Positions 1-64,000 of a DNA stretch of 64,000 bases are shown here, piece after piece. The position numbers and the translations under genes are program-made. The notes beneath the pieces are model-generated. The model was not told where the DNA came from. It worked only from the letters and a program-made list of their open reading frames with translations, and ran no database searches. Every line of letters begins with the position of its first letter. Position 1 is the stretch's first letter. This stretch comes from Roseicyclus persicicus (GTDB taxonomy: Bacteria > Pseudomonadota > Alphaproteobacteria > Rhodobacterales > Rhodobacteraceae). The stretch lies in NCBI RefSeq assembly GCF_012395815.1, contig NZ_JAAZQQ010000005.1, forward strand, positions 186,001 through 250,000, given 5' to 3'.

Positions 1-1
1 C

Positions 2-289
2 CCGACCGCGCTCGACCCCTGGCTCGCCCGCTGGCAGGCCCGCCTCGCCGCCGAGGGCCGCGACGAGCCCGCCCGCATCGCCGCGATGCAGGCCACGAAC
101 CCCGCCCGCATCCCCCGCAACCACCGCGTCGAGCAGGCCATCGCCGCCGCCGTGGCCGACGACCTCGGCCCCTTCCACGCGCTGATGGCCGCCCTCGCCC
201 AGCCCTTCGCCGACGACCCGCGCCTCGCCGCCTACGAGGACCCGCCCGCCGAGGCCGAGCGCGTCACCGCCACCTTCTGCGGCACCTGA
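2..289 (+). CDS. selO: SelO/YdiU protein AMPylase, C-terminal end (partial)
   Basis: Only the last 95 codons are inside the window; the reading frame is open at the left edge. The end contains NPARIPRNHRVEQAI and finishes with VTATFCGT. Both match the conserved C-terminus of the SelO (YdiU) pseudokinase family as I remember it, including the terminal Cys of the selenoprotein-type CGT tail. Family members transfer AMP to Ser/Thr/Tyr residues of proteins and have been linked to redox stress. The kinase-like core lies outside the window, so activity cannot be judged here. The stop is followed at once by a short repeat element and two hairpins. Confidence 0.85.
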   Translation, partial: PTALDPWLARWQARLAAEGRDEPARIAAMQATNPARIPRNHRVEQAIAAAVADDLGPFHALMAALAQPFADDPRLAAYEDPPAEAERVTATFCGT

Positions 290-290
290 C

Positions 291-314
291 CCCTTCATCT
301 TTCCCCAAATACGC
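291..314 (+). repeat. Type A gene-end repeat, copy 1
   Basis: Contains the core TTCATCTTTCCCCAAATACG directly after the selO stop codon. Near-identical copies occur at 1971-1994, 27299-27320, 38374-38397 and 49620-49643. Confidence 0.75.
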
Positions 315-317
315 AAA

Positions 318-378
318 GCCCGGCCGCCGCCCCGCGCCCCGGCCGGGCAGAGGGACCGATTTTTCGCACGAAAAATCG
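318..378 (+). terminator. Two hairpins after selO
   Basis: GCCCGGCC (from 318) pairs with GGCCGGGC (to 348). It is followed by CGATTTTTCG at 357-366 pairing with CGAAAAATCG at 369-378, a ten-base stem with a two-base loop. There is no clear U tract. The site lies between the convergent selO and transporter genes, so a bidirectional terminator is the likeliest role. Confidence 0.55.
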
Positions 379-414
379 CACCCCGGCGACGGCGCAGCCG
401 GCGCAACCCCTGCC

Positions 415-1305
415 CTACGCCCGCGCCGGCCGGTTGATCAGCACGAGCCCCGCCACCACCAGCCCCAGCGCCGCCCCGATCTCCCAGCCCACCCGCTCGT
501 CCAGCAGGAGCCAGCCGAGGAAGACGCCGAAGACCGGCGACAGGAAGGAAAACGCCGCGACCGAAGCCGCCGGGTAGAGCGACAGGATCCAGAGCCAGAA
601 CAGGAACCCGCCCGAGGCGATGACCACGATCTGGAACCCCAGCCCCGCCCAGTGGATCACCTCGGGCTCCCGCAGGAAGGGCCCGAAGGCGACAGCGGCG
701 ATGAGGAGCAGCGGCGCGGAGACCACCAGCTGCCACAGCAGTTGCGTCTCCGGGCGCACCGCCTTGAGCGGCGAGGCCTTGGCGACCAGCGCGATCCCGG
801 CCCAGGCCATCGCCGCCACCAGCGCGCAGAGATCGCCCGCCAGCGACGCCGCGCCCCCGGGCCCGCCCCGCACCGAGATCGCGATCACCACCCCCGCGAA
901 GGCGAGCGCCAGCCCCGCCCCCTTGCGGCCCGTGATCCTCTCGCCCGGGATCAGGACGTGGCCCATCAGCGCCAGCCAGACCGGCATGGTGTAGAAGATG
1001 ACCGAGGTCCGGGTGACCGTGGTGAGGTCGAGGGCCACGAACAGGCACACGAACTCCACCGCGAAGAAGACCCCCATCAGCAGGCCCGCGGGCACCGTGC
1101 CGGGGGCGATCCGCACCGGCAGGCCCCGGGCGAGCATCCACAGCCAGATGCACAGCGCCCCGCCCGCCGAGCGCAGCGCGGCGAAGAACACCGGCTGCAG
1201 CCCCTCGTTCACCACCGCGATGACCACCTGGTTGAACGCGAACAGCAGCGCGAAGCCCGTCAGCCCCACCGCCCCGAAGGCGTCGATCCGATCCTTCTGC
1301 GCCAT
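415..1305 (-). CDS. EamA-family (DMT) transporter
   Basis: A 296-residue hydrophobic protein with about ten predicted membrane segments in two five-helix halves, the usual layout and length of EamA/RhaT drug/metabolite transporters in the inner membrane. The start lies just before MAQKDRIDAFGAVGLTGFALL. Substrates in this superfamily range from amino acids to nucleotides and cannot be read from sequence. It is convergent with selO and divergent from the Fur/Mur gene (130 bases apart). It is not closely similar to the second EamA gene at 2065, so a recent duplication is unlikely. Confidence 0.85.
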   Translation of the reverse strand: MAQKDRIDAFGAVGLTGFALLFAFNQVVIAVVNEGLQPVFFAALRSAGGALCIWLWMLARGLPVRIAPGTVPAGLLMGVFFAVEFVCLFVALDLTTVTRTSVIFYTMPVWLALMGHVLIPGERITGRKGAGLALAFAGVVIAISVRGGPGGAASLAGDLCALVAAMAWAGIALVAKASPLKAVRPETQLLWQLVVSAPLLLIAAVAFGPFLREPEVIHWAGLGFQIVVIASGGFLFWLWILSLYPAASVAAFSFLSPVFGVFLGWLLLDERVGWEIGAALGLVVAGLVLINRPARA

Positions 1306-1436
1306 GCCCGCGGCCTCCCTGCCCCGCCCCTGTCGCGCCCCGCCCCGGCCCTGTCAAGCACGCGCGCCGCTGGCGTCTTTTCTCGCCGCGCCAAATCCCC
1401 TAAACCTGCCGCCCACGACCACAGCGGGGGCCGGCC

Positions 1437-1850
1437 ATGACCGACACGATCGAGGCGCGCTGCGAGGCCAGGGGCCTTCGGATGACCGACCAGCGCCGGG
1501 TGATCGCCCAGGTGCTGGAGGCCGCGACCGACCACCCGGACGTCGAGGAGCTCTACGCCCGCGCCTCGGCCCGCGACCCGAGGATCTCGATCGCCACGGT
1601 CTACCGCACGGTGAAGCTGTTCGAGGAATCGGGCATCATCGAGCGGCTGGAGTTCGGCGACGGACGCGCGCGCTACGAGGATGCCGACCGCGACCACCAC
1701 GACCACCTGATCGACATGCACACCGGCGAGGTGATCGAGTTCGTCGACCCCGAGATCGAGGCGCTGCAGGAAAGGATCGCGGAAAAGCTCGGCTACCGGC
1801 TCAAGGGCCACCGGCTGGAGCTCTACGGGGTGCCGCTGCGCCGGCGGTGA
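1437..1850 (+). CDS. fur: Fur-family metalloregulator (Fur/Mur type)
   Basis: A 137-residue Fur-family repressor. The N-terminal winged helix (about residues 5-80) has GLRMTDQRRVIAQVL and the recognition-helix region SIATVYRTVKLFEESG. The dimerisation and metal part has DRDHHDHLID (about 85-95), with the His cluster typical of the regulatory metal site. Length and sequence fit the alphaproteobacterial Fur/Mur group, which in many relatives senses manganese rather than iron; the Irr branch has different His motifs. It probably represses metal-uptake genes elsewhere, since none are adjacent. ATG at 1437 follows a purine-rich stretch. Confidence 0.9.
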   Translation: MTDTIEARCEARGLRMTDQRRVIAQVLEAATDHPDVEELYARASARDPRISIATVYRTVKLFEESGIIERLEFGDGRARYEDADRDHHDHLIDMHTGEVIEFVDPEIEALQERIAEKLGYRLKGHRLELYGVPLRRR

Positions 1851-4641
<2,791 letters not shown>

Positions 4642-4645
<4 letters not shown>

Positions 4646-5319
4646 CCGTCAAGGCCCTCATCTTCGACGTCTTCGGCACCTGCGTGGACTGGCGGACCTC
4701 CGTCGCCCGCGAGGTGGCGGCCGTGCTGCCGGGTGTCGACGCCACCGCCTTCGCCGTCGCCTGGCGGGCGGAATACGACCCGGCCATGGCGCGCATCCGC
4801 GAGGGCGGGCGGGGCTACGTGGCGCTGGACGAGCTGCACCTCGAGAACCTGCACCGGGTCGCCGCGCGCTTCGGCGTCACCGCCCCCGACAGCCTGAACG
4901 CGGCGTGGGAACGGCTCGACCCCTGGCCGGACGTGGTGGCCGGCCTCACGGCGCTGAAACGCAGCCGCATCGTCGCGCCCTGCTCGAACGGGTCCATCGC
5001 GCTGATGACGCGGCTCGCACGCCACGCCGGCCTGCCGTGGGATTGCATCCTCGGCGCCGACATCGCCCGCGACTACAAGCCCAAGCCGCAGGTCTACCTC
5101 GCCGCCTGCGCGGCGCTGCGGCTGGCGCCGGCCGAGGTGATGATGGTCGCCGCCCACAACGACGACCTGTTCGCCGCCCGCGCCGCGGGGCTGGCGACGG
5201 GATTCGTGCCGCGCCCGGCCGAACACGGCCCCGGCCAAACCCTGGACCTCGCGCCCGAGGCCGGCTGGGACGTGATTGCCCGCGATTTCAGCGATCTCGC
5301 CGCCCGCCTCCCGGCCTGA
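4642..5319 (+). CDS. Haloacid dehalogenase, type II
   Basis: A 225-residue HAD-superfamily hydrolase. The nucleophile motif is IFDVFGTCVDW (Asp at about residue 9), followed by the CSNGS Ser motif, DYKPKPQVY with the conserved Lys, and AAHNDDL in place of the acidic motif. This set is characteristic of (S)-2-haloacid dehalogenases, which hydrolyse 2-haloalkanoates, though many family members have unknown natural substrates. It is cytosolic. Its start overlaps the preceding small membrane gene by four bases. Confidence 0.88.
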
Positions 5320-5346
5320 GCCCCGACCCGGGCCATCCGGTCCAAC

Positions 5347-5362
5347 TATTTCTTGTGAAATA
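5347..5362. promoter_or_regulatory. AT-rich inverted repeat upstream of the histidine kinase
   Basis: TATTTC and GAAATA flank a four-base spacer (TTGT) in a strikingly AT-rich island. This is a candidate operator or promoter element 73 bases before the kinase start. Confidence 0.4.
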
Positions 5363-5434
5363 TTTTTCCTGCGCTAGCCTCGGGTCCGTGTCGGGCGAGG
5401 GTGGCACCCGTTTGAGGATCGGAAGGGCGCCAGC

Positions 5435-6835
5435 ATGAGCGAGGTCCGGCCCGTGCGGCCGAGCGCGAAAGCCGTAGCCGGCGCCTCCAGCCCCGGCGTC
5501 GCCACAGCCCCCGCCGCCCCCGGCGCATGGCGGCTGCCCCCGCCCGAGCCGGCCGGGCCCGAAACCCTGCGGCAGATCTTCCTGCTAGACTATTCCAGCC
5601 CCGTCGAGATCACGGCGCGGCTGGTCCTCGTCGCCATCGCCGGGACGGCGACCACCCTCTACACCGGGCAGGACTGGGGCCTGATCTGGGCCGCCGCCTA
5701 CATCGGGCTGCACGCGCTGCACCGGCTGTTCCTCTCGACCCGCCGGGGCCCCGAGCGGCGCTGGGAGGTCGTCGTCGGGCACCTCGGATACGGCCTGATC
5801 AACCTCGTCTACGTGACGCTGCCCACCGCGCTGCTGGTCACGCGCGACCCGGCGCTGGTGGCCTCGGCGGCGCTGGGGCTGGCGGCGATGGTGGTGTTCC
5901 TGCTGTGGCGCCCGGCCCCGCCGCGGAGCCTGCTGCCCATCGACATCCTGCTCCATGGCGGTGTCGTGGTCGTGGTGATCTGGCACGTGTTCCCGATGCT
6001 CGACGCGCCGCTGGCGCAGGCGCTGCTGATGGCCTGCGCGCTGGCCGAGTTCGGCTATTTCGCGATGGCGCTGCGGGCGACCACCGCCGTGCGGCACCGG
6101 CTGAGCGACGCGGCACAACGGGCGACCGAGGCGCAGAAGATGGAGGCGATGGGCCGGCTCACCGGCGGAATCGCGCATGATTTCAACAACAACCTGACCG
6201 TCCTTCGCGGCAACCTCGAGCTTTACGCCGAGGTCACGGACGAGGAGGAACGGCGCAAGCTGGTGGCCGAGGCCCATGCCGCGGCGCTCCGGGCCTCGGC
6301 GCTGGTCGGCCAACTGCTGAGCTTCGCGCGCCCCGCGCCGCCGTCGCCGGTGTCGACCGACGCCGGGGCGGTGGTGGTGGAGCTGGCCCGGATGGCCGCG
6401 CGCACCACGCCGGCCGGCATCAGCATCGTCCCGCAGGTCCCGCTCGACGCGATGCCGCTGCACGTGGACACCGACCGGCTGAACGCGGCGCTGCTGAACC
6501 TCGTGATCAACGCCCGCGACGCGCTGGGGACGGCGGGGCGCATCGTGATCGAGGCGGCCCCGGCCGACCCCGGCGCCGACCCCGATCTGCCGCACACGCT
6601 GGCGCCCGGGCGCTACCTGCGGCTGTCGGTCGTCGACGACGGCCCCGGCCTGTCGCCCGAGACCGCCCGCCGCGCGCTGGAGCCCTTCTACACCACCAAG
6701 GGCGTGGGCGAGGGAACGGGCCTCGGCCTGCCCTCGGCCAAGGCCTTCGCCGAGCAGTCGGGCGGCACGCTCACGATCCGGTCGCGTCCGGGCGAGACGG
6801 CGGTGTCGCTCTACCTGCCCCGCGCGGCCCCCTAG
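5435..6835 (+). CDS. Membrane sensor histidine kinase
   Basis: A 466-residue protein. A Pro/Ala-rich N-terminus (1-55) is followed by about five or six membrane helices (60-215). The dimerisation/phosphoacceptor domain has GRLTGGIAHDFNNNL with the His at about 248. The ATPase domain has the N box (NLVINARDAL), the G1 box (VDDGPGLSP) and a G2-like GEGTGLGLP. The HDFNN box is typical of the HWE/NtrB-like subgroup often called hybrid-type. No response regulator gene is adjacent and no receiver domain is fused, so the partner is elsewhere. The signal is unknown. Confidence 0.88.
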   Translation: MSEVRPVRPSAKAVAGASSPGVATAPAAPGAWRLPPPEPAGPETLRQIFLLDYSSPVEITARLVLVAIAGTATTLYTGQDWGLIWAAAYIGLHALHRLFLSTRRGPERRWEVVVGHLGYGLINLVYVTLPTALLVTRDPALVASAALGLAAMVVFLLWRPAPPRSLLPIDILLHGGVVVVVIWHVFPMLDAPLAQALLMACALAEFGYFAMALRATTAVRHRLSDAAQRATEAQKMEAMGRLTGGIAHDFNNNLTVLRGNLELYAEVTDEEERRKLVAEAHAAALRASALVGQLLSFARPAPPSPVSTDAGAVVVELARMAARTTPAGISIVPQVPLDAMPLHVDTDRLNAALLNLVINARDALGTAGRIVIEAAPADPGADPDLPHTLAPGRYLRLSVVDDGPGLSPETARRALEPFYTTKGVGEGTGLGLPSAKAFAEQSGGTLTIRSRPGETAVSLYLPRAAP

Positions 6836-6918
6836 CCGCTGCGCGCCCCTTTCCCCGGCCCGGCCACGCTGGCAGATTGTGGGCCACCCGCCCCGTCCCC
6901 GAAAGGCCGCCCGCGCCC

Positions 6919-7338
6919 ATGACCGCCGACCAGATCATCGCCCGCCTCGGCCTCGCCCCGCACCCCGAGGGCGGCCATTACCGCCAGACCTGGGTCGCCG
7001 AGGGCCCGGGCCGGCCCAGCGGCACCTGCATCTACTTCCTGCTCAGGGCCGGCGAGCTCAGCCACTGGCACCGGGTCGACGCGACCGAGATCTGGCTCTG
7101 GCACGCCGGCGCGCCCCTCGTCCTGTCGCTGGCCGCGACCGAGGCCGGCCCCGCCACCGACCACCTGCTGACCCCCGACCTCGACGCCGGCGCCCCGCAG
7201 CTGATCGTGCCGGCGCAGCACTGGCAGGCGGCGCGCACGACCGGCGACCACACGCTGGTGTCCTGCACCGTCTCGCCCGGCTTCCAGTTCGCGGGCTTCA
7301 CCCTCGCCCCAGAAGGGTTCGACATCCCGCGCGGCTGA
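6919..7338 (+). CDS. DUF985 cupin protein
   Basis: A 139-residue single-domain cupin of the DUF985 (YML079-like) family. HPEGGHYRQTW at the N-terminus, the LLRAGELSHWHRVDATEIW cupin segment, and SCTVSPGFQFAGFTLA near the end are the family landmarks. The biochemical role is not established; the fold resembles sugar-epimerase cupins. I chose the ATG at 6919 because MTADQIIARLGLAPHPEGG matches the family start; an upstream TTG would add 14 non-conserved residues. Confidence 0.85.
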   Translation: MTADQIIARLGLAPHPEGGHYRQTWVAEGPGRPSGTCIYFLLRAGELSHWHRVDATEIWLWHAGAPLVLSLAATEAGPATDHLLTPDLDAGAPQLIVPAQHWQAARTTGDHTLVSCTVSPGFQFAGFTLAPEGFDIPRG

Positions 7339-7340
7339 TC

Positions 7341-7357
7341 CATCACGACCCGTGATG
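7341..7357. terminator. Small inverted repeat between cupin and rarD
   Basis: CATCACG and CGTGATG are separated by three bases, directly after the cupin stop. It could be a weak terminator or an operator; nothing decides between them. Confidence 0.35.
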
Positions 7358-7414
7358 CCGGGGATCGCGAAATCGCGCTCGCCCGCGCCCGCGGGATCGG
7401 CTAGTCCCGCCGCC

Positions 7415-8314
7415 ATGACGACCCCCTCCCCCCAGACCGGAGACACCCCCGCGGGCTTCGCCTACGCGGTCGGGGCCTATCTCATCTGGGGCTTCCTGCC
7501 GCTCTACATGAAGGCCGTCGACCACATCGCCCCGGTCGAGATCATCGCCCACCGCATCCTGTGGTCGGTGCCCATCGCGGGGCTCGTGCTGCTCGCGCTC
7601 GGGCGCACCGCCGATCTCGTCCGCGCGCTCCGCACGCCGCGCATGGTGGGCATGGCCGCGGTGACGGCGGCGCTGATCTCGGTCAACTGGGGGGTCTATG
7701 TCTGGGCCATCGCCAATGACCGCGCGCTCGACGCGGCGCTCGGCTACTACATCAACCCGCTGTTCTCCGTCGCCCTCGGCGCGGTGATCCTGCGCGAACG
7801 CCTCGCGCCGGCGCAATGGGTCGCGGTCGGGCTGGCCGCCGTCGCAGTCGGCATACTGACGGTGTCCGCGGGCGTCCTGCCCTGGGTGGCGCTGGTGCTG
7901 ATGGCGACCTTCGGCGTCTACGGCTTCCTGCGCAAGACGCTGCCCATCGGCCCGAACCAGGGCTTCCTGCTCGAGGTGCTGCTCCTGTCGCCGCCCGCGC
8001 TGGCCTACCTGCTCTGGCTCGGCGGCGACGGCCATTTCGCGACCACCGGCTGGGCCGACACGGCGCTCCTCGTCGGCACCGGCGCGGTCACGGCGGTCCC
8101 GCTCATGCTCTACGCCAACGGCGCCAAGGGGCTCCGGCTCTCCACCATCGGCATCCTGCAATACATCGCGCCGACGATGATCTTCCTGATCGCCGTCTTC
8201 GTCTTCGCCGAACCCTTCGGCCCGGCCCGCGCCGTGGCCTTCCCGCTGATCTGGGCCGCGCTGGTGATCTACACCGCCGCGATGATCCGCGGCGCCCGCG
8301 CCGCCCGCGCCTGA
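7415..8314 (+). CDS. rarD: RarD-like EamA transporter
   Basis: A 299-residue inner-membrane transporter of the RarD branch of the DMT superfamily. The N-terminal AYLIWGFLPLYMKAV, the HRILWSVP element and YINPLFSVALG around the middle are recognisable RarD landmarks. About ten membrane helices are expected. RarD proteins were named for chloramphenicol sensitivity but the physiological substrate is not settled. The ATG at 7415 is favoured; the upstream in-frame start at 7352 would add a polar, low-complexity leader. Confidence 0.85.
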   Translation: MTTPSPQTGDTPAGFAYAVGAYLIWGFLPLYMKAVDHIAPVEIIAHRILWSVPIAGLVLLALGRTADLVRALRTPRMVGMAAVTAALISVNWGVYVWAIANDRALDAALGYYINPLFSVALGAVILRERLAPAQWVAVGLAAVAVGILTVSAGVLPWVALVLMATFGVYGFLRKTLPIGPNQGFLLEVLLLSPPALAYLLWLGGDGHFATTGWADTALLVGTGAVTAVPLMLYANGAKGLRLSTIGILQYIAPTMIFLIAVFVFAEPFGPARAVAFPLIWAALVIYTAAMIRGARAARA

Positions 8315-8316
8315 CC

Positions 8317-8367
8317 CCTCATCTTTGCTTCGGAAATACTCCGGGGGCTTGGGGGCAGCGCCCCCAA
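8317..8367 (+). repeat. Type B gene-end repeat with hairpin, copy 1
   Basis: CATCTTTGCTTCGGAAATAC is followed by TCCGGGGG and a hairpin, TTGGGGGC (8349-8356) pairing with GCCCCCAA (8360-8367). It lies between the convergent rarD and anmK genes. A second copy is at 52119-52179. Confidence 0.65.
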
Positions 8368-8375
8368 ACGACGCC

Positions 8376-9452
8376 TCACACCCGCGACACCCGCCCGCCC
8401 CCGACCGCTGCGGCGACGCCCGTGGTCCCCGGCGCCGAGGTCGGCAGACCGAGAAGCACCCGCGCCGCGAGGTAGGCAAAGGCCTGCGCCTCCAGGAAAT
8501 CGCCGTCGAGCCCCACCGCCTCCACCGGCGCCACCTCGCAGCCCGTCGCCACCGCCAGCATCTCCATCAGCCCGGGGTTCAGCCGCCCGCCCCCGGTCAC
8601 AAAAAGCCGCCCGGGCCGCGCCGGCAGATGCTCCAGCCCCTGCGCCACGGCGCCCGCGCAACAGGCCGCCAGCGTCGCCACCGCATCCGCATCCGCCATC
8701 CCCGCCACCCACTCGGCAAGCCGCGGGAACGCGTCGCGGTCGAGCGACTTCGGCGGCATCCGGCGGAAATAGATGTCGTCGAGGAACACCGCCACCGTCT
8801 CGGCATCGACCCGGCCGGCCCGGGTCAGCCGCCCGTCGCGGTCGAAGCCCTCGCCCAGCCGCACCCGCACCAGGTCGTCGATCGGCGCGTTCGCGGGCCC
8901 GGTGTCGAAGGCAAGGCAGGCCCCCGGCTCCTCGGGCCGCGGCAGGCGCGGATTGACCCAGGAAATGTTCCCCACGCCCCCGAGATTGAGAAAGGCCACC
9001 GGCCCCGCCGCCCCGATGAACCGCGCCAGCGCCCAGTGATAGAAGGGCGCCAGCGGCGCGCCCTGCCCGCCGAACGCCATGTCGTTCGACCGGAAATCCC
9101 ACACCGTGGTCAGCCCCGCGGCCGCCGCAACCCGCGCCCCGTCGCCCGCCTGGTGGGTGCGCCGCCCCTCGGGGTCATGCGCCAGCGTCTGGCCATGAAA
9201 ACCAAAGGCCGCGACCCCCTCGAGCCCCGCCAGCACCTCCAGATGCGCGTCCTCAACCACCCGCGCGGCCTCGGCCACGCCCGGCTCGCCCGGCCAGCGC
9301 CCCAGCGCGGCGCGGATCGCGGCGCGCTCGGCCGCGCCGTAGGGCCGGTAGCGCGTCTCGCCGAAGCCCAGGACCGCCACCCCGTCGGTCTCGATCACGG
9401 CCAGGTCCACCCCGTCCATCGAGGTGCCCGACATCGCGCCCGCGACGCGCAT
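8376..9452 (-). CDS. anmK: Anhydro-N-acetylmuramic acid kinase
   Basis: About 358 residues. AnmK phosphorylates 1,6-anhydro-MurNAc released during peptidoglycan turnover and opens the anhydro ring to give MurNAc-6-phosphate. The [17 protein letters not shown]-terminus carries the ATP-binding signature. [28 protein letters not shown] and [13 protein letters not shown] are further family motifs. I place the start at 9452 ([11 protein letters not shown]); an upstream ATG at 9482 adds ten polar residues. It is divergent from tyrS with under 90 bases between starts, so the two promoters must lie close together. Confidence 0.93.
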
Positions 9453-9538
9453 CGGCCTGCCCTTGTCGCTCTTTCCCTTCACGGTTCCGCCCGCTATAGC
9501 CTCGCCCCACGACGCCTCGGAACATGGACCGCGACCCG

Positions 9539-10792
9539 ATGACCTACCAGCCCAAATCGGAGTTCCTGCGCGAGATCATCGCGCGCGGATTCCTGGCCGA
9601 CTGCACCGACCTGCAGGGCCTCGACGACAAGCTGATCGAGGGTCCGGTCACCTGCTACATCGGCTACGACGCCACGGCGAAGTCGCTGCATGTCGGCCAC
9701 CTGCTGAACATCATGCTGCTGCGCTGGTGGCAGAAGACCGGCAACCGGCCGATCACCCTGATGGGCGGGGGCACCACCAAGGTGGGCGACCCCAGCTTCC
9801 GCGCCGACGAACGCCCGCTCCTGTCGGCGGCCCAGATCGACGAGAACATCGGCAACATGCAGCGCGTCTTCGACCGCTACCTCGATTACGGGGCGGGCGA
9901 GGCTGGCGCCGTGATGCTCAACAACGCCGAGTGGCTCGACGGCCTCAACTACCTCGAGTTCCTGCGCGACATCGGGCGGCACTTCTCGGTCAACCGGATG
10001 CTGTCCTTCGAATCCGTGAAATCGCGCCTCGACCGCGAGCAGAGCCTCAGCTTCCTCGAATTCAACTACATGATCCTGCAGGCCTACGACTTCCTCGAGC
10101 TCTACCGCCGCGAGGGCTGCCTCTTGCAGATGGGCGGCTCGGACCAGTGGGGCAACATCGTCAACGGCGTCGACCTGACGCGCCGGGTGCTCGATGCCGA
10201 GATCTTCGGCCTGACCACGCCGCTCCTGACCACGTCCGACGGGCGCAAGATGGGCAAGTCGCAGGGCGGCGCCGTCTGGCTCGATGCCGGGATGCTCAGC
10301 CCCTACGAGTTCTGGCAGTTCTGGCGCAACACCACCGACGCCGACGTGGGCCGCTTCCTCAAGCTCTACACCGAGCTGCCGGTGGCCGAATGCGACAGGC
10401 TCGGCGCGCTGGAGGGGGCCGAGATCAACGCCGCCAAGATCATCCTCGCCAACGAGGTCACCGCGCTCCTGCACGGGCCCGAGGCCGCCGCCGCCGCCGA
10501 GGCGACCGCGCGCGAGGTGTTCGAAAAGGGCGGCGCGGGCGAGGAGCTGCCGACGCTGGCGCTCACCGCCGCCGAGATCGGCGAGGGCATCTCGGTCGCG
10601 CAGCTGATCACGCGCTCGGGGCTGGCCGCCTCGGGCAAGGAGGCCAAGCGCCTGATCGCCGAGGGCGGCGCGCGGATGAACGACGCGGCCCTGACCGACG
10701 CGGGCGTGATGGTGACGGCCGCCGACCTCGCCCGGCCGATCAAGCTCAGCGCCGGCAAGAAGCGGCACGCGCTCGTCGTCCTGCAGGATTAA
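9539..10792 (+). CDS. tyrS: Tyrosyl-tRNA synthetase
   Basis: A class I aminoacyl-tRNA synthetase of about 417 residues. The HIGH-type motif is in LHVGHLLNI and the KMSKS-type motif in [20 protein letters not shown] is the tyrosine-binding segment. The C-terminal S4-like RNA-binding domain follows ([19 protein letters not shown]). [13 protein letters not shown] is the usual start, favouring the ATG at 9539, although 9524 is also in frame. It charges tRNA-Tyr in the cytosol. Confidence 0.97.
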
Positions 10793-10828
10793 CCGGACGT
10801 TAGGCAGGGGCGGGGCAGGATCCCGCCC

Positions 10829-11740
10829 ATGACCGCCCCTGGCCCCTGCCCGCTCCAGCAATCCGACCTCTACGCCGCCGCGCTGGCGCGGATCGGCGCG
10901 GGCGTGGCCCGTCACGGGCCGGTGCTGGCGCTGCACCGCGCCTGGCCCGGCCTCGGCCGGGTGGCGCTGGTCTCGCGCGCGGCCGACCTGCCCGGCGACC
11001 TGCGCGCGGCGCTGGCCGCCCGGGTGCTGATCGTCAATGCCGCGTCGCCCGCGCAGGGCGCGGCGCTGGCCCGGGCGGGGCTGATCCGGCTCGCGCGGCC
11101 CCGCGGCGTGGCGATGCTGTCGCTCGACGGCACGCTCGACGACTGGCTGGCGCGGATGGACGGCAAGTGGCGCAACCGCCTGCGGCACGGGCAGCGGCAG
11201 GGGCTGGCGGTCGGGCAGGGCCCGATGCCGCCCGACCCGCACCACTGGCTGTTGGCCTGCGAGGCGGCGCAGCAGGCCGCGCGCGGCTACCGCAACCTGC
11301 CCCCTACCCTGATCGCGGCGATGGCGGCGGCGGAGCCGGGCGCGCTGACGCTGGCCACCGCACAGCTGCACAGGCGGACGGTCGCGGCGATGCTCTTCGC
11401 GCGGCACGGGGGCACGGCGACCTACCTGGTCGGCTGGGCCGACGCGGCGGGGCGGGCGGCGTCGGCGCACGGCCTGCTGCTGTGGCGGGCGATGGGCGAG
11501 TTGCGGGCGGCGGGCGTGTCGGCGGTCGACCTCGGGGCCTGCGATGCCCGCCAGTCCCCCGGCCTCGCGCGCTTCAAGCTCGGCAGCGGGGCGGAGATGC
11601 GCCCGATGGGGGGCACCTGGGCCGAGGCGGGCGCGCTTGCCCCGCTGCACGCCGGCCTGCGCGCCGCGCGCCGGGTCAGCGGCAAAGCTGCGAGAACCCC
11701 CGCAACTCCCCCGTGCACAGGTCACGCGGAATGCAGCTGA
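10829..11740 (+). CDS. FemAB/GNAT-like acetyltransferase family protein
   Basis: A 303-residue protein with a GNAT-type fold as judged from the middle and C-terminal parts: DDWLARMDGKWRNRLRHGQR, then a segment similar to the CelD/BioF2 acyltransferase domain (MLFARHGGTATYLVGW, LLLWRAMGELRAAGVSAVDLGA). Such proteins transfer acyl or aminoacyl groups; the substrate is unknown. The last 65 bases overlap the convergent lipoprotein gene, and that tail (about residues 283-303) is not conserved-looking. It follows tyrS by 36 bases and may be co-transcribed with it. Confidence 0.65.
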   Translation: MTAPGPCPLQQSDLYAAALARIGAGVARHGPVLALHRAWPGLGRVALVSRAADLPGDLRAALAARVLIVNAASPAQGAALARAGLIRLARPRGVAMLSLDGTLDDWLARMDGKWRNRLRHGQRQGLAVGQGPMPPDPHHWLLACEAAQQAARGYRNLPPTLIAAMAAAEPGALTLATAQLHRRTVAAMLFARHGGTATYLVGWADAAGRAASAHGLLLWRAMGELRAAGVSAVDLGACDARQSPGLARFKLGSGAEMRPMGGTWAEAGALAPLHAGLRAARRVSGKAARTPATPPCTGHAECS

Positions 11741-12038
11741 CGCTCTGCACCACCCGGTCCCGATGGAGGATGGTCAGGATATCGGTGGTCTCGATCGCCA
11801 GTTGCAGGACGGACCCGTCCGGCTGGATCTCGGCGATGTCCACCAGCACACCCGCCGCGTCGGCATAGGGCCGCGCCTCGTCCAGCGGGCGGCCGACCAG
11901 CGTGGCGGCCAGCGGGCTGACCCCCTCGGGGGTGCAGAACAGGAAGGCGGGCACGTCGCGGCGCACCTCGGGCGGCCGGTCGGCGCCGACACAGGCCGCA
12001 AGGGCGAGAACCGGGATCGACAGGGCAAGGCGGGTCAT
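11676..12038 (-). CDS. Small lipoprotein
   Basis: A 120-residue protein with a lipoprotein signal: MTRLALSIPVLALAAC, lipobox LAAC at about residues 13-16. The mature part has two Cys pairs (FLFC, SC.PRDLC, FSQLC) that could form disulfides in the periplasm. I do not recognise the family. An upstream start at 12068 would place charged residues ahead of the signal, so 12038 is preferred. It ends inside the 3' end of the preceding plus-strand gene. Confidence 0.6.
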   Translation of the reverse strand: MTRLALSIPVLALAACVGADRPPEVRRDVPAFLFCTPEGVSPLAATLVGRPLDEARPYADAAGVLVDIAEIQPDGSVLQLAIETTDILTILHRDRVVQSVSCIPRDLCTGELRGFSQLCR

Positions 12039-12115
12039 GCGGGGCGCGGGCCTCCGGGGCAGGGTCACGGCGCAAGGATGCCGCCCGCCCCCGGCCCGCT
12101 CAAGGCGTGCTTTCC

Positions 12116-12853
12116 CTACCCCGCCACCGCCCGCAGGAGCCGCGCGCGGGCCGGCGGCACGGCGCGGATCTCCAGCCCCGTGAACACGTGCAGCGTACCG
12201 AGGTCGCGGTCGATCACCGCGTGGTCGCTGACCCAGCCGCCCATCAGCAGGTAGGTGCGCAGGAGCGGCGGCATCTTGGCCTGCGCGCGCTTGAGGTCGG
12301 GCTTGCGCCGGAGCCGCGCGGCAAAGCGGAACACGGCCGGCGCCTTGACCCGCGGCAGCCAGCGCTTGGGCGCGATGTGCCGGTCGCGCAGGAGCGCGAA
12401 GGCGTCGTAGTAGTCGCGCGCCTCGGTGCCGTGGAAGGAGGAACAGCCGAACAGCATCTCCACCCCCTCGGCATCGACCCAGGCCGTCATCGCGCCCCAG
12501 GCGACGCGCAGGATGTCGGGGTCGCGCCAGTCGGGGTGGATGCAGAAGCGCCCCATCTCGACCATCGGCCCGTCGAATCCCGCCAGCGCCGACAGCTCGT
12601 AGAACTGCGCCGAATAGCTGCGTCCGATCTCGGCGCCCGAGGGCAGCGGCAACAGGCGAAAGCAGCAGACCAGCGTGCCCGAGCGGATGTCCTCGACCAG
12701 AACATGGGTGCAGGCGGCGTCGAAGGCGTCGGCGTCCAGCCGGTCGGCGCCGGGCCCGCGGAAGGCCAGCGTCCGCAGCCGCTGCGCCGCCGCGACATCC
12801 TCCGCGCCGTCCGCCAGCCGGGCCCGGTACCGGCCCTTCGCGAGGTTCAACAT
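12116..12853 (-). CDS. olsB: OlsB-type ornithine N-acyltransferase
   Basis: A 245-residue GNAT-like protein of the OlsB family, which makes lyso-ornithine lipid by moving a 3-hydroxyacyl chain from ACP to ornithine, the first step in ornithine-lipid synthesis. Landmarks are the N-terminal RLRTLAF, DIRSGTLVCCFRLLP, the EIGRSYSAQFYEL segment, VEMGRFCIHPDW, and LFGCSSFHGT. Ornithine lipids are common in this bacterial group. olsA is not adjacent; the neighbours are bamE and a small lipoprotein, both cell-envelope genes. Confidence 0.88.
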   Translation of the reverse strand: MLNLAKGRYRARLADGAEDVAAAQRLRTLAFRGPGADRLDADAFDAACTHVLVEDIRSGTLVCCFRLLPLPSGAEIGRSYSAQFYELSALAGFDGPMVEMGRFCIHPDWRDPDILRVAWGAMTAWVDAEGVEMLFGCSSFHGTEARDYYDAFALLRDRHIAPKRWLPRVKAPAVFRFAARLRRKPDLKRAQAKMPPLLRTYLLMGGWVSDHAVIDRDLGTLHVFTGLEIRAVPPARARLLRAVAG

Positions 12854-12940
12854 GGGGTCCGCTCCTGCCTTGCCGATCCCGTCGCCGGGTCGCCGCAGCC
12901 TAGGATGCGCCGATGTCGGCCCTGCGACAAGGGCGGCGCG

Positions 12941-13402
12941 TCAGTTGCCGCCGAGCGCGTTGCCGATGTTGATCCGGCCGAAGTTGGACAGGATCTGGCT
13001 GAGGAACGACACCTCGCGCACCGAGCTGGTGGTCACGCGCCGGGACAGCTGCACGATGTTGCCGTCCTGCAGGCCGAACTCCTCGATGTTGGTCACCCGG
13101 CCGGCCGGGTCGAAGGACACGGCGAGGATCTGCCGCTCGATCACCTGCGGCGCCTGGTAGGCGTAGTTGCGCACCCGGTAGGCGGTGTAGAACCACGCCT
13201 CGTCGCGCATCACGCCGGCGGCGCCGGGGGTGCCGATCGCCTCGGCCACCGCCTCGCGGCTGTCGCCGATGTTGACGGTGGCCAGCTCCTCGGGCGGGGG
13301 CACGTAGCCGTGGTTGTCGAAGGTCGCGGAACAGGCGGCGAGCGACAGGGCCAGCGCGAGCCCCACAAGGCCCCTGCGGATTGCGCGATGCGTCCTGACC
13401 AT
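12941..13402 (-). CDS. bamE: BamE (SmpA/OmlA) outer-membrane assembly lipoprotein
   Basis: A 153-residue lipoprotein. The signal is basic then hydrophobic and ends in a LAAC lipobox at about residues 20-23. The SmpA/OmlA domain follows: VNIGDSREAVAEAIGTP, then DEAWFYTAYRVRNYAYQ, ILAVSFDPAGRVTNIEEFG. BamE is an accessory subunit of the BAM complex, which inserts beta-barrel proteins into the outer membrane. It is divergent from the yceD gene, the standard arrangement in this group. Confidence 0.92.
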   Translation of the reverse strand: MVRTHRAIRRGLVGLALALSLAACSATFDNHGYVPPPEELATVNIGDSREAVAEAIGTPGAAGVMRDEAWFYTAYRVRNYAYQAPQVIERQILAVSFDPAGRVTNIEEFGLQDGNIVQLSRRVTTSSVREVSFLSQILSNFGRINIGNALGGN

Positions 13403-13535
13403 CTCTGCCCTCTTGCCCGATCTCGCCGGCCCCCGTGCGCCCGCCGCCCTTGCGGCGACGCCGAAAGCTTTCTATCCGCTTAGCTTACCCCGGCCCACAG
13501 GGCAAGTTTGCGACGCAGCCGAGAAAGGGCAAGCC

Positions 13536-14096
13536 ATGGCCCCGCGCGACGAGATCCTCCACCTGGCCCGCCTGCCCCGCGGCAGCGAGGCGGCCTTCGA
13601 CCTGCGGCCCGAGGCCGAGGCGCGCGCCGCGCTGGCGGCCGAGCTGGGCCTGATCGGCCTGCGCAAGCTGCGCTTTGCCGGGCGGCTGGTGCCCGAGGGC
13701 AAGCGCGACTGGCGTCTGGAGGCCGAGCTGGGCGCGACCGTGGTGCAGCCCTGCGTGGTGACGACCGAGCCGGTGACCACCCGCCTCGACGAGCCCGTGC
13801 TGCGCCGCTACCTGGCCGAGATGCCCGAGCCCGAGGGGGCCGACGAGGTCGAGATGCCCGAGGACGACACCGCCGAGCCGTTGCCGGCGACGCTCGACCT
13901 CGGGGCGGTGATGGCCGAGGCGCTGGCGCTGGCGCTGCCGCTCTACCCGCGCGCGCCGGGATCGGAGCTGGGCGAGGCCGCCTTCGCGCCGCCCGGCGTG
14001 GCGCCCCTGACCGACGAGGACGCCAAGCCCCTGGCCGGTCTGGCGGCCCTGCGCGACCGCCTGAAGGACGCGGGCGAGCCCGATCCGGAGGGGTGA
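13536..14096 (+). CDS. yceD: YceD (DUF177) protein
   Basis: A 186-residue member of the DUF177/YceD family, nearly always found just upstream of rpmF. It is thought to affect 23S rRNA or ribosome assembly but the exact activity is unsettled. Core features are LRKLRFAGRLVPEGKRDWRLEAELGATVVQ and PCVVTTEPVTTRLDEPVLRRY. The acidic middle and DLGAVMAEALALALPLYPRAPG at the end fit the family. ATG at 13536 follows GAGAAAGGG. Confidence 0.9.
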   Translation: MAPRDEILHLARLPRGSEAAFDLRPEAEARAALAAELGLIGLRKLRFAGRLVPEGKRDWRLEAELGATVVQPCVVTTEPVTTRLDEPVLRRYLAEMPEPEGADEVEMPEDDTAEPLPATLDLGAVMAEALALALPLYPRAPGSELGEAAFAPPGVAPLTDEDAKPLAGLAALRDRLKDAGEPDPEG

Positions 14097-14117
14097 CACG
14101 CAGGGCTGGAAAAGGGG

Positions 14118-14145
14118 TTGCGCCGCCCCGGAATCGGAGTATGTT
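14118..14145 (+). promoter_or_regulatory. Candidate promoter for rpmF-plsX-fabH
   Basis: TTGCGC (14118-14123) and TATGTT (14140-14145) are 16 bases apart in the 222-base gap between yceD and rpmF. This is a reasonable sigma-70-type match in a GC-rich setting. Confidence 0.35.
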
Positions 14146-14318
14146 CCCGGCCTCATTCGCCACCGGCTCCGGGTGCGGGATGACCGCTCCGTTTCCAGCC
14201 ACCCGGCGCGGGTCGGACAGGCCGCGCGAGGGGACGCCGAAGGCGACCGGAGAGACGAGAGTATTACTGCATCGGGCGGCCCGCACCGCGATCGCCCCAC
14301 AAAGACCGAGGTTGTGAC

Positions 14319-14525
14319 ATGGCTGTCCCCCAGAACCGAGTGACGCGCTCCCGGCGCGGTATGCGCCGCGCCCATGATGCGCTGGTCGCCGCGAACCCCA
14401 ACGAGTGCCCGTCCTGCGGCGAACTCAAGCGCCCGCACCATGTCTGCCCGTCCTGCGGCACCTACAATGACCGCGAGGTCATCGCCAAGGCCGACGAGGT
14501 CGACCTCGACGAAGACGCGGCCTGA
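14319..14525 (+). CDS. rpmF: Ribosomal protein bL32
   Basis: A 68-residue large-subunit ribosomal protein with the typical [20 protein letters not shown] start. It carries the zinc-binding four-Cys form (CPSC and CPSC), the zinc-containing paralogue type rather than the zinc-free one. It is the first gene of the conserved rpmF-plsX-fabH block linking ribosome and fatty-acid synthesis genes. Confidence 0.97.
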
Positions 14526-14563
14526 GCCCGGGCAATTCCCGAGGCGGCGAGGCGACCGGGGGC

Positions 14564-15661
14564 ATGAGCGACGGCACGGCACTTACGGCCAAGGACGTCC
14601 CCGGCACGGTCCTGTCCATCGACGCGATGGGGGGCGACCTCGGGCCGTCCGCCGTCGTTGCGGGCATGGCGACCGCGGCCGCCAAGAACCCCGCCCTGCG
14701 CTTCATCCTGCACGGCAACCGCCCCGAGCTGGAACGGCTCGTCGACAAGCGGCGTGACCTCGCCGACCGCTGCGAGATCCGCCACGCCGAGGGCGTGGTG
14801 ACGATGGACGCCAAGCCCTCGCTGGTGGTGCGGCAGGGCAAGGACACCTCGATGTGGTCCTGCATCGAGGCGGTGCGCGCGGGCGAGGCCGGCGCCGCCG
14901 TCAGCTGCGGCAACACCGGCGCGCTGATGGCGCTGTCGATGATGCGCCTGCGCAAGATCGAGGGCGTGAACCGCCCCGCCATCGCCTGCCTGTGGCCGTC
15001 GCGCAATCCCAAGGGCTTCAACGTGATGCTGGATGTCGGCGCCGACATCCGCGCCGACGCGGGCGACCTGCTGCAATACGCGCTGATGGGGGCGAGCTAT
15101 GCCCGCAACGGGCTCGACCTGGCCCGGCCGCGGGTGGGGCTCCTGAACGTCGGCACCGAGGAACACAAGGGCCGCGCCGAGCTGAAGCTGGCCGCCGAGC
15201 TGATCGAGCGCGTCAGCGCCGCCGCCGATTTCGAGTTCGTCGGCTTCGTCGAGGGCAGCGACCTGCCCTCGGCCAAGGCCGACGTGATCGTGACCGACGG
15301 CTTCACCGGCAACGTCGCGCTCAAGACCGGCGAGGGCACCGCGCGCCTGATCCGCGACCTCTTGGAAGAGGCGTTCCGCTATTCGCCCCTGTCGCGCATC
15401 GCGGCGGTGCTGGCCTACACCTCGCTGCGCCGCCTGTCCAAGCGGATCGACCCGCGCCGGGTCAACGGCGGCGTGTTCCTGGGGCTGAACGGGACGGTCG
15501 TGAAATCCCACGGCTCGGCCGACGCGACCGGGGTCGCGGCCGCGATCAAGCTGGCCGCGCGTCTGGCCGCGGCCGGGTTCAGCGAACGGCTCGCGGCGCG
15601 CATCGCCCATGCCGAACAGGCGGCCGCGGCCGCCATGCAGACGGAGGCCGGACAAGCATGA
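14564..15661 (+). CDS. plsX: Phosphate acyltransferase PlsX
   Basis: A 365-residue enzyme that makes acyl-phosphate from acyl-ACP, the first step of phospholipid synthesis by the PlsX/PlsY route. VLSIDAMGGDLGPSAVVAG at the N-terminus, AAVSCGNTGALMALSMMRL, VIVTDGFTGNVALKTGEG and HGSADATGVAAAIK are family motifs. It is a cytosolic or peripheral membrane enzyme. It has a short N-terminal extension of about 14 residues before the conserved core. Its stop overlaps the fabH start by four bases. Confidence 0.96.
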   Translation: MSDGTALTAKDVPGTVLSIDAMGGDLGPSAVVAGMATAAAKNPALRFILHGNRPELERLVDKRRDLADRCEIRHAEGVVTMDAKPSLVVRQGKDTSMWSCIEAVRAGEAGAAVSCGNTGALMALSMMRLRKIEGVNRPAIACLWPSRNPKGFNVMLDVGADIRADAGDLLQYALMGASYARNGLDLARPRVGLLNVGTEEHKGRAELKLAAELIERVSAAADFEFVGFVEGSDLPSAKADVIVTDGFTGNVALKTGEGTARLIRDLLEEAFRYSPLSRIAAVLAYTSLRRLSKRIDPRRVNGGVFLGLNGTVVKSHGSADATGVAAAIKLAARLAAAGFSERLAARIAHAEQAAAAAMQTEAGQA

Positions 15662-16629
15662 TCCGCGCGGTACCCATCGGGATCGGTCACTACCTGCCCG
15701 CCCGCGTGGTCGAGAACGCCGAGTTCGAGGCGACGCTCGACACCACCGACGAATGGATCCGCGCGCGCTCGGGCATCGAGCGGCGCCACTTCGCCGCCGA
15801 GGGCGAGACCACCAGCCAGATGGCCGTCGCCGCCGCCCGCGCCGCGCTGGAGATGGCCGGCCTTCAGGCCGCCGACATCGACGCGGTCGTCGTCGCCACC
15901 TCGACCCCCGACCTCACCTTTCCGTCCTGCGCCACCATGGTGCAGGCCGGCCTCGGGATGGAGAGGGGATTCGCCTTCGACGTGCAGGCGGTCTGCGCCG
16001 GATTCGTCTACGCGCTGGCCAATGCCAACGCGCTGATCGTCTCGGGGCAGGCAAAGCGCGCGCTGGTGATCGGCGCCGAGACCTTCAGCCGCATCCTCGA
16101 CTGGACCGACCGCTCGACCTGCGTGCTGTTCGGCGACGGCGCCGGCGCGCTGGTGCTGGAGGCCCGCGAGGAGGCCGGCACGCCCGCCGACCGCGGCATC
16201 CTGTCGACCGACCTGCATTCCGACGGCCGCTACCGCGACCTGCTCTATGTCGACGGCGGCGTGTCGTCGTCGCAGACCGCCGGCGTCCTGCGCATGGAGG
16301 GCCGCGAGGTGTTCCGCCATGCCGTTGAAAAGCTTGCCGAAACCGCCCACGCCGCGCTGGACAAGGCGGGCGTCGCGGCGGCGGATGTCAATTGGATCGT
16401 GCCGCACCAGGCGAACCTGCGGATCATCAGCCGCACCGCCCAGAAGATGGGCGTCGACATGGACCGCGTCGTGGTGACGGTGCAGGACCACGGCAACACC
16501 TCGGCCGCGTCGATCCCTCTGGCGCTGTCGGTTGGGGTGGCGCGCGGGCAGATCAAGCCGGGCGACCTGCTGGTCTGCGAGGCGATCGGCGGGGGCCTTG
16601 CCTGGGGCGCGGTGGTGCTGCGCTGGTGA
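15658..16629 (+). CDS. fabH: 3-oxoacyl-ACP synthase III (FabH)
   Basis: A 323-residue condensing enzyme that starts fatty-acid synthesis from acetyl-CoA and malonyl-ACP. The catalytic Cys lies in FDVQAVCAGFVYAL, the His in VPHQANLRI and the Asn in DHGNTSAASIP. The ATG at 15658 overlaps the plsX stop (ATGA), so the two are coupled. The very long upstream open frame is the plsX shadow and is not part of this protein. Confidence 0.97.
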   Translation: MIRAVPIGIGHYLPARVVENAEFEATLDTTDEWIRARSGIERRHFAAEGETTSQMAVAAARAALEMAGLQAADIDAVVVATSTPDLTFPSCATMVQAGLGMERGFAFDVQAVCAGFVYALANANALIVSGQAKRALVIGAETFSRILDWTDRSTCVLFGDGAGALVLEAREEAGTPADRGILSTDLHSDGRYRDLLYVDGGVSSSQTAGVLRMEGREVFRHAVEKLAETAHAALDKAGVAAADVNWIVPHQANLRIISRTAQKMGVDMDRVVVTVQDHGNTSAASIPLALSVGVARGQIKPGDLLVCEAIGGGLAWGAVVLRW

Positions 16630-16658
16630 CGTTCGGGCAGCGGATAAGCGCCGCGCCC

Positions 16659-16699
16659 CAAGTCTCTAGATTGACTTGAGAAATCCCTTCGCTCATCCT
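16659..16699 (+). promoter_or_regulatory. Candidate ihfA promoter with inverted repeat
   Basis: CAAGTC (16659-16664) and GACTTG (16673-16678) form a perfect inverted repeat with an eight-base spacer. It overlaps a possible -35 box TTGACT (16671-16676). Seventeen bases later is a weak -10 candidate, CATCCT (16694-16699). Confidence 0.35.
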
Positions 16700-16725
16700 G
16701 TGGCATCACCAGGGGGACGGAACAG

Positions 16726-17028
16726 ATGGCAAACAAGACGCTGACACGGATGGACCTGTCCGAGGCGGTGTTCCGCGAAGTGGGCCTGTCGCGCAACGAA
16801 AGCGCGCAGCTCGTGGAACGGGTGCTGGAATTGATGTCCGACTCGCTCGTCGATGGCGAGCAGGTCAAGATATCGTCCTTCGGGACCTTTTCGGTGCGGT
16901 CCAAGGCCGCCCGGGTGGGGCGCAACCCGAAGACCGGGGAAGAGGTGCCGATCAGCCCGCGCCGCGTGCTGACCTTCCGGCCCTCGCACCTGATGAAGGA
17001 CAGGGTCGCGGCGGGCAATCGCGGCTGA
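16726..17028 (+). CDS. ihfA: Integration host factor subunit alpha
   Basis: A 100-residue DNA-bending protein of the HU/IHF family. [21 protein letters not shown], then [20 protein letters not shown] and the DNA-arm segment [23 protein letters not shown] identify the alpha subunit. It pairs with IhfB, encoded elsewhere. Its place between fabH and a MerR gene is the usual order in this bacterial class. Confidence 0.96.
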
Positions 17029-17093
17029 GGTCGGGCCCCGCACGGCACGGGGCCGGGCCGCAGGGCAACGGGCAGAGGCGGGGCACACCGGCC

Positions 17094-17825
<732 letters not shown>

Positions 17826-17867
17826 CCCCTTGCGCCCCCCGACAAAATGAGTAGAAGGGCCGGACGT

Positions 17868-17944
17868 CGGGCTATAGCGCAGCCTGGTAGCGCGTCCGTC
17901 TGGGGGACGGGAGGTCGCAGGTTCGAGTCCTGCTAGCCCGACCA
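17868..17944 (+). tRNA. tRNA-Pro (GGG anticodon)
   Basis: A 77-base cloverleaf. The acceptor arms CGGGCTA and TAGCCCG pair fully and are followed by A and an encoded CCA. The anticodon stem TCCGT/ACGGG encloses loop CTGGGGG with anticodon GGG. The T-arm has the GTTCGAGTC loop region. It reads CCC and probably CCU proline codons. Confidence 0.96.
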
Positions 17945-17972
17945 AATCTCCCCCGCCCGGGGAACACCCGAG

Positions 17973-18008
17973 AAAACCGCCTTGCGCCGCCGGCGCGGGC
18001 GGTTTTTT
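17973..18008 (+). terminator. Rho-independent terminator after tRNA-Pro
   Basis: AAAACCGCC (17973-17981) pairs with GGCGGTTTT (17998-18006), with GC-rich loop sequence between and a run of six T (18003-18008). Confidence 0.85.
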
Positions 18009-18035
18009 CTTGGGCGAAACGGGGAACGGCCAGAG

Positions 18036-19106
18036 ATGACGGAAACCAGCCACGGGGTGCTGCCCGACCGCGCCATCGGCGCGCTGATCGACGCGGGCGC
18101 CATCACCGCGCCCGCCCGCGACGCCGACCAGGTGCAGCCGGCCAGTCTCGACCTCAGGCTGGGCACCGTGGCCTACCGGGTGCGCGCCTCGTTCCTTGCC
18201 GGCGCGGGGCGACGCGTGGCCGACCGCATCGCGGAATTCGAGATGCACCGGATGGACCTGACGCAAGGCGCGGTGCTGGAAAAGGGCTGCGTCTACGTCG
18301 TGCCGCTGATGGAGGGGCTGGCGCTGCCCGCCGACGTGTCGGCCGTCTGCAACGCCAAGAGCTCCACCGGCCGGGTCGACTGCCTGACCCGCGTCATCGC
18401 CGATGGCGGCACGGAATTCGACCGGATTCCAGCAGGTTACACCGGCCCGCTCTATGCCGAGATCTGCCCGCGGTCGTTCTCGGTCAAGGTCGCGCCGGGG
18501 CTGCGCCTGAACCAGATCCGGTTCCGCCGCGGGCAGGCCGTGCTGACCGACGCGGAGCTGGCCGCCCGCCATGCCGCCAGCCCGCTGGTCGACGGCACCG
18601 CGGTGATCGACGACGGCCTCGGCTTTTCCGTCGACCTCACGCCCAACGCCGCCGGGATCGTCGGCTACCGCGCCAAGCCGCACGCCGGCGTCATCGACCT
18701 GACCCGCGTCGGCGCCCATGACGTCGCCGATTTCTGGGAGGAGGTGCGGAGCGAACATGGACGCATCATCCTCGACCCCGCCGCCTTCTACATCCTCGTC
18801 AGCCGCGAGGCGGTGACGATCCCGCCCGACTGCGCCGCCGAGATGTCACCCTACCTGGCCATGGTGGGCGAATTCCGGGTGCATTACGCCGGCTTCTTCG
18901 ACCCCGGCTTCGGCCACGGCGTGCCGGCCCGCGGCGTGCTCGAGGTGCGCTGCCACGAGGCGCCCTTCGTCCTCGAACACGGGCAGGTGGTGGGGCGGCT
19001 GGTCTATGAACGCATGGCCGCCCTGCCCGACCGGCTCTACGGTGCGGGGATCGCGTCGAACTACCAGGGACAGGGCCTGAAGCTCTCGAAACACTTCCGC
19101 ATGTGA
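18036..19106 (+). CDS. dcd: Double-length dCTP deaminase
   Basis: A 356-residue protein of the long alphaproteobacterial 2'-deoxycytidine triphosphate deaminase family, about twice the length of the E. coli type. Two dUTPase-like folds follow each other. The first (about 20-190) has QPASLDLRLG, KSSTGRVDCLTRVIADGG and YTGPLYAEICPRSF. The second (about 200-350) has a related layout, with VHYAGFFDPGFG and VLEVRCHEAPFVLEHGQ. It should supply dUMP precursors for thymidylate synthesis. The ATG at 18036 follows the tRNA terminator; an upstream start would run through that hairpin. Confidence 0.9.
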   Translation: MTETSHGVLPDRAIGALIDAGAITAPARDADQVQPASLDLRLGTVAYRVRASFLAGAGRRVADRIAEFEMHRMDLTQGAVLEKGCVYVVPLMEGLALPADVSAVCNAKSSTGRVDCLTRVIADGGTEFDRIPAGYTGPLYAEICPRSFSVKVAPGLRLNQIRFRRGQAVLTDAELAARHAASPLVDGTAVIDDGLGFSVDLTPNAAGIVGYRAKPHAGVIDLTRVGAHDVADFWEEVRSEHGRIILDPAAFYILVSREAVTIPPDCAAEMSPYLAMVGEFRVHYAGFFDPGFGHGVPARGVLEVRCHEAPFVLEHGQVVGRLVYERMAALPDRLYGAGIASNYQGQGLKLSKHFRM

Positions 19107-19108
19107 CC

Positions 19109-20305
19109 TCAGCCGCGCAGCAGCCGCGAGTAGGTCAGGATGCCGTGCCCCGTCAGCGCCTTTGACACCCCCGCCCAGATCGGCGCGAAGGCGAGCCAGT
19201 CGGTGCGCGCCGCGCGCGCGATCTCGTCCAGCGTGCGGCGCCCGTCGACCTGCGCCAGTGCGCGCACCGCCAGTGCGGGCACCGGGATCTCGAAGCGCTC
19301 GCCCTCGTGGCTGACCGGGATGACGCCGTGCTTGGCCGCGTGCTGCGCCAGTTTCGGCCCTGTCACCCCCTTGAGGTGCGGCACCGCCTGCGGCCCCGCT
19401 TGCGCGACGCGCCCCTCGGCGGACCGCGCGGCATAGAGCACATGGGTGCGGATCGTCCCGCGCAGCGCCTCGGCCACGTCCATCCGCGCGCGGTCGTCCA
19501 TGCCGACCAGCAGGCCCTTGTCACCGAGGATCGGCAGCGGGTCGTAGAGATGCGCCTGCGGGCTGCCGGTCATCACCAGCCCCGCCCGGTCGAGCGTGTC
19601 GAGCAGCTCGCCGATGCGGAAGGGCCTGTCCTGGCTGTGCAGGAGCAGGTCGTAGAACCCCGCGTCGCTGGCGCGGTGGTCGGACAGCTGGGCGTTGCGC
19701 TTGAAGGGGTGGCCCTCGGGGATGCGCTCGAAGATCGCCTTGGCCCGCCGCAGCCGGTCGCGGGCGGTGCCGGTCAGGACGGTGCCGAACGCCTCCTGCA
19801 GCGGGTAGACGCCCGAGCGGCCGAAGGGGGCGTAGACCATCAGGCCCATGCCGCCCTCGGGTGCCAGCGCGGCGGCCAGCGCGTCGAAGCCCGCTTGCGG
19901 GTCGGGCAGGTGGTGCAGCACGCCGCAGCAGTCGATGTAGTCGAAGGGGCCCAGTTTCGGCGCGTCGAGCAACGAGCGGGTCAGGAAGGTGATCCCGGTC
20001 AGCCCGCGCGCCGCAGCCCGCGCCTCGGCGATCCGGCGCGAGGCGGTGGACAGGTCGAGATAGGTGATCTCGTAGGGCTTGCCCGCGCTGGTCAGAACCT
20101 GCGCCAGCTGGATCAGCGCGTCGCCGGTGCCGCCGCCCGCGACCAGCGCGCGGAAGGGCTGCGACCAGTCGCGTGTGCCGCCGAACAGGAAATGGTCGAT
20201 CTCGAGCGGATGGCTGGGCGAGCCGGTGATCAGCCGCGTCGCCTCGTCCGCGGGGTCGCGCTCGGGGTACGGGAACGCCTCGTACTGCTCGGTCACGCGG
20301 CTCAT
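19109..20305 (-). CDS. Class I SAM-dependent methyltransferase
   Basis: A 398-residue protein. The N-terminal EQYEAFPYPERDP is followed by a Rossmann SAM-binding domain: LVAGGGTGDALIQLAQVL (motif I), YLDLS (acidic residue after strand 2), and DYIDCCGVLHHLPDP (motif IV/V). The C-terminal 180 residues have no domain I can name. The substrate is unknown. Its start overlaps the stop of the upstream DUF3445 gene by four bases, so the two are coupled and probably act on a related small molecule. Confidence 0.82.
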   Translation of the reverse strand: MSRVTEQYEAFPYPERDPADEATRLITGSPSHPLEIDHFLFGGTRDWSQPFRALVAGGGTGDALIQLAQVLTSAGKPYEITYLDLSTASRRIAEARAAARGLTGITFLTRSLLDAPKLGPFDYIDCCGVLHHLPDPQAGFDALAAALAPEGGMGLMVYAPFGRSGVYPLQEAFGTVLTGTARDRLRRAKAIFERIPEGHPFKRNAQLSDHRASDAGFYDLLLHSQDRPFRIGELLDTLDRAGLVMTGSPQAHLYDPLPILGDKGLLVGMDDRARMDVAEALRGTIRTHVLYAARSAEGRVAQAGPQAVPHLKGVTGPKLAQHAAKHGVIPVSHEGERFEIPVPALAVRALAQVDGRRTLDEIARAARTDWLAFAPIWAGVSKALTGHGILTYSRLLRG

Positions 20306-21087
20306 GTCACGGTCTCCCCGTGGGGCATGGCGGCCAGCGCCTCGGCCGGGATCGCGGCCAGCGGCACGACGTAGGTGTGGATGGTAAATGCTACGGCATC
20401 ACTTGAAGGAACGCGCAGAAGGCATTGTTTTTCCGACCGGACATAGCGGCCCTGCGCGCGGGTGTCCCGGCGCGGGGCGGCCTCGGGGCGGGGCTGGTGC
20501 AGGGCCGGGTCGGCATAGACCAGCGCGTTCTGGCGCCACAGCGGCCGGTCCGGCCGGATCGCGTCGAACAGGCGCTGGACGCGGGCGGCCATCTGCGCGT
20601 CGTAGACACGGACGGGCCCATGGATGCCGGTGAGCGGGCGACCGATCTTTTCCGCAAGCGTCCAGCTCGCCGGAAAGCACAGCACCGCCCCCGACAGCAC
20701 ATGCTCGCCCGAGGGGCCCGGCTGCATCAGGCACAGGTCCTCCTGCACCAGCCGGGCGGCGGTGACCAGCGGCGCGTCGGCGCCGAGATCCACGGTGACG
20801 CCGTCGGGGCGCGTCACCCGGTCGCCGGCCGGCGCATAGCCGGGGCCGAGGTGGTCGAGGATCAGCGCAAGCAGCGCCGAGGCGGCCCCTTCGCCCTGCG
20901 GCGTCATCGCGTAGACCGCCGGGCGGCGCTCGACCAGCAGCCGGTCGCGCAGGGCCATCTGGCCGGCGAAGGCGTCGTCGGTTTCCAGCCAGTCGGCCCA
21001 GTCCAGCGGCTGCACCCCCGGCAGCCGCGCCAGCGCGGGCTCCATCCAGGGCAGGCGCGGCAGGGAGGACTGGCAGATCTGATCCAT
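20302..21087 (-). CDS. DUF3445 haem-dependent oxidative N-demethylase family protein
   Basis: A 261-residue DUF3445 protein. Family landmarks are LRDRLLVERRPAVYAM, VTAARLVQEDLCLMQPG, LSGAVLCFPASWTLAEKIGRPLTGIHGPV and RSEKQCLLRVP. Characterised relatives are haem enzymes that oxidatively demethylate dimethylamine-type substrates, but I cannot assign this substrate. I chose the ATG at 21087 (MDQICQSSLPRLPWMEP), which fits the family; the frame extends upstream through an Arg-rich, unlikely stretch. It is coupled to the downstream methyltransferase gene. Confidence 0.85.
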   Translation of the reverse strand: MDQICQSSLPRLPWMEPALARLPGVQPLDWADWLETDDAFAGQMALRDRLLVERRPAVYAMTPQGEGAASALLALILDHLGPGYAPAGDRVTRPDGVTVDLGADAPLVTAARLVQEDLCLMQPGPSGEHVLSGAVLCFPASWTLAEKIGRPLTGIHGPVRVYDAQMAARVQRLFDAIRPDRPLWRQNALVYADPALHQPRPEAAPRRDTRAQGRYVRSEKQCLLRVPSSDAVAFTIHTYVVPLAAIPAEALAAMPHGETVT

Positions 21088-21353
21088 GTTCGACCGGTTC
21101 CATGCCGCGACGGGGGCGCGCGGACGGGCCGCGCGGGGCTCGGCCGCCCGGCGCCGCAAGGCCGGCCGGACAGCGCCCGTGACCAAAGCCCATCGCCGCC
21201 GCGAGCGCAAGATCGACCCGCGCCCCGGGCCGTCGGGGCGTTCACGGGGCGCACACCGGGCCGCACGAGGGCGTGAGGGCCCGCGCGTCGCGGTTGCCCC
21301 GGCGGCCCGCGGCGCCCATGCTCGGGGGGCTGCCCGACGAAAGACCCCGTGCC

Positions 21354-22586
21354 ATGCCCACCGATCGCTTCACCTTTCCCGGCCATGACGGCCACCGCCT
21401 TGCCGCGCGCCTCGACCGGCCCGAGGGGCCGCAGCTCGCGACCGCGCTGTTTGCGCATTGCTTCACCTGCGGCAAGGACATCGCCGCCGCGCGCCGCATC
21501 TCGGCGCGGCTGGCGGCCATGGGCATCGCGGTGCTGCGCTTCGACTTCACCGGGCTGGGCCATTCCGAGGGCGAGTTCGCCAACACCTCCTTCACCTCGA
21601 ACGTGGCCGACCTGAAGGCCGCGGCGGCCGCGCTGGCCGAACGCGGCATGGCGCCCACGCTGCTGATCGGCCATTCGCTGGGCGGGGCGGCGGCGCTGCG
21701 GGCGGCGCCGGACATGCCGGGCATCAAGGCCGTGGCCACCATCGGCGCGCCCTTCGACCCCGGGCACGTCACCCGCAACTTCGACGACGCGCTGGAGCGG
21801 ATCGCGGCCGAGGGCTCGGGCGAGGTCAGCCTGGGCGGGCGCCGGGTGCGGATCGGGCAGGGCTTCGTCGCGGATGTGCGCGCCGAAAAGATCGCGCCGG
21901 CGCTGGCGCGGATGACGGCGGCGCTGCTGGTGCTTCACGCGCCGCGCGACGCGGTGGTGGGCATCGACAACGCGACGCGGATCTTCACCGCGGCCCGGCA
22001 CCCGCGCAGCTTCGTCACGCTGGACGACGCCGACCACCTGCTGAGCCGGCCCGCCGATGCCGACTACGCCGCCGAGGTCATCGCCGCCTGGGCCGGGCGC
22101 TACCTCGACCTCCGGCCGCCCGCCCCGCCCCCCGGCGCGCCCGAAGGGGTGATCCGCGTGTCCGAGGCCGACGCGCGGGGATTTCTGCAGGACGTGCAGG
22201 CCGGCCCGCGCCACCACCTCGCCGCCGACGAACCCGAAAGCTACGGCGGCACCGACCGCGGACCGTCGCCCTACCAGCTGGTCGCGGCGGGGCTGGGCGC
22301 CTGCACGGCGATGACCATCCGCATGTATGCCCGCCGCAAGGGCCTGCCGCTGACCCATGTCTCGGTCGACGTGACCCATGACCGGGTGCATGCGCAGGAC
22401 GCCGGCGCGCCGTCCGAGCCGCTCGACCGCTTCACCCGGCTGATCCGGCTGACGGGGGCGCTGGACGCGGACGCCCGCGCGCGCCTGCTGGAGATCGCCA
22501 ACCGCTGCCCGGTGCACCGCACGCTGGAGGCCGGCGCTACGATCCGGACGGAACTTGCTCCAGCGGAAGCAGCGTCGTCGCCTTGA
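21354..22586 (+). CDS. Alpha/beta hydrolase-OsmC fusion protein
   Basis: 410 residues in two domains. Residues 1-255 are an alpha/beta hydrolase, with LLIGHSLGGAAAL as the nucleophile elbow and DDADHLLSRP carrying the His. Residues 265-405 are an OsmC domain, with the redox Cys in GLGACTAMTIRMYARRKGLPL and NRCPVHRTLE. OsmC/Ohr proteins reduce organic hydroperoxides; the hydrolase could release acyl or ester groups. The ATG at 21354 gives MPTDRFTFPGHDG, the family start. The 3' end overlaps the convergent Lrp gene by 50 bases. Confidence 0.9.
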   Translation: MPTDRFTFPGHDGHRLAARLDRPEGPQLATALFAHCFTCGKDIAAARRISARLAAMGIAVLRFDFTGLGHSEGEFANTSFTSNVADLKAAAAALAERGMAPTLLIGHSLGGAAALRAAPDMPGIKAVATIGAPFDPGHVTRNFDDALERIAAEGSGEVSLGGRRVRIGQGFVADVRAEKIAPALARMTAALLVLHAPRDAVVGIDNATRIFTAARHPRSFVTLDDADHLLSRPADADYAAEVIAAWAGRYLDLRPPAPPPGAPEGVIRVSEADARGFLQDVQAGPRHHLAADEPESYGGTDRGPSPYQLVAAGLGACTAMTIRMYARRKGLPLTHVSVDVTHDRVHAQDAGAPSEPLDRFTRLIRLTGALDADARARLLEIANRCPVHRTLEAGATIRTELAPAEAASSP

Positions 22587-23019
22587 TCTCCTCCATGCTG
22601 AGGAGCGCGGTGACGTTGTAGATGCGCACCTCGGAGATCAGCGCCTGGTAGAAGGCGTCGTAGGCGCGGGCGTTGCGGACGCGCACCTTGAGGATGTAGT
22701 CGATCTCGCCCGCCAGCCGGTGCGCCTCGAGCACCTCGGGCCGGGCCCGCAGCGCGGCGAGGAACTTCTTCTGCCAGCCCGCCTCGTGCTCCGAGGTACG
22801 GATCAGCACGAAGAAACACGCCTCGAGCCCCAGCGCCTCGGCATCCAGCAGCACCGTCTGCCGGCCGATCACGCCGGCCTCGCGCAGCTTGCGAATCCGG
22901 GTCCAGACCGGGGTCTTGGAGGAGCCCACGAGCCTGGCGATCTCGTCGAGCGAGCGCGAGGCGTCCTCCTGCAACGCGGCGAGGATCTTCCGGTCGAGGG
23001 CATCAATCTGGACGGACAT
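22537..23019 (-). CDS. Lrp/AsnC-family regulator
   Basis: 160 residues. An N-terminal winged helix (about 1-60: LDRKILAALQEDASRSLDEI, SKTPVWTRIRKLREAGVI) is followed by a RAM ligand-binding domain (LIRTSEHEAGWQKKF, AGEIDYILKVRVRNARAYDAF). It is divergent from cysG across a short gap that contains two inverted repeats, so it likely controls the sulfate-assimilation genes, perhaps sensing a sulfur amino acid; this is inferred from position. The preferred start is 23019 (MSVQIDALDRKI). Confidence 0.88.
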   Translation of the reverse strand: MSVQIDALDRKILAALQEDASRSLDEIARLVGSSKTPVWTRIRKLREAGVIGRQTVLLDAEALGLEACFFVLIRTSEHEAGWQKKFLAALRARPEVLEAHRLAGEIDYILKVRVRNARAYDAFYQALISEVRIYNVTALLSMEEIKATTLLPLEQVPSGS

Positions 23020-23080
23020 TCGCGGGTCTCCTCGGCTTGCGAACGGGCGGTGGCGCTTGACCGCCATTAGAGAACGCACG

Positions 23081-23117
23081 TCCCTTTTCGCAAGGGATAT
23101 CTGCCGTTCCTTGGGAA
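23081..23117. promoter_or_regulatory. Candidate operator between the Lrp gene and cysG
   Basis: TCCCTT (23081-23086) pairs with AAGGGA (23092-23097), followed by TTCC..GGAA (23107-23117), in the AT-richer part of the divergent gap. This is a plausible binding site for the divergently encoded Lrp protein. Confidence 0.4.
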
Positions 23118-23165
23118 ATTGTTCTATCTCTGGCGCAGGTTTTCAAACACCGGGGCGCAGGCGCG

Positions 23166-24560
23166 ATGGACCATTTCCCGATCTTCCTGGCGGTCGAGGG
23201 CCGCCGCATCGTGGTGGCGGGCGGTGGCGAGACTGCGCTGGCCAAGCTGCGCCTGCTGCTCAAGACCACGGCGCGGATCACGGTGGTGGCCGAGGCCGCA
23301 GAGCCCGCCGTCGCGGCGCTGGCCGCCGAGGGGCGCATCGCGCTGATCCCGCGCGCCTTCGCGCCCGGCGACGCGCTCTGCGCCGCGCTGGTCTACGCCG
23401 CCCAGGACGACGCCGCCGAGGACGCCCGCGTCGCGCGGCTGGCGCGGGCCGACGGGGCGCTGGTGAACATCGTCGACAACCTCGGGGACAGCCAGTTCAT
23501 CACGCCCGCCATCGTCGACCGCGACCCGGTGACGGTGGCGATCGGCACCGAGGGGGCGGCGCCGGTGCTGGCGCGGGCGATCAAGGCCGACCTCGAGGCG
23601 CGTCTGCCGGCCTCGCTGGGCCTGCTGGCGCGGATCGGCAAGCGGTTCCGCGCCGCCGCCGAGGCCCTGCCGATGGGCCGCAAGCGGCGTGAGTTCTGGG
23701 CCGACTACTACTTCAAGGACGGCCCGCAAGCCATTGATGCCGAGGGCGAGGCGGGGGTCGAGGCGACGCTGGCCGCGCTCCTCGGCCGGCACCTCGCCGC
23801 GGCCCCCGCGGCGGGCCGGGTGGACCTGGTGGGCGCGGGCCCGGGCGACCCGGAGCTGCTGACGCTCAAGGCGCGCCGGCTGCTCGACCGGGCCGACGTG
23901 GTGATCCACGACCGGCTGGTCGCGCCCGCGATCCTGGAACTGGCCCGGCGCGAGGCGGTGCTGATCGACGCCGGCAAGCAGGGCTTCGGCCCGGCCATGG
24001 CGCAGGCCGAGATCTGCGCACTGATGGTGCAGCACGCCGCGGCGGGCGCGCATGTGGTGCGGCTGAAGGGCGGCGACCCTTCGGTCTACGGCCGGCTGGA
24101 CGAGGAGGTGGCGGCGCTGGACGCGGCCAGCATCGGCTGGTCGGTGGTGCCCGGCGTCACGGCCGCCAGCGCCGCGGCCGCCCAGATCGGCCAGAGCCTG
24201 ACCCAGCGCGACCGCAACAGCGCCCTGCGCTTTCTCACCGGGCACGACATGAACGGCTTCGCCGAACAGGACTGGCGCGGGCTGGCCCGGCCCGGCGCGG
24301 TCGCGGCGATCTACATGGGCCGGCGCGGCGCGCGGTTCCTGCAGGGGCGCCTGATGATGCACGGCGCCCTGCCCGACACGCCCGTGACCGCGGTCGAGAA
24401 CGCGAGCCGCCCCGAGGCGCGGGTGATCGCCACCACGCTGGGCCGCCTGCCCGCCGACCTCGAGGGCGCGACGCCCGGCGCGCCGGTGATCCTGCTCTAC
24501 GGCCTCGCGCCCCGCGCGGCGCAGGCCGCCCTGCCCCTGCTGACGGAGGAATTCGCCTGA
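23166..24560 (+). CDS. cysG: Sirohaem synthase CysG
   Basis: 464 residues with two fused functions. The N-terminal part (1-210) is a precorrin-2 dehydrogenase/ferrochelatase: FPIFLAVEGRRIVVAGGGETA is the NAD-binding start. The C-terminal part (215-460) is a uroporphyrinogen-III C-methyltransferase, with VDLVGAGPGDPELLTLKA, LKGGDPSVYGRLDEE and PGVTAASAAAA. The product, sirohaem, is the cofactor of the CysI enzyme two genes downstream. The stop overlaps the next start by one base (TGATG). Confidence 0.95.
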   Translation: MDHFPIFLAVEGRRIVVAGGGETALAKLRLLLKTTARITVVAEAAEPAVAALAAEGRIALIPRAFAPGDALCAALVYAAQDDAAEDARVARLARADGALVNIVDNLGDSQFITPAIVDRDPVTVAIGTEGAAPVLARAIKADLEARLPASLGLLARIGKRFRAAAEALPMGRKRREFWADYYFKDGPQAIDAEGEAGVEATLAALLGRHLAAAPAAGRVDLVGAGPGDPELLTLKARRLLDRADVVIHDRLVAPAILELARREAVLIDAGKQGFGPAMAQAEICALMVQHAAAGAHVVRLKGGDPSVYGRLDEEVAALDAASIGWSVVPGVTAASAAAAQIGQSLTQRDRNSALRFLTGHDMNGFAEQDWRGLARPGAVAAIYMGRRGARFLQGRLMMHGALPDTPVTAVENASRPEARVIATTLGRLPADLEGATPGAPVILLYGLAPRAAQAALPLLTEEFA

Positions 24561-24859
24561 TGCCCCGCCCCTTTGTCCCCAAGGTCCTGACTGCCAACGC
24601 GCTGATCGAGGGCGACGTGGTCTACCTCGCCCCGGACGGCGGCTGGACGCGCCACCACGCGCAGGCCGAGCTGATCGAGGACGAGGCCACGGCGGCCCTG
24701 CGCCTGCTCGACGCCGAGGCGCGCGGCCACGAGGTGGTGGGCCCCTACCTTGCCGACGCCGCGCGCGGGCCGAAGGGGCCCGAGCCGGTCCATGTCCGCG
24801 AGAGCTTTCGCACGCGGGGCCCGTCCAACTACGCCCACGGCAAGCAGGAGCGCGCCTGA
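24560..24859 (+). CDS. DUF2849 protein
   Basis: A 99-residue cytosolic protein of the DUF2849 family, regularly found between cysG and the sulfite reductase gene in alphaproteobacteria. Recognisable segments are KVLTANALIEGDVVYL, DGGWTRHHAQAELI and VHVRESFRTRGPSNYAHGKQ at the C-terminus. No catalytic motif is obvious; its position suggests a helper for sulfite or nitrite reduction. One-base overlaps with both neighbours imply strict translational coupling. Confidence 0.85.
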   Translation: MPRPFVPKVLTANALIEGDVVYLAPDGGWTRHHAQAELIEDEATAALRLLDAEARGHEVVGPYLADAARGPKGPEPVHVRESFRTRGPSNYAHGKQERA

Positions 24860-26535
24860 TGTACCGCTATTCCGAGTTCGACGAGGCCTTCGTCCGGTCC
24901 CGCGTGGCGCAGTTCCGCGAGCAGGTCGCCCGCCGCATCGACGGGTCGCTGACCGAGGACGAGTTCAAGCCGCTGAGGCTGATGAACGGGCTCTACCTGC
25001 AGCTGCACGCCTACATGCTGCGGGTGGCTATCCCCTACGGCACGCTGAACGGCGCGCAGATGCGCGCGCTCGCCGACATCGCCGACCGCTGGGACAAGGG
25101 CTATGGCCATTTCACGACGCGGCAGAACATCCAGTTCAACTGGCCGAAGCTGCAGGACGTGCCCGACATGCTGGACGCGCTGGCCGATGTGGGGATGCAC
25201 GCGATCCAGACCAGCGGGAACACCATCCGCAACGTGACCGCCGACCATTTCGCTGGCGCGGCCGCCGACGAGGTGATGGACCCGCGCCCGGTGGCCGAGC
25301 TGATCCGGCAGTGGTCGACCGACCACCCCGAGTTCCAGTTCCTGCCGCGCAAGTTCAAGGTGGCGGTCACCGGCAGCCCGGCGGACCGCGCGGTGACGGC
25401 GGCCCATGACATCGGGCTGCGGCTGGTGCTGCGCGACGGCGCGGTGGGGGCGCAGGTGCTGGTGGGCGGCGGCCTCGGCCGGACGCCGATGATCGGCAAG
25501 GTGCTGAAGGATTTCGTGCCGCTGGCCGACCTGCTGCCCTATCTCGAGGCGGTCGTCGCGGTCTACAACCTGATCGGGCGGCGGGACAACAAGTACAAGG
25601 CGCGCATCAAGATCACCGTCCACGAGACCGGGATCGAGGAGATCCGGGCGCAGGTCGAGGCCGAGTTCGCGGCCCGCAAGCCGCTGTTTTCCGGGGCCGA
25701 CCAGGCGGCGCTGGCGGCGATCGCGGCGCAGTTCGCGCCGCCGGAGTTCGACGCGGCCGGGCCGGGCGACGACGCGGAGTGGCGCCACGCCGACCCCGTG
25801 TTCCGCGCCTTCGTCGACACCAACGTGACCGCGCACCGCCACCCCGACTACGCGATCCTGACGGTCAGCCTGAAGGCGCACGGGGCGACGCCGGGGGATT
25901 GCTCCTCCGCGCAGATGCGCGTCCTCGCCGGGCTGGCGGAACGCTACGCCCATGACGAGCTGCGCGTGAGCCACGAGCAGAACATCGTCCTGCCGCACCT
26001 GCCCCGCCGCCACCTGAAGGCGGTGCACGAAGCGCTGCTGGAGGCCGGGCTGGCGACCGCCAATGTCGGGCTTGCCTCGGACATCATCGCCTGCCCGGGG
26101 ATGGACTACTGCGCGCTGGCGACCGCGCGGTCGATCCCGGTGGCGCAGGGCATCGCGCTGCGGCTGGAGGAGCTCAGGGTGGAGCGCGAGGTGGGGCCGC
26201 TCAAGATCAAGATCTCGGGCTGCATCAACGCCTGCGGGCATCACCATGTCGGCCATATCGGCATCCTCGGCCTCGACCGGGCGGGGGTGGAGACCTACCA
26301 GATCACGCTGGGCGGCGACGGCGGCCCGGACGCGGCGATCGGCGAGCGGGCGGGCCCGGGCTTTGCCTACGACGAGATCGTGCCGGCGGTGGAGCGGATC
26401 CTGACGGCCTACCTGGCGCTGCGCGAGGGGCCGGGGGAGACCTTCCTCGACGCGGTGCGGCGGGTCGGCCTCGGGCCGTTCAGGTCGGCGCTCTACGGCG
26501 AGGGCGCCGGCGAGGCGCAGGCCGATGCGGCCTGA
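24859..26535 (+). CDS. cysI: Sirohaem sulfite (nitrite/sulfite) reductase
   Basis: 558 residues. A haemoprotein that reduces sulfite to sulfide with six electrons, probably from ferredoxin. Two ferredoxin-like half domains are followed by the 4Fe-4S/sirohaem ligands CPGMDYC (about residues 411-417) and CINACGHHH (about 455). The family also contains nitrite reductases, but the cysG/cysH context points to sulfite. The 3' end overlaps cysH by 11 bases. Confidence 0.93.
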   Translation: MYRYSEFDEAFVRSRVAQFREQVARRIDGSLTEDEFKPLRLMNGLYLQLHAYMLRVAIPYGTLNGAQMRALADIADRWDKGYGHFTTRQNIQFNWPKLQDVPDMLDALADVGMHAIQTSGNTIRNVTADHFAGAAADEVMDPRPVAELIRQWSTDHPEFQFLPRKFKVAVTGSPADRAVTAAHDIGLRLVLRDGAVGAQVLVGGGLGRTPMIGKVLKDFVPLADLLPYLEAVVAVYNLIGRRDNKYKARIKITVHETGIEEIRAQVEAEFAARKPLFSGADQAALAAIAAQFAPPEFDAAGPGDDAEWRHADPVFRAFVDTNVTAHRHPDYAILTVSLKAHGATPGDCSSAQMRVLAGLAERYAHDELRVSHEQNIVLPHLPRRHLKAVHEALLEAGLATANVGLASDIIACPGMDYCALATARSIPVAQGIALRLEELRVEREVGPLKIKISGCINACGHHHVGHIGILGLDRAGVETYQITLGGDGGPDAAIGERAGPGFAYDEIVPAVERILTAYLALREGPGETFLDAVRRVGLGPFRSALYGEGAGEAQADAA

Positions 26536-27277
26536 GCCCCTGCCCTTCGCGCCGGTCGCGGCCCGGGTCGCGGCGCTGAACGCGCGCTACCGGCACCATT
26601 CGGCGATCTCGGTGCTGGGCCACGCGCTGTCGGACGCGGACGCGGGCCGGATCGCGCTGGTGTCGTCCTTCGGGGCGGAATCGGTGGTGCTCCTGCATAT
26701 GGTGTCGCTGGTCGACCCGGGCGTGCCGGTGCTGTTCCTCGAGACCGGGATGCTGTTTCCCGAGACGCTGGACTACCAGCGCGAGGTCGCCGACCACCTC
26801 GGCCTGCGCGACGTGCGCGTGATCCGCGCGAGCCGCACCCGGATCGCGGCGCATGACCCCGAGGGGCTGCTGCACCGGACCGACCCCGACGCCTGCTGCG
26901 CCCTGCGCAAGACCGCGCCGCTGGAACATGCGCTGGCCCCCTTCGACGCCTGGATCACCGGGCGCAAGCGGTTTCAGTCAGGCAGCCGCGCGGCGCTGGA
27001 GTTCTTCGAGGCCGAGGGCGCGGACCGGATCAAGATCAACCCGCTGGCCCACTGGGCCCGCGAGGACGTGGCCGACTACATGGTCAACAACCGCCTGCCC
27101 CGGCACCCGCTGGTGGCCAAGGGCTACCCGTCGATCGGCTGCGCGCCCTGCACCACGCCGGTGGCCGCGGGCGAGGACCCGCGGGCCGGGCGCTGGCGCG
27201 GGACCGACAAGGAGGAATGCGGCATCCATTTCGTGGATGGCAAGGCGGTCCGGGGGCCGCTCCGTGTCGTTTCCTGA
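26525..27277 (+). CDS. cysH: Adenylylsulfate (APS/PAPS) reductase
   Basis: 250 residues. Contains VSSFGAESVVLLHMV (the nucleotide-binding PP-motif region), FLETGMLFPETLDYQ and the iron-sulfur Cys set CC, CAPC. KEECGIHF at the end carries the catalytic Cys. The CC and CxxC pairs bind a 4Fe-4S cluster, which marks an APS-type (assimilatory, thioredoxin-dependent) reductase rather than the enterobacterial PAPS type. It supplies sulfite to CysI. Confidence 0.93.
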   Translation: MRPEPLPFAPVAARVAALNARYRHHSAISVLGHALSDADAGRIALVSSFGAESVVLLHMVSLVDPGVPVLFLETGMLFPETLDYQREVADHLGLRDVRVIRASRTRIAAHDPEGLLHRTDPDACCALRKTAPLEHALAPFDAWITGRKRFQSGSRAALEFFEAEGADRIKINPLAHWAREDVADYMVNNRLPRHPLVAKGYPSIGCAPCTTPVAAGEDPRAGRWRGTDKEECGIHFVDGKAVRGPLRVVS

Positions 27278-27298
27278 GCGGGTGACGCGGGCGGGATT

Positions 27299-27320
27299 GC
27301 GTATTTTCGGAAAGATGAAG
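27299..27320 (-). repeat. Type A gene-end repeat, copy 3 (reverse)
   Basis: GCGTATTTTCGGAAAGATGA, one of the diverged copies, 21 bases after the cysH stop. Its AAAGATGAAG part includes an in-frame ATG (27315) of the next gene. Confidence 0.65.
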
Positions 27321-27332
27321 GACGGGATCGGA

Positions 27333-27743
27333 ATGGAACACGGGCGGATCATGCGGGACGCGGGCTTTGTCGCCGAGGACTGGGCGGGCGGCTTTGCGCC
27401 CCCGGCCGAGGCGGCCACGGCGGCCGGGATCGAGATCGACCCGGGCTGCGACCTGCCGGCGCTGGCGCCGCACCTGGGCCGGATCGGGATGATCCGGGTC
27501 CGGTTCCCGAAATATGCCGACGGGCGCGGCTTCACGGTCGCGCGGCGGCTGCGGGCGATGGGCTATGCCGGGCGGCTGCGCGCGGCCGGCCCGGTGATCG
27601 CCGACCAGTACGCGATGGCGCGGCGGGCGGGCTTCGACGAGGTCGAGGTCGAGCCCGGCGTCGCCGCCCGCCAGCCCGAGGCGCAGTGGCGCGCGCGGGC
27701 CGACTGGCGCGCCGGCGACTACCAGGCGCGGCTGCGCGGCTGA
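27333..27743 (+). CDS. DUF934 protein (sulfite-reduction accessory)
   Basis: About 136 residues of the DUF934 family, which almost always accompanies cysI/cysH in proteobacteria and has been annotated as an oxidoreductase helper, without biochemical proof known to me. Motifs are LGRIGMIRVRFPKYADGRGFT, ARRLRAMGYAGRLRA and VIADQYAMARRAGFDEV. Two in-frame starts are possible: 27333 (MEHGRIMRDAGF) and 27315, inside a repeat element. I prefer 27333, as its protein starts like the family, but the upstream one cannot be excluded. Confidence 0.85.
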   Translation: MEHGRIMRDAGFVAEDWAGGFAPPAEAATAAGIEIDPGCDLPALAPHLGRIGMIRVRFPKYADGRGFTVARRLRAMGYAGRLRAAGPVIADQYAMARRAGFDEVEVEPGVAARQPEAQWRARADWRAGDYQARLRG

Positions 27744-27755
27744 CGAAGGGTTCCC

Positions 27756-27769
27756 CTGACCTAGATCAA
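27756..27769. promoter_or_regulatory. FNR-type binding site candidate before fpr
   Basis: CTGACCTAGATCAA matches the FNR/FnrL consensus TTGAT-N4-ATCAA perfectly in the right half and three of five in the left. It lies 43 bases before the ferredoxin reductase start. Confidence 0.4.
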
Positions 27770-27811
27770 AGCCTAAGAAGGAGGCGGCGGCTAGACCGGC
27801 GCCATGTGCAG

Positions 27812-28669
27812 ATGACCGAGCTGAGACCCGTGAAAGACATCGACGCCAAACCCGCCAAGGCGACCCCGACGCTCCCCGACGCGCAGACCGTGACCGAGGT
27901 GGAGCATTACACCGACCGGCTGTTCCGGTTCCGCTGCACGCGGCCGGCCTCGCTCCGGTTCCGGTCGGGGGAATTCGTGATGATCGGGCTGATGGACGAC
28001 CCCGACCCGGCGACGGGCAAGGTCAAGCCGCTCTTGCGCGCCTATTCCATCGCCTCGCCGTCCTGGGACGACGAGCTGGAATTCTACTCGATCAAGGTGC
28101 CGAACGGCCCGCTGACGTCCAAGCTCCAGCACATCCAGCCGGGCGACGAGGTGATCCTGCGGCCCAAGCCCGTGGGCACGCTGGTGCATGACGCGCTGTT
28201 GCCGGGCAAGCGGATCTGGTTCTTCGCCACCGGCACCGGCATCGCGCCCTTCGCCTCGCTGCTGCGCGACCCGCAGACCTACAGCGACTACGACGAGGTG
28301 ATCCTGACCCACACCTGCCGCGAGGTGGGCGAGCTGACCTACGGCGCGCGGCTGATCGAGAGCATCCGGTCGGACGAGCTCCTGGCCGAGCTGATCGGCG
28401 AGGGGTTCCACGAGAAGCTGCGCTACTACCCCACGACCACGCGGGAGGAGAGCCCCAAGATGGGCCGGATCACCGACCTGATGCGCTCGGGCGAGGTGTT
28501 CCGCGACCTCGGGGTGGAGCCGCTCTGCCCGCAGAACGACCGCGCGATGGTGTGCGGCAACCTCGCCTTCAACCTCGAGATCAAGGCGATGCTGGAGGAA
28601 TACGGGCTGCGCGAGGGCGCGAATTCGCAGCCGGCGGAATACGTGGTGGAAAAGGCCTTCCTCGACTGA
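27812..28669 (+). CDS. fpr: Ferredoxin-NADP reductase
   Basis: 285 residues. An N-terminal FAD domain with LRAYSIASPSWDDELEFYS (FAD motif RxYS) is followed by an NADP domain with FFATGTGIAPFASLLRDP and MVCGNLAFNLEIKAML. The C-terminal AEYVVEKAFLD is a bacterial Fpr ending. It exchanges electrons between NADPH and ferredoxin or flavodoxin and could feed the sulfite reductase upstream, though a 68-base gap separates it from DUF934. ATG at 27812 was chosen; a longer frame exists but is Arg-rich and unlike the family. Confidence 0.93.
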   Translation: MTELRPVKDIDAKPAKATPTLPDAQTVTEVEHYTDRLFRFRCTRPASLRFRSGEFVMIGLMDDPDPATGKVKPLLRAYSIASPSWDDELEFYSIKVPNGPLTSKLQHIQPGDEVILRPKPVGTLVHDALLPGKRIWFFATGTGIAPFASLLRDPQTYSDYDEVILTHTCREVGELTYGARLIESIRSDELLAELIGEGFHEKLRYYPTTTREESPKMGRITDLMRSGEVFRDLGVEPLCPQNDRAMVCGNLAFNLEIKAMLEEYGLREGANSQPAEYVVEKAFLD

Positions 28670-28688
28670 ACCGGGGCGCGGCCATGAA

Positions 28689-28722
28689 AAAGGCCCCCGC
28701 GACCGGCGTCGCGGGGGCCTTT
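28689..28722. terminator. Bidirectional terminator between fpr and the repeat protein
   Basis: AAAGGCCCCCGCGAC (28689-28703) and GTCGCGGGGGCCTTT (28708-28722) form a perfect 15-base stem with a four-base loop. On the minus strand it is followed by TTTTT. Confidence 0.85.
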
Positions 28723-28744
28723 CCCGTGTGGACGGGGTGTCCGG

Positions 28745-29542
28745 TTACTCGAGGCCGAGCAGGCGGCGCACCCGCTCCAGCGCGGCGGGCAGGAGCTCGG
28801 GGTTGTCGCGCGCGCCGCCCAGGACCGTGGCGGCCGTCCGCTTGGCCAGCGCCGACATCTCGGACGCCTCGACCGCGGCGATGGCCTGGTCGTAGTCGAA
28901 GCCCTCGACGGTGAAGAGCTGCGCAAGGGCCGCATCGCCCGCTTCCTCGGCGGCGACGGCGGTTTCGGTGACGGCCTCGGCGGCGGCACCCTCGACCGCG
29001 GCGGCGGCCTCGGTGGCGGCTTCCACGGCCGGGGCCGCGGCGCTGGCGGCGGCGTCGGTGGCCTCGGCCGCGGCGGTGGTCGCGGCGTCGGTTGCCTCGG
29101 CGGCGGCGGTGGTGGCGGCCTCGGTCGCCTCGGCGGCGGCGGTGGTGGCGGCCTCGGTCGCGGCCGCGGTGGCGTCGGCGGCGGGGGCGGCCGCGTCGGC
29201 GGCGGCCTCGGTCACGGCCTCGGTCGTCGCGGCGGCCTCGTCGGCGGCCCCCTCGACGGCGGCGGTGGCGTCCTCGACGGCGCCCTCGACCGCGGTGGCG
29301 GCCTCTTCCACGGCGCCCTCGACGGCGGTGGCGGCCTCCTCGACGGCGGCTTCAACGGCCTCGACCGCGGCCTCGACGGCCTCGGCCGCCTCTTCGGCCA
29401 CGGTCTCGGCGGGCGCGGCCTCCTCGGCGGCGGGCGCTTCGGGCGCGGCCATGTCGGTCGCCTCGGGCGCCCCCTGGCTCAGGAAGTAGCCGCCGACGCC
29501 GACCGCGGCGATCAGCGCGATGATGATGAGAACCCTGGTCAT
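28745..29542 (-). CDS. Membrane-anchored Ala/Glu-rich hendecad-repeat protein
   Basis: 265 residues. Residues 1-22 form one hydrophobic signal anchor ([20 protein letters not shown]). Residues about 45-200 are almost entirely Ala, Glu, Thr, Val and Asp, with an 11-residue period ([11 protein letters not shown] twice, [11 protein letters not shown] then [11 protein letters not shown] twice). Residues 205-265 look like a small helical domain ([20 protein letters not shown]). The anchor should leave the long amphipathic helix in the periplasm. I do not know a named family. Hendecad repeats occur in LEA-type and apolipoprotein-like helices that lie on membranes. The opposite strand is also open, an artefact of the repeat. 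Confidence 0.75.
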
Positions 29543-29711
29543 ACCTTCCCCCATTGGGATCGTTCAATCTGCGGCCCGCATACTCCCACAGCGGTCAAAC
29601 CGCAATGCTGCACCGCGGCGGCGGTGGCGAAAGCGGCGGCCCGTCGCCCAATTCGCCTTGAAAGAGAAGGACGTCGCAGATACGTTGGCGCCCCAAATCG
29701 TAGGCAACCCC

Positions 29712-29725
29712 AGGAGGCCCCCATA
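29712..29725 (+). promoter_or_regulatory. infC ribosome-binding site and AUA start
   Basis: AGGAGG (29712-29717) lies five bases before ATA at 29723. No ATG, GTG or TTG in this frame lies close to the Shine-Dalgarno sequence. Confidence 0.7.
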
Positions 29726-30265
29726 GCCCGCAGACCCCACAATGCGCCGCCGACCCGCGACACCGGCCCGCGCATCAATGACCGTATCCGTTCCCCCGAA
29801 ATCCGCCTGATCGGCGCCGATGGCGAGAACCTGGGCGTGGTCACGCCCGCCCGTGCGCTCGACCTGGCGGAACAGGCCGGCCTCGACCTTGTCGAGATCT
29901 CGCCGACGGCGACGCCGCCCGTGTGCAAGATCATGGATTTCGGCAAGTTCAAGTACGAGACCCAGAAGCGCGAGGCCGAGGCGCGCAAGAAGCAGAAGAT
30001 CATTGAGATCAAGGAGGTCAAGTTCCGTCCGAACACCGACACCCATGACTACGAGGTCAAGATGCGCTCGGTCACCAAGTTCCTGGAAAACGGCGACAAG
30101 GTGAAGGTCACGCTGCGGTTCCGCGGCCGCGAGATGGCGCACCAGAACCTCGGGCGCGAGCTGCTCGAACGGGTGGCCGCCGATGTCGAGGGGCTCGGCA
30201 AGGTCGAGAACATGCCCAAGCTCGAAGGCCGCCAGATGGTGATGATGATCGGCCCGGCAAAGTGA
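29723..30265 (+). CDS. infC: Translation initiation factor IF-3
   Basis: About 180 residues. The protein starts at ARRPHNAPP and has [36 protein letters not shown], the linker [21 protein letters not shown] and the C-terminal domain, as in other IF-3 proteins. It binds the 30S subunit and checks the start codon. The best Shine-Dalgarno sequence points to ATA at 29723 as the start; the only conventional in-frame start is GTG at 29624, far upstream. Rare start codons at infC are the known basis of IF-3 autoregulation in E. coli (AUU). Confidence 0.93.
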
Positions 30266-30285
30266 CCGTGGCCTGACCGGATGCG

Positions 30286-30311
30286 AAGGCGCGCCCCCGG
30301 CGCGCCTTTCT
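30286..30311 (+). terminator. Terminator after infC
   Basis: AAGGCGCG (30286-30293) pairs with CGCGCCTT (30301-30308), followed by a short T-rich run. Confidence 0.7.
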
Positions 30312-30355
30312 GATTCCGGGTGACGGGGGGCCGCGGCCCGGGCTAGGATCGGCCC

Positions 30356-30631
30356 ATGACCGCACCCCGCCTTGCCCTGTGCCTGTTGTTCGCCTCCGCC
30401 GGCCCGCTGGCCGCCGAGGGCATCGAACTGTCGGGCCGGGCCGAGATGGGGCTGACGGGCGGCGCGGGCCGCGCACAGGGCGCGGCGGTGCAGGCGGTGG
30501 CCGATCTAGACCTGCTCCTGCGCCTCAGCCGGACGACCGACGGCGGCCTGACCATCGCCGTCGAGATCGACCTCGACGACCTCGTCCCCGCCCCCGACAC
30601 GCAGGTCCCGCGGCGCCCCCCGCCGCCCTGA
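30356..30631 (+). CDS. Small secreted protein resembling a porin N-terminus
   Basis: 91 residues. A signal peptide (about 1-20, ending LAAEG) is followed by IELSGRAEMGLTGG and later LRLSRTTDGGLTIAVEIDLDD. The spacing of these two segments recalls the first two beta strands of Rhodobacter-type porins (LSG..RMG, then TDGGL). It then runs into a Pro-rich end and stops, far short of the roughly 300 residues of a porin. It could be a degenerate porin remnant or a short exported protein. It is convergent with nothing and precedes the GlxA gene by about 110 bases. Confidence 0.5.
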   Translation: MTAPRLALCLLFASAGPLAAEGIELSGRAEMGLTGGAGRAQGAAVQAVADLDLLLRLSRTTDGGLTIAVEIDLDDLVPAPDTQVPRRPPPP

Positions 30632-30743
30632 ACCGCCGCCCCGGCCCACGGCCTGTGGCCGCCGCGCCGCGGCCGAGCGAAACCCGCGCGACCTGCCCAG
30701 AACTTGTCTTGAACCGCCCGCAACGCTGCGGCACCCTCCGGTC

Positions 30744-31706
30744 ATGGCGCATCTCAGCTTCATCCTGTTCCCCGGTTTCCCGATGCTCCCCTATGCGCTG
30801 GCGCGCGAGGCGCTGGCGCTCGCCAACCGGATGGCGGGGGAGACCCTGTTCACCTGCGACACCCGCGTGCCCGGCCACGGGCAGAGCCAGGCCTCCAACG
30901 GCGCGGTGATGGCGCCCGACCGGCCCGACTGGGGCGACCCCGAGAAGGTCGACCTTGGCCTTGTCCTGTGCGGCGACCAGGTGCCGGGGCGCATCCCCAA
31001 CGGGTTCCAGAGCTTTCTCAGGCAGATCGACGCCGCCGGCGGACGGCTGGGCGGGGTCGAGACCGGCACGCTGATCCTGGCCCGCATCGGCCACCTGGAC
31101 GGGCGGCGCGCGGTGCTGGTGCGCGGGGAGGACGGCGACCGCGACGAGGTGTTCGCCGGGCTCCAGCCGAGCGAGCGGCCCTACGTGCTCGACGACCGCC
31201 GCCTGACCGTGGCGGGCGGCGTGGCGGCGGGCGACGCGCTCTGCGCCTGGATCGCCGAGACCGCCTCGCCCGCGCTGGCCGACGAGGTCGCCCGCGCGCT
31301 GGCGACCGGGCGGGTGCGCACCCACGCGGCCACGGCCACCGAGGCCCCGGCCGAGCCCAGCGACCCGGTGATCGCCGAGATGGAGGCGCGGATGCGGGCG
31401 CACCTGGCCGACCCGCTGCCGCTGAGCGAGCTGGCCGACAGCCTGGGGCTCAGCCGCAAGGCGCTGCGCGGGCGCTGCATGAGGGCGCTCGGGGCCAAGC
31501 CGTCGGACCACTACCTGACCCTGCGGCTGCAGCACGGGGCCGAGCTGCTGCGCCACACCGCCATGCCGGTGTCCGACATCGCCCGGCAAAGCGGCTTCGA
31601 CACGCTGGCGGGGTTCTCGCGGTCGATCCGCAACACGCTGGGCGTCAGCCCCTCGGCCGTGCGCAAGATGGCGCGGGCCGCGCGGATGGTGGCGAAATAC
31701 GCCTGA
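30744..31706 (+). CDS. GlxA-type AraC-family regulator
   Basis: 320 residues. The N-terminal DJ-1/PfpI-like domain (about 1-190) runs from LSFILFPGFPMLPYALARE to GGVAAGDALCAWIAE. The catalytic Cys of true amidases is replaced in GGVETGTLILARIG. The C-terminal two-helix AraC domain (about 210-310) has LPLSELADSLGLSRKALRG and VSDIARQSGFDTLAGFSRSIR. Relatives regulate carnitine, betaine or choline breakdown. The target here is unknown; no such genes are adjacent. The neighbouring hydroxylase genes are convergent. Confidence 0.88.
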   Translation: MAHLSFILFPGFPMLPYALAREALALANRMAGETLFTCDTRVPGHGQSQASNGAVMAPDRPDWGDPEKVDLGLVLCGDQVPGRIPNGFQSFLRQIDAAGGRLGGVETGTLILARIGHLDGRRAVLVRGEDGDRDEVFAGLQPSERPYVLDDRRLTVAGGVAAGDALCAWIAETASPALADEVARALATGRVRTHAATATEAPAEPSDPVIAEMEARMRAHLADPLPLSELADSLGLSRKALRGRCMRALGAKPSDHYLTLRLQHGAELLRHTAMPVSDIARQSGFDTLAGFSRSIRNTLGVSPSAVRKMARAARMVAKYA

Positions 31707-31728
31707 TCTTCTTGATCTGAAACGAAAA

Positions 31729-31748
31729 GCGCCGGGTTGCCCCGGCGC
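31729..31748. terminator. Bidirectional terminator between the GlxA-type gene and coxM-like gene
   Basis: GCGCCGGG (31729-31736) pairs with CCCGGCGC (31741-31748) with a four-base loop. TTTTCGTTT follows on the minus strand. Confidence 0.7.
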
Positions 31749-31754
31749 CGATCG

Positions 31755-32543
31755 TCACGCGGCGGCGACCGCGCGGCCGGTCATCACCTTGACGAGATGG
31801 GCGCGGTAGTCGGCCGTGCCGTGCAGGTCGGCGATCATCTCGACCCCGGGCGGCGACAGCGCGGCGAGGGCCTCGCGGCTGAACTCCCCGGTCAGCGCGG
31901 CCTCGGCCTCGGCCCAGCGGAACACGCCCTCGGTCGAGGCGCCCGTCACCGCCACGCGGACCCCGTCGGCATACTGCGCGACGAAGACCCCCACGAGGGC
32001 GAAGCGCGAGGCGGGCTGCACGAATTTCTGGTAATTCGCGCGGACGGGCACCGGGAAGCGCACTTCGGTGATGATCTCGCCCTCCTCCAGCGCGGTGTCG
32101 AACATGCCGAGGAAGTAGCCGTCCGCGGCGATGTCGCGGGACTGGGTGCGGATCGTGGCGCCCGAGCCCAGCGCGGCGGCGGGGTAGCAGGCCGAGGGGT
32201 CGTTGTTGGCCAGGCTGCCGCCGATGGTGCCGCGGTTGCGGACGGCGGGGTCGCCGATGCGGCCGGCCAGCGCCGCCAGTGCCGGGTAATGGGCCGCCGC
32301 CTCGCGCGCCACCACGGCGTGGGGCGTGGCGCCGCCGATGCAAACCTCGCCCGCATCGCCGAGGCAGACGCCGATCATCTCGGCGATGCCGTTCAGGCTG
32401 ACCAGCACGGCGGGCGCGGCGAGGCGCTGCTTCATCGTCGGCAGAAGGGTCTGGCCGCCGCCCAGCGCCTGCGCCTCGTCCCGGCCCAGCGCCTCCAGCG
32501 CCTCGGACAGCGTCGCGGGCTTCACGAAGTCGAAGTTGTACAT
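31755..32543 (-). CDS. Molybdenum hydroxylase FAD subunit (CoxM-like)
   Basis: 262 residues, the FAD-binding middle subunit of xanthine dehydrogenase/CO dehydrogenase-like enzymes. FVKPATLSEALEALG, then LGGGQTLLPTMKQRLAAP (FAD loop), and the second FAD motif VRNRGTIGGSLANNDPSACYP are present, plus the C-terminal CO_deh_flav_C region. It passes electrons from the iron-sulfur subunit upstream (13 bases away, same strand) to an acceptor. The large molybdopterin subunit is not encoded in the window. Confidence 0.92.
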   Translation of the reverse strand: MYNFDFVKPATLSEALEALGRDEAQALGGGQTLLPTMKQRLAAPAVLVSLNGIAEMIGVCLGDAGEVCIGGATPHAVVAREAAAHYPALAALAGRIGDPAVRNRGTIGGSLANNDPSACYPAAALGSGATIRTQSRDIAADGYFLGMFDTALEEGEIITEVRFPVPVRANYQKFVQPASRFALVGVFVAQYADGVRVAVTGASTEGVFRWAEAEAALTGEFSREALAALSPPGVEMIADLHGTADYRAHLVKVMTGRAVAAA

Positions 32544-32556
32544 GGGTGCCCCTCCC

Positions 32557-33042
<486 letters not shown>

Positions 33043-33113
33043 GCGGTTCTCCCTCGCTCACGCGGTCAATCAACCATGTATGCCGGACGGGGAAAACGGC
33101 AAAAAGAGACCCG

Positions 33114-35092
<1,979 letters not shown>

Positions 35093-35274
35093 GACGGGTC
35101 CTCCTTCGGGGCCGAGACTACTCTTCCGCGGGCCGGACACAACGCCCCCCTGCGCCCCGCCGCGCAACCGTTTCCTTTCAGGGCAATTGACACAGGTCAT
35201 CGTCGGCGCCGGCACGGGCTGGCCAGATGGGGGCGCGGGCCTCTTCGGCGCCCGCCTTCAGACGGAGTGACGAG

Positions 35275-35955
35275 ATGCCTGTTCCACAAACCACCGCCGC
35301 CGCGCTGACGGCCCTGCTCTGCCTCGGTGCGCCGCTCGTGGCCACGCCGGCCGCGGCCCAGCTCTACGACCCCTGCCCCTGGACCGGCGACGGCGAATGC
35401 GACGAGCCGAACGGCCTGAACCTCTGCGCCTGGGGCACCGACACGGCCGACTGTTCCAACCCCAACAGCTATTTCGGCAGCGGCAGCGGCTACAGCCCCG
35501 GCAGCAGCGTGCCCGGCGGCGGCGCGGGCGCGGGCGCAACCGCGGGCGGGGGGGCCCCGGCGGCGGGCGGCGGCATCACCACCTACTTCCCGTGGCGCAC
35601 CTTCGACCGGCAGATGGGCCAGTTCGCGGGCCAGCCGGCGAATTCCTCGCCGCTGACCCCGATGGGGAACATGCACTACCAGCCCGGCAGCTACACGGTC
35701 TACACCTCGATCGTGCAGAACGGCCAGCGCCAGCAGGTCGAGGCCTACAGCGTGACGATGCAGCCCAACGAGCGCTACCTCGCGGCGGCCTCCTCGATGG
35801 GCCACCTCAGCTTCAGCACCGATGCCCGGCTGATCACCTATTCGCCCCCCGCCCCGGGCATGGCGATGGTCTACGGCCGCAACGACGACGTGACCTACGA
35901 CCGCGCCATCTGCATCCTGCCCGCCGGCTGGCCGATGGCCCAGTGCGGCCCGTGA
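35275..35955 (+). CDS. Secreted protein with a Cys-rich DGECDEP motif
   Basis: 226 residues. A signal peptide (1-27, ending ATPAAAQ) is followed by a short Cys-rich module: C.W.GDGECDEPNGLNLCAWGTDTADC (four spaced Cys and acidic residues). A Gly/Ser/Ala linker follows (about 62-100), then a roughly 120-residue domain I do not recognise with a Cys pair at the end (CILPAGWPMAQC). The acidic Cys module resembles a calcium-binding loop found in other exported bacterial proteins. It is likely periplasmic or extracellular. ATG at 35275 follows GGAGTGACGAG. Confidence 0.7.
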   Translation: MPVPQTTAAALTALLCLGAPLVATPAAAQLYDPCPWTGDGECDEPNGLNLCAWGTDTADCSNPNSYFGSGSGYSPGSSVPGGGAGAGATAGGGAPAAGGGITTYFPWRTFDRQMGQFAGQPANSSPLTPMGNMHYQPGSYTVYTSIVQNGQRQQVEAYSVTMQPNERYLAAASSMGHLSFSTDARLITYSPPAPGMAMVYGRNDDVTYDRAICILPAGWPMAQCGP

Positions 35956-35967
35956 TCCCGTGAACGA

Positions 35968-36001
35968 CAAGGGCCCCGGGCGACAGCGCCCGGGGCCCTT
36001 G
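35968..36001. terminator. Bidirectional terminator between two secreted-protein genes
   Basis: CAAGGGCCCCGGGCG (35968-35982) and CGCCCGGGGCCCTTG (35987-36001) form a perfect 15-base stem with a four-base loop. Confidence 0.85.
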
Positions 36002-36022
36002 TGCGGTGGCGGATGGCCCGCC

Positions 36023-36523
36023 TCAGTAGTTGTATTCGGTCACGATCAGCTGCGCGGGGTTGTTCGACGAGCGCTGGTAGCTGCCGGTCCAGACGTCGTA
36101 CTGGCCCGCCATCGGGTTGAAGAACACGATGGCCGAGTTGAAGCCGCGGTAATCGTCGTTGTAGTGCCACGACCCGTCCGGCGCGTTGATCAGCAGGATG
36201 GTGTCGACGTTCGACCGCGCCTCGACCGCGAAGGTCAGCCGGCCGGTCGGCGAGGAGCCGTTGTAGAACAGCCGGAAATCGGGCCGCGTGACCACCCAGC
36301 CGTACCACTGGCCGTTGGTGCAGCGCGCCAGGTCGACGCGGCCGCCCGCGGTCAGGTTGCGGACGTAGGGATCGGGCAGGAACCCGCCGTTCAGCGTTGC
36401 CGAGCCAAAGACGGTCGGGTTGTTCCAGGACGGGCAGGCCTGCGCCGACGCGGCGCCGGTCTGTCCGGCCACGAAGAAGAGCGCGGCGACGAATACCGCC
36501 AGGACGTGTCTCAGAAGTGCCAT
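36023..36523 (-). CDS. Secreted protein, possible jelly-roll domain
   Basis: 166 residues. A Sec signal peptide (about 1-27, ending GAASAQA) is followed by a beta-rich domain. VDTILLINAPDGSWHYNDD and QYDVWTGSYQ recall pre-peptidase/PPC-like jelly-roll domains found at the ends of secreted proteases. There is no catalytic domain. The role is unknown; it may bind polysaccharide or act as a stabilising module. The start at 36523 is supported by a good promoter upstream. Confidence 0.65.
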   Translation of the reverse strand: MALLRHVLAVFVAALFFVAGQTGAASAQACPSWNNPTVFGSATLNGGFLPDPYVRNLTAGGRVDLARCTNGQWYGWVVTRPDFRLFYNGSSPTGRLTFAVEARSNVDTILLINAPDGSWHYNDDYRGFNSAIVFFNPMAGQYDVWTGSYQRSSNNPAQLIVTEYNY

Positions 36524-36559
36524 CGGATGTTCCCCCTTCCGGTGCGGTTTCTTGCAATC

Positions 36560-36589
36560 AGTTAACCTCGGCTGGCGACAACCTGTCAA
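36560..36589 (-). promoter_or_regulatory. Promoter candidate for the secreted-protein gene
   Basis: On the minus strand TTGACA (36584-36589) and TTAACT (36560-36565) are 18 bases apart. They are followed by a leader of about 30-40 bases to the start codon at 36523. Confidence 0.5.
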
Positions 36590-36615
36590 AGAAAAGCGGG
36601 GGAGGGTCAGGAAAA

Positions 36616-36634
36616 CCCCCCTCTTCAGGGGGGG
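36616..36634 (-). terminator. C/G hairpin with U tract in a divergent gap
   Basis: CCCCCC and GGGGGG flank a six-base loop. On the minus strand TTTT follows, as in a Rho-independent terminator, although no minus-strand gene ends here. Confidence 0.45.
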
Positions 36635-36783
36635 ATCGCGGCGGGTGCCGGGCATCCGTCACCAGACCGTTGCCGAAACGCGTACCAATCCCCCTTGAAT
36701 TGCCCATGGCTTTGCGCAGCATTGCCACAGTTGCCGGCCACAGTCGGCCTGTCCCGAAAGAGACCAAGACGCGAGCAGCAACC

Positions 36784-37713
36784 ATGACGACGGATACCAC
36801 CGACCGGCCCCGCCTCGGCGCTTCGGGGCTTTCGCAGGCCGACTGGCTCGACCGGCTCGCCCGGATCGGGCGCGACCACGGCTTCTTCGAGCGGCTGGGC
36901 CCCGAGCACCTGGCGCTCTTCGTGCAGGAGGGCAACACGCTGGTGGTCAGCTTCGACCGCGCCGCGCGGGTCCACGCCGAGGAACCCGACGGGCTGCCGC
37001 CGGGCTTCGAGGCGGTGCGCAAGCGGGAATGGTCGCTGCTGTCGATCCTGGCGCTCGGCGACCCGTGGTTCCGCTCGGCCGACCTGGTGGCCTTCTTCGA
37101 CCGGCTCGCCGCCGACGGCTTCTTCGACAGCTTCGCCGAGGTGGTCTTTCTCGGCTTCGGCCCGGCCTCGGGCCACGCCGCCTGCGCCTATTCCTCGGCC
37201 GCCCCCGGCGCCTCGGTCCTCGCGGCGGCGCCGGCCGCCACGCTCGACCCCGAGCTCGCGGGCTTCGACCGCCGCTTCCTGCGCGACCGCCGCCGCGACT
37301 TCAGCCGCTACGGCGACGCCGCCCGGCTGATCGCCCGGGCCAGCCAGGCGGTGATCCTCTACGACCCGACCGAGCCCGTCACGGCCGCCCATGCCGCGCA
37401 GTTCCGCGCCGACGCGGTGCAGCTGGTCCCGCTGCGCTTCACCGGGCGCGCGCCGCACCGCCTGATCGCGTCGGGCAGGCTGCTCACGCCGCTCCTGCGG
37501 GCACTGGCGCGCAAACGGCTGACCCGCGCCAGGGCCGCCGCCATGATCCGCCCGGTGCGCCGCGCCGACCCCGACTACCTGTGGCACCTCGCCGGGCTCG
37601 CGCAGGCGCACGGCCAGTTCGACCGCGCCCGGCGGGTGGCCGAATACGCCGCCGACATCACCGGCGAGGCCCGCTTCACCGAGCTGGCCGAGCGGCTCGA
37701 CCCCGGCGCGGGC

Positions 37714-37719
<6 letters not shown>
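36784..37719 (+). CDS. Conserved Rhodobacteraceae protein of unknown function
   Basis: 311 residues, not recognised with confidence. Similar proteins in this group have been labelled phosphoadenosine phosphosulfate reductase, but none of that family's Cys or P-loop motifs are present. [20 protein letters not shown], then [35 protein letters not shown] and [20 protein letters not shown] suggest an alpha/beta fold with a tetratricopeptide-like C-terminus. Starts at 36706 and 36784 are both possible; 36784 gives a more natural N-terminus. It is convergent with ureG, overlapping by six bases. Confidence 0.65.
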
Positions 37720-38325
<606 letters not shown>

Positions 38326-38347
38326 CGCCTCGCCTCCTTCATCCTCG

Positions 38348-38362
38348 GTTAAGGTTAACGCG
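38348..38362. repeat. GTTAAGGTTAACGCG element, copy 1
   Basis: The same 15-base string occurs at 52092-52106. In both places a gene-end repeat follows within about 30 bases. It resembles two TTAA half sites spaced by two bases. Confidence 0.5.
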
Positions 38363-38373
38363 GCCGCCGCGCC

Positions 38374-38397
38374 CCTTCATCTTTCCCCAAATACGCC
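38374..38397 (+). repeat. Type A gene-end repeat, copy 4
   Basis: CCTTCATCTTTCCCCAAATACG, identical in core to copy 1, in the gap between ureF and ureG and oriented against those genes. Confidence 0.75.
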
Positions 38398-38433
38398 CTT
38401 TCGGGGCAACCGCCCCACCGGGCGCCCCGGCCC

Positions 38434-39072
38434 TCAGGTGCGGAAGATCCGCACCTCGAGCCCCTCGTGCTCCATCGCCGCGAGGTCCGCCCCGAACACC
38501 GCCCCGCCAATCCCGTCGAGCCCCGCCGCGCAGGCGTCCCCGGCCACGTCCTCGATCACCGGGTGCAGCGCGGCCAGCACCCGCTGCCCCTCGCCCTGCC
38601 CAAGCGGCACGAAGCGCACCGCCGCCGACACCAGCACGCCGGCAAAGGCCTGCAGGTACAGCGCCGCGACCAGCCGGTCGGGCAGGTCCAGCCCCCGCGC
38701 CGCAAGCCCCAGCGCCACCGGGTAGGGCCGTGGCACCCCGTCGCCCACCCCCAGCCCCGCCAGCGTCACGGCCAGCGCCCGGCCCTGCGCCTCGGTCTCC
38801 TCCAGCCGCTCGCGCGCGCCGGCCAGCGCCCGGGCGAGGTCGGCCAGCCGGTCGGGCGCCTCCTCCCCCCGCCGCGCGGCCAGCATCAGGATCGCGTCGG
38901 TCCGCCCCGCCCCGGCCGCCAGCACCCCGGCGACCCAGTCGCGCAGCGCCCCGGCGTCCCGCACCCGGCCGGCCGCGATCTCGGCTTCCAGCCCGTGCGA
39001 ATAGGCGTAGGACGACACCGGGAACCCCGGCGACAGCCATTGCGACAGCTTCAGGAGGTCCGCCTCGCCCAT
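38434..39072 (-). CDS. ureF: Urease accessory protein UreF
   Basis: 212 residues, all-helical. LLKLSQWLSPGFPVSSYAYSH near the start and ALYLQAFAGVLVSAAVRFVPLGQ are UreF signatures. It acts as the platform that gates UreG's GTPase activity in the UreD-UreF-UreG complex. Its start is three bases after the ureE stop, so the genes are likely coupled. Confidence 0.95.
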   Translation of the reverse strand: MGEADLLKLSQWLSPGFPVSSYAYSHGLEAEIAAGRVRDAGALRDWVAGVLAAGAGRTDAILMLAARRGEEAPDRLADLARALAGARERLEETEAQGRALAVTLAGLGVGDGVPRPYPVALGLAARGLDLPDRLVAALYLQAFAGVLVSAAVRFVPLGQGEGQRVLAALHPVIEDVAGDACAAGLDGIGGAVFGADLAAMEHEGLEVRIFRT

Positions 39073-39075
39073 CGC

Positions 39076-39588
39076 TCAGTGGGCGTGGTCGTGGTCGTGG
39101 TCATGACCCTGCGCGTGGTCATGGTCGTGGCCGGGCCCGTGGTCATGGCCGTGGGTCCGGCCATGGCCGTAGGCGCCGCCCTCGGGGGTGAAGGGGGCCG
39201 TCACCGGCGCGACCGTGGCGCCCAGATGCGCCAGCATGTCGGCCAGCACGTGGTCGGCCCGGATCAGCAGGTGGTCGGCGGCGATCTGGCAGGGCGTGTG
39301 GCGGTTGCCGATGTGCCAGGCCAGCCGCGTCAGGTCGCCGGTCACCCGCAGGAGCGGCTCGGGCGCGGCGGCGATCTCGATCAGCGCGCCCTCGGCGGTC
39401 TCCAGCGCGTCGCCGGCCGCCAGCGACACGGTCTCGGGCAGGTCCACCAGCACCGCCGCCCCCGAGGCCAGCGTCAGCCGCTTGCGCCGCAGGAACCGCC
39501 CCTCGTAGTCCAGCACCAGCCGGTCGGCCGCCGGCCCCTGCCAGTGGCCCGCCCGGCGCACGCGCCCCGCCGTTCCGATGTCGCCCAT
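39076..39588 (-). CDS. ureE: Urease nickel chaperone UreE
   Basis: About 170 residues. The N-terminal domain (GRFLRRKRLTLASGAAVLVDL) and the metal-binding domain (RLAWHIGNRHTPCQIAADHL) are normal. The C-terminus is a His-rich tail with many HDHDH and HGH units, typical of nickel-storing UreE proteins. It delivers nickel to UreG. The start at 39588 (MGDIGTAGRV) is preferred over a longer in-frame one. Confidence 0.95.
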   Translation of the reverse strand: MGDIGTAGRVRRAGHWQGPAADRLVLDYEGRFLRRKRLTLASGAAVLVDLPETVSLAAGDALETAEGALIEIAAAPEPLLRVTGDLTRLAWHIGNRHTPCQIAADHLLIRADHVLADMLAHLGATVAPVTAPFTPEGGAYGHGRTHGHDHGPGHDHDHAQGHDHDHDHAH

Positions 39589-39718
39589 GATCCCCTCGTC
39601 CCCGGCCCCGGTCGCCGCCAAGGATAGGGGCGGCACCGGCGGGCGCAATCCCGATCTGCCGGCCCGGGCGCGGGCCGGCCCGGCCGGCCCCCGGCGCCGC
39701 GCGCATGGGCGGTGCTGC

Positions 39719-40393
39719 CTATTTGGCGGGCGGTCCCGGCGGCGCCCCGGGGGCCGGCGCCGGCCCCGCCCCGCCGGCCCGCGGCGCGCTGGCCGAGATC
39801 GACAGGGGCAGCGTCGGCACCACCGCCTGCCCGGGGTCCGCGAAGCCGAGGTAGAGCGTCACCCCCAGGTCGGACAGGTGCATCAGGCGCTCGTGCTGGA
39901 TCGTCTCGCCGGTGGGGCGGCTCCAGGTGATGTCGACCGGCAGGCCGGTATAGAGGCAGGGCCCGATGCTGACCGGCTGCGGGGCGCCGACCGTCAGCGC
40001 AAGATGCGAGTCGCCCGTGCTGCCGTCCTCGTAGACCGTGGTCTCGACCCCGTCGAACCGCGCCCCGGGGGCCGCCACGGGCACCGGGTCGGGAAAACCG
40101 CTGTGGCGCAGCACCTCGTGGGAGCCCGCATCGACCCGGCCGGCCTGCATCGTCCATCGTTCGGACAGCAGGCCGATGGGCAGCAGCAGGTAGCTGTTGA
40201 TCGCCGGCTGCCCCGCCACGTATTCGAGGTCGAGCACCCGCCCGTCCGACAGGACCCGCGACAGGATGGTGCGGTCGCCGTAGTCGAACCACACCCCGTC
40301 CCGCGCCAGGCCCTGCGGGCAGCTGCCCTGGGCGAGCGCAAGACCGGGCAGGCCCGCGGCGAGGACGGCGAACAGAAGGGGGCGGATCGACAT
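39719..40393 (-). CDS. Tandem secreted paralogue A of the urease locus
   Basis: 224 residues, family not recognised. A signal peptide (about 1-21, LPGLALAQ) is followed by SCPQGLARDGVWFDY. Shared with copies B and C are RVL.DGRV, PIGLLSE, ARFDGVETTVYEDG, QPVSIGPCLYTGLPVDITW and LGVTLYLGFADPG. The C-terminus is Pro/Ala-rich and likely disordered. Two Cys, near residues 25 and 145, are conserved in all three copies and may form a disulfide. Exported, probably periplasmic. It is the last of the three before ureE. Function unknown; nickel or urea handling is only a guess from position. Confidence 0.75.
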   Translation of the reverse strand: MSIRPLLFAVLAAGLPGLALAQGSCPQGLARDGVWFDYGDRTILSRVLSDGRVLDLEYVAGQPAINSYLLLPIGLLSERWTMQAGRVDAGSHEVLRHSGFPDPVPVAAPGARFDGVETTVYEDGSTGDSHLALTVGAPQPVSIGPCLYTGLPVDITWSRPTGETIQHERLMHLSDLGVTLYLGFADPGQAVVPTLPLSISASAPRAGGAGPAPAPGAPPGPPAK

Positions 40394-40459
40394 GGCCGGG
40401 GCTCCGGGTGGGGCGGGGGCGGGGTGGCGCCGGCCCCGCGGACGGGGCCGGCCGGGCGA

Positions 40460-41140
40460 TCACTTGGTCTCGGCACCGCCGCCGGCGGGCGGCAGCGGCG
40501 GCGGCACGGTCCCGCCCGCGGCCCGCGGCGGGGTCAGCGAGATCGAGCTGGGCATGTCCGGCACCGGCGGCTGGCCGGAATCCGAGAAGCCGAGGTAGAT
40601 CGTCACGCCCAACTCGGCCAGGTGCAGCATGCTGTCCATCATCATCGGGCCGCCGGCCGTGTCGATCCGGGTCACGTTCACCGGAAGGCCGGTGTAGGGG
40701 CAGCCGCCGATGCTGACGGGCTGGGCCGTGCCGACGACCACGTTCACGGTATAGCGCACCTCGCTGCCGTCGCTGAAGCGCGAGGTCTCGAGCCCGTCGA
40801 ACCGCGCCCCGGCCACCGGCGCCGGCACCTGGGCCGGGGTGCCGGTGTAGGTCACGGTCTCGCCCTCGCCGGCGGGCACGCGCCCGTCGACCAGCCCCCA
40901 GCTTTCGACCACGAGGCCGATGGGCAGGGTGATGTAGCTGTAGATCGTGCCGCCCTCGTAGGCGAACTCGGTCTCGGCGACGCGGCCGTCCTGCAGCACT
41001 CGGGTCAGCACGCTGCGGTCCGAGAACTCCAGCCAGACGCCGTCATGCGCGATGCCCTGCGGGCAGGCGCCCTGCGCCGCCGCGAGGAGGGGCCAGAGGC
41101 CCGCGACAAGCCCCCCTGCCCAGGTGATACCCCGACGCAT
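40460..41140 (-). CDS. Tandem secreted paralogue B of the urease locus
   Basis: 226 residues. A signal peptide (about 1-22, PLLAAAQ) is followed by ACPQGIAHDGVWLEFSDRSV, RVLQDGRVAETEFAYEGG, LPIGLVVESWGLVDGRVPAG, ARFDGLETSRFSDGSEV, QPVSIGGCPYTGLPVNVT, LGVTIYLGFSDSGQPPVPD and a Pro-rich tail. Clearly homologous to copy A over its full length, though diverged enough to be an old duplication. I picked the start at 41140 (MRRGITWAGGLVAGL); a longer frame would put Arg-rich residues before the signal. Function unknown. Confidence 0.75.
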   Translation of the reverse strand: MRRGITWAGGLVAGLWPLLAAAQGACPQGIAHDGVWLEFSDRSVLTRVLQDGRVAETEFAYEGGTIYSYITLPIGLVVESWGLVDGRVPAGEGETVTYTGTPAQVPAPVAGARFDGLETSRFSDGSEVRYTVNVVVGTAQPVSIGGCPYTGLPVNVTRIDTAGGPMMMDSMLHLAELGVTIYLGFSDSGQPPVPDMPSSISLTPPRAAGGTVPPPLPPAGGGAETK

Positions 41141-41233
41141 CCTTCCCCCCCTTGTGCTGTTGGGTCTGTTGCGCGCGAGCATGACCGAAGCCCCGCGACT
41201 CGGCAACGGGCTTGGCGGGGCGCGCGCGGCGGC

Positions 41234-41830
41234 TCAGGGCAGCTCGGGCGGCCGGACCGGGTGCCGCCATCCCGGCCAGGGCGGCCGGGCCGCGATCGCC
41301 AGGGGCAGCATGTCCTGCGGCGGGTCGTCGAGCCCGGAAAAGCCCAGCCAGACCGGCAGGCCCAGCTCGCGCAGGACCAGCAGGCTGTCGCGGTCCCCGC
41401 GCACGCCGCCCTGCGGGGTGCGCGTGACCGTGACCGGCAGCGCGGCATAGGCGCAGCCGCCAACGAGGACGTCCCGCGCCGCGCCCACCCGCAGCGCGAT
41501 GGCGCCGCGCCGCACCTCGCGCCCGTCGAGGTCGGTGAGGATCTCGACCGCGTCGAACACCACCCCGGGCGCGGGCGTGGGGATGTCGCCGGAATAGGCG
41601 AAACGCTGCTCCGAGCCGGGCGCCATGTCACCGTCATCCATCGCCCAGCTGTCGCGGAGAAGCCCCACCGGGTGCCGACGGACGACGCTGGCGGGCGTGC
41701 CGTCGCGCGTGAAGGCCCAGTCCGCGACCAGCCCGCCCGGCCGAGCGCGCATGAGGCTGACCCGGTGCGGAAAGGTCAGCCAGATGCCGTCGGCCGCATC
41801 CCCCGCGCCGGGGCAACCGCCCGCGGCCAC
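41234..41830 (-). CDS. Tandem paralogue C, without a signal peptide
   Basis: 198 residues if the GTG at 41830 is used, three bases after the ureC stop. It has the same core as A and B: GCPGAGDAADGIWLTFPHRV, RHPVGLLRDSWAMDDGDMAPG, VVFDAVEILTDLDGREV, VGGCAYAALPVTVTR and LGLPVWLGFSGLDDPP. It lacks any hydrophobic leader, so either it is cytosolic, or the exported leader has been lost or lies in another frame. It is the most diverged copy. The coupling to ureC suggests it is still translated. Confidence 0.65.
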   Translation of the reverse strand: MAAGGCPGAGDAADGIWLTFPHRVSLMRARPGGLVADWAFTRDGTPASVVRRHPVGLLRDSWAMDDGDMAPGSEQRFAYSGDIPTPAPGVVFDAVEILTDLDGREVRRGAIALRVGAARDVLVGGCAYAALPVTVTRTPQGGVRGDRDSLLVLRELGLPVWLGFSGLDDPPQDMLPLAIAARPPWPGWRHPVRPPELP

Positions 41831-41833
41831 GGG

Positions 41834-43543
<1,710 letters not shown>

Positions 43544-43687
43544 GGGTCTTCCTTTGCTCCGGCGTGTCGAGCGTGCCGTCCGAACCTAGGACGCGGGCCC
43601 GGCCCGCGCCAAGGACAAAGCGGCGCCGCGGGGCCGTTGCGGCGGCGAGTGCCGCGAGATTGGGCAGTGCGGTTTGCCCCGCGGAGG

Positions 43688-43708
43688 ACGCCCCCGGCCC
43701 CGGGGGCG
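43688..43708. terminator. GC hairpin between ureC and the cytochrome gene
   Basis: CGCCCCCGG and CCGGGGGCG form a near-perfect inverted repeat in the divergent ureC/cytochrome gap. With no U tract the role is unclear. Confidence 0.3.
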
Positions 43709-43795
43709 CGCATTCTGCGCCCGGATCTGCTATGCTTGCGGCTTGGCGCGGGACGGCACCAGAACATCATCCGCGCCGCTGGAAGGGAGGACATC

Positions 43796-44635
43796 ATGAA
43801 AACGCTTGTTCCGGCCGCGCTTGCGGCCTGCTGTGTCGTATCGGTGGCCCAGGCCGAGCCGAGCGTGGCGCGCGGCGAATACCTCGTGCGCGGGATCGCG
43901 GGCTGCGGCAACTGCCACACGCCGCTGGGGCCCGAGGGCTTCGTGATGGACCAGGAGCTGGCCGGGCGGCTGGTGGAGGACGGCCCGCCCTTCCGCGCGG
44001 TGGCGCCCAACCTGACCCCCGCCGGCCGCATCGCCGGCTGGTCCGACGCCGAGCTGGCCCGCGCGATCCGCGAGGGGATCCGGCCCGACGGCAGCCTGAT
44101 CGGCCCGCCGATGCCCTTCGCCATGTACCGCGGGCTTGGCGACGAGGACCTGATGTCGATGGTGATGTTCCTGCGCACCCTGCCCGCGGTCGAGAACGAC
44201 CCCGGCCCGTCGGAATACCGCATCCCCCTGCCCCCGGCCTACGGACCGCCGGTCGAGACCGTGACCGCCCCGCCGCAGGGCGTGACGGTGGCCTACGGCG
44301 CCTACCTGGCCGGGCCGGTGGCCCATTGCATGGAGTGCCACACGCCGATGGGGCCACAGGGGCCGCTGCTCGACACCGACCTCGGGCGCGGCGGCTTCGC
44401 GTTCCACGGGCCCTGGGGCACCTCGGTCGCGGCGAACCTGACCAGCCACGCCGACGGGCTGGCGGGCTACAGCGACGCCGAGATCGGGCTGATGATCACG
44501 CAAGGCGTGCGGCCGGACGGCGCGCCCATGCTGCCGCCGATGCCCTACGGCTACCTCGCGCAGATGACCGCCGAGGATCTTGCCGCGATCATCCTCTACC
44601 TGCGCAGCCTGCCCGCCCTGCCCGACGCGGGCTGA
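43796..44635 (+). CDS. Dihaem cytochrome c
   Basis: 279 residues. A signal peptide (about 1-20, ending AQAEP) is followed by two c-type cytochrome domains with haem motifs CGNCH (about residue 38) and CMECH (about 180). PDGSLIGPPMPF and PDGAPMLPPMPYGYL are the Met-ligand regions. Such two-domain periplasmic cytochromes usually accept electrons from alcohol, aldehyde or sugar dehydrogenases. The gene faces away from the urease genes and sits inside their locus, with no dehydrogenase nearby. A very long upstream open frame in this frame is a shadow. Confidence 0.88.
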   Translation: MKTLVPAALAACCVVSVAQAEPSVARGEYLVRGIAGCGNCHTPLGPEGFVMDQELAGRLVEDGPPFRAVAPNLTPAGRIAGWSDAELARAIREGIRPDGSLIGPPMPFAMYRGLGDEDLMSMVMFLRTLPAVENDPGPSEYRIPLPPAYGPPVETVTAPPQGVTVAYGAYLAGPVAHCMECHTPMGPQGPLLDTDLGRGGFAFHGPWGTSVAANLTSHADGLAGYSDAEIGLMITQGVRPDGAPMLPPMPYGYLAQMTAEDLAAIILYLRSLPALPDAG

Positions 44636-44850
44636 GCAGCTTCGGCTGGGTGGCATCGGGGCAATGGGCGGCGGGCCGGCCGCCCGCCGCCTTGGGCACA
44701 GGCCCGGCCACGGTCACGTCGCGCAGAAAGTTCAGGGTTTCCGGCATGTTGCGCCGGAAGCCTTCGGCGAGGGCGAGGTCGGCGGCTCCGCCACGGCCAG
44801 CGCCCCGTTCCGCCGCAAGACCACAGCCGCAGGCTCTGGCGGCGGGCGCC
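44589..44850 (-). pseudogene. Possible remnant reading frame
   Basis: One minus-strand frame of the 218-base gap is open and protein-like: ALAEGFRRNMPETLNFLRDV, then TVAGPVPKAAGG, ending at a stop that overlaps the cytochrome 3' end. It has no convincing start and overlaps no conserved family I recognise. It may be the tail of a lost gene or chance. Confidence 0.25.
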
Positions 44851-44853
44851 GCC

Positions 44854-45249
44854 TCACGCCTTGAACACCTCGTCCACCTCGACCTGCAGCCCGGTCACCA
44901 GCCCGTTGGTCTGCATCGCCATGCCGATCACCGCCAGCAATTCCGCATGCTGGGCCGGGGTCATCCCCTTGCCCCGCGCCGCCGCGGTGTGGCTGTGGAT
45001 GCAGTAGGAACAGCCGTTGGCGGTGGAGACCGCGACGTAGATCATCTCCTTGACCAGCGGGTCGAGCGCGCCGGGGGCCATCACCACGCGCAGCCGGTCC
45101 CAGAGGGCGCGCATCGCGGCGGGGTCATGCGCCATCGCGCGCCAGAAGTTGTTGACGTAATCCGTGCCCCTGAGGGCACGGATCTCGGCGAAGACCTCGG
45201 CCGCCTCGGGCGACAGCTCGTCATCGCGCAGAAGGGCCACGGTCCCCAT
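44854..45249 (-). CDS. Carboxymuconolactone decarboxylase/AhpD-like protein
   Basis: 131 residues. The core has EVFAEIRALRGTDYVNNFWRA, LVKEMIYVAVSTANGCSYCIHSHTAAARG and AELLAVIGMAMQTNGL. The CSYC..H motif is the peroxidase/redox-type active site of the AhpD branch of this superfamily. The protein is cytosolic. Its start overlaps the stop of the upstream cyclase gene (TGATG), so the pair is coupled. The role is inferred only broadly as a small redox or decarboxylase-like enzyme. Confidence 0.85.
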   Translation of the reverse strand: MGTVALLRDDELSPEAAEVFAEIRALRGTDYVNNFWRAMAHDPAAMRALWDRLRVVMAPGALDPLVKEMIYVAVSTANGCSYCIHSHTAAARGKGMTPAQHAELLAVIGMAMQTNGLVTGLQVEVDEVFKA

Positions 45250-46073
45250 CAGGTCAACGCCATCACGCGGGCGTGGCCACCGGTGCCGCCGCGGATCTTG
45301 GGGGCGCCCACCATCAACGTGGCCCCCGCCGCCGGCACGTTGTCGAGGCCGGCGAGGCACTCGATCCCGTAGCGGCCCGCGGGCAGCCAGGCGTAATGCG
45401 TGGCGAAATCCGCCGACGGCCCGTGGTCGAGCGACAGCGTGTCGACCGCCATGCAGACCGCGCCCGTCTCCTCCAGCAGCATCTGCGTCGCCTCGATGTG
45501 GAAGCCGGGGAAATGCAGCCCGCCGGGCCGCGCGGCATCGGCGCCCCGGAACTCGGGCGTGCCGACCTTGGCCGCCCAGCCCGAGTTCATCGCCACGCAG
45601 GCGCCGTCGGGGATCGGGCCGTTGGCCGCGATCCAGGCCGACAGGTCGTCGGGCGTGACCTGGGTGTCGCGGTCCTCGGCCGCCCGCGCGCGGATGTCGA
45701 TGACGCAGAGCGGGCAGGCGAGGTTGGCGATCGGGATCTCGGCCACCGACTGGCCGTCGGCCGAGAAATGCAGCGGCGCGTCGATGTGGGTGCCGGTGTG
45801 CTCGTTCACCGTGAGGACATAGAGGTTGTAGCCGTCCGAGGCGAAATCGAACTGCTTGTCGTAGCTGATGCCCGGGACGCCGCCGAAGGTCGGGAACTCG
45901 TCAGACAGCTCGTGGGTCATGTCCACGACCCGCATGGCGGGCTGGGCCCGCACCGGGCGGGGGGCCGCACCGGCCGCCGCGGCGCCGAGCGCGGCCGCGG
46001 CCGATCCCTTGAAGAAGGTGCGGCGCGACAGCATCCGCTCCTTCACGCTTTCCATCACGCAGATGTCACACAT
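45249..46073 (-). CDS. Tat-exported cyclase-family protein
   Basis: 274 residues. A twin-arginine signal, MLSRRTFFKGSAAAALG, lies about 14 residues in, after an unusual leader MCDICVMESVKER with a CxxC pair. The mature protein has the cyclase/kynurenine formamidase metal motif HTGTHIDAPLHF, VTVNEHTG and HGPSADFATHYAWL. Family members open cyclic amides or lactones; the substrate is unknown. It is coupled to the AhpD-like gene downstream. Both interrupt the urease genes on the same strand, beginning about 70 bases after ureB. Confidence 0.88.
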   Translation of the reverse strand: MCDICVMESVKERMLSRRTFFKGSAAAALGAAAAGAAPRPVRAQPAMRVVDMTHELSDEFPTFGGVPGISYDKQFDFASDGYNLYVLTVNEHTGTHIDAPLHFSADGQSVAEIPIANLACPLCVIDIRARAAEDRDTQVTPDDLSAWIAANGPIPDGACVAMNSGWAAKVGTPEFRGADAARPGGLHFPGFHIEATQMLLEETGAVCMAVDTLSLDHGPSADFATHYAWLPAGRYGIECLAGLDNVPAAGATLMVGAPKIRGGTGGHARVMALT

Positions 46074-46145
46074 GGGTCCGTTCTCCCTGTTGCGATGCGC
46101 TGCCCGTCCTTGCCCTGCCTGCCGTCCTGCCCTGCGCGCCTTGCG

Positions 46146-46451
46146 TCACAGCTTGCCCATGACCGCCTTGTTGAAGCCCCAGACCGCGCGGTCCCCGCCG
46201 TAGGGGACAAGCTGCACCTCGCGCGTCTGGCCCGGCTCGAAGCGCACCGCGGTGCCCGCAGCGATGTCGAGCCGCATCCCCCGCGCCAGCGCCCGGTCGA
46301 AGTCGAGCGCGGCGTTGGTTTCCGCGAAATGGTAGTGGCTGCCCACCTGCACCGGCCGGTCGCCGGTGTTGGATACCGTCAGCCGGATCGCGTCGCGCCC
46401 GGCGTTCAGCTCGATGTCGCCCGCCGCCGTGAGAATCTCGCCCGGGATCAT
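46146..46451 (-). CDS. ureB: Urease subunit beta UreB
   Basis: 101 residues: [41 protein letters not shown], and [24 protein letters not shown]. The structural subunit of urease. Its start overlaps the stop of the small membrane gene upstream by four bases. ureC should follow directly in most bacteria but here is 2.6 kb further on. Confidence 0.96.
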
Positions 46452-46717
46452 GCGTCGCCCCCCCTGCCCTGGATCGCCGCGACGATCCGTTTTCCGAACA
46501 CGCCCAGCAGCGCCCCCGCGAGGAGCGCGAAGGCATTGCCGCCGCCCGACAGGGCCGCCGCCACGAGCAGCAGCAGCACCAGCGTCACGAGGTCGAATTC
46601 CGAGTCCTCGACCTCGATCCTGGCCTGCGCCATCTGCTCCGCCGCGCGCTTCACCTGCGGCTCGACGTATGGCACGGCGAAGCCCGCCGCCGCGCCGAGG
46701 AGAAAGGTCCAGATCAT
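46448..46717 (-). CDS. Small membrane protein between ureA and ureB
   Basis: 89 residues. A hydrophobic N-terminus (about 1-18), a charged amphipathic stretch ([20 protein letters not shown]), then one or two membrane helices ([31 protein letters not shown]). Not recognised. It is fully embedded in the ureA-ureB operon, with a four-base overlap with ureB and 15 bases after ureA. Small hypothetical genes occupy this slot in some other alphaproteobacterial urease operons, so it may assist urea or nickel handling at the membrane. Confidence 0.65.
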
Positions 46718-46732
46718 CGCCGCGCCCTCCTG

Positions 46733-47035
46733 TCAGCGGATCGGGTGATGGACGGTCACGAGCTTGGTGCCGTCCGGGAACGTCGCCTCGACCTGCACGT
46801 CGTGGATCATGTCGGCGATCCCCTCCATGCACTGGTCGCGGGTGATGACATGGGCGCCCGCCTCCATCAGGTCGGCGACCGAACGGCCGTCGCGCGCGCC
46901 CTCGAGCACGAAATCGGTGATCAGCGCGATCGCCTCGGGGTGGTTCAGCTTGACGCCGCGCGCCAGCCGCCCGCGCGCCACCATGGCGGCGAGGCTGATC
47001 ATCAGCTTGTCCTTTTCCCTCGGGCTCAGGTTCAT
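46733..47035 (-). CDS. ureA: Urease subunit gamma UreA
   Basis: 100 residues: [42 protein letters not shown] and [18 protein letters not shown]. The smallest structural urease subunit. The start at 47035 matches the family; an upstream in-frame ATG adds 16 residues without similarity. It is 16 bases after ureD. Confidence 0.97.
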
Positions 47036-47051
47036 GCGTGTCCTCGTTCCT

Positions 47052-47870
47052 TCAGATCTGCCAGACCCGCGGCAACGGGCCATCGGTGAGTGCCTCGACC
47101 GCGCGGGCGACCGCGCGGCGCAGGGGCCAGGCCTCGGGCGCGGCGAAGCGCGCCACCACGCGGCCGTCCCACGCGGACGCCGCGGCGCGCACCGGGCCGT
47201 CCGACGGCAGCGCCGCGCGCAGGCGGTCCAGCCGGTCCTCGGCGTCGGGGGCGAACAGGCTCAGCGTGGCCACCGCCACCGCGCCGCCCAGCCCCGCCGC
47301 GCCGGGGCGCAACAGGTCGGCGGGCCCCAGCCGGATCGCCTCGACCATGGCGGGGCGGCCGTCGCGGATCACCTCGCGCCGGTCGGTCAGCTGCAGGTCG
47401 GCCAGCCGCTCGCCCATCGCCGCCCGGCCCAGCACCAGCGTCTCCAGCAGCACCAGCTCCGCGTCGCCGGCCATCTCGACCGTCACCCGCCGGTCCACCG
47501 CCGCGCCGTCGAACAGGATCATCTCCTGCGGCAGCCAGTGCAGCCGCCCGCCGGCCCCGACGCTCAGCCGCGCCTCGACCCGCGCTACGCCGCCCGCGCT
47601 GCGGTAGGCGCGTTCCGCTGTCTGGGTGGTGCCCACCGCCGCGGCGCCCGCCGCCACGTCCAGCGTGTAGGCCAGCCGGTCGCCCCCGGTGATCCCGCCC
47701 GCGGTGTTCAGGAACACGACCTCGGGCGCGCGGCCATGCATCCGCGGCAGCATCGCCTTGGCCGAGCCCTTCTGCCACAGCCGTCCGAGCCGCCCGCCGG
47801 GGCCGATCGTGGCCCCCGCGCGGCCGTCCACGCGCTGCATCTGCGCCGGGGGTGCCGTCTCGTCGAACAT
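47052..47870 (-). CDS. ureD: Urease accessory protein UreD
   Basis: 272 residues. [71 protein letters not shown] and [16 protein letters not shown] are UreD signatures. It binds apo-urease and recruits UreF-UreG for nickel insertion. It is the first gene of the urease locus. The cognate nickel or urea uptake genes are not in the window. Confidence 0.95.
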
Positions 47871-47949
47871 GTCGGGGAAAGCCTAGGCGGCGGGTCCGGG
47901 CCAAGGCAAGGGCGGGCGGCGGCGGCCCTGCCCGGCCGCGGGCGGATGC

Positions 47950-48510
47950 TCAAGAATCGGGCAGACCGAGCTCGGCGTGGAACTCGGACAGCGGGCTTGC
48001 CGGCCGCGCGCCCCGGGGCAGGTTCGACAGCGCGATGGCGGCGCACACGAGGCTGACCACCACGCCGGTGAAGCCCATGCCGACCCCCTCGCCCCAGTCG
48101 CCCTCGACCGACAGGACCACGCCGACGCCGATCAGGAACAGCCCCGCCAGCACGCCCAGCGCGCCCACCGCGAACATGCCCCAGCGCGCCCCGCCCTCGT
48201 GGCCGATGGTGATGGTCATCCCCGGCCGCGCCGCCGCCAGCGCCCCGGTCAGCGCGCGCAGCATGTCGACGTAGCGCGCCACCTCGGGCCCGTCGCCGTT
48301 GACCGACAGGACCACGTCCGCGCCCGCGACCCGCAGGCGCAGGGTCATCATCGTGACCTTCATCCGCGGCGCCTGGTCGAGCGCGAAGCTGATCGCCTCG
48401 ACCGCGTCCCAGCACGTCACCGTGCCCCCGTCCACGGCAAAGCCTTCGGGCGTGACGGTCACCCGGCGCTCGCCCCTCAGCGCGGCGGGTCTCCATGCGA
48501 ACTGGTCCAT
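47950..48510 (-). CDS. Membrane-anchored hypothetical protein
   Basis: 186 residues, not recognised. The N-terminal 110 residues look globular and cytoplasmic ([24 protein letters not shown], with strands alternating hydrophobic and polar residues), followed by two membrane helices (about 118-138 and 150-172) and a short C-terminal tail. The start is best at 48510 ([14 protein letters not shown]). It lies between ureD and pyrC, divergent from pyrC by 65 bases, with no functional hint from its context. Confidence 0.6.
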
Positions 48511-48575
48511 CCGGCGCCTCCCTTCTCCGATTTGCCCTTTGCAGCGCGGCCCCGAACCTTGTACCGGAATGCCCC

Positions 48576-49619
48576 ATGACCCAAACCCTGACAATCCGCC
48601 GCCCCGACGACTGGCACCTGCACCTGCGCGACGGGGCCATGCTGGCCGGCGTCCTGCCCGAGACCGCGCGCCATTTCGGCCGCGCCATCGTGATGCCGAA
48701 CCTCGTGCCGCCGGTGGTGACGGGCGACGACGCCCGCGCCTACCGCGACCGGATCCTCGCGGCGCTGCCCGCGGGCATGGATTTCACGCCGCTGATGACC
48801 CTGTATCTGACCGAGGCGACCGACCCCGCCGACGTCGCCCGCGCGGCGGCCGAGGGCGTGGTGACGGCGGTCAAGCTCTACCCCGCGGGCGCCACCACCA
48901 ATTCCCAGTCCGGCGTCCGCGACCTGACCCGCGTGACCGCGGTGCTGGAGAAGATGGCCGAGATCGGCCTGCCGCTCTGCATCCACGGCGAGGTGACGAC
49001 GCCCGAGGTCGACATCTTCGACCGCGAGCAGGTGTTCCTCGAGACCGTGCTCGATCCCCTCCGCCGCCGCATCCCCGGGCTGCGCGTGACGCTGGAACAC
49101 ATCACGACCTCGCAGGGGATCGACTACGTCGCGCAGGCCGACGGCGACATCGCCGGCACGATCACGACGCACCACCTGATGATCAACCGCAACCACATCC
49201 TCGTGGGCGGCATCCGGCCCCACTACTACTGCCTGCCCGTCGCCAAGCGATCGACCCACCAGCAGGCGCTGCGCAAGGCGGCCGTCTCGGGCAACCCGCG
49301 CTTCTTCCTCGGCACCGACAGCGCGCCGCACACCGACCCCACCAAGGAATCGGCCTGCGGCTGTGCCGGCGTGTTTTCCGCGACCAACACGCTCTCCTGC
49401 CTCGCCCATGTGTTCGAGGAGGAAGGCGCGCTCGACAAGCTCGAGGGCTTCGCCTCGCTCTTCGGCCCCGCCCGCTACGGCCTGCCCCCGGCCGAGACGA
49501 CGATCACGCTGGAAAAACGCCCAGATCCGGTCGCCTACCCGGCCAAGATCGTCACCGGCGCGGGCCCCGTCACCGTCTTCGACCCGGGCCACCCGCTCCA
49601 CTGGCACGTGATCGCCTGA
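48576..49619 (+). CDS. pyrC: Dihydroorotase (class II)
   Basis: 347 residues. Catalyses ring closure of carbamoyl aspartate in pyrimidine synthesis. [12 protein letters not shown] carries two zinc His; [17 protein letters not shown] carries the carbamylated Lys; [13 protein letters not shown]-type (LCIHGEV), LEHITT and GTDSAPH supply the other ligands. It is the E. coli-type monofunctional enzyme. It is followed by a repeat and pyrE, probably in one transcript. Confidence 0.96.
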
Positions 49620-49643
49620 CCCTTCATCTTTCCCGAAATACGC
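49620..49643 (+). repeat. Type A gene-end repeat, copy 5
   Basis: CCTTCATCTTTCCCGAAATACG begins at the base after the pyrC stop and ends 16 bases before pyrE. It differs from the copy 1 core by a single base. Confidence 0.7.
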
Positions 49644-49659
49644 AACACCGACGGCTGCC

Positions 49660-50340
49660 ATGATCCCCACCGCCTACCCCGACCGCGCCACCGTGGCCCG
49701 CCTGTCCGCCCGGATGCTCCTCGACATCGGGGCGGTGCATTTCAACACCGAGACGCCCTTCACCCATGCAAGCGGCAAGCAGGCCCCCACCTATCTCGAC
49801 TGCCGCAAGATCATCTCCTACCCCCGCGTGCGCGCGACGCTGATGGATTTCCTCTGCTGCACCGTGATGGAGGCCGCGGGGCTGGAGGCCTTCGACAACA
49901 TCGCCGGCGGCGAGACCGCGGGCATCCCCTTCGCCGCCTTCGTGGCCGAGCGCATGGGCCTGCCCATGTCCTACGTGCGCAAGAAACCCAAGGGCTATGG
50001 CCGCACCGCCCAGATCGAGGGCGAGATGCGCGAGGGCGACCGCGTGCTGCTGGTCGAGGACCTGACCACCGACGGCGGCTCCAAGCTGAAATTCGTCGAC
50101 GCGATCCGCGCGGCCGGCGCCAGCTGCGCCCACACGGCGGTGGTGTTCTACTACGGCGCCATCCCCGGCACCGAGGAACGGCTGGCCGCCCATGGCCTGA
50201 CGCTCCACTACCTCACCACCTGGGCCGACGTGATCGCCGAGGCGCGCCGCGGCGGCGATGTCGACGCCGCCACGCTGGCCGAGGTGGAGCGATTCCTCGC
50301 CGACCCCGAGGGCTGGCGCGCGGCCCGCGGCCTCGCCTGA
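49660..50340 (+). CDS. pyrE: Orotate phosphoribosyltransferase
   Basis: 226 residues. Forms OMP from orotate and PRPP. The PRPP-binding loop is [41 protein letters not shown] and [20 protein letters not shown] are further family landmarks. It follows pyrC by 40 bases, so two successive steps of pyrimidine synthesis (the orotate-forming enzyme apart) are encoded together. Confidence 0.96.
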
Positions 50341-50406
50341 GCACGGGGCCGGGCCGCGGCGGGCTTGGCCCGTGGCGAATCCGACACATCCCTGCTAGAC
50401 TGACGC

Positions 50407-50445
50407 AAGATCGGGGGGCGGCCCTGCGCCGACCCCCCAGATCTT
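50407..50445. promoter_or_regulatory. Long GC hairpin between pyrE and dnaB
   Basis: AAGATC-GGGGGG-CGGC pairs with GCCG-CCCCCC-GATCTT, 16 pairs with two single-A bulges and a five-base loop. There is no U tract afterwards. It may be a terminator for pyrE or a leader structure for dnaB. Confidence 0.5.
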
Positions 50446-50487
50446 GAGGTCGAAACCGCTCACAGGGTCTTCCACAGCTTTCCGCGA

Positions 50488-50516
50488 TTGACGCCGCCGC
50501 AGGCGACAGGGGTATA
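50488..50516 (+). promoter_or_regulatory. Candidate dnaB promoter
   Basis: TTGACG (50488-50493) and GGTATA (50511-50516) are 17 bases apart, about 60 bases before the dnaB start. Confidence 0.4.
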
Positions 50517-50577
50517 CCCGCCGATACGCCCTCCGCGGGACGCGGACGGAGGGGCCGACAGGCGAGGGGGATCACAG

Positions 50578-52077
50578 ATGAACGAGCACGTGAACGTGCC
50601 GCCCGGCGGCGCGTCCGGTCCCGACACCGGGCACAGCCTGCCCCACAATGTCGAGGCCGAACAGCAGCTCCTCGGCGCGATCCTCGGCGCCAACGACGTG
50701 CTCGACCGGGTCGACGACCTGGTGAAGCCCGACCATTTCCACGACCCCGTCCACCGCGCGATCTTTGCCATGGCCCAGGCCCGCATCGCCAAGGGGCTGG
50801 CCACCGACGCGACCACGCTGAAGAACTTCGTCGCCGACATCCCCGGGCTCAAGGAGCTGGGCGGCGCCGAATACCTGCTGCGGCTGCAGCTGTCGGCCAT
50901 CGCCACCTCGGCCGCGCGCGACTATGCCCAGCTGATCCACGACCTCGCCGTGCGGCGCGAGCTGATCGCGCTCGGCCAGCGCGTGTCCGATCGCGCCCGC
51001 ACCATGCGCGAGGACGTCTCGCCCGACGACCAGATCGTGACGGCCGAAACCGAGCTGTTCACGCTGGCCTCCTCCGGCACCACCGCCCGCGGCTTCCAGT
51101 CCTTCCTGTCGGCGCTCTACGACGCGGTGAACACCGCCAACGCCGCCTACAACCGCGGCGGCAAGCTGGCGGGCCTGTCCACCGGGCTGAACGATCTCGA
51201 CCGGATGCTGGGCGGCCTGCACAAGTCCGACCTCCTGATCCTCGCGGGGCGCCCCTCGATGGGCAAGACCTCGCTCGCCACCAACATCGCCTTCAACGTC
51301 GCCAAGGCGTGGAAGCGCGGCCGCCGCGACGACGGCACCGAGGGCACGGTGGACGGCGGCGTCGTGGGCTTCTTCAGCCTCGAGATGTCGGCCGCCCAGC
51401 TGGCGCAGCGGGTGCTGTCCGAGGCCGCCGAGATCCCCTCGGAGCTGATCCGCAAAGGCGACCTGACCGAGGCCGAGTTCGAGCGCTACCTGCACGCCGC
51501 CCGCGACCTGGAGCGCTGCCCGCTCTTCATCGACGACACGCCGGCCCTGCCCATCGGCCAGGTCGCGGCCCGCGCCCGGCGGCTGAAACGCGCGCCGCAG
51601 GGGCTGGACCTGCTGATCGTCGACTACCTGCAGCTCCTGCGCGGCTCGGGCCGGTCCGAGAACCGGGTGAACGAGATTTCAGAAATCACGCAGGGCCTCA
51701 AGGCCATCGCCAAGGAGCTGGACATCCCCGTGATCGCGCTCTCCCAACTCAGCCGCCAGGTCGAAAGCCGCGAGGACAAGCGCCCGCAGCTCTCGGACCT
51801 GCGGGAATCGGGCTCGATCGAACAGGACGCCGACGTGGTGATGTTCGTCTACCGGGGCGAGTACTACAAGGAACGCGAGAAGCCCGGCGAGGAGAACCTC
51901 GAGGCGATGACCAAGTGGCAGCAGGACATGGAACAGCTGCACGGCAAGGCCGAGGTCATCATCGGCAAGCAGCGCCACGGCCCCGTCGGCACGGTCGAAC
52001 TGAGCTTCGAGGGCCGCTTCACCCGCTTCGGCAACCTCGTGAAGCCGTGGCAGCAGGGCGCCGACCCGGGCTACTGA
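50578..52077 (+). CDS. dnaB: Replicative DNA helicase DnaB
   Basis: 499 residues. The N-terminal domain (LPHNVEAEQQLLGAILG) and RecA-like helicase domain (LILAGRPSMGKTSLATNIA as Walker A, GLDLLIVDYLQLL as Walker B, PVIALSQLSRQVESREDKRP) are typical. It unwinds DNA ahead of the replisome as a hexamer. An insert with FKRGRRDDGTEG-like charged residues (KRGRRDDGTEGTVDGG, about 243-258) lies in the helicase domain. ATG at 50578 follows GCGAGGGGG. Confidence 0.96.
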   Translation: MNEHVNVPPGGASGPDTGHSLPHNVEAEQQLLGAILGANDVLDRVDDLVKPDHFHDPVHRAIFAMAQARIAKGLATDATTLKNFVADIPGLKELGGAEYLLRLQLSAIATSAARDYAQLIHDLAVRRELIALGQRVSDRARTMREDVSPDDQIVTAETELFTLASSGTTARGFQSFLSALYDAVNTANAAYNRGGKLAGLSTGLNDLDRMLGGLHKSDLLILAGRPSMGKTSLATNIAFNVAKAWKRGRRDDGTEGTVDGGVVGFFSLEMSAAQLAQRVLSEAAEIPSELIRKGDLTEAEFERYLHAARDLERCPLFIDDTPALPIGQVAARARRLKRAPQGLDLLIVDYLQLLRGSGRSENRVNEISEITQGLKAIAKELDIPVIALSQLSRQVESREDKRPQLSDLRESGSIEQDADVVMFVYRGEYYKEREKPGEENLEAMTKWQQDMEQLHGKAEVIIGKQRHGPVGTVELSFEGRFTRFGNLVKPWQQGADPGY

Positions 52078-52091
52078 GGCCGCAACACCCC

Positions 52092-52106
52092 GTTAAGGTT
52101 AACGCG
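52092..52106. repeat. GTTAAGGTTAACGCG element, copy 2
   Basis: Identical to 38348-38362. It starts 14 bases after the dnaB stop. Confidence 0.5.
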
Positions 52107-52118
52107 CCGCCTCCCCCC

Positions 52119-52179
52119 GATCTTTGCTTCGAAAATACTCCGGGGGAGTCGCCCAAAGGGCGACGGGGGCAGCGCCCCC
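52119..52179 (+). repeat. Type B gene-end repeat with two hairpins, copy 2
   Basis: ATCTTTGCTTCGAAAATACTC then CGGGGG. The hairpins are GTCGCCC..GGGCGAC (about 52148-52164) and GGGGGC/GCCCCC with loop AGC (52165-52179). The last hairpin is the same as in copy 1 at 8349-8367. Confidence 0.65.
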
Positions 52180-52213
52180 TTGACCCCGCCGCCCCCCGGC
52201 GCGACAGAAGGCC

Positions 52214-53251
52214 ATGGGCACCGGCATCCTCACCATCGACCTCGACGCGCTCGCCGCCAACTGGCGCGACCTCGCCCGCCGTTCGCGCGGCGAGACCGGC
52301 GCGGTGGTCAAGGCCAACGGCTACGGCTGCGGCGCGGCCGAAGTGGCGACGCGGCTCGCCCGCGAAGGCGCGCGGCGGTTCTTCGTGGCGACATCCGAGG
52401 AGGGCGCGGCGCTCCGCGGCGCGCTCGGGGCCGGCCCCGAGATCAACGTCTTTTCCGGCCACATGGCGGGCGACACGGCGCTGATCCGCGACCACGCGCT
52501 GACGCCGATGCTGAACAGCCCCGAACAGGCCGCCCGCCACCGCGCGGCGCTGCCCGGCCACCCCTACGGCGTGCAGCTCGACAGCGGCATGAACCGGCTC
52601 GGGATGGAGGCGCCCGACTGGGCCGCCACCCGCGCCGACCTCGAGGCCGGGCCGCTCACGCTGGTCATGTCGCACCTCGCCTGCGCCGACGACCCCGCCC
52701 ACCCGATGAACGCGGCCCAGCTGCGTGCCTTCACCGCGATGTCCGCCGGCGTCACCGCGCCCCGCAGCTTCGCGGCGACGGGCGGCATCCTGCTCGGCCC
52801 CGACTACCACTTCGACGTGACCCGCCCCGGCGTCGGGATCTACGGCGGCCAGCCCTTCGCGGACGCCCGCCCCGTCGTCCGCCTGTCGCTGCCCGTGGTG
52901 CAGGTCCGCGACGTGGCACCGGGCGAGATCGTGGGCTATTCCGCCACCTTCACCGCCGACACGCCGCGCAGGATTGCAACGCTGTCAGCGGGGTACGCGG
53001 ACGGGCTCATCCGCTACATGAGCAACGCCGCCTATCTGTCTGCGCCGCATGGGAAATGCCGCCTCGCTGGCCGCGTCTCCATGGACCTCCTGACCGTCGA
53101 CGTGACCGACCTGCCCGCCGTGCCCGACCACCTCGACATCCTCGGCCCCGACCAGACCGTCGACCAGCTGGCCGAGGTCGCGGGCACCATCGGCTACGAG
53201 ATCCTCACCTCGCTCGGGCGCCGCTACCAGCGCCTCTACCTCGGCGCATGA
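52214..53251 (+). CDS. alr: Alanine racemase
   Basis: 345 residues. [12 protein letters not shown] contains the PLP Lys (about residue 33); the catalytic Tyr is in [13 protein letters not shown] (about 262). Also present are [11 protein letters not shown] and [12 protein letters not shown]. It makes D-alanine for peptidoglycan. The ATG at 52214 follows a weak ribosome-binding site. The stop overlaps the MlaE start by four bases, linking a peptidoglycan gene with lipid transport. Confidence 0.95.
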
Positions 53252-54033
53252 TGCGCGCGCTCACCCCGCTGGCCATTCTCGGGCGCTCCACCCTGTCGCT
53301 TATGGCCGCCATCGGCCGTGTGGCGCTCTATGCCGTGCAGGCGGTCAGCCACCTGCTGCGCCCGCCCTTCTACCCGCGGGAATTCCTCTGGCAGCTCCTG
53401 CACATCGGCTGGCTGTCGCTGCCGGTGGTGGGGCTGACGGCGCTGTTCACCGGCGGGGCGCTGGCGCTGCAGATCTACGCCGGCGGCGCGCGCTTCAACG
53501 CCGAGGCGGTGGTGCCCCAGATCGTCGCCATCGGCATCGTGCGGGAACTCGGGCCGGTGCTGGGCGGCCTGATGGTCGCGGGCCGGGTCGCGGCCGCCAT
53601 CGCCGCCGAGATCGGCACCATGAAGGTGACCGAACAGATCGACGCGCTGGTGACGCTGTCCACCAACCCGTTGAAATACCTCACCGTTCCGCGCATCCTT
53701 GCGGCGACGCTCAGCCTGCCGGTGCTGGTCGCCGTGGGCGACGCCATCGGCATCTTCGGCGGCTACCTCGTCTCGACCACGCGGCTGGGGTTCAACGAGG
53801 CCGCCTACCTGCAGAACACCGCCGATTTCCTCGAACCTTGGGACGTGACCTCGGGCCTGATCAAGGGCGCGGTGTTCGGGTTCCTCGTCGCGCTGATGGG
53901 CTGCTACCATGGCATGAACTCGGGCCGCGGCGCGCAGGGGGTGGGGCGGGCCACGACCAACGCGGTCGTCTCGGCCTCGATCCTGATCCTCGCCGCGAAC
54001 TACCTGCTGACGGAGCTCTTCTTCACCGCATGA
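53248..54033 (+). CDS. mlaE: MlaE-family ABC permease
   Basis: 261 residues, about five or six membrane helices. Family motifs are [59 protein letters not shown] and [22 protein letters not shown]. It is the inner-membrane part of the Mla phospholipid transporter that maintains outer-membrane asymmetry. It pairs with the ATPase encoded next. The MCE-domain MlaD protein is missing here. Two adjacent ATG codons (53248, 53251) are possible starts. Confidence 0.93.
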
Positions 54034-54776
54034 TCCGGCTCGACGACGTCCACAAGGCCTTCGGGTCGAAACAGGTCCTGCGGGGCCTGACGCTCGACGT
54101 GGCGGCGGGCGAAAGCTGCGTCATCATCGGCGGCTCGGGCACCGGCAAGTCGGTCTGCCTCAAGTGCATCCTCGGCCTCGTGCGGCCCGACCGCGGCACC
54201 ATCACCGTCGACGGGCAAGACGTGACCACCGGCGACCGCGACGCCTTTCTCGCCCGCTTCGGGATGCTGTTCCAGGGCGGCGCGCTGTTCGATTCGCTCC
54301 CGGTCTGGCAGAACGTCGCCTTTCGCCTCCTGCGCGGCAGCCAGAAGCGCCCCAGGCCCGAGGCGCGCGAGATCGCCATCGAGAAGCTGCGCCGCGTCGG
54401 CCTGACGCCGGACGTGGCCGACCTCTACCCGTCCGAGCTGTCGGGGGGGATGCAGAAGCGCGTCGGCCTCGCCCGCGCCATCGCGGCGGCGCCCGAGATC
54501 ATCTTCTTCGACGAGCCGACCACCGGCCTCGACCCGATCATGGCAGGCGTCATCAACGACCTGATCCGCGAGATCGTGACCGAGATGGGCGCGACCGCCG
54601 TCACCATCACCCACGACATGTCCTCGGTCCGCGCCATCGCCGACAAGGTGGCGATGCTGCATGACGGCAAGATCCGCTGGCACGGCCCGGTGTCGCAGAT
54701 CGACACCGCCGCCGACCCCTACCTGCGCCAGTTCGTGACCGGCTCGGCGGTCGGCCCGATCGCGGCCCTGCGCTGA
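54030..54776 (+). CDS. mlaF: MlaF-family ABC ATPase
   Basis: 248 residues. Walker A IIGGSGTGKSV, Q loop FQGGALFDSLPV, signature LSGGMQKRVGLARA, Walker B IIFFDEPTTGLDP and the switch His in TITHDMSSV. It powers the MlaE permease. It overlaps both neighbours (four bases, then one base) and so belongs to the alr-mlaE-mlaF run. Confidence 0.95.
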   Translation: MIRLDDVHKAFGSKQVLRGLTLDVAAGESCVIIGGSGTGKSVCLKCILGLVRPDRGTITVDGQDVTTGDRDAFLARFGMLFQGGALFDSLPVWQNVAFRLLRGSQKRPRPEAREIAIEKLRRVGLTPDVADLYPSELSGGMQKRVGLARAIAAAPEIIFFDEPTTGLDPIMAGVINDLIREIVTEMGATAVTITHDMSSVRAIADKVAMLHDGKIRWHGPVSQIDTAADPYLRQFVTGSAVGPIAALR

Positions 54777-55168
54777 TGGACCCCGACGCCGCCCCCGGGA
54801 TCGAGGCGCTGGTGGTCGCCACCGCCCTGCCCCTTGCCGCGCTCCTGTTCCCGCTGGCGGCGCTGGTCTTTGCCGCTGTGAACCTCCGGCGCGGGACGCC
54901 GGCGCGGGTGCTGTTCGGATCGGCGCTGGTGTCCTCGGCCCTCGCGCTCGTGGCGGGCCTCGTGCTGACCCTCCTGCCGGGCCTGCGCCCCGAGGAGGCG
55001 GCCGGGCAGGACTGGCAGGGCTATGCCATCACCTTCGTCTACGCCTGGGCGCTGCTGGATTTCTGGCGCGGCGCGCGGCTGACCGGGGCGCGGCCGCGGG
55101 CGCCGGCCCTGGTTGCGGCCGTGGCGCTGGCGGCGGTGGCGCTGGTCTTCGTGCTGGTGGCGACGTGA
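54776..55168 (+). CDS. Small membrane protein downstream of mlaF
   Basis: 130 residues, not recognised. Four predicted membrane helices (about 15-37, 44-64, 80-96 and 108-130) with a short polar loop (RPEEAAGQDWQGY). It overlaps mlaF by one base (TGATG) and the next gene by four bases, and is of Ala/Leu/Val-rich composition. Its place in the MlaEF run suggests a role at the inner membrane, but no function can be assigned. Confidence 0.6.
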   Translation: MDPDAAPGIEALVVATALPLAALLFPLAALVFAAVNLRRGTPARVLFGSALVSSALALVAGLVLTLLPGLRPEEAAGQDWQGYAITFVYAWALLDFWRGARLTGARPRAPALVAAVALAAVALVFVLVAT

Positions 55169-55590
55169 GGGCGGTGGGCGACATCCTGTCCGACCCCGGC
55201 ACGCTGGCGCTGGTGTTCGGCGGCACGGTGTTTGCCCTGACCGGCGCGCTGGCGCTGTCGGGCGCGGTGCGGCTGGCCACCCGCGCGCGGGGCCGCGTGC
55301 TGCACGCGCTCACGCTGGCCGCGGGGGCGGTGGCGCTGGGGGTGCTGGTGCTGTCGGCGGCGGGGGTCGACCTCGGGCTCGGCGCCATCCTCGGCCTTGC
55401 GGCGGGGGTGGTGGCGGTGCCGTTCTGGCTGATGGGGGCGCTGGCCGCGCGGGTGCGGCCGGCCTGGGTCGACCTGCTCGTGATCGTGGCGGCGCTGGCC
55501 TATTTCACTGCCTATGCCCAGATCGCCGAGGCGCCGGGCGGGGTGCCGCCGATCTTCCTCGGCATCGCCCCGCCGGGCGACGTCCCATGA
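55165..55590 (+). CDS. Second small membrane protein after mlaF
   Basis: 141 residues with a GTG start overlapping the preceding stop (GTGA). About four membrane helices (12-32, 45-65, 72-94 and 100-120) with Arg-rich cytoplasmic loops, then a Pro-rich tail. Not recognised. Overlaps on both sides indicate coupled translation with its neighbours. Confidence 0.55.
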   Translation: MRAVGDILSDPGTLALVFGGTVFALTGALALSGAVRLATRARGRVLHALTLAAGAVALGVLVLSAAGVDLGLGAILGLAAGVVAVPFWLMGALAARVRPAWVDLLVIVAALAYFTAYAQIAEAPGGVPPIFLGIAPPGDVP

Positions 55591-55958
55591 CCCCCATCGC
55601 CGCCGTCGAGGCCATCGCCACGCTGCTCTGGGCCTATGCCGGGGTGACGTTTCTGGCCTGGGCGCGCCACCTCACGCGGGCCGAGCACCGCCAGCGGGTG
55701 CCCCATGTGATCGACCTGATCGCCAACCTGGTGCCGGCGATGATCCTCCTGCTGGTCGTGGTGCTGGTGGGCGCGGTGATCGGGCTGCCCTCGGTCGTGG
55801 TGCTGATCGCGGTGCTGTTCCCCGCGGGCCTGGCCTGGGGCGCGCAGATGGCGCTGAACGACATCCGCGAGACGGCCACGCCGGCCGCCGAGGCCGCGCG
55901 GATCGCGCTGGCGCTGGCGATCGGGTCGGCCGTGATCTGGGCCCGGCAGATCGCCTGA
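55587..55958 (+). CDS. Third small membrane protein after mlaF
   Basis: 123 residues with three or four membrane helices (about 5-25, 43-65, 66-84 and 104-120). Family unknown. The loop EHRQRVPHVIDLIANLVP and MALNDIRETATPAAEAAR are its only polar segments. The start overlaps the preceding stop (ATGA). Confidence 0.55.
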   Translation: MTPIAAVEAIATLLWAYAGVTFLAWARHLTRAEHRQRVPHVIDLIANLVPAMILLLVVVLVGAVIGLPSVVVLIAVLFPAGLAWGAQMALNDIRETATPAAEAARIALALAIGSAVIWARQIA

Positions 55959-56005
55959 CCCCGCGCCCCTTGCAGGCGACCGCGGCGGCGCCCCACATGG
56001 GGCCC

Positions 56006-56464
56006 ATGCTCCGCACCCTGACCGCGCTGAACCTCGCGCTCCTCGTCCTCTTCCCCGTCGCCTGGGCCGCGCCGCTGATGCGGGCGGGCCTGCTGCCGCT
56101 GTTCGGGTTGTCGGAAATCTCGATCCTGTCGGGCATCGGCACGCTCTGGGCCGAGGGCGAGGCCGCGCTGGCCGCCCTTGTCGCGCTCTTTGCCCTCGTC
56201 GCGCCGCTGGCCAAGACCGTCGCGCTGGCGCTGATGCACCTGTCGCGCGCGCCGCTGCGCCTTTTGCCCGCGGTGCAGGTGCTGTCCAAGCTCGCCATGG
56301 CCGACGTGTTCCTGATCGCGGTCTACGTCACGCTGGCCAAGGGCATGGCCGTCGGGCGCGTGGAAACCGCCTGGGGCCTGTGGCTGTTCACCGCCTGCGT
56401 GCTGGTGTCGCTGGGGGTGGGCCTCGCCACCGCGCGGCTGGCGCGGGCGGGCGCGCTCCGCTAA
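56006..56464 (+). CDS. PqiA-domain membrane protein
   Basis: 152 residues. A single PqiA-type domain of about four helices; FGLSEISILSGIGTLWAEGE, LVAPLAKTVALALMHL and LSKLAMADVFLIAVYVTLAKG match the family. PqiA proteins work with PqiB-type MCE proteins in lipid traffic between membranes. In E. coli PqiA has two such domains; here there is one, and no MCE partner is adjacent. Its position beside MlaEF supports a shared lipid-transport role. The start at 56006 or 55997 is uncertain. Confidence 0.75.
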   Translation: MLRTLTALNLALLVLFPVAWAAPLMRAGLLPLFGLSEISILSGIGTLWAEGEAALAALVALFALVAPLAKTVALALMHLSRAPLRLLPAVQVLSKLAMADVFLIAVYVTLAKGMAVGRVETAWGLWLFTACVLVSLGVGLATARLARAGALR

Positions 56465-56468
56465 GCCC

Positions 56469-56840
56469 ATGGGCATGGACCGGATCATCCTCATCTTCGC
56501 CATCACGCTGGGCGTCTACGCGGCGCTTGCGGGCCTGACCTGGACGCAGCGCCTGGTGGGCGAGCGGCGGACGGGGCGCAAGCGGGGCATGGTGCTGAAC
56601 CTCGCCCGCCGCGCGGGGCCGCCGATGATGGGCGGGGCGATCCTGCTGACCGCGGGGGCGGTGATGGACCTGCCGGGCGCCGCGCCGCTGGCCGCCGTGG
56701 TCATCGCGGGGGGGCTGGCCTACGGGCTGCACCGGGGGCTGGCGGAGGTCGGCCAGGGCGACCGGCGGAGCCTGGGGTTCCGGCTGGCCGTCACGCTGGG
56801 CCTGACGCTGGCGATCCTGTGGCAGGCGGGGCTCGCCTGA
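56469..56840 (+). CDS. Fourth small membrane protein, before radA
   Basis: 123 residues. Predicted helices at about 5-24, 52-70, 76-92 and 106-122, separated by basic loops (ERRTGRKRGMVLNLARR). Not recognised. It is four bases after the PqiA-domain gene. It ends about 40 bases before radA, so the operon may continue into radA. Confidence 0.55.
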   Translation: MGMDRIILIFAITLGVYAALAGLTWTQRLVGERRTGRKRGMVLNLARRAGPPMMGGAILLTAGAVMDLPGAAPLAAVVIAGGLAYGLHRGLAEVGQGDRRSLGFRLAVTLGLTLAILWQAGLA

Positions 56841-56879
56841 GCCTTTCCCTTGCCCGCGCGCTCGGCTAAGCCCGGGGGC

Positions 56880-58247
56880 ATGGCCAAGCCCGTGACCCAG
56901 TTCGTCTGCACCGCCTGCGGCGCCGTCCACAAGAAATGGTCGGGCCGCTGCGACGCCTGCGGCGAGTGGAATTCGATCGCCGAGGAGGCGCCGCTGTCGG
57001 CCGGCCCCGGCAAGACGGCGCTCGGCGCGATGAAGGGCCGGCGCATCGGCCTGACCGACCTGCGCACGCAGGAGGTGCCGCCGCCCCGCCGCACCTCGGG
57101 CATGGGCGAGCTGGACCGGGTACTGGGCGGCGGCCTCGTGCCCGCCTCGGCCACGCTGGTGGGCGGCGACCCCGGCATCGGGAAATCCACGCTGCTGTTG
57201 CAGGCGGCCGCCAGCTTCGCGCGGGCGGGCGCCAAGGTGATCTACGTCTCGGGCGAGGAGGCGACGGCACAGGTGCGGATGCGCGCCCAGCGCCTTGGCC
57301 TCGCCGACAGCGCGGTGATGCTGGCCGCCGAGACCAACCTGCGCGACATCCTGACGACGCTGGAGGCCGAGACGCCGGACCTCGCCATCATCGATTCCAT
57401 CCAGACCATGTGGCTGGATACGGTCGAGGCCGCGCCCGGCTCCGTCAGCCAGGTCCGCGCCTCGGCGCATGAGCTGACCAGCTTCGCCAAGCGCCGGGGC
57501 GTCGCGGTCATGCTGGTCGGCCATGTCACCAAGGAAGGCCAGATCGCCGGCCCCCGCGTGGTCGAGCACATGGTCGACACGGTGCTCTATTTCGAGGGCG
57601 AGCGCGGCCACCAGTTCCGCATCCTGCGGTCGGTCAAGAACCGCTTCGGCCCCGCCGACGAGATCGGCGTCTTCGAGATGACCGGCGCGGGGCTGTCCGA
57701 GGTGGCAAACCCCTCGGCCCTTTTCCTGTCCGACCGGGAGGAACCCGCGCCGGGCGCCGTGGTCTTTGCCGGCATCGAGGGCACCCGGCCCGTTCTGGTG
57801 GAAATCCAGGCGCTTGTGGCGCCGTCCTCCCTCAGCCAGCCCCGCCGCGCGGTGGTGGGCTGGGATGGCGGGCGGCTTGCCATGATCCTCGCCGTGCTCG
57901 AGGCGCGGGCCGGTATCTCGTTCCAGGGGCTCGACGTCTACCTCAACATCGCGGGCGGCATCCGCATCTCGGAACCGGCCGCCGACCTCGCCGTGGCGGC
58001 CGCGCTCCTGTCGGCGCGCGAGGACGCGGCGCTGCCGCGCGACAGCGTCGTCTTTGGCGAGTTGTCGCTGTCCGGCGCGCTGCGGCCGGTGTCACAGGCG
58101 GAAAACAGGTTGAAAGAGGCCGCGAAACTTGGTTTCTCGGGCGCCATCGCGCCCGCGGGCTGCAAGTTCGGCAGCGACAGCGGCGTGCGCGTGCAGGAAA
58201 TGGCGGATCTCCCCCGTTTCGTGGGCGAGGTCTTCGGGGCAGGATAG
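56880..58247 (+). CDS. radA: DNA repair protein RadA
   Basis: 455 residues. An N-terminal zinc finger (CTACGAVHKKWSGRCDAC) is followed by a RecA-like ATPase (GGDPGIGKSTLLLQAA as Walker A, the RadA KNRFG motif in RSVKNRFGPADEIG) and a Lon-like C-terminal domain (GLDVYLNIAGGIRISEPAADLA). It promotes branch migration in recombination. ATG at 56880 gives MAKPVTQFVCTACG, the family start. Confidence 0.96.
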   Translation: MAKPVTQFVCTACGAVHKKWSGRCDACGEWNSIAEEAPLSAGPGKTALGAMKGRRIGLTDLRTQEVPPPRRTSGMGELDRVLGGGLVPASATLVGGDPGIGKSTLLLQAAASFARAGAKVIYVSGEEATAQVRMRAQRLGLADSAVMLAAETNLRDILTTLEAETPDLAIIDSIQTMWLDTVEAAPGSVSQVRASAHELTSFAKRRGVAVMLVGHVTKEGQIAGPRVVEHMVDTVLYFEGERGHQFRILRSVKNRFGPADEIGVFEMTGAGLSEVANPSALFLSDREEPAPGAVVFAGIEGTRPVLVEIQALVAPSSLSQPRRAVVGWDGGRLAMILAVLEARAGISFQGLDVYLNIAGGIRISEPAADLAVAAALLSAREDAALPRDSVVFGELSLSGALRPVSQAENRLKEAAKLGFSGAIAPAGCKFGSDSGVRVQEMADLPRFVGEVFGAG

Positions 58248-58280
58248 CGCCCGCGGGCGGGAACGGATAAGGGCAGCGGC

Positions 58281-58841
58281 ATGGAAGGTTTCACCCTCGT
58301 CGACGGCATCGTGGCCGGTGTGATCGTGGTCTCCGCGATCCTGGCCTATGCCCGCGGCTTCGTGCGCGAGGTGCTGTCGATCGGCGGCTGGATCCTCGCC
58401 GCCGTGGTCGCCTTCATCTTCGCGCCGAACGCGCTCCCGCTGATCCGGGAAATCCCCTATCTCGGCGACTTCATCGGCGACAGCTGCGAGCTTGGCGTGA
58501 TGGCCAGCTTTGCCGGCGTCTTCGCCGTGGCGCTGGTGGTGATCTCGCTGTTCACGCCGCTGTTCTCCACCGCCGTGCAGCGGTCGGTGATCGGGGGGCT
58601 CGACGCGGGGCTGGGGTTCCTGTTCGGGGTGGCGCGCGGCGTGCTCCTGGTGGTGGTGGCCTTCATCGCCTACGACCGCGTGGTGGGCAGCGAGCCGGTG
58701 GCGATGGTGTCCGACAGCCGGTCGGCGCAGGTGTTCTCGCACCTGCAGGACCAGGTCGAGGCGCAGATCCCCTCGGACGCGCCGGGCTGGATCCTGGCCC
58801 GCTACGAGCAGCTGACCGGCACCTGCGTGCCCGCCGAATAA
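58281..58841 (+). CDS. cvpA: CvpA-family membrane protein
   Basis: 186 residues, four membrane helices (about 8-25, 30-50, 65-90 and 105-125). VDGIVAGVIVVSAILAYARG, FVREVLSIGGWILAAVVAF and VIGGLDAGLGFLFGVARG are family motifs. Named for colicin V production; the real role is unclear. It usually precedes purF, but a reversed gene lies between them here. Confidence 0.9.
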   Translation: MEGFTLVDGIVAGVIVVSAILAYARGFVREVLSIGGWILAAVVAFIFAPNALPLIREIPYLGDFIGDSCELGVMASFAGVFAVALVVISLFTPLFSTAVQRSVIGGLDAGLGFLFGVARGVLLVVVAFIAYDRVVGSEPVAMVSDSRSAQVFSHLQDQVEAQIPSDAPGWILARYEQLTGTCVPAE

Positions 58842-58844
58842 GCC

Positions 58845-59300
58845 TCAGCCGCGCCCCTTCAGCGCCGACAGCCCCGCGACCAGCAGCAGAAGCGCCCCGC
58901 CCAGGTAGGCCCAGACCCCGAGGCGCAGGAAATCCTGCATCACCTCCCAGGTGCCGGCGATGTCGCCGAAATCGACCGGAAAGGGCAGGCCGAGGTCGCG
59001 GCGCAGGTCCTCGGCCCGGATCACCGCGTCGCCCACGACGACCAGCGGCGACAGCCCCGCCAGCAGCGCCAAGAGCGCCGCGCCCCGCCCCATCACCGCG
59101 ACCAGCGCCGCCAGCCCCGCCACCGCGAAGCCGCCGACGAAGACCCAGGATTGCCACGACGCATCGGCGCCCACCGAGATCGCCCCCTGACGCACCAGCG
59201 ACAGCGGCGACACCTCGGGCCCCGCGAAGGGCGGCTCGACCCAGGTGAGGACGAAACTGGCCGCCATCGCCAGCCCCGCCAGGAAGATGATCGCCCGCAT
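58845..59300 (-). CDS. Four-helix membrane protein between cvpA and purF
   Basis: 151 residues with four hydrophobic segments (3-18, 48-66, 70-88 and 127-147) and a polar loop (AVIRAEDLRRDLGLPFPVDFG). Not recognised. It is encoded on the opposite strand to both neighbours and ends three bases after the cvpA stop. Gene-length and hydrophobicity patterns make it credible as a real gene. Confidence 0.6.
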   Translation of the reverse strand: MRAIIFLAGLAMAASFVLTWVEPPFAGPEVSPLSLVRQGAISVGADASWQSWVFVGGFAVAGLAALVAVMGRGAALLALLAGLSPLVVVGDAVIRAEDLRRDLGLPFPVDFGDIAGTWEVMQDFLRLGVWAYLGGALLLLVAGLSALKGRG

Positions 59301-59460
59301 CGCCCGGTTCCTCTTGCAAGACCGCCCGGAATGCAGGCTAAAGGGGCGGCACGCCGCCGTCCACCGGGCGCGTGGCCGGGACGATCATGATCGTTTGATG
59401 ACACCGCCGCCCGCCTGCCCTATGTCACCCCTGTCGACGCCGACCGGAGATTCGCCCCCG

Positions 59461-60933
59461 ATGGATGCCCTCCCCCGCCACCCGTTCGACCCCCGTGACG
59501 ACGACAAGCTGCGCGAGGAATGCGGCGTGTTCGGCGTGATCGGCGTGGCCGACGCGGCGAATTTCGTGGCCCTGGGCCTGCACGCGCTCCAGCACCGGGG
59601 GCAGGAGGCGGGCGGGATCGTGTCCTACGACCCGGTGCAGGGCTTCAACTCGGCCCGCCGCTTCGGCTACGTCCGCGACAACTTCACCAAGCAGTCGCTG
59701 ATGGAAACGCTGCCGGGCGAGCTGGCGATCGGGCATGTGCGCTATTCCACCGCCGGGTCCAAGGGCAACACCCAGATCCGCGACGTGCAGCCCTTCTTCG
59801 GCGAATTCGCCATGGGCGGGGCCGCCATCGCGCACAACGGCAACCTCGTGAACGCCGACGAGCTGCGCCGCGAGCTGATCGAGCGCGGCTCGATCTTCCA
59901 GTCCTCGTCTGACAGCGAATGCATCATCCACCTGATGGCCCGCAGCCTGCAGCGCACCATCCCCGAGCGGATGAAGGACGCGCTGCGCCGGGTCGAGGGC
60001 GCGTTTTCCGTCGTCGCCATGACGCGGACCAAGCTGATCGGCGTGCGCGACCCGCTGGGCGTGCGGCCGCTGGTGCTGGGCCGGGTGGGCGACGGCTATG
60101 TCCTCAGCTCCGAGACCTGCGCGCTCGACATCATCGGGGCCGAGTTCCTGCGCGAGGTCGAACCGGGCGAGATGGTGGTCATCACCGGCACCACGGTCGA
60201 AAGCTTCAAGCCCTTCGAGCCCAAGCGCCCGCGCTTCTGCATCTTCGAGCATGTCTATTTCTCGCGCCCCGATTCGATCATCGGCGGCCGGTCGGTCTAC
60301 GAGACGCGCCGCCAGATCGGGGTGGAACTGGCCCGCGAGGCGCCCGTCGAGGCCGACCTGGTGTGCCCGGTGCCCGACAGCGGCACGCCGGCCGCCATCG
60401 GCTATGCCCATGAAAGCGGCATCCCCTTCGGCATGGGGATCATACGCAACCAGTACATGGGCCGCACCTTCATCGAGCCGACCGAGCAGATCCGCAACAT
60501 GGGCGTCCGGCTCAAGCTGAACGTCAACCGCGCGCTGATCCGCGGCAAGCGGGTGATCCTGGTCGACGACAGCGTGGTGCGCGGCACCACCTCCCGCAAG
60601 ATCAAGGAGATGATCCTCGATGCCGGCGCGGCCGAGGTGCATTTCCGCATCGCCAGCCCGCCGACCGCCTGGCCCTGCTTCTACGGGGTCGACACGCCCG
60701 AGCGCGAAAAGCTGCTGGCCGCCACCATGACCGAGACCGAGATGCAGCATCATCTGGGCGTCGCCTCGCTGCGCTTCGTGTCGCTCGACGGGCTCTACCG
60801 CGCGGTCGGCGTGGCGCAGGGCCGCGACGCGCGGCAACCTGCCTATTGCGACGCCTGCTTCTCGGGCGATTATCCGGTGAAACCGACCGACATGGTCGCC
60901 AAGGGATTCAAGCTGGCAGAACCGGCCGAGTGA
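59461..60933 (+). CDS. purF: Amidophosphoribosyltransferase PurF
   Basis: 490 residues. The first committed step of purine synthesis. A propeptide of about 20 residues (MDALPRHPFDPRDDDKLREE) precedes the catalytic Cys in CGVFGVIGVADAANF, as in the processed enzyme type. The glutaminase domain has GHVRYSTAGSKGNTQ; the PRPP site is RVILVDDSVVRGTTSRKI; CDACFSGDYP near the end suggests an iron-sulfur Cys. The ATG at 59461 is preferred. Confidence 0.95.
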   Translation: MDALPRHPFDPRDDDKLREECGVFGVIGVADAANFVALGLHALQHRGQEAGGIVSYDPVQGFNSARRFGYVRDNFTKQSLMETLPGELAIGHVRYSTAGSKGNTQIRDVQPFFGEFAMGGAAIAHNGNLVNADELRRELIERGSIFQSSSDSECIIHLMARSLQRTIPERMKDALRRVEGAFSVVAMTRTKLIGVRDPLGVRPLVLGRVGDGYVLSSETCALDIIGAEFLREVEPGEMVVITGTTVESFKPFEPKRPRFCIFEHVYFSRPDSIIGGRSVYETRRQIGVELAREAPVEADLVCPVPDSGTPAAIGYAHESGIPFGMGIIRNQYMGRTFIEPTEQIRNMGVRLKLNVNRALIRGKRVILVDDSVVRGTTSRKIKEMILDAGAAEVHFRIASPPTAWPCFYGVDTPEREKLLAATMTETEMQHHLGVASLRFVSLDGLYRAVGVAQGRDARQPAYCDACFSGDYPVKPTDMVAKGFKLAEPAE

Positions 60934-61538
60934 TGCTCAAGCTCTTCCGCCGCTCCAAGGCCCCCAAGCCCATCTCCGAGGCGGAGCTGGCCCGGCGCCT
61001 CACCGCCCCCGGCTACCGCTGCGCCTGCTGCGGCGAGGTGTGGGATGCCGCCAACGCCGTCCGCCTGCGCCCCTTCGGCTGGGCGCACCCGCCCGCCCCC
61101 CTGCCCGACGAGGCGCTGGACGGTTCGGGCGACGTGGTGACCGAGCGCTACGCCCGCCGCGGCCGCGACCTGCTGGTGCGGGCCAAGCTGCCGATCCCGG
61201 TCCGGGGCACCGACGAACACGTGTTCCTGCAGGTCTGGGCCAACCTGTCGACCGGGGATTTCGCGCGCTTCCGCTCGGCGCAGGGGCGCGGCGACGCGGA
61301 CCGTCTGGGCGACCTGTTCGCCTGGCTCTATTCCCGGGTGCCGGCCGCGTCGGGGCCGGTGCTGTCCAAGGGGGTGATCGTGCCCGTCGCGGGCGGCGGG
61401 ATGCCGGTCTACTGGATCACCGACCCCAAGCACCCGCTGCTGGCCGCCCAGCAGGACGGCGGCCTGACCGCCCCCGAGATCGCGGCGCTCTACGAGGACC
61501 TGGGCGCGGGCGAACTGCTGCGCCACCTGCGCGCCTGA
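60933..61538 (+). CDS. DUF2199 protein
   Basis: 201 residues. A putative zinc-binding CACCGEVWD near the N-terminus (YRCACCGEVWD), HVFLQVWANLSTGDFARF in the middle, and VYWITDPKHPLLAAQQDGGL near the end match DUF2199. The function is unknown. Its start overlaps the purF stop by one base (TGATG), suggesting the two are co-translated. Confidence 0.75.
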   Translation: MLKLFRRSKAPKPISEAELARRLTAPGYRCACCGEVWDAANAVRLRPFGWAHPPAPLPDEALDGSGDVVTERYARRGRDLLVRAKLPIPVRGTDEHVFLQVWANLSTGDFARFRSAQGRGDADRLGDLFAWLYSRVPAASGPVLSKGVIVPVAGGGMPVYWITDPKHPLLAAQQDGGLTAPEIAALYEDLGAGELLRHLRA

Positions 61539-61557
61539 CACCGCCGCAAAGCAAAAG

Positions 61558-61579
61558 GGCCGCCCCGCAGGACGGCCCC
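61558..61579. terminator. Terminator between DUF2199 gene and bioY
   Basis: GGGCCG and CGGCCC arms with an inner GC pair, between convergent genes. TGTCTTGTCC follows on the plus strand. Confidence 0.65.
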
Positions 61580-61602
61580 CTGTCTTGTCCGGTTGCGCGC
61601 GG

Positions 61603-62199
61603 TCAGGCGCGCTTGCGCAGCGCGGCCCAGGCGCCGGTCACGACCAGCGCGGCGATCACGGCCTTGAGCGCGTCGCCGACCAGGAAGGGCGCGACGAACC
61701 AGGTCCAGTAGTAGCCCGCGTCCTGCGCGACCCAGCCCGCCTCGAGGCCGAAGCCGCCGGCCAGCGCCATCGGCCAGGCCAGGCCCGGCAGGTAGATCAT
61801 CGCTGACAGCGCCAGCGCCACCAGCGCGGTCGACACCACGCCGCGGGCGATGCCCCGCTCGGCGGCCAGGCCCGCGGCCCAGGCCATCGCGACGAAGCCC
61901 AGGAGGAAGCCCGCGGTCGGACCCGCGAAGGCGACGAAGTTCAGGCCACCCGCGAACACCGGCAGGCCCGCCGCGCCCTGCGCGAGGTAGGCGAGCATCG
62001 TGGCCAGCGCCAGCCGGCTGCCGAAGGTGAAGCCCACCAGCAGGATCGCCAGCGTCTGCAGCGTCACCGGGACGGGCCACATCGGCACCGTGATCTGCGC
62101 CGCCACCGCGATGAAGATCGAGCCGGCCAGCACCAGCATCGCCTTCTTCAGCAGGGTCTGGCTGCCCAGTGTCGCGGTCAGGAGAGTGTCGCGGCCCAT
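61603..62199 (-). CDS. bioY: Biotin transporter BioY
   Basis: 198 residues with six predicted membrane helices, the substrate-binding S component of a biotin ECF transporter. ITVPMWPVPVTLQTLAILLV, LALATMLAYLAQGAAGLPVF, NFVAFAGPTAGFLLGFVAMAW and VAPFLVGDALKAVIAALVV are BioY landmarks. The energising BioM/BioN genes are not adjacent; solitary BioY proteins are known. I saw no BioR-type operator in the short divergent gap. Confidence 0.93.
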   Translation of the reverse strand: MGRDTLLTATLGSQTLLKKAMLVLAGSIFIAVAAQITVPMWPVPVTLQTLAILLVGFTFGSRLALATMLAYLAQGAAGLPVFAGGLNFVAFAGPTAGFLLGFVAMAWAAGLAAERGIARGVVSTALVALALSAMIYLPGLAWPMALAGGFGLEAGWVAQDAGYYWTWFVAPFLVGDALKAVIAALVVTGAWAALRKRA

Positions 62200-62325
62200 A
62201 TTCGCCTCCGTGCGTTGGTCCGTATCCGTTGGCACCCGGTATTCCCGCGCGGGGGGCCCAAGTCAAGCGCGCCGCACCGCCGCAGCCCCTTGCGTTCCGG
62301 CGCGCAAGCGGGCAACAGGCGCGCC

Positions 62326-62988
62326 ATGGACAGACCTCTGGACGGACAGATCGCGCTGGTGACGGGCGCCTCCCGCGGGATCGGGGCGGCGAGCGCCGAA
62401 TGGCTGGCCGCGCGCGGCGCCCATGTGGTGGCCGTGGCCCGCACCGTGGGCGGGCTCGAGGAGCTCGACGACCGCATCAAGGCGCAGGGCGGGCAGGCGA
62501 CGCTGGCGCCGATGGACGTGACCGACGAGGGCGCGATGGCGCATCTGTGCCGGTCGATCCACGACCGCTGGGGCCGCGCCGACATCTGGGTCCATTCCGC
62601 GATCCATGTCAGCGCCCTGACGCCCGCGCCGCACATCGCGGCCAAGGATCTGGACAAGGTCATCGCCACCAACATCCGCGCCTTCACGCGGCTGGTGGCC
62701 TTCGTCGAACCGCTGATCGCGCCGTCCGCGAAACCGCGGGCGGTGTTCTTCGACGACGGCTGGGACGACAAGTATGCCGGCGCCTACGCCATGTCCAAGG
62801 CCGCCCAGCGCGCGCTGGTGCAGAGCTGGCAGGCCGAGACGGCGAAGTTCCCGATGCGGGTGCACCTGCTGCGGCCGAACCCGATGCCGACGGCTGTGCG
62901 GGCGCGGTTCTACCCCGGCGAGGACAAGTCGGCGCTGAGCCATCCGCGCGACGAGGCCGCGCGCCTCCTGCCCGTTCTTCTGGACTGA
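62326..62988 (+). CDS. Short-chain dehydrogenase/reductase-like protein
   Basis: 220 residues. Rossmann fold with ALVTGASRGIG and the catalytic YAMSK (YxxxK) in GAYAMSKAAQRALVQ. The position of the usual catalytic Ser, about 13 residues before the Tyr, is occupied by Phe/Asp (RAVFFDDGWDDKYAG), so it may use another mechanism or have lost activity. The ATG at 62326 (MDRPLDGQIALVTGAS) is the family-like start. It is divergent from bioY. Confidence 0.8.
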   Translation: MDRPLDGQIALVTGASRGIGAASAEWLAARGAHVVAVARTVGGLEELDDRIKAQGGQATLAPMDVTDEGAMAHLCRSIHDRWGRADIWVHSAIHVSALTPAPHIAAKDLDKVIATNIRAFTRLVAFVEPLIAPSAKPRAVFFDDGWDDKYAGAYAMSKAAQRALVQSWQAETAKFPMRVHLLRPNPMPTAVRARFYPGEDKSALSHPRDEAARLLPVLLD

Positions 62989-62993
62989 TCAAG

Positions 62994-63084
62994 CCGGAAA
63001 ACCCGAGTTTTCCGGCGCGAAAAGCTGCAGCTTTTCGACCCGCAAACCTGCAGGTTTGCGGCGGTTTCCGCCTCGGAAACCGCC
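62994..63084. terminator. Array of four tandem palindromic hairpins
   Basis: Four hairpins in 91 bases: CCGGAAAAC/GTTTTCCGG (62994-63015), CGAAAAGCTG/CAGCTTTTCG (63018-63037, perfect), CGCAAACCTG/CAGGTTTGCG (63041-63060, perfect), GCGGTTTCCG/CGGAAACCGC (63061-63083). They fill the gap between the convergent dehydrogenase and zapA genes; the likely role is bidirectional termination. Confidence 0.65.
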
Positions 63085-63498
63085 CTACCCCCGCCGCGCC
63101 TCCAGCTCGTCTGCGATGGCCTCGGCGCGGGCGGCCAACTCGGCCAGCCCGTCGGTGAAGCGGTCGGGCAGCTCGGTCCGCGGCCCCGCCTCCTGCAGCT
63201 CGGCGATGCGCCGCGCCCGGTCGGCCAGGCGTTCCTCGGCCGAGGCGAGCGTCTTGTCCTGCGCCTTGATCTTGTCCTGAAGGCCCTTGATCTCGTCCTC
63301 CAGCGCCGCCGTCTTGTCGGCCAGCATCAGCCCCGCCATCAGCAGCATCCGGTCCGCCGGCATCCGCCCGATCTGGCCGAGGATCACGGTGGCCTCGGTG
63401 TCCAGCATCCGGGCCGCGGCGTGCAGGAAGGGCTCCTCGCCCGGCTGGCAGGCGACCGCGAATTCGCGGCCCCCGATCTCGATCCTGACCTCAGGCAT
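63085..63498 (-). CDS. zapA: Cell division protein ZapA
   Basis: 137 residues. VRIEIGGREFAVACQPGEEP starts the ZapA domain; MLDTEATVILGQIGRMPADRMLLMAGLMLADK is the conserved helix region. A coiled coil follows (about 65-110: LEDEIKGLQDKIKAQDKTLA). ZapA stabilises FtsZ filaments at the division site. Its start overlaps the upstream coiled-coil gene's end by about eight bases. Confidence 0.9.
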   Translation of the reverse strand: MPEVRIEIGGREFAVACQPGEEPFLHAAARMLDTEATVILGQIGRMPADRMLLMAGLMLADKTAALEDEIKGLQDKIKAQDKTLASAEERLADRARRIAELQEAGPRTELPDRFTDGLAELAARAEAIADELEARRG

Positions 63499-64000
63499 GT
63501 CCGCCCTCCCCCGCGCCGGGCTGGCCGAGATCGGCCAGGATGCGTTCCAGTTCCGCCGCCTCCGACGCCCGCGCGGCGCGCAGCGCGTCGAGCTCGACCA
63601 CCAGCGCCTTGTTCAGCACCGTGGGGTCGCTGGCCTTCTCGCCCCTGAGCCGGGCGAGGTTCTTGGTCAGCCGCGCGTTGATGACGCGCAGCTCCTTGAT
63701 CTCGGCCCGCAGCGCCATCGCGCGCTCCTCGGGGTCCATGCCCGAGGCGGCCTGCAGTTCCTCGGCGATGTCGCGGGCCTCGTCGCGCTCGGCGATGGCC
63801 TCGGCCCGCTCGGCGCGCAGCCGCGCGACCCGCGCCTCCAGCTCGCCCACCACGCCGCGCAGCCGGTCGGCCTCGGCGCTGTCGGCGGGCGCGGCCTGCG
63901 CCTCGGACAGCCCCGCCTCCAGCGCCGCGATGCGCGCGTCGCGCGCGCCCAGCGTGCGCTCGGCCTCGTCGCGGTCGGCCTGGCGCGCGGCCTCGAGCGC
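63491..64000 (-). CDS. Coiled-coil protein upstream of zapA (partial)
   Basis: The visible 169 codons are the C-terminal part of a protein that runs off the window at 64000. It is nearly all predicted coiled coil, rich in Ala, Glu, Arg and Leu with a heptad pattern (LEARVARLRAERAEAIAERDE, LRAEIKELRVINARLTKNLAR), ending DLGQPGAGEGGHA. Not recognised; its place ahead of zapA suggests a division or envelope partner. The first methionine in this view is not the true start. Confidence 0.7.
   Translation of the reverse strand, partial: ALEAARQADRDEAERTLGARDARIAALEAGLSEAQAAPADSAEADRLRGVVGELEARVARLRAERAEAIAERDEARDIAEELQAASGMDPEERAMALRAEIKELRVINARLTKNLARLRGEKASDPTVLNKALVVELDALRAARASEAAELERILADLGQPGAGEGGHA

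Follow-up and report, generated by a model that had tools for sequence, protein, structure and literature searches.

A lineage-specific family of small, probably exported proteins in the ureC-ureE interval of Roseobacteraceae

The three adjacent genes that separate ureC from ureE in a 64,000-nucleotide stretch of Roseicyclus persicicus DNA (hereafter the window, meaning the whole stretch that was analysed) are tandem members of a lineage-specific protein family whose products are small and probably exported. The family is nearly restricted to one bacterial family, and its link to the ureC-ureE interval is real and strong. Considering also the copies that persist at a shared chromosomal site from which urease genes are gone, we find it reasonably probable that the family is a passenger of the native urease locus, encoding an exported envelope protein with a role of its own.

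Results

The urease locus and its passengers

The urease genes of the window all lie on the minus strand, in the order ureD-ureA-membrane gene-ureB-cyclase-AhpD-like gene-ureC-P3-P2-P1-ureE-ureF-ureG, with a single ORF on the other strand between the AhpD-like gene and ureC. The operon comprises ureD (47052-47870; PF01774), ureA (46733-47035; Urease_gamma), ureB (46146-46451; PF00699 at 46152-46445), ureC (41834-43543; urease alpha subunit, 569 aa), ureE (39076-39648; named from earlier annotation and synteny, with an uncertain start codon) and the genes at 38434-39072 and 37714-38325, which we take from their position and familiar likeness to be ureF and ureG. Interleaved on the same strand are three passengers: a gene for an 89-aa hydrophobic protein between ureA and ureB (46448-46717; no Pfam match), a cyclase (45249-46073; PF04199) and an AhpD-like carboxymuconolactone decarboxylase (44854-45249; PF02627). 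The plus-strand ORF (43796-44635, 279 aa) shows CxxCH motifs by eye and is cytochrome c-like. Downstream of ureG the operon is flanked by a plus-strand gene for a conserved 311-aa protein, X311 (36784-37719; no Pfam match), and on its other side by two plus-strand genes, a PF01979 protein (48495-49619) that is presumably dihydroorotase (pyrC) and a PF00156 protein (49660-50340) that is presumably pyrE. Beyond X311 lies another conserved gene (36023-36523), found near urease-bearing and lone family loci alike; its 166-aa product has a signal-peptide-like start and matches no Pfam model at E 0.01. UreC itself varies in one loop: 17 extra residues separate DLT from YGEE in the same-genus loci L025-L028 and are absent from the window and from L024, and a simple pattern finds this loop longer, and of varied length, in 31 of 90 UreC sequences.

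The interval between ureC and ureE holds P1 (39719-40393, 224 aa), P2 (40460-41140, 226 aa) and P3 (41234-41830, 198 aa). Their ORFs confirm the original prediction of three adjacent homologous genes on the operon strand at this position, with identities of 50% (P1-P2), 40% (P2-P3) and 34% (P1-P3) and a gene-like third-position GC of 0.925-0.947. Their likeness is not due to chance, because each matches a relative absent from the seed, such as L024 (E 7.9e-77 to P2, 1.3e-57 to P1 and 2.5e-28 to P3, in a small local database). Both cysteines said to be shared are present in all three proteins, and the two signal peptides foreseen fall to P1 and P2, whose signal-peptide-like starts place a hydrophobic stretch before the first Cys, P3 having none. 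The ordered motif set attributed to all three is complete in P1 and P2 only; P3 has PVGL in place of PIGL, FDAVEI in place of FDG.ET and VLVGGCAYAALPV in place of PVSIG.C.YTGLPV. No further copy was found in the 3,709,790 bases searched of the same genome.

A family without a name in current libraries

A seed of the three proteins matched 17 of 147 genomes, its own included, and among twelve genomes of the same genus five carry one copy each and seven none. With a 21-row profile, matches rose to at least 80 of 394 genomes (393 genera) of the own family, a term that in these genome counts denotes group f1; NCBI places the genus Roseicyclus in Roseobacteraceae, order Rhodobacterales. A class-wide draw matched 4 of 337 genomes: two from the own family (G000, G363) and one from each of two other families, where the copies do not lie at urease. 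Family counts in the 394 genomes are lower bounds, since up to 8 candidates were scored in each, and the profiles were seeded with urease-linked copies.

The expectation that the proteins belong to no named family held, in that P1, P2 and P3 matched no family of Pfam, NCBIfam or PHROGs at E 1. At E 0.01, a set of 70 members gave one match to TcfC (E 0.0007) and one to RHS_repeat (E 0.007) in Pfam, and none in NCBIfam, while the family profile A2 had a single match among PDB sequences, a minor tail protein at E 0.11; no known family emerged from these profile searches. A literature search, with most subscription journals outside its coverage, returned no description of the family. The ure cluster of R. 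capsulatus includes orf136, which the same search did not find.

Each of the 111 aligned rows has Cys in both of two columns, and exactly two cysteines occur in 106 of the 112 copies. The two invariant residues suggest one disulphide, which the protein probably forms; it is probably also exported, judging by the hydrophobic stretch that precedes the first Cys in 110 of 112 copies, the exceptions being P3 and the fragment L096. In L096 the gene lies in two frame pieces, through a frameshift or an assembly error, and it was scored as two of the 109 copies counted below. By eye, AQG-S/A precedes the first Cys in P1 and P2, and AE, AD or AQ does so in many others; the preceding residues look more like a signal peptidase I site, and no lipobox is apparent. 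Columns conserved at 60% or above hold Cys, Gly, Pro, Tyr, Leu, Ala, Thr and one Asp, and no His; Asp occupies one column at 65-84% and one at 39-58%, and neither His nor Glu is found among columns at 55% or above. The set of conserved columns is almost identical in urease-linked copies (62 rows) and other copies (50 rows), with no residue standing out as specific to the former. A metal or urea site at the cysteines and the PIGL/YLGF segments finds no support, the alignment showing no conserved ligand set, and the idea of a site at the two cysteines is weakened further by the missing His and by the invariance of both residues in copies away from urease.

The AlphaFold2 model of P2, built from six sequences (mean pLDDT 82.9, pTM 0.76), is all beta after residue 34, with 13 strands following the signal peptide, and that of P3 has 13 strands in the same order (pLDDT 88.2, from an alignment that includes the other copies). 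A Foldseek search of the PDB with the P2 model gave no match at E 0.001, nor did a search of a viral structure library. Its five best PDB matches (E 0.03-0.36, TM 0.35-0.48, rmsd 7.7-11.6), which are a putative lipoprotein of Parabacteroides and YmcC of E. coli, with two chains each, and a YmcC-like protein of Bacteroides, give a hint of a YmcC-like sheet.

The link to urease

Outside the window, 59 of 109 copies (99 loci) have ureC or ureE in their stretch. All 59 lie on the operon strand, and in the 42 loci with long matches to both genes, ureC and ureE enclose 49 of 49 copies. Another 32 loci, absent from the profile and including some genomes congeneric with earlier ones, place 14 of 34 copies at urease. 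By genome, 49 of at least 80 family-positive genomes have a urease-linked copy. The homologues are thus not scattered at random with respect to urease, as the strong link to the ureC-ureE interval shows, but neither are they confined to it, since 50 of the 109 copies lie elsewhere.

Copies in the slot co-vary with UreC (Spearman 0.45 over 57 loci, a value reached in 0 of 2000 permutations; 0.46 without the genus clade). Among own-family genomes, 310 of 394 gave a UreC match, and the family is mildly enriched in these (70 of 310 UreC-positive against 10 of 84 UreC-negative genomes, the two lists being matched by eye; Fisher p 0.03). The ten family-positive genomes without a UreC match are G022, G052, G154, G228, G229, G247, G275, G349, G367 and G422; in G052 ureE nonetheless adjoins the family copy at a contig end. 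On the UreC tree, slot presence is weakly clustered (22 changes against a shuffled mean of 26.9, 15 of 500 shuffles being as low), and on the family tree the label of urease-linked or other switches no fewer than 6 and at best 20 times. In L083 and L101 the UreC matches come in two or three pieces, reflecting frameshifts or assembly errors.

This distribution might reflect a dedicated periplasmic accessory factor of urease, which would bind urea, nickel or ammonium and help supply the cytoplasmic enzyme. The operon position and strand maintained across many genera, the co-variation and mild co-occurrence with UreC and the export signals would all suit such a factor, whereas the alignment offers neither a conserved set of metal ligands nor a residue special to urease-linked copies, no copy was detected in 240 of 310 UreC-positive genomes (a count that rests on lower bounds for the family), and 10 of at least 80 family-positive genomes have no UreC match. 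We consider a dedicated accessory role unlikely, and the copies found apart from urease bear on it further.

Copies without urease and the pyrC-X311 site

Sorting 131 loci by urease genes and by the flanks seen in the window gives 46 with urease and no site flank, 18 with urease and pyrC or X311, 23 urease-free with pyrC and/or X311, and 44 with neither urease nor flank, so that 67 of the 131 are urease-free; a missing flank may in any locus reflect too short a stretch. The flanks are arranged as in the window, with pyrC upstream, X311 downstream and both on the opposite strand, in 40 of 41 site loci, X311 being displaced in L030. Among the 23 lone site loci, 20 retain both flanks in this arrangement, and L035 and L110 retain one; the distance to pyrC varies, reaching about 3.6 kb in L173. 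Lone copies at first seemed to share no location, an impression overturned by the pyrC and X311 flanks common to many of them. The supposition that this site is mostly filled was likewise given up, for among the 30 best X311 loci, drawn from 148 positive genomes with a profile built from family-bearing loci, 20 have pyrC close to X311 and show neither the family nor ureG between the two. The wider neighbours of lone copies, called with a home-made gene finder (102 of 136 proteins, from 34 of the 47 lone loci of the first set), belong to mixed families with no functional theme, the most frequent being acyl-CoA dehydrogenase (6 of 102).

Seven lone site loci keep another passenger of the operon, in operon order, with no ure gene: the membrane gene precedes the family gene in L040, L077, L082 and L190 (33-46% identity), the cyclase precedes it in L187 and L121, and in L183 the order is cyclase-AhpD-family. 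Away from the site, a cyclase and/or an AhpD-like gene lies upstream of the family gene on the same strand in four lone loci (L067, L069, L081, L096). A search of 22 lone loci with X311 revealed no ure gene at E 1e-3, and seven gaps in L183, L187 and L121 contained no convincing ure remnant; their only clear match spans 217-229 columns of the ureB-cyclase stretch. Protein-level matches to UreD and UreC in these gaps (E 0.01-0.19) were set aside as looking like low complexity.

Most genomes with a lone site copy have a urease elsewhere: UreC was found in 20 of 22 such genomes tested, the 23rd (G022) giving no UreC match, and in 8 of the 20 (G030, G044, G062, G201, G417, G369, G464 and G519) a further family copy sits at that urease locus. 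An accessory factor could on these figures act in trans. It counts against a dedicated accessory role that, when 12 urease loci of lone-site genomes were retrieved, none contained the family; two of the 12 do contain a cyclase or an AhpD-like gene. A role tied to urea, nickel or ammonia, as first suggested, is thus weakened by the 50 of 109 copies off urease, by the genomes in which the family has no UreC partner, and by its persistence at the site without ure genes. The family survives where urease genes are gone and may well, therefore, do a job of its own. A more tentative extension, which we think rather doubtful, is that the membrane protein, the cyclase, the AhpD-like protein and the exported beta-protein form a second module with an envelope function of its own, which remains in order after the ure genes are displaced.

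Proposed displacement of urease genes in genus g435

One genus, g435, presents several of these states side by side. At the pyrC-X311 site, G469 and G522 carry the full operon with the family, and G462 carries the operon but neither the family nor the membrane gene. No family gene lies between ureC and ureE at this site locus of G462 (L207), and the genome has a family copy elsewhere (L170). G446, G489 and G496 hold at the site the cyclase and the family gene only, joined in G489 by the AhpD-like gene, and their UreC is encoded elsewhere, in loci without the family (L204-L206). In a FastTree phylogeny of 90 UreC sequences, G469, G522 and G462 group with the window in a 14-row clade (97), and a 53-row group (91, below the star) takes in G489, G496 and G446. 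This pattern is in keeping with a distant urease having taken the place of the native one, with loss of the native ure genes from around the passengers. The pyrC-X311 site is often empty (20 of 30), and loss of the ure genes is for that reason deduced here rather than rooted; that ure genes were inserted singly among passengers arranged in operon order seems far less likely than that they were deleted.

Copy number and constraint

More than one copy in the slot is found in the window genome, in G298 (three copies) and in G062, G397, G149, G316 and the congeneric G369, G464 and G519. In a quick family tree, the two copies pair together in G316 and in G149 and do not in G298, G062 and G397, so that not all of these need be local duplications. 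The window copies and those of their genus form an 8-row clade (98), in which P2 is the window copy closest to the single copies of the genus (54.6-62.4% identity) and has a branch of 0.18, against 0.72 for P1 and 1.03 for P3. Rough NG86 estimates, made at high dS, put dN/dS at 0.25 (L024/L025) and 0.29 (L026/L027) between near relatives, at 0.45 and 0.53 when P2 is paired with L024 and L025, and at 0.69-0.97 in five pairs with P1 or P3, P3 giving about 0.7 against L026 and L027. The extra copies hence seem to be under weaker or altered constraint. That amplification signals a selected periplasmic role, as the original prediction had it, gains from the multi-copy slots of other genera, and loses in that the dN/dS values fit relaxed constraint equally well.

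The fast evolution of the family (its sequence data give a median identity of 22%, against 84% for UreC) might suggest a neutral hitchhiker, the ureC-ureE gap being a tolerant slot in which small genes of unrelated kinds gather, and the family being unselected. Family-free urease loci lend this some substance: 16 of 20 (L136-L155) show both genes, separated by 21-831 bases, and in several the gap holds other small ORFs, two of them with sub-threshold DUF1127 matches. An unselected gene would, however, hardly be expected to keep two cysteines in every aligned row, a hydrophobic start in all but two copies and the low dN/dS of both near-relative pairs, or to be present where the ure genes are gone, and we regard neutrality of the family as a whole as quite improbable.

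For P3 taken alone, decay of the copy rather than use as a cytoplasmic variant has about an even chance. Its GTG start lies one codon past the TGA stop of ureC, in the ureC frame, and directly at the mature domain; this start, the missing signal peptide, the long branch and the dN/dS against L026 and L027 would suit a decaying gene. Against decay, the 198-codon ORF is intact, its GC3 is 0.925, the invariant residues are kept and the model is confidently folded, with the other copies forming part of its alignment.

Discussion

The preferred reading, in which the family is carried along in the native urease locus while fulfilling an envelope role of its own, can be set out as a sequence of events and properties. 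The protein would be exported, carry one disulphide and act in the cell envelope as a scaffold or binding protein; it would be expressed alongside urease, which would not need it. In the lineage of the window the gene would have multiplied, P2 keeping the old role and P1 having diverged; P3 would have lost its signal peptide and be either decaying or used in the cytoplasm. If, beyond this, the interleaved genes do form a module, they would outlast ure genes displaced by a foreign urease operon elsewhere in the genome. The case carries a warning that finding a gene within one operon across dozens of genera does not make it a servant of that operon, and it draws attention to a predicted exported family without a name in the libraries searched here. 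Genus g435, with species that hold the full operon and species that hold the interleaved genes only, amounts to a natural experiment on the independent genes of a mixed operon.

Several known systems invite comparison. Passages in articles on rumen bacteria (PMC10105427) and Sphingobacterium (PMC9283089) mention uncharacterised ORFs in or beside the ureC-ureE interval. What ureJ and these published ORFs share with the family is their position. UreJ, in the passage that describes it, is a transmembrane transporter, whereas the family combines an N-terminal hydrophobic segment with a predicted beta domain. The family does not look like a UreJ/HupE nickel permease on two counts, the lack of a Pfam match and a beta model in place of several transmembrane helices. 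The YmcC-like proteins (2in5 from E. coli, 3fzx and 4fvs), annotated as putative lipoproteins or exported proteins of 188-214 residues, supply the five best structural matches of the P2 model, and differ from the family in that the structural match is weak (TM below 0.5), there is no sequence match and the family has no visible lipobox.

Another parallel lies in genome dynamics. It is a known kind of event for a distant homologous operon elsewhere in the genome to displace a resident one, and the lone-copy species of g435 agree with it in carrying a UreC from another part of the tree at another place. They depart from it in one respect, for here the interleaved non-urease genes stay at the old site, in the old order.
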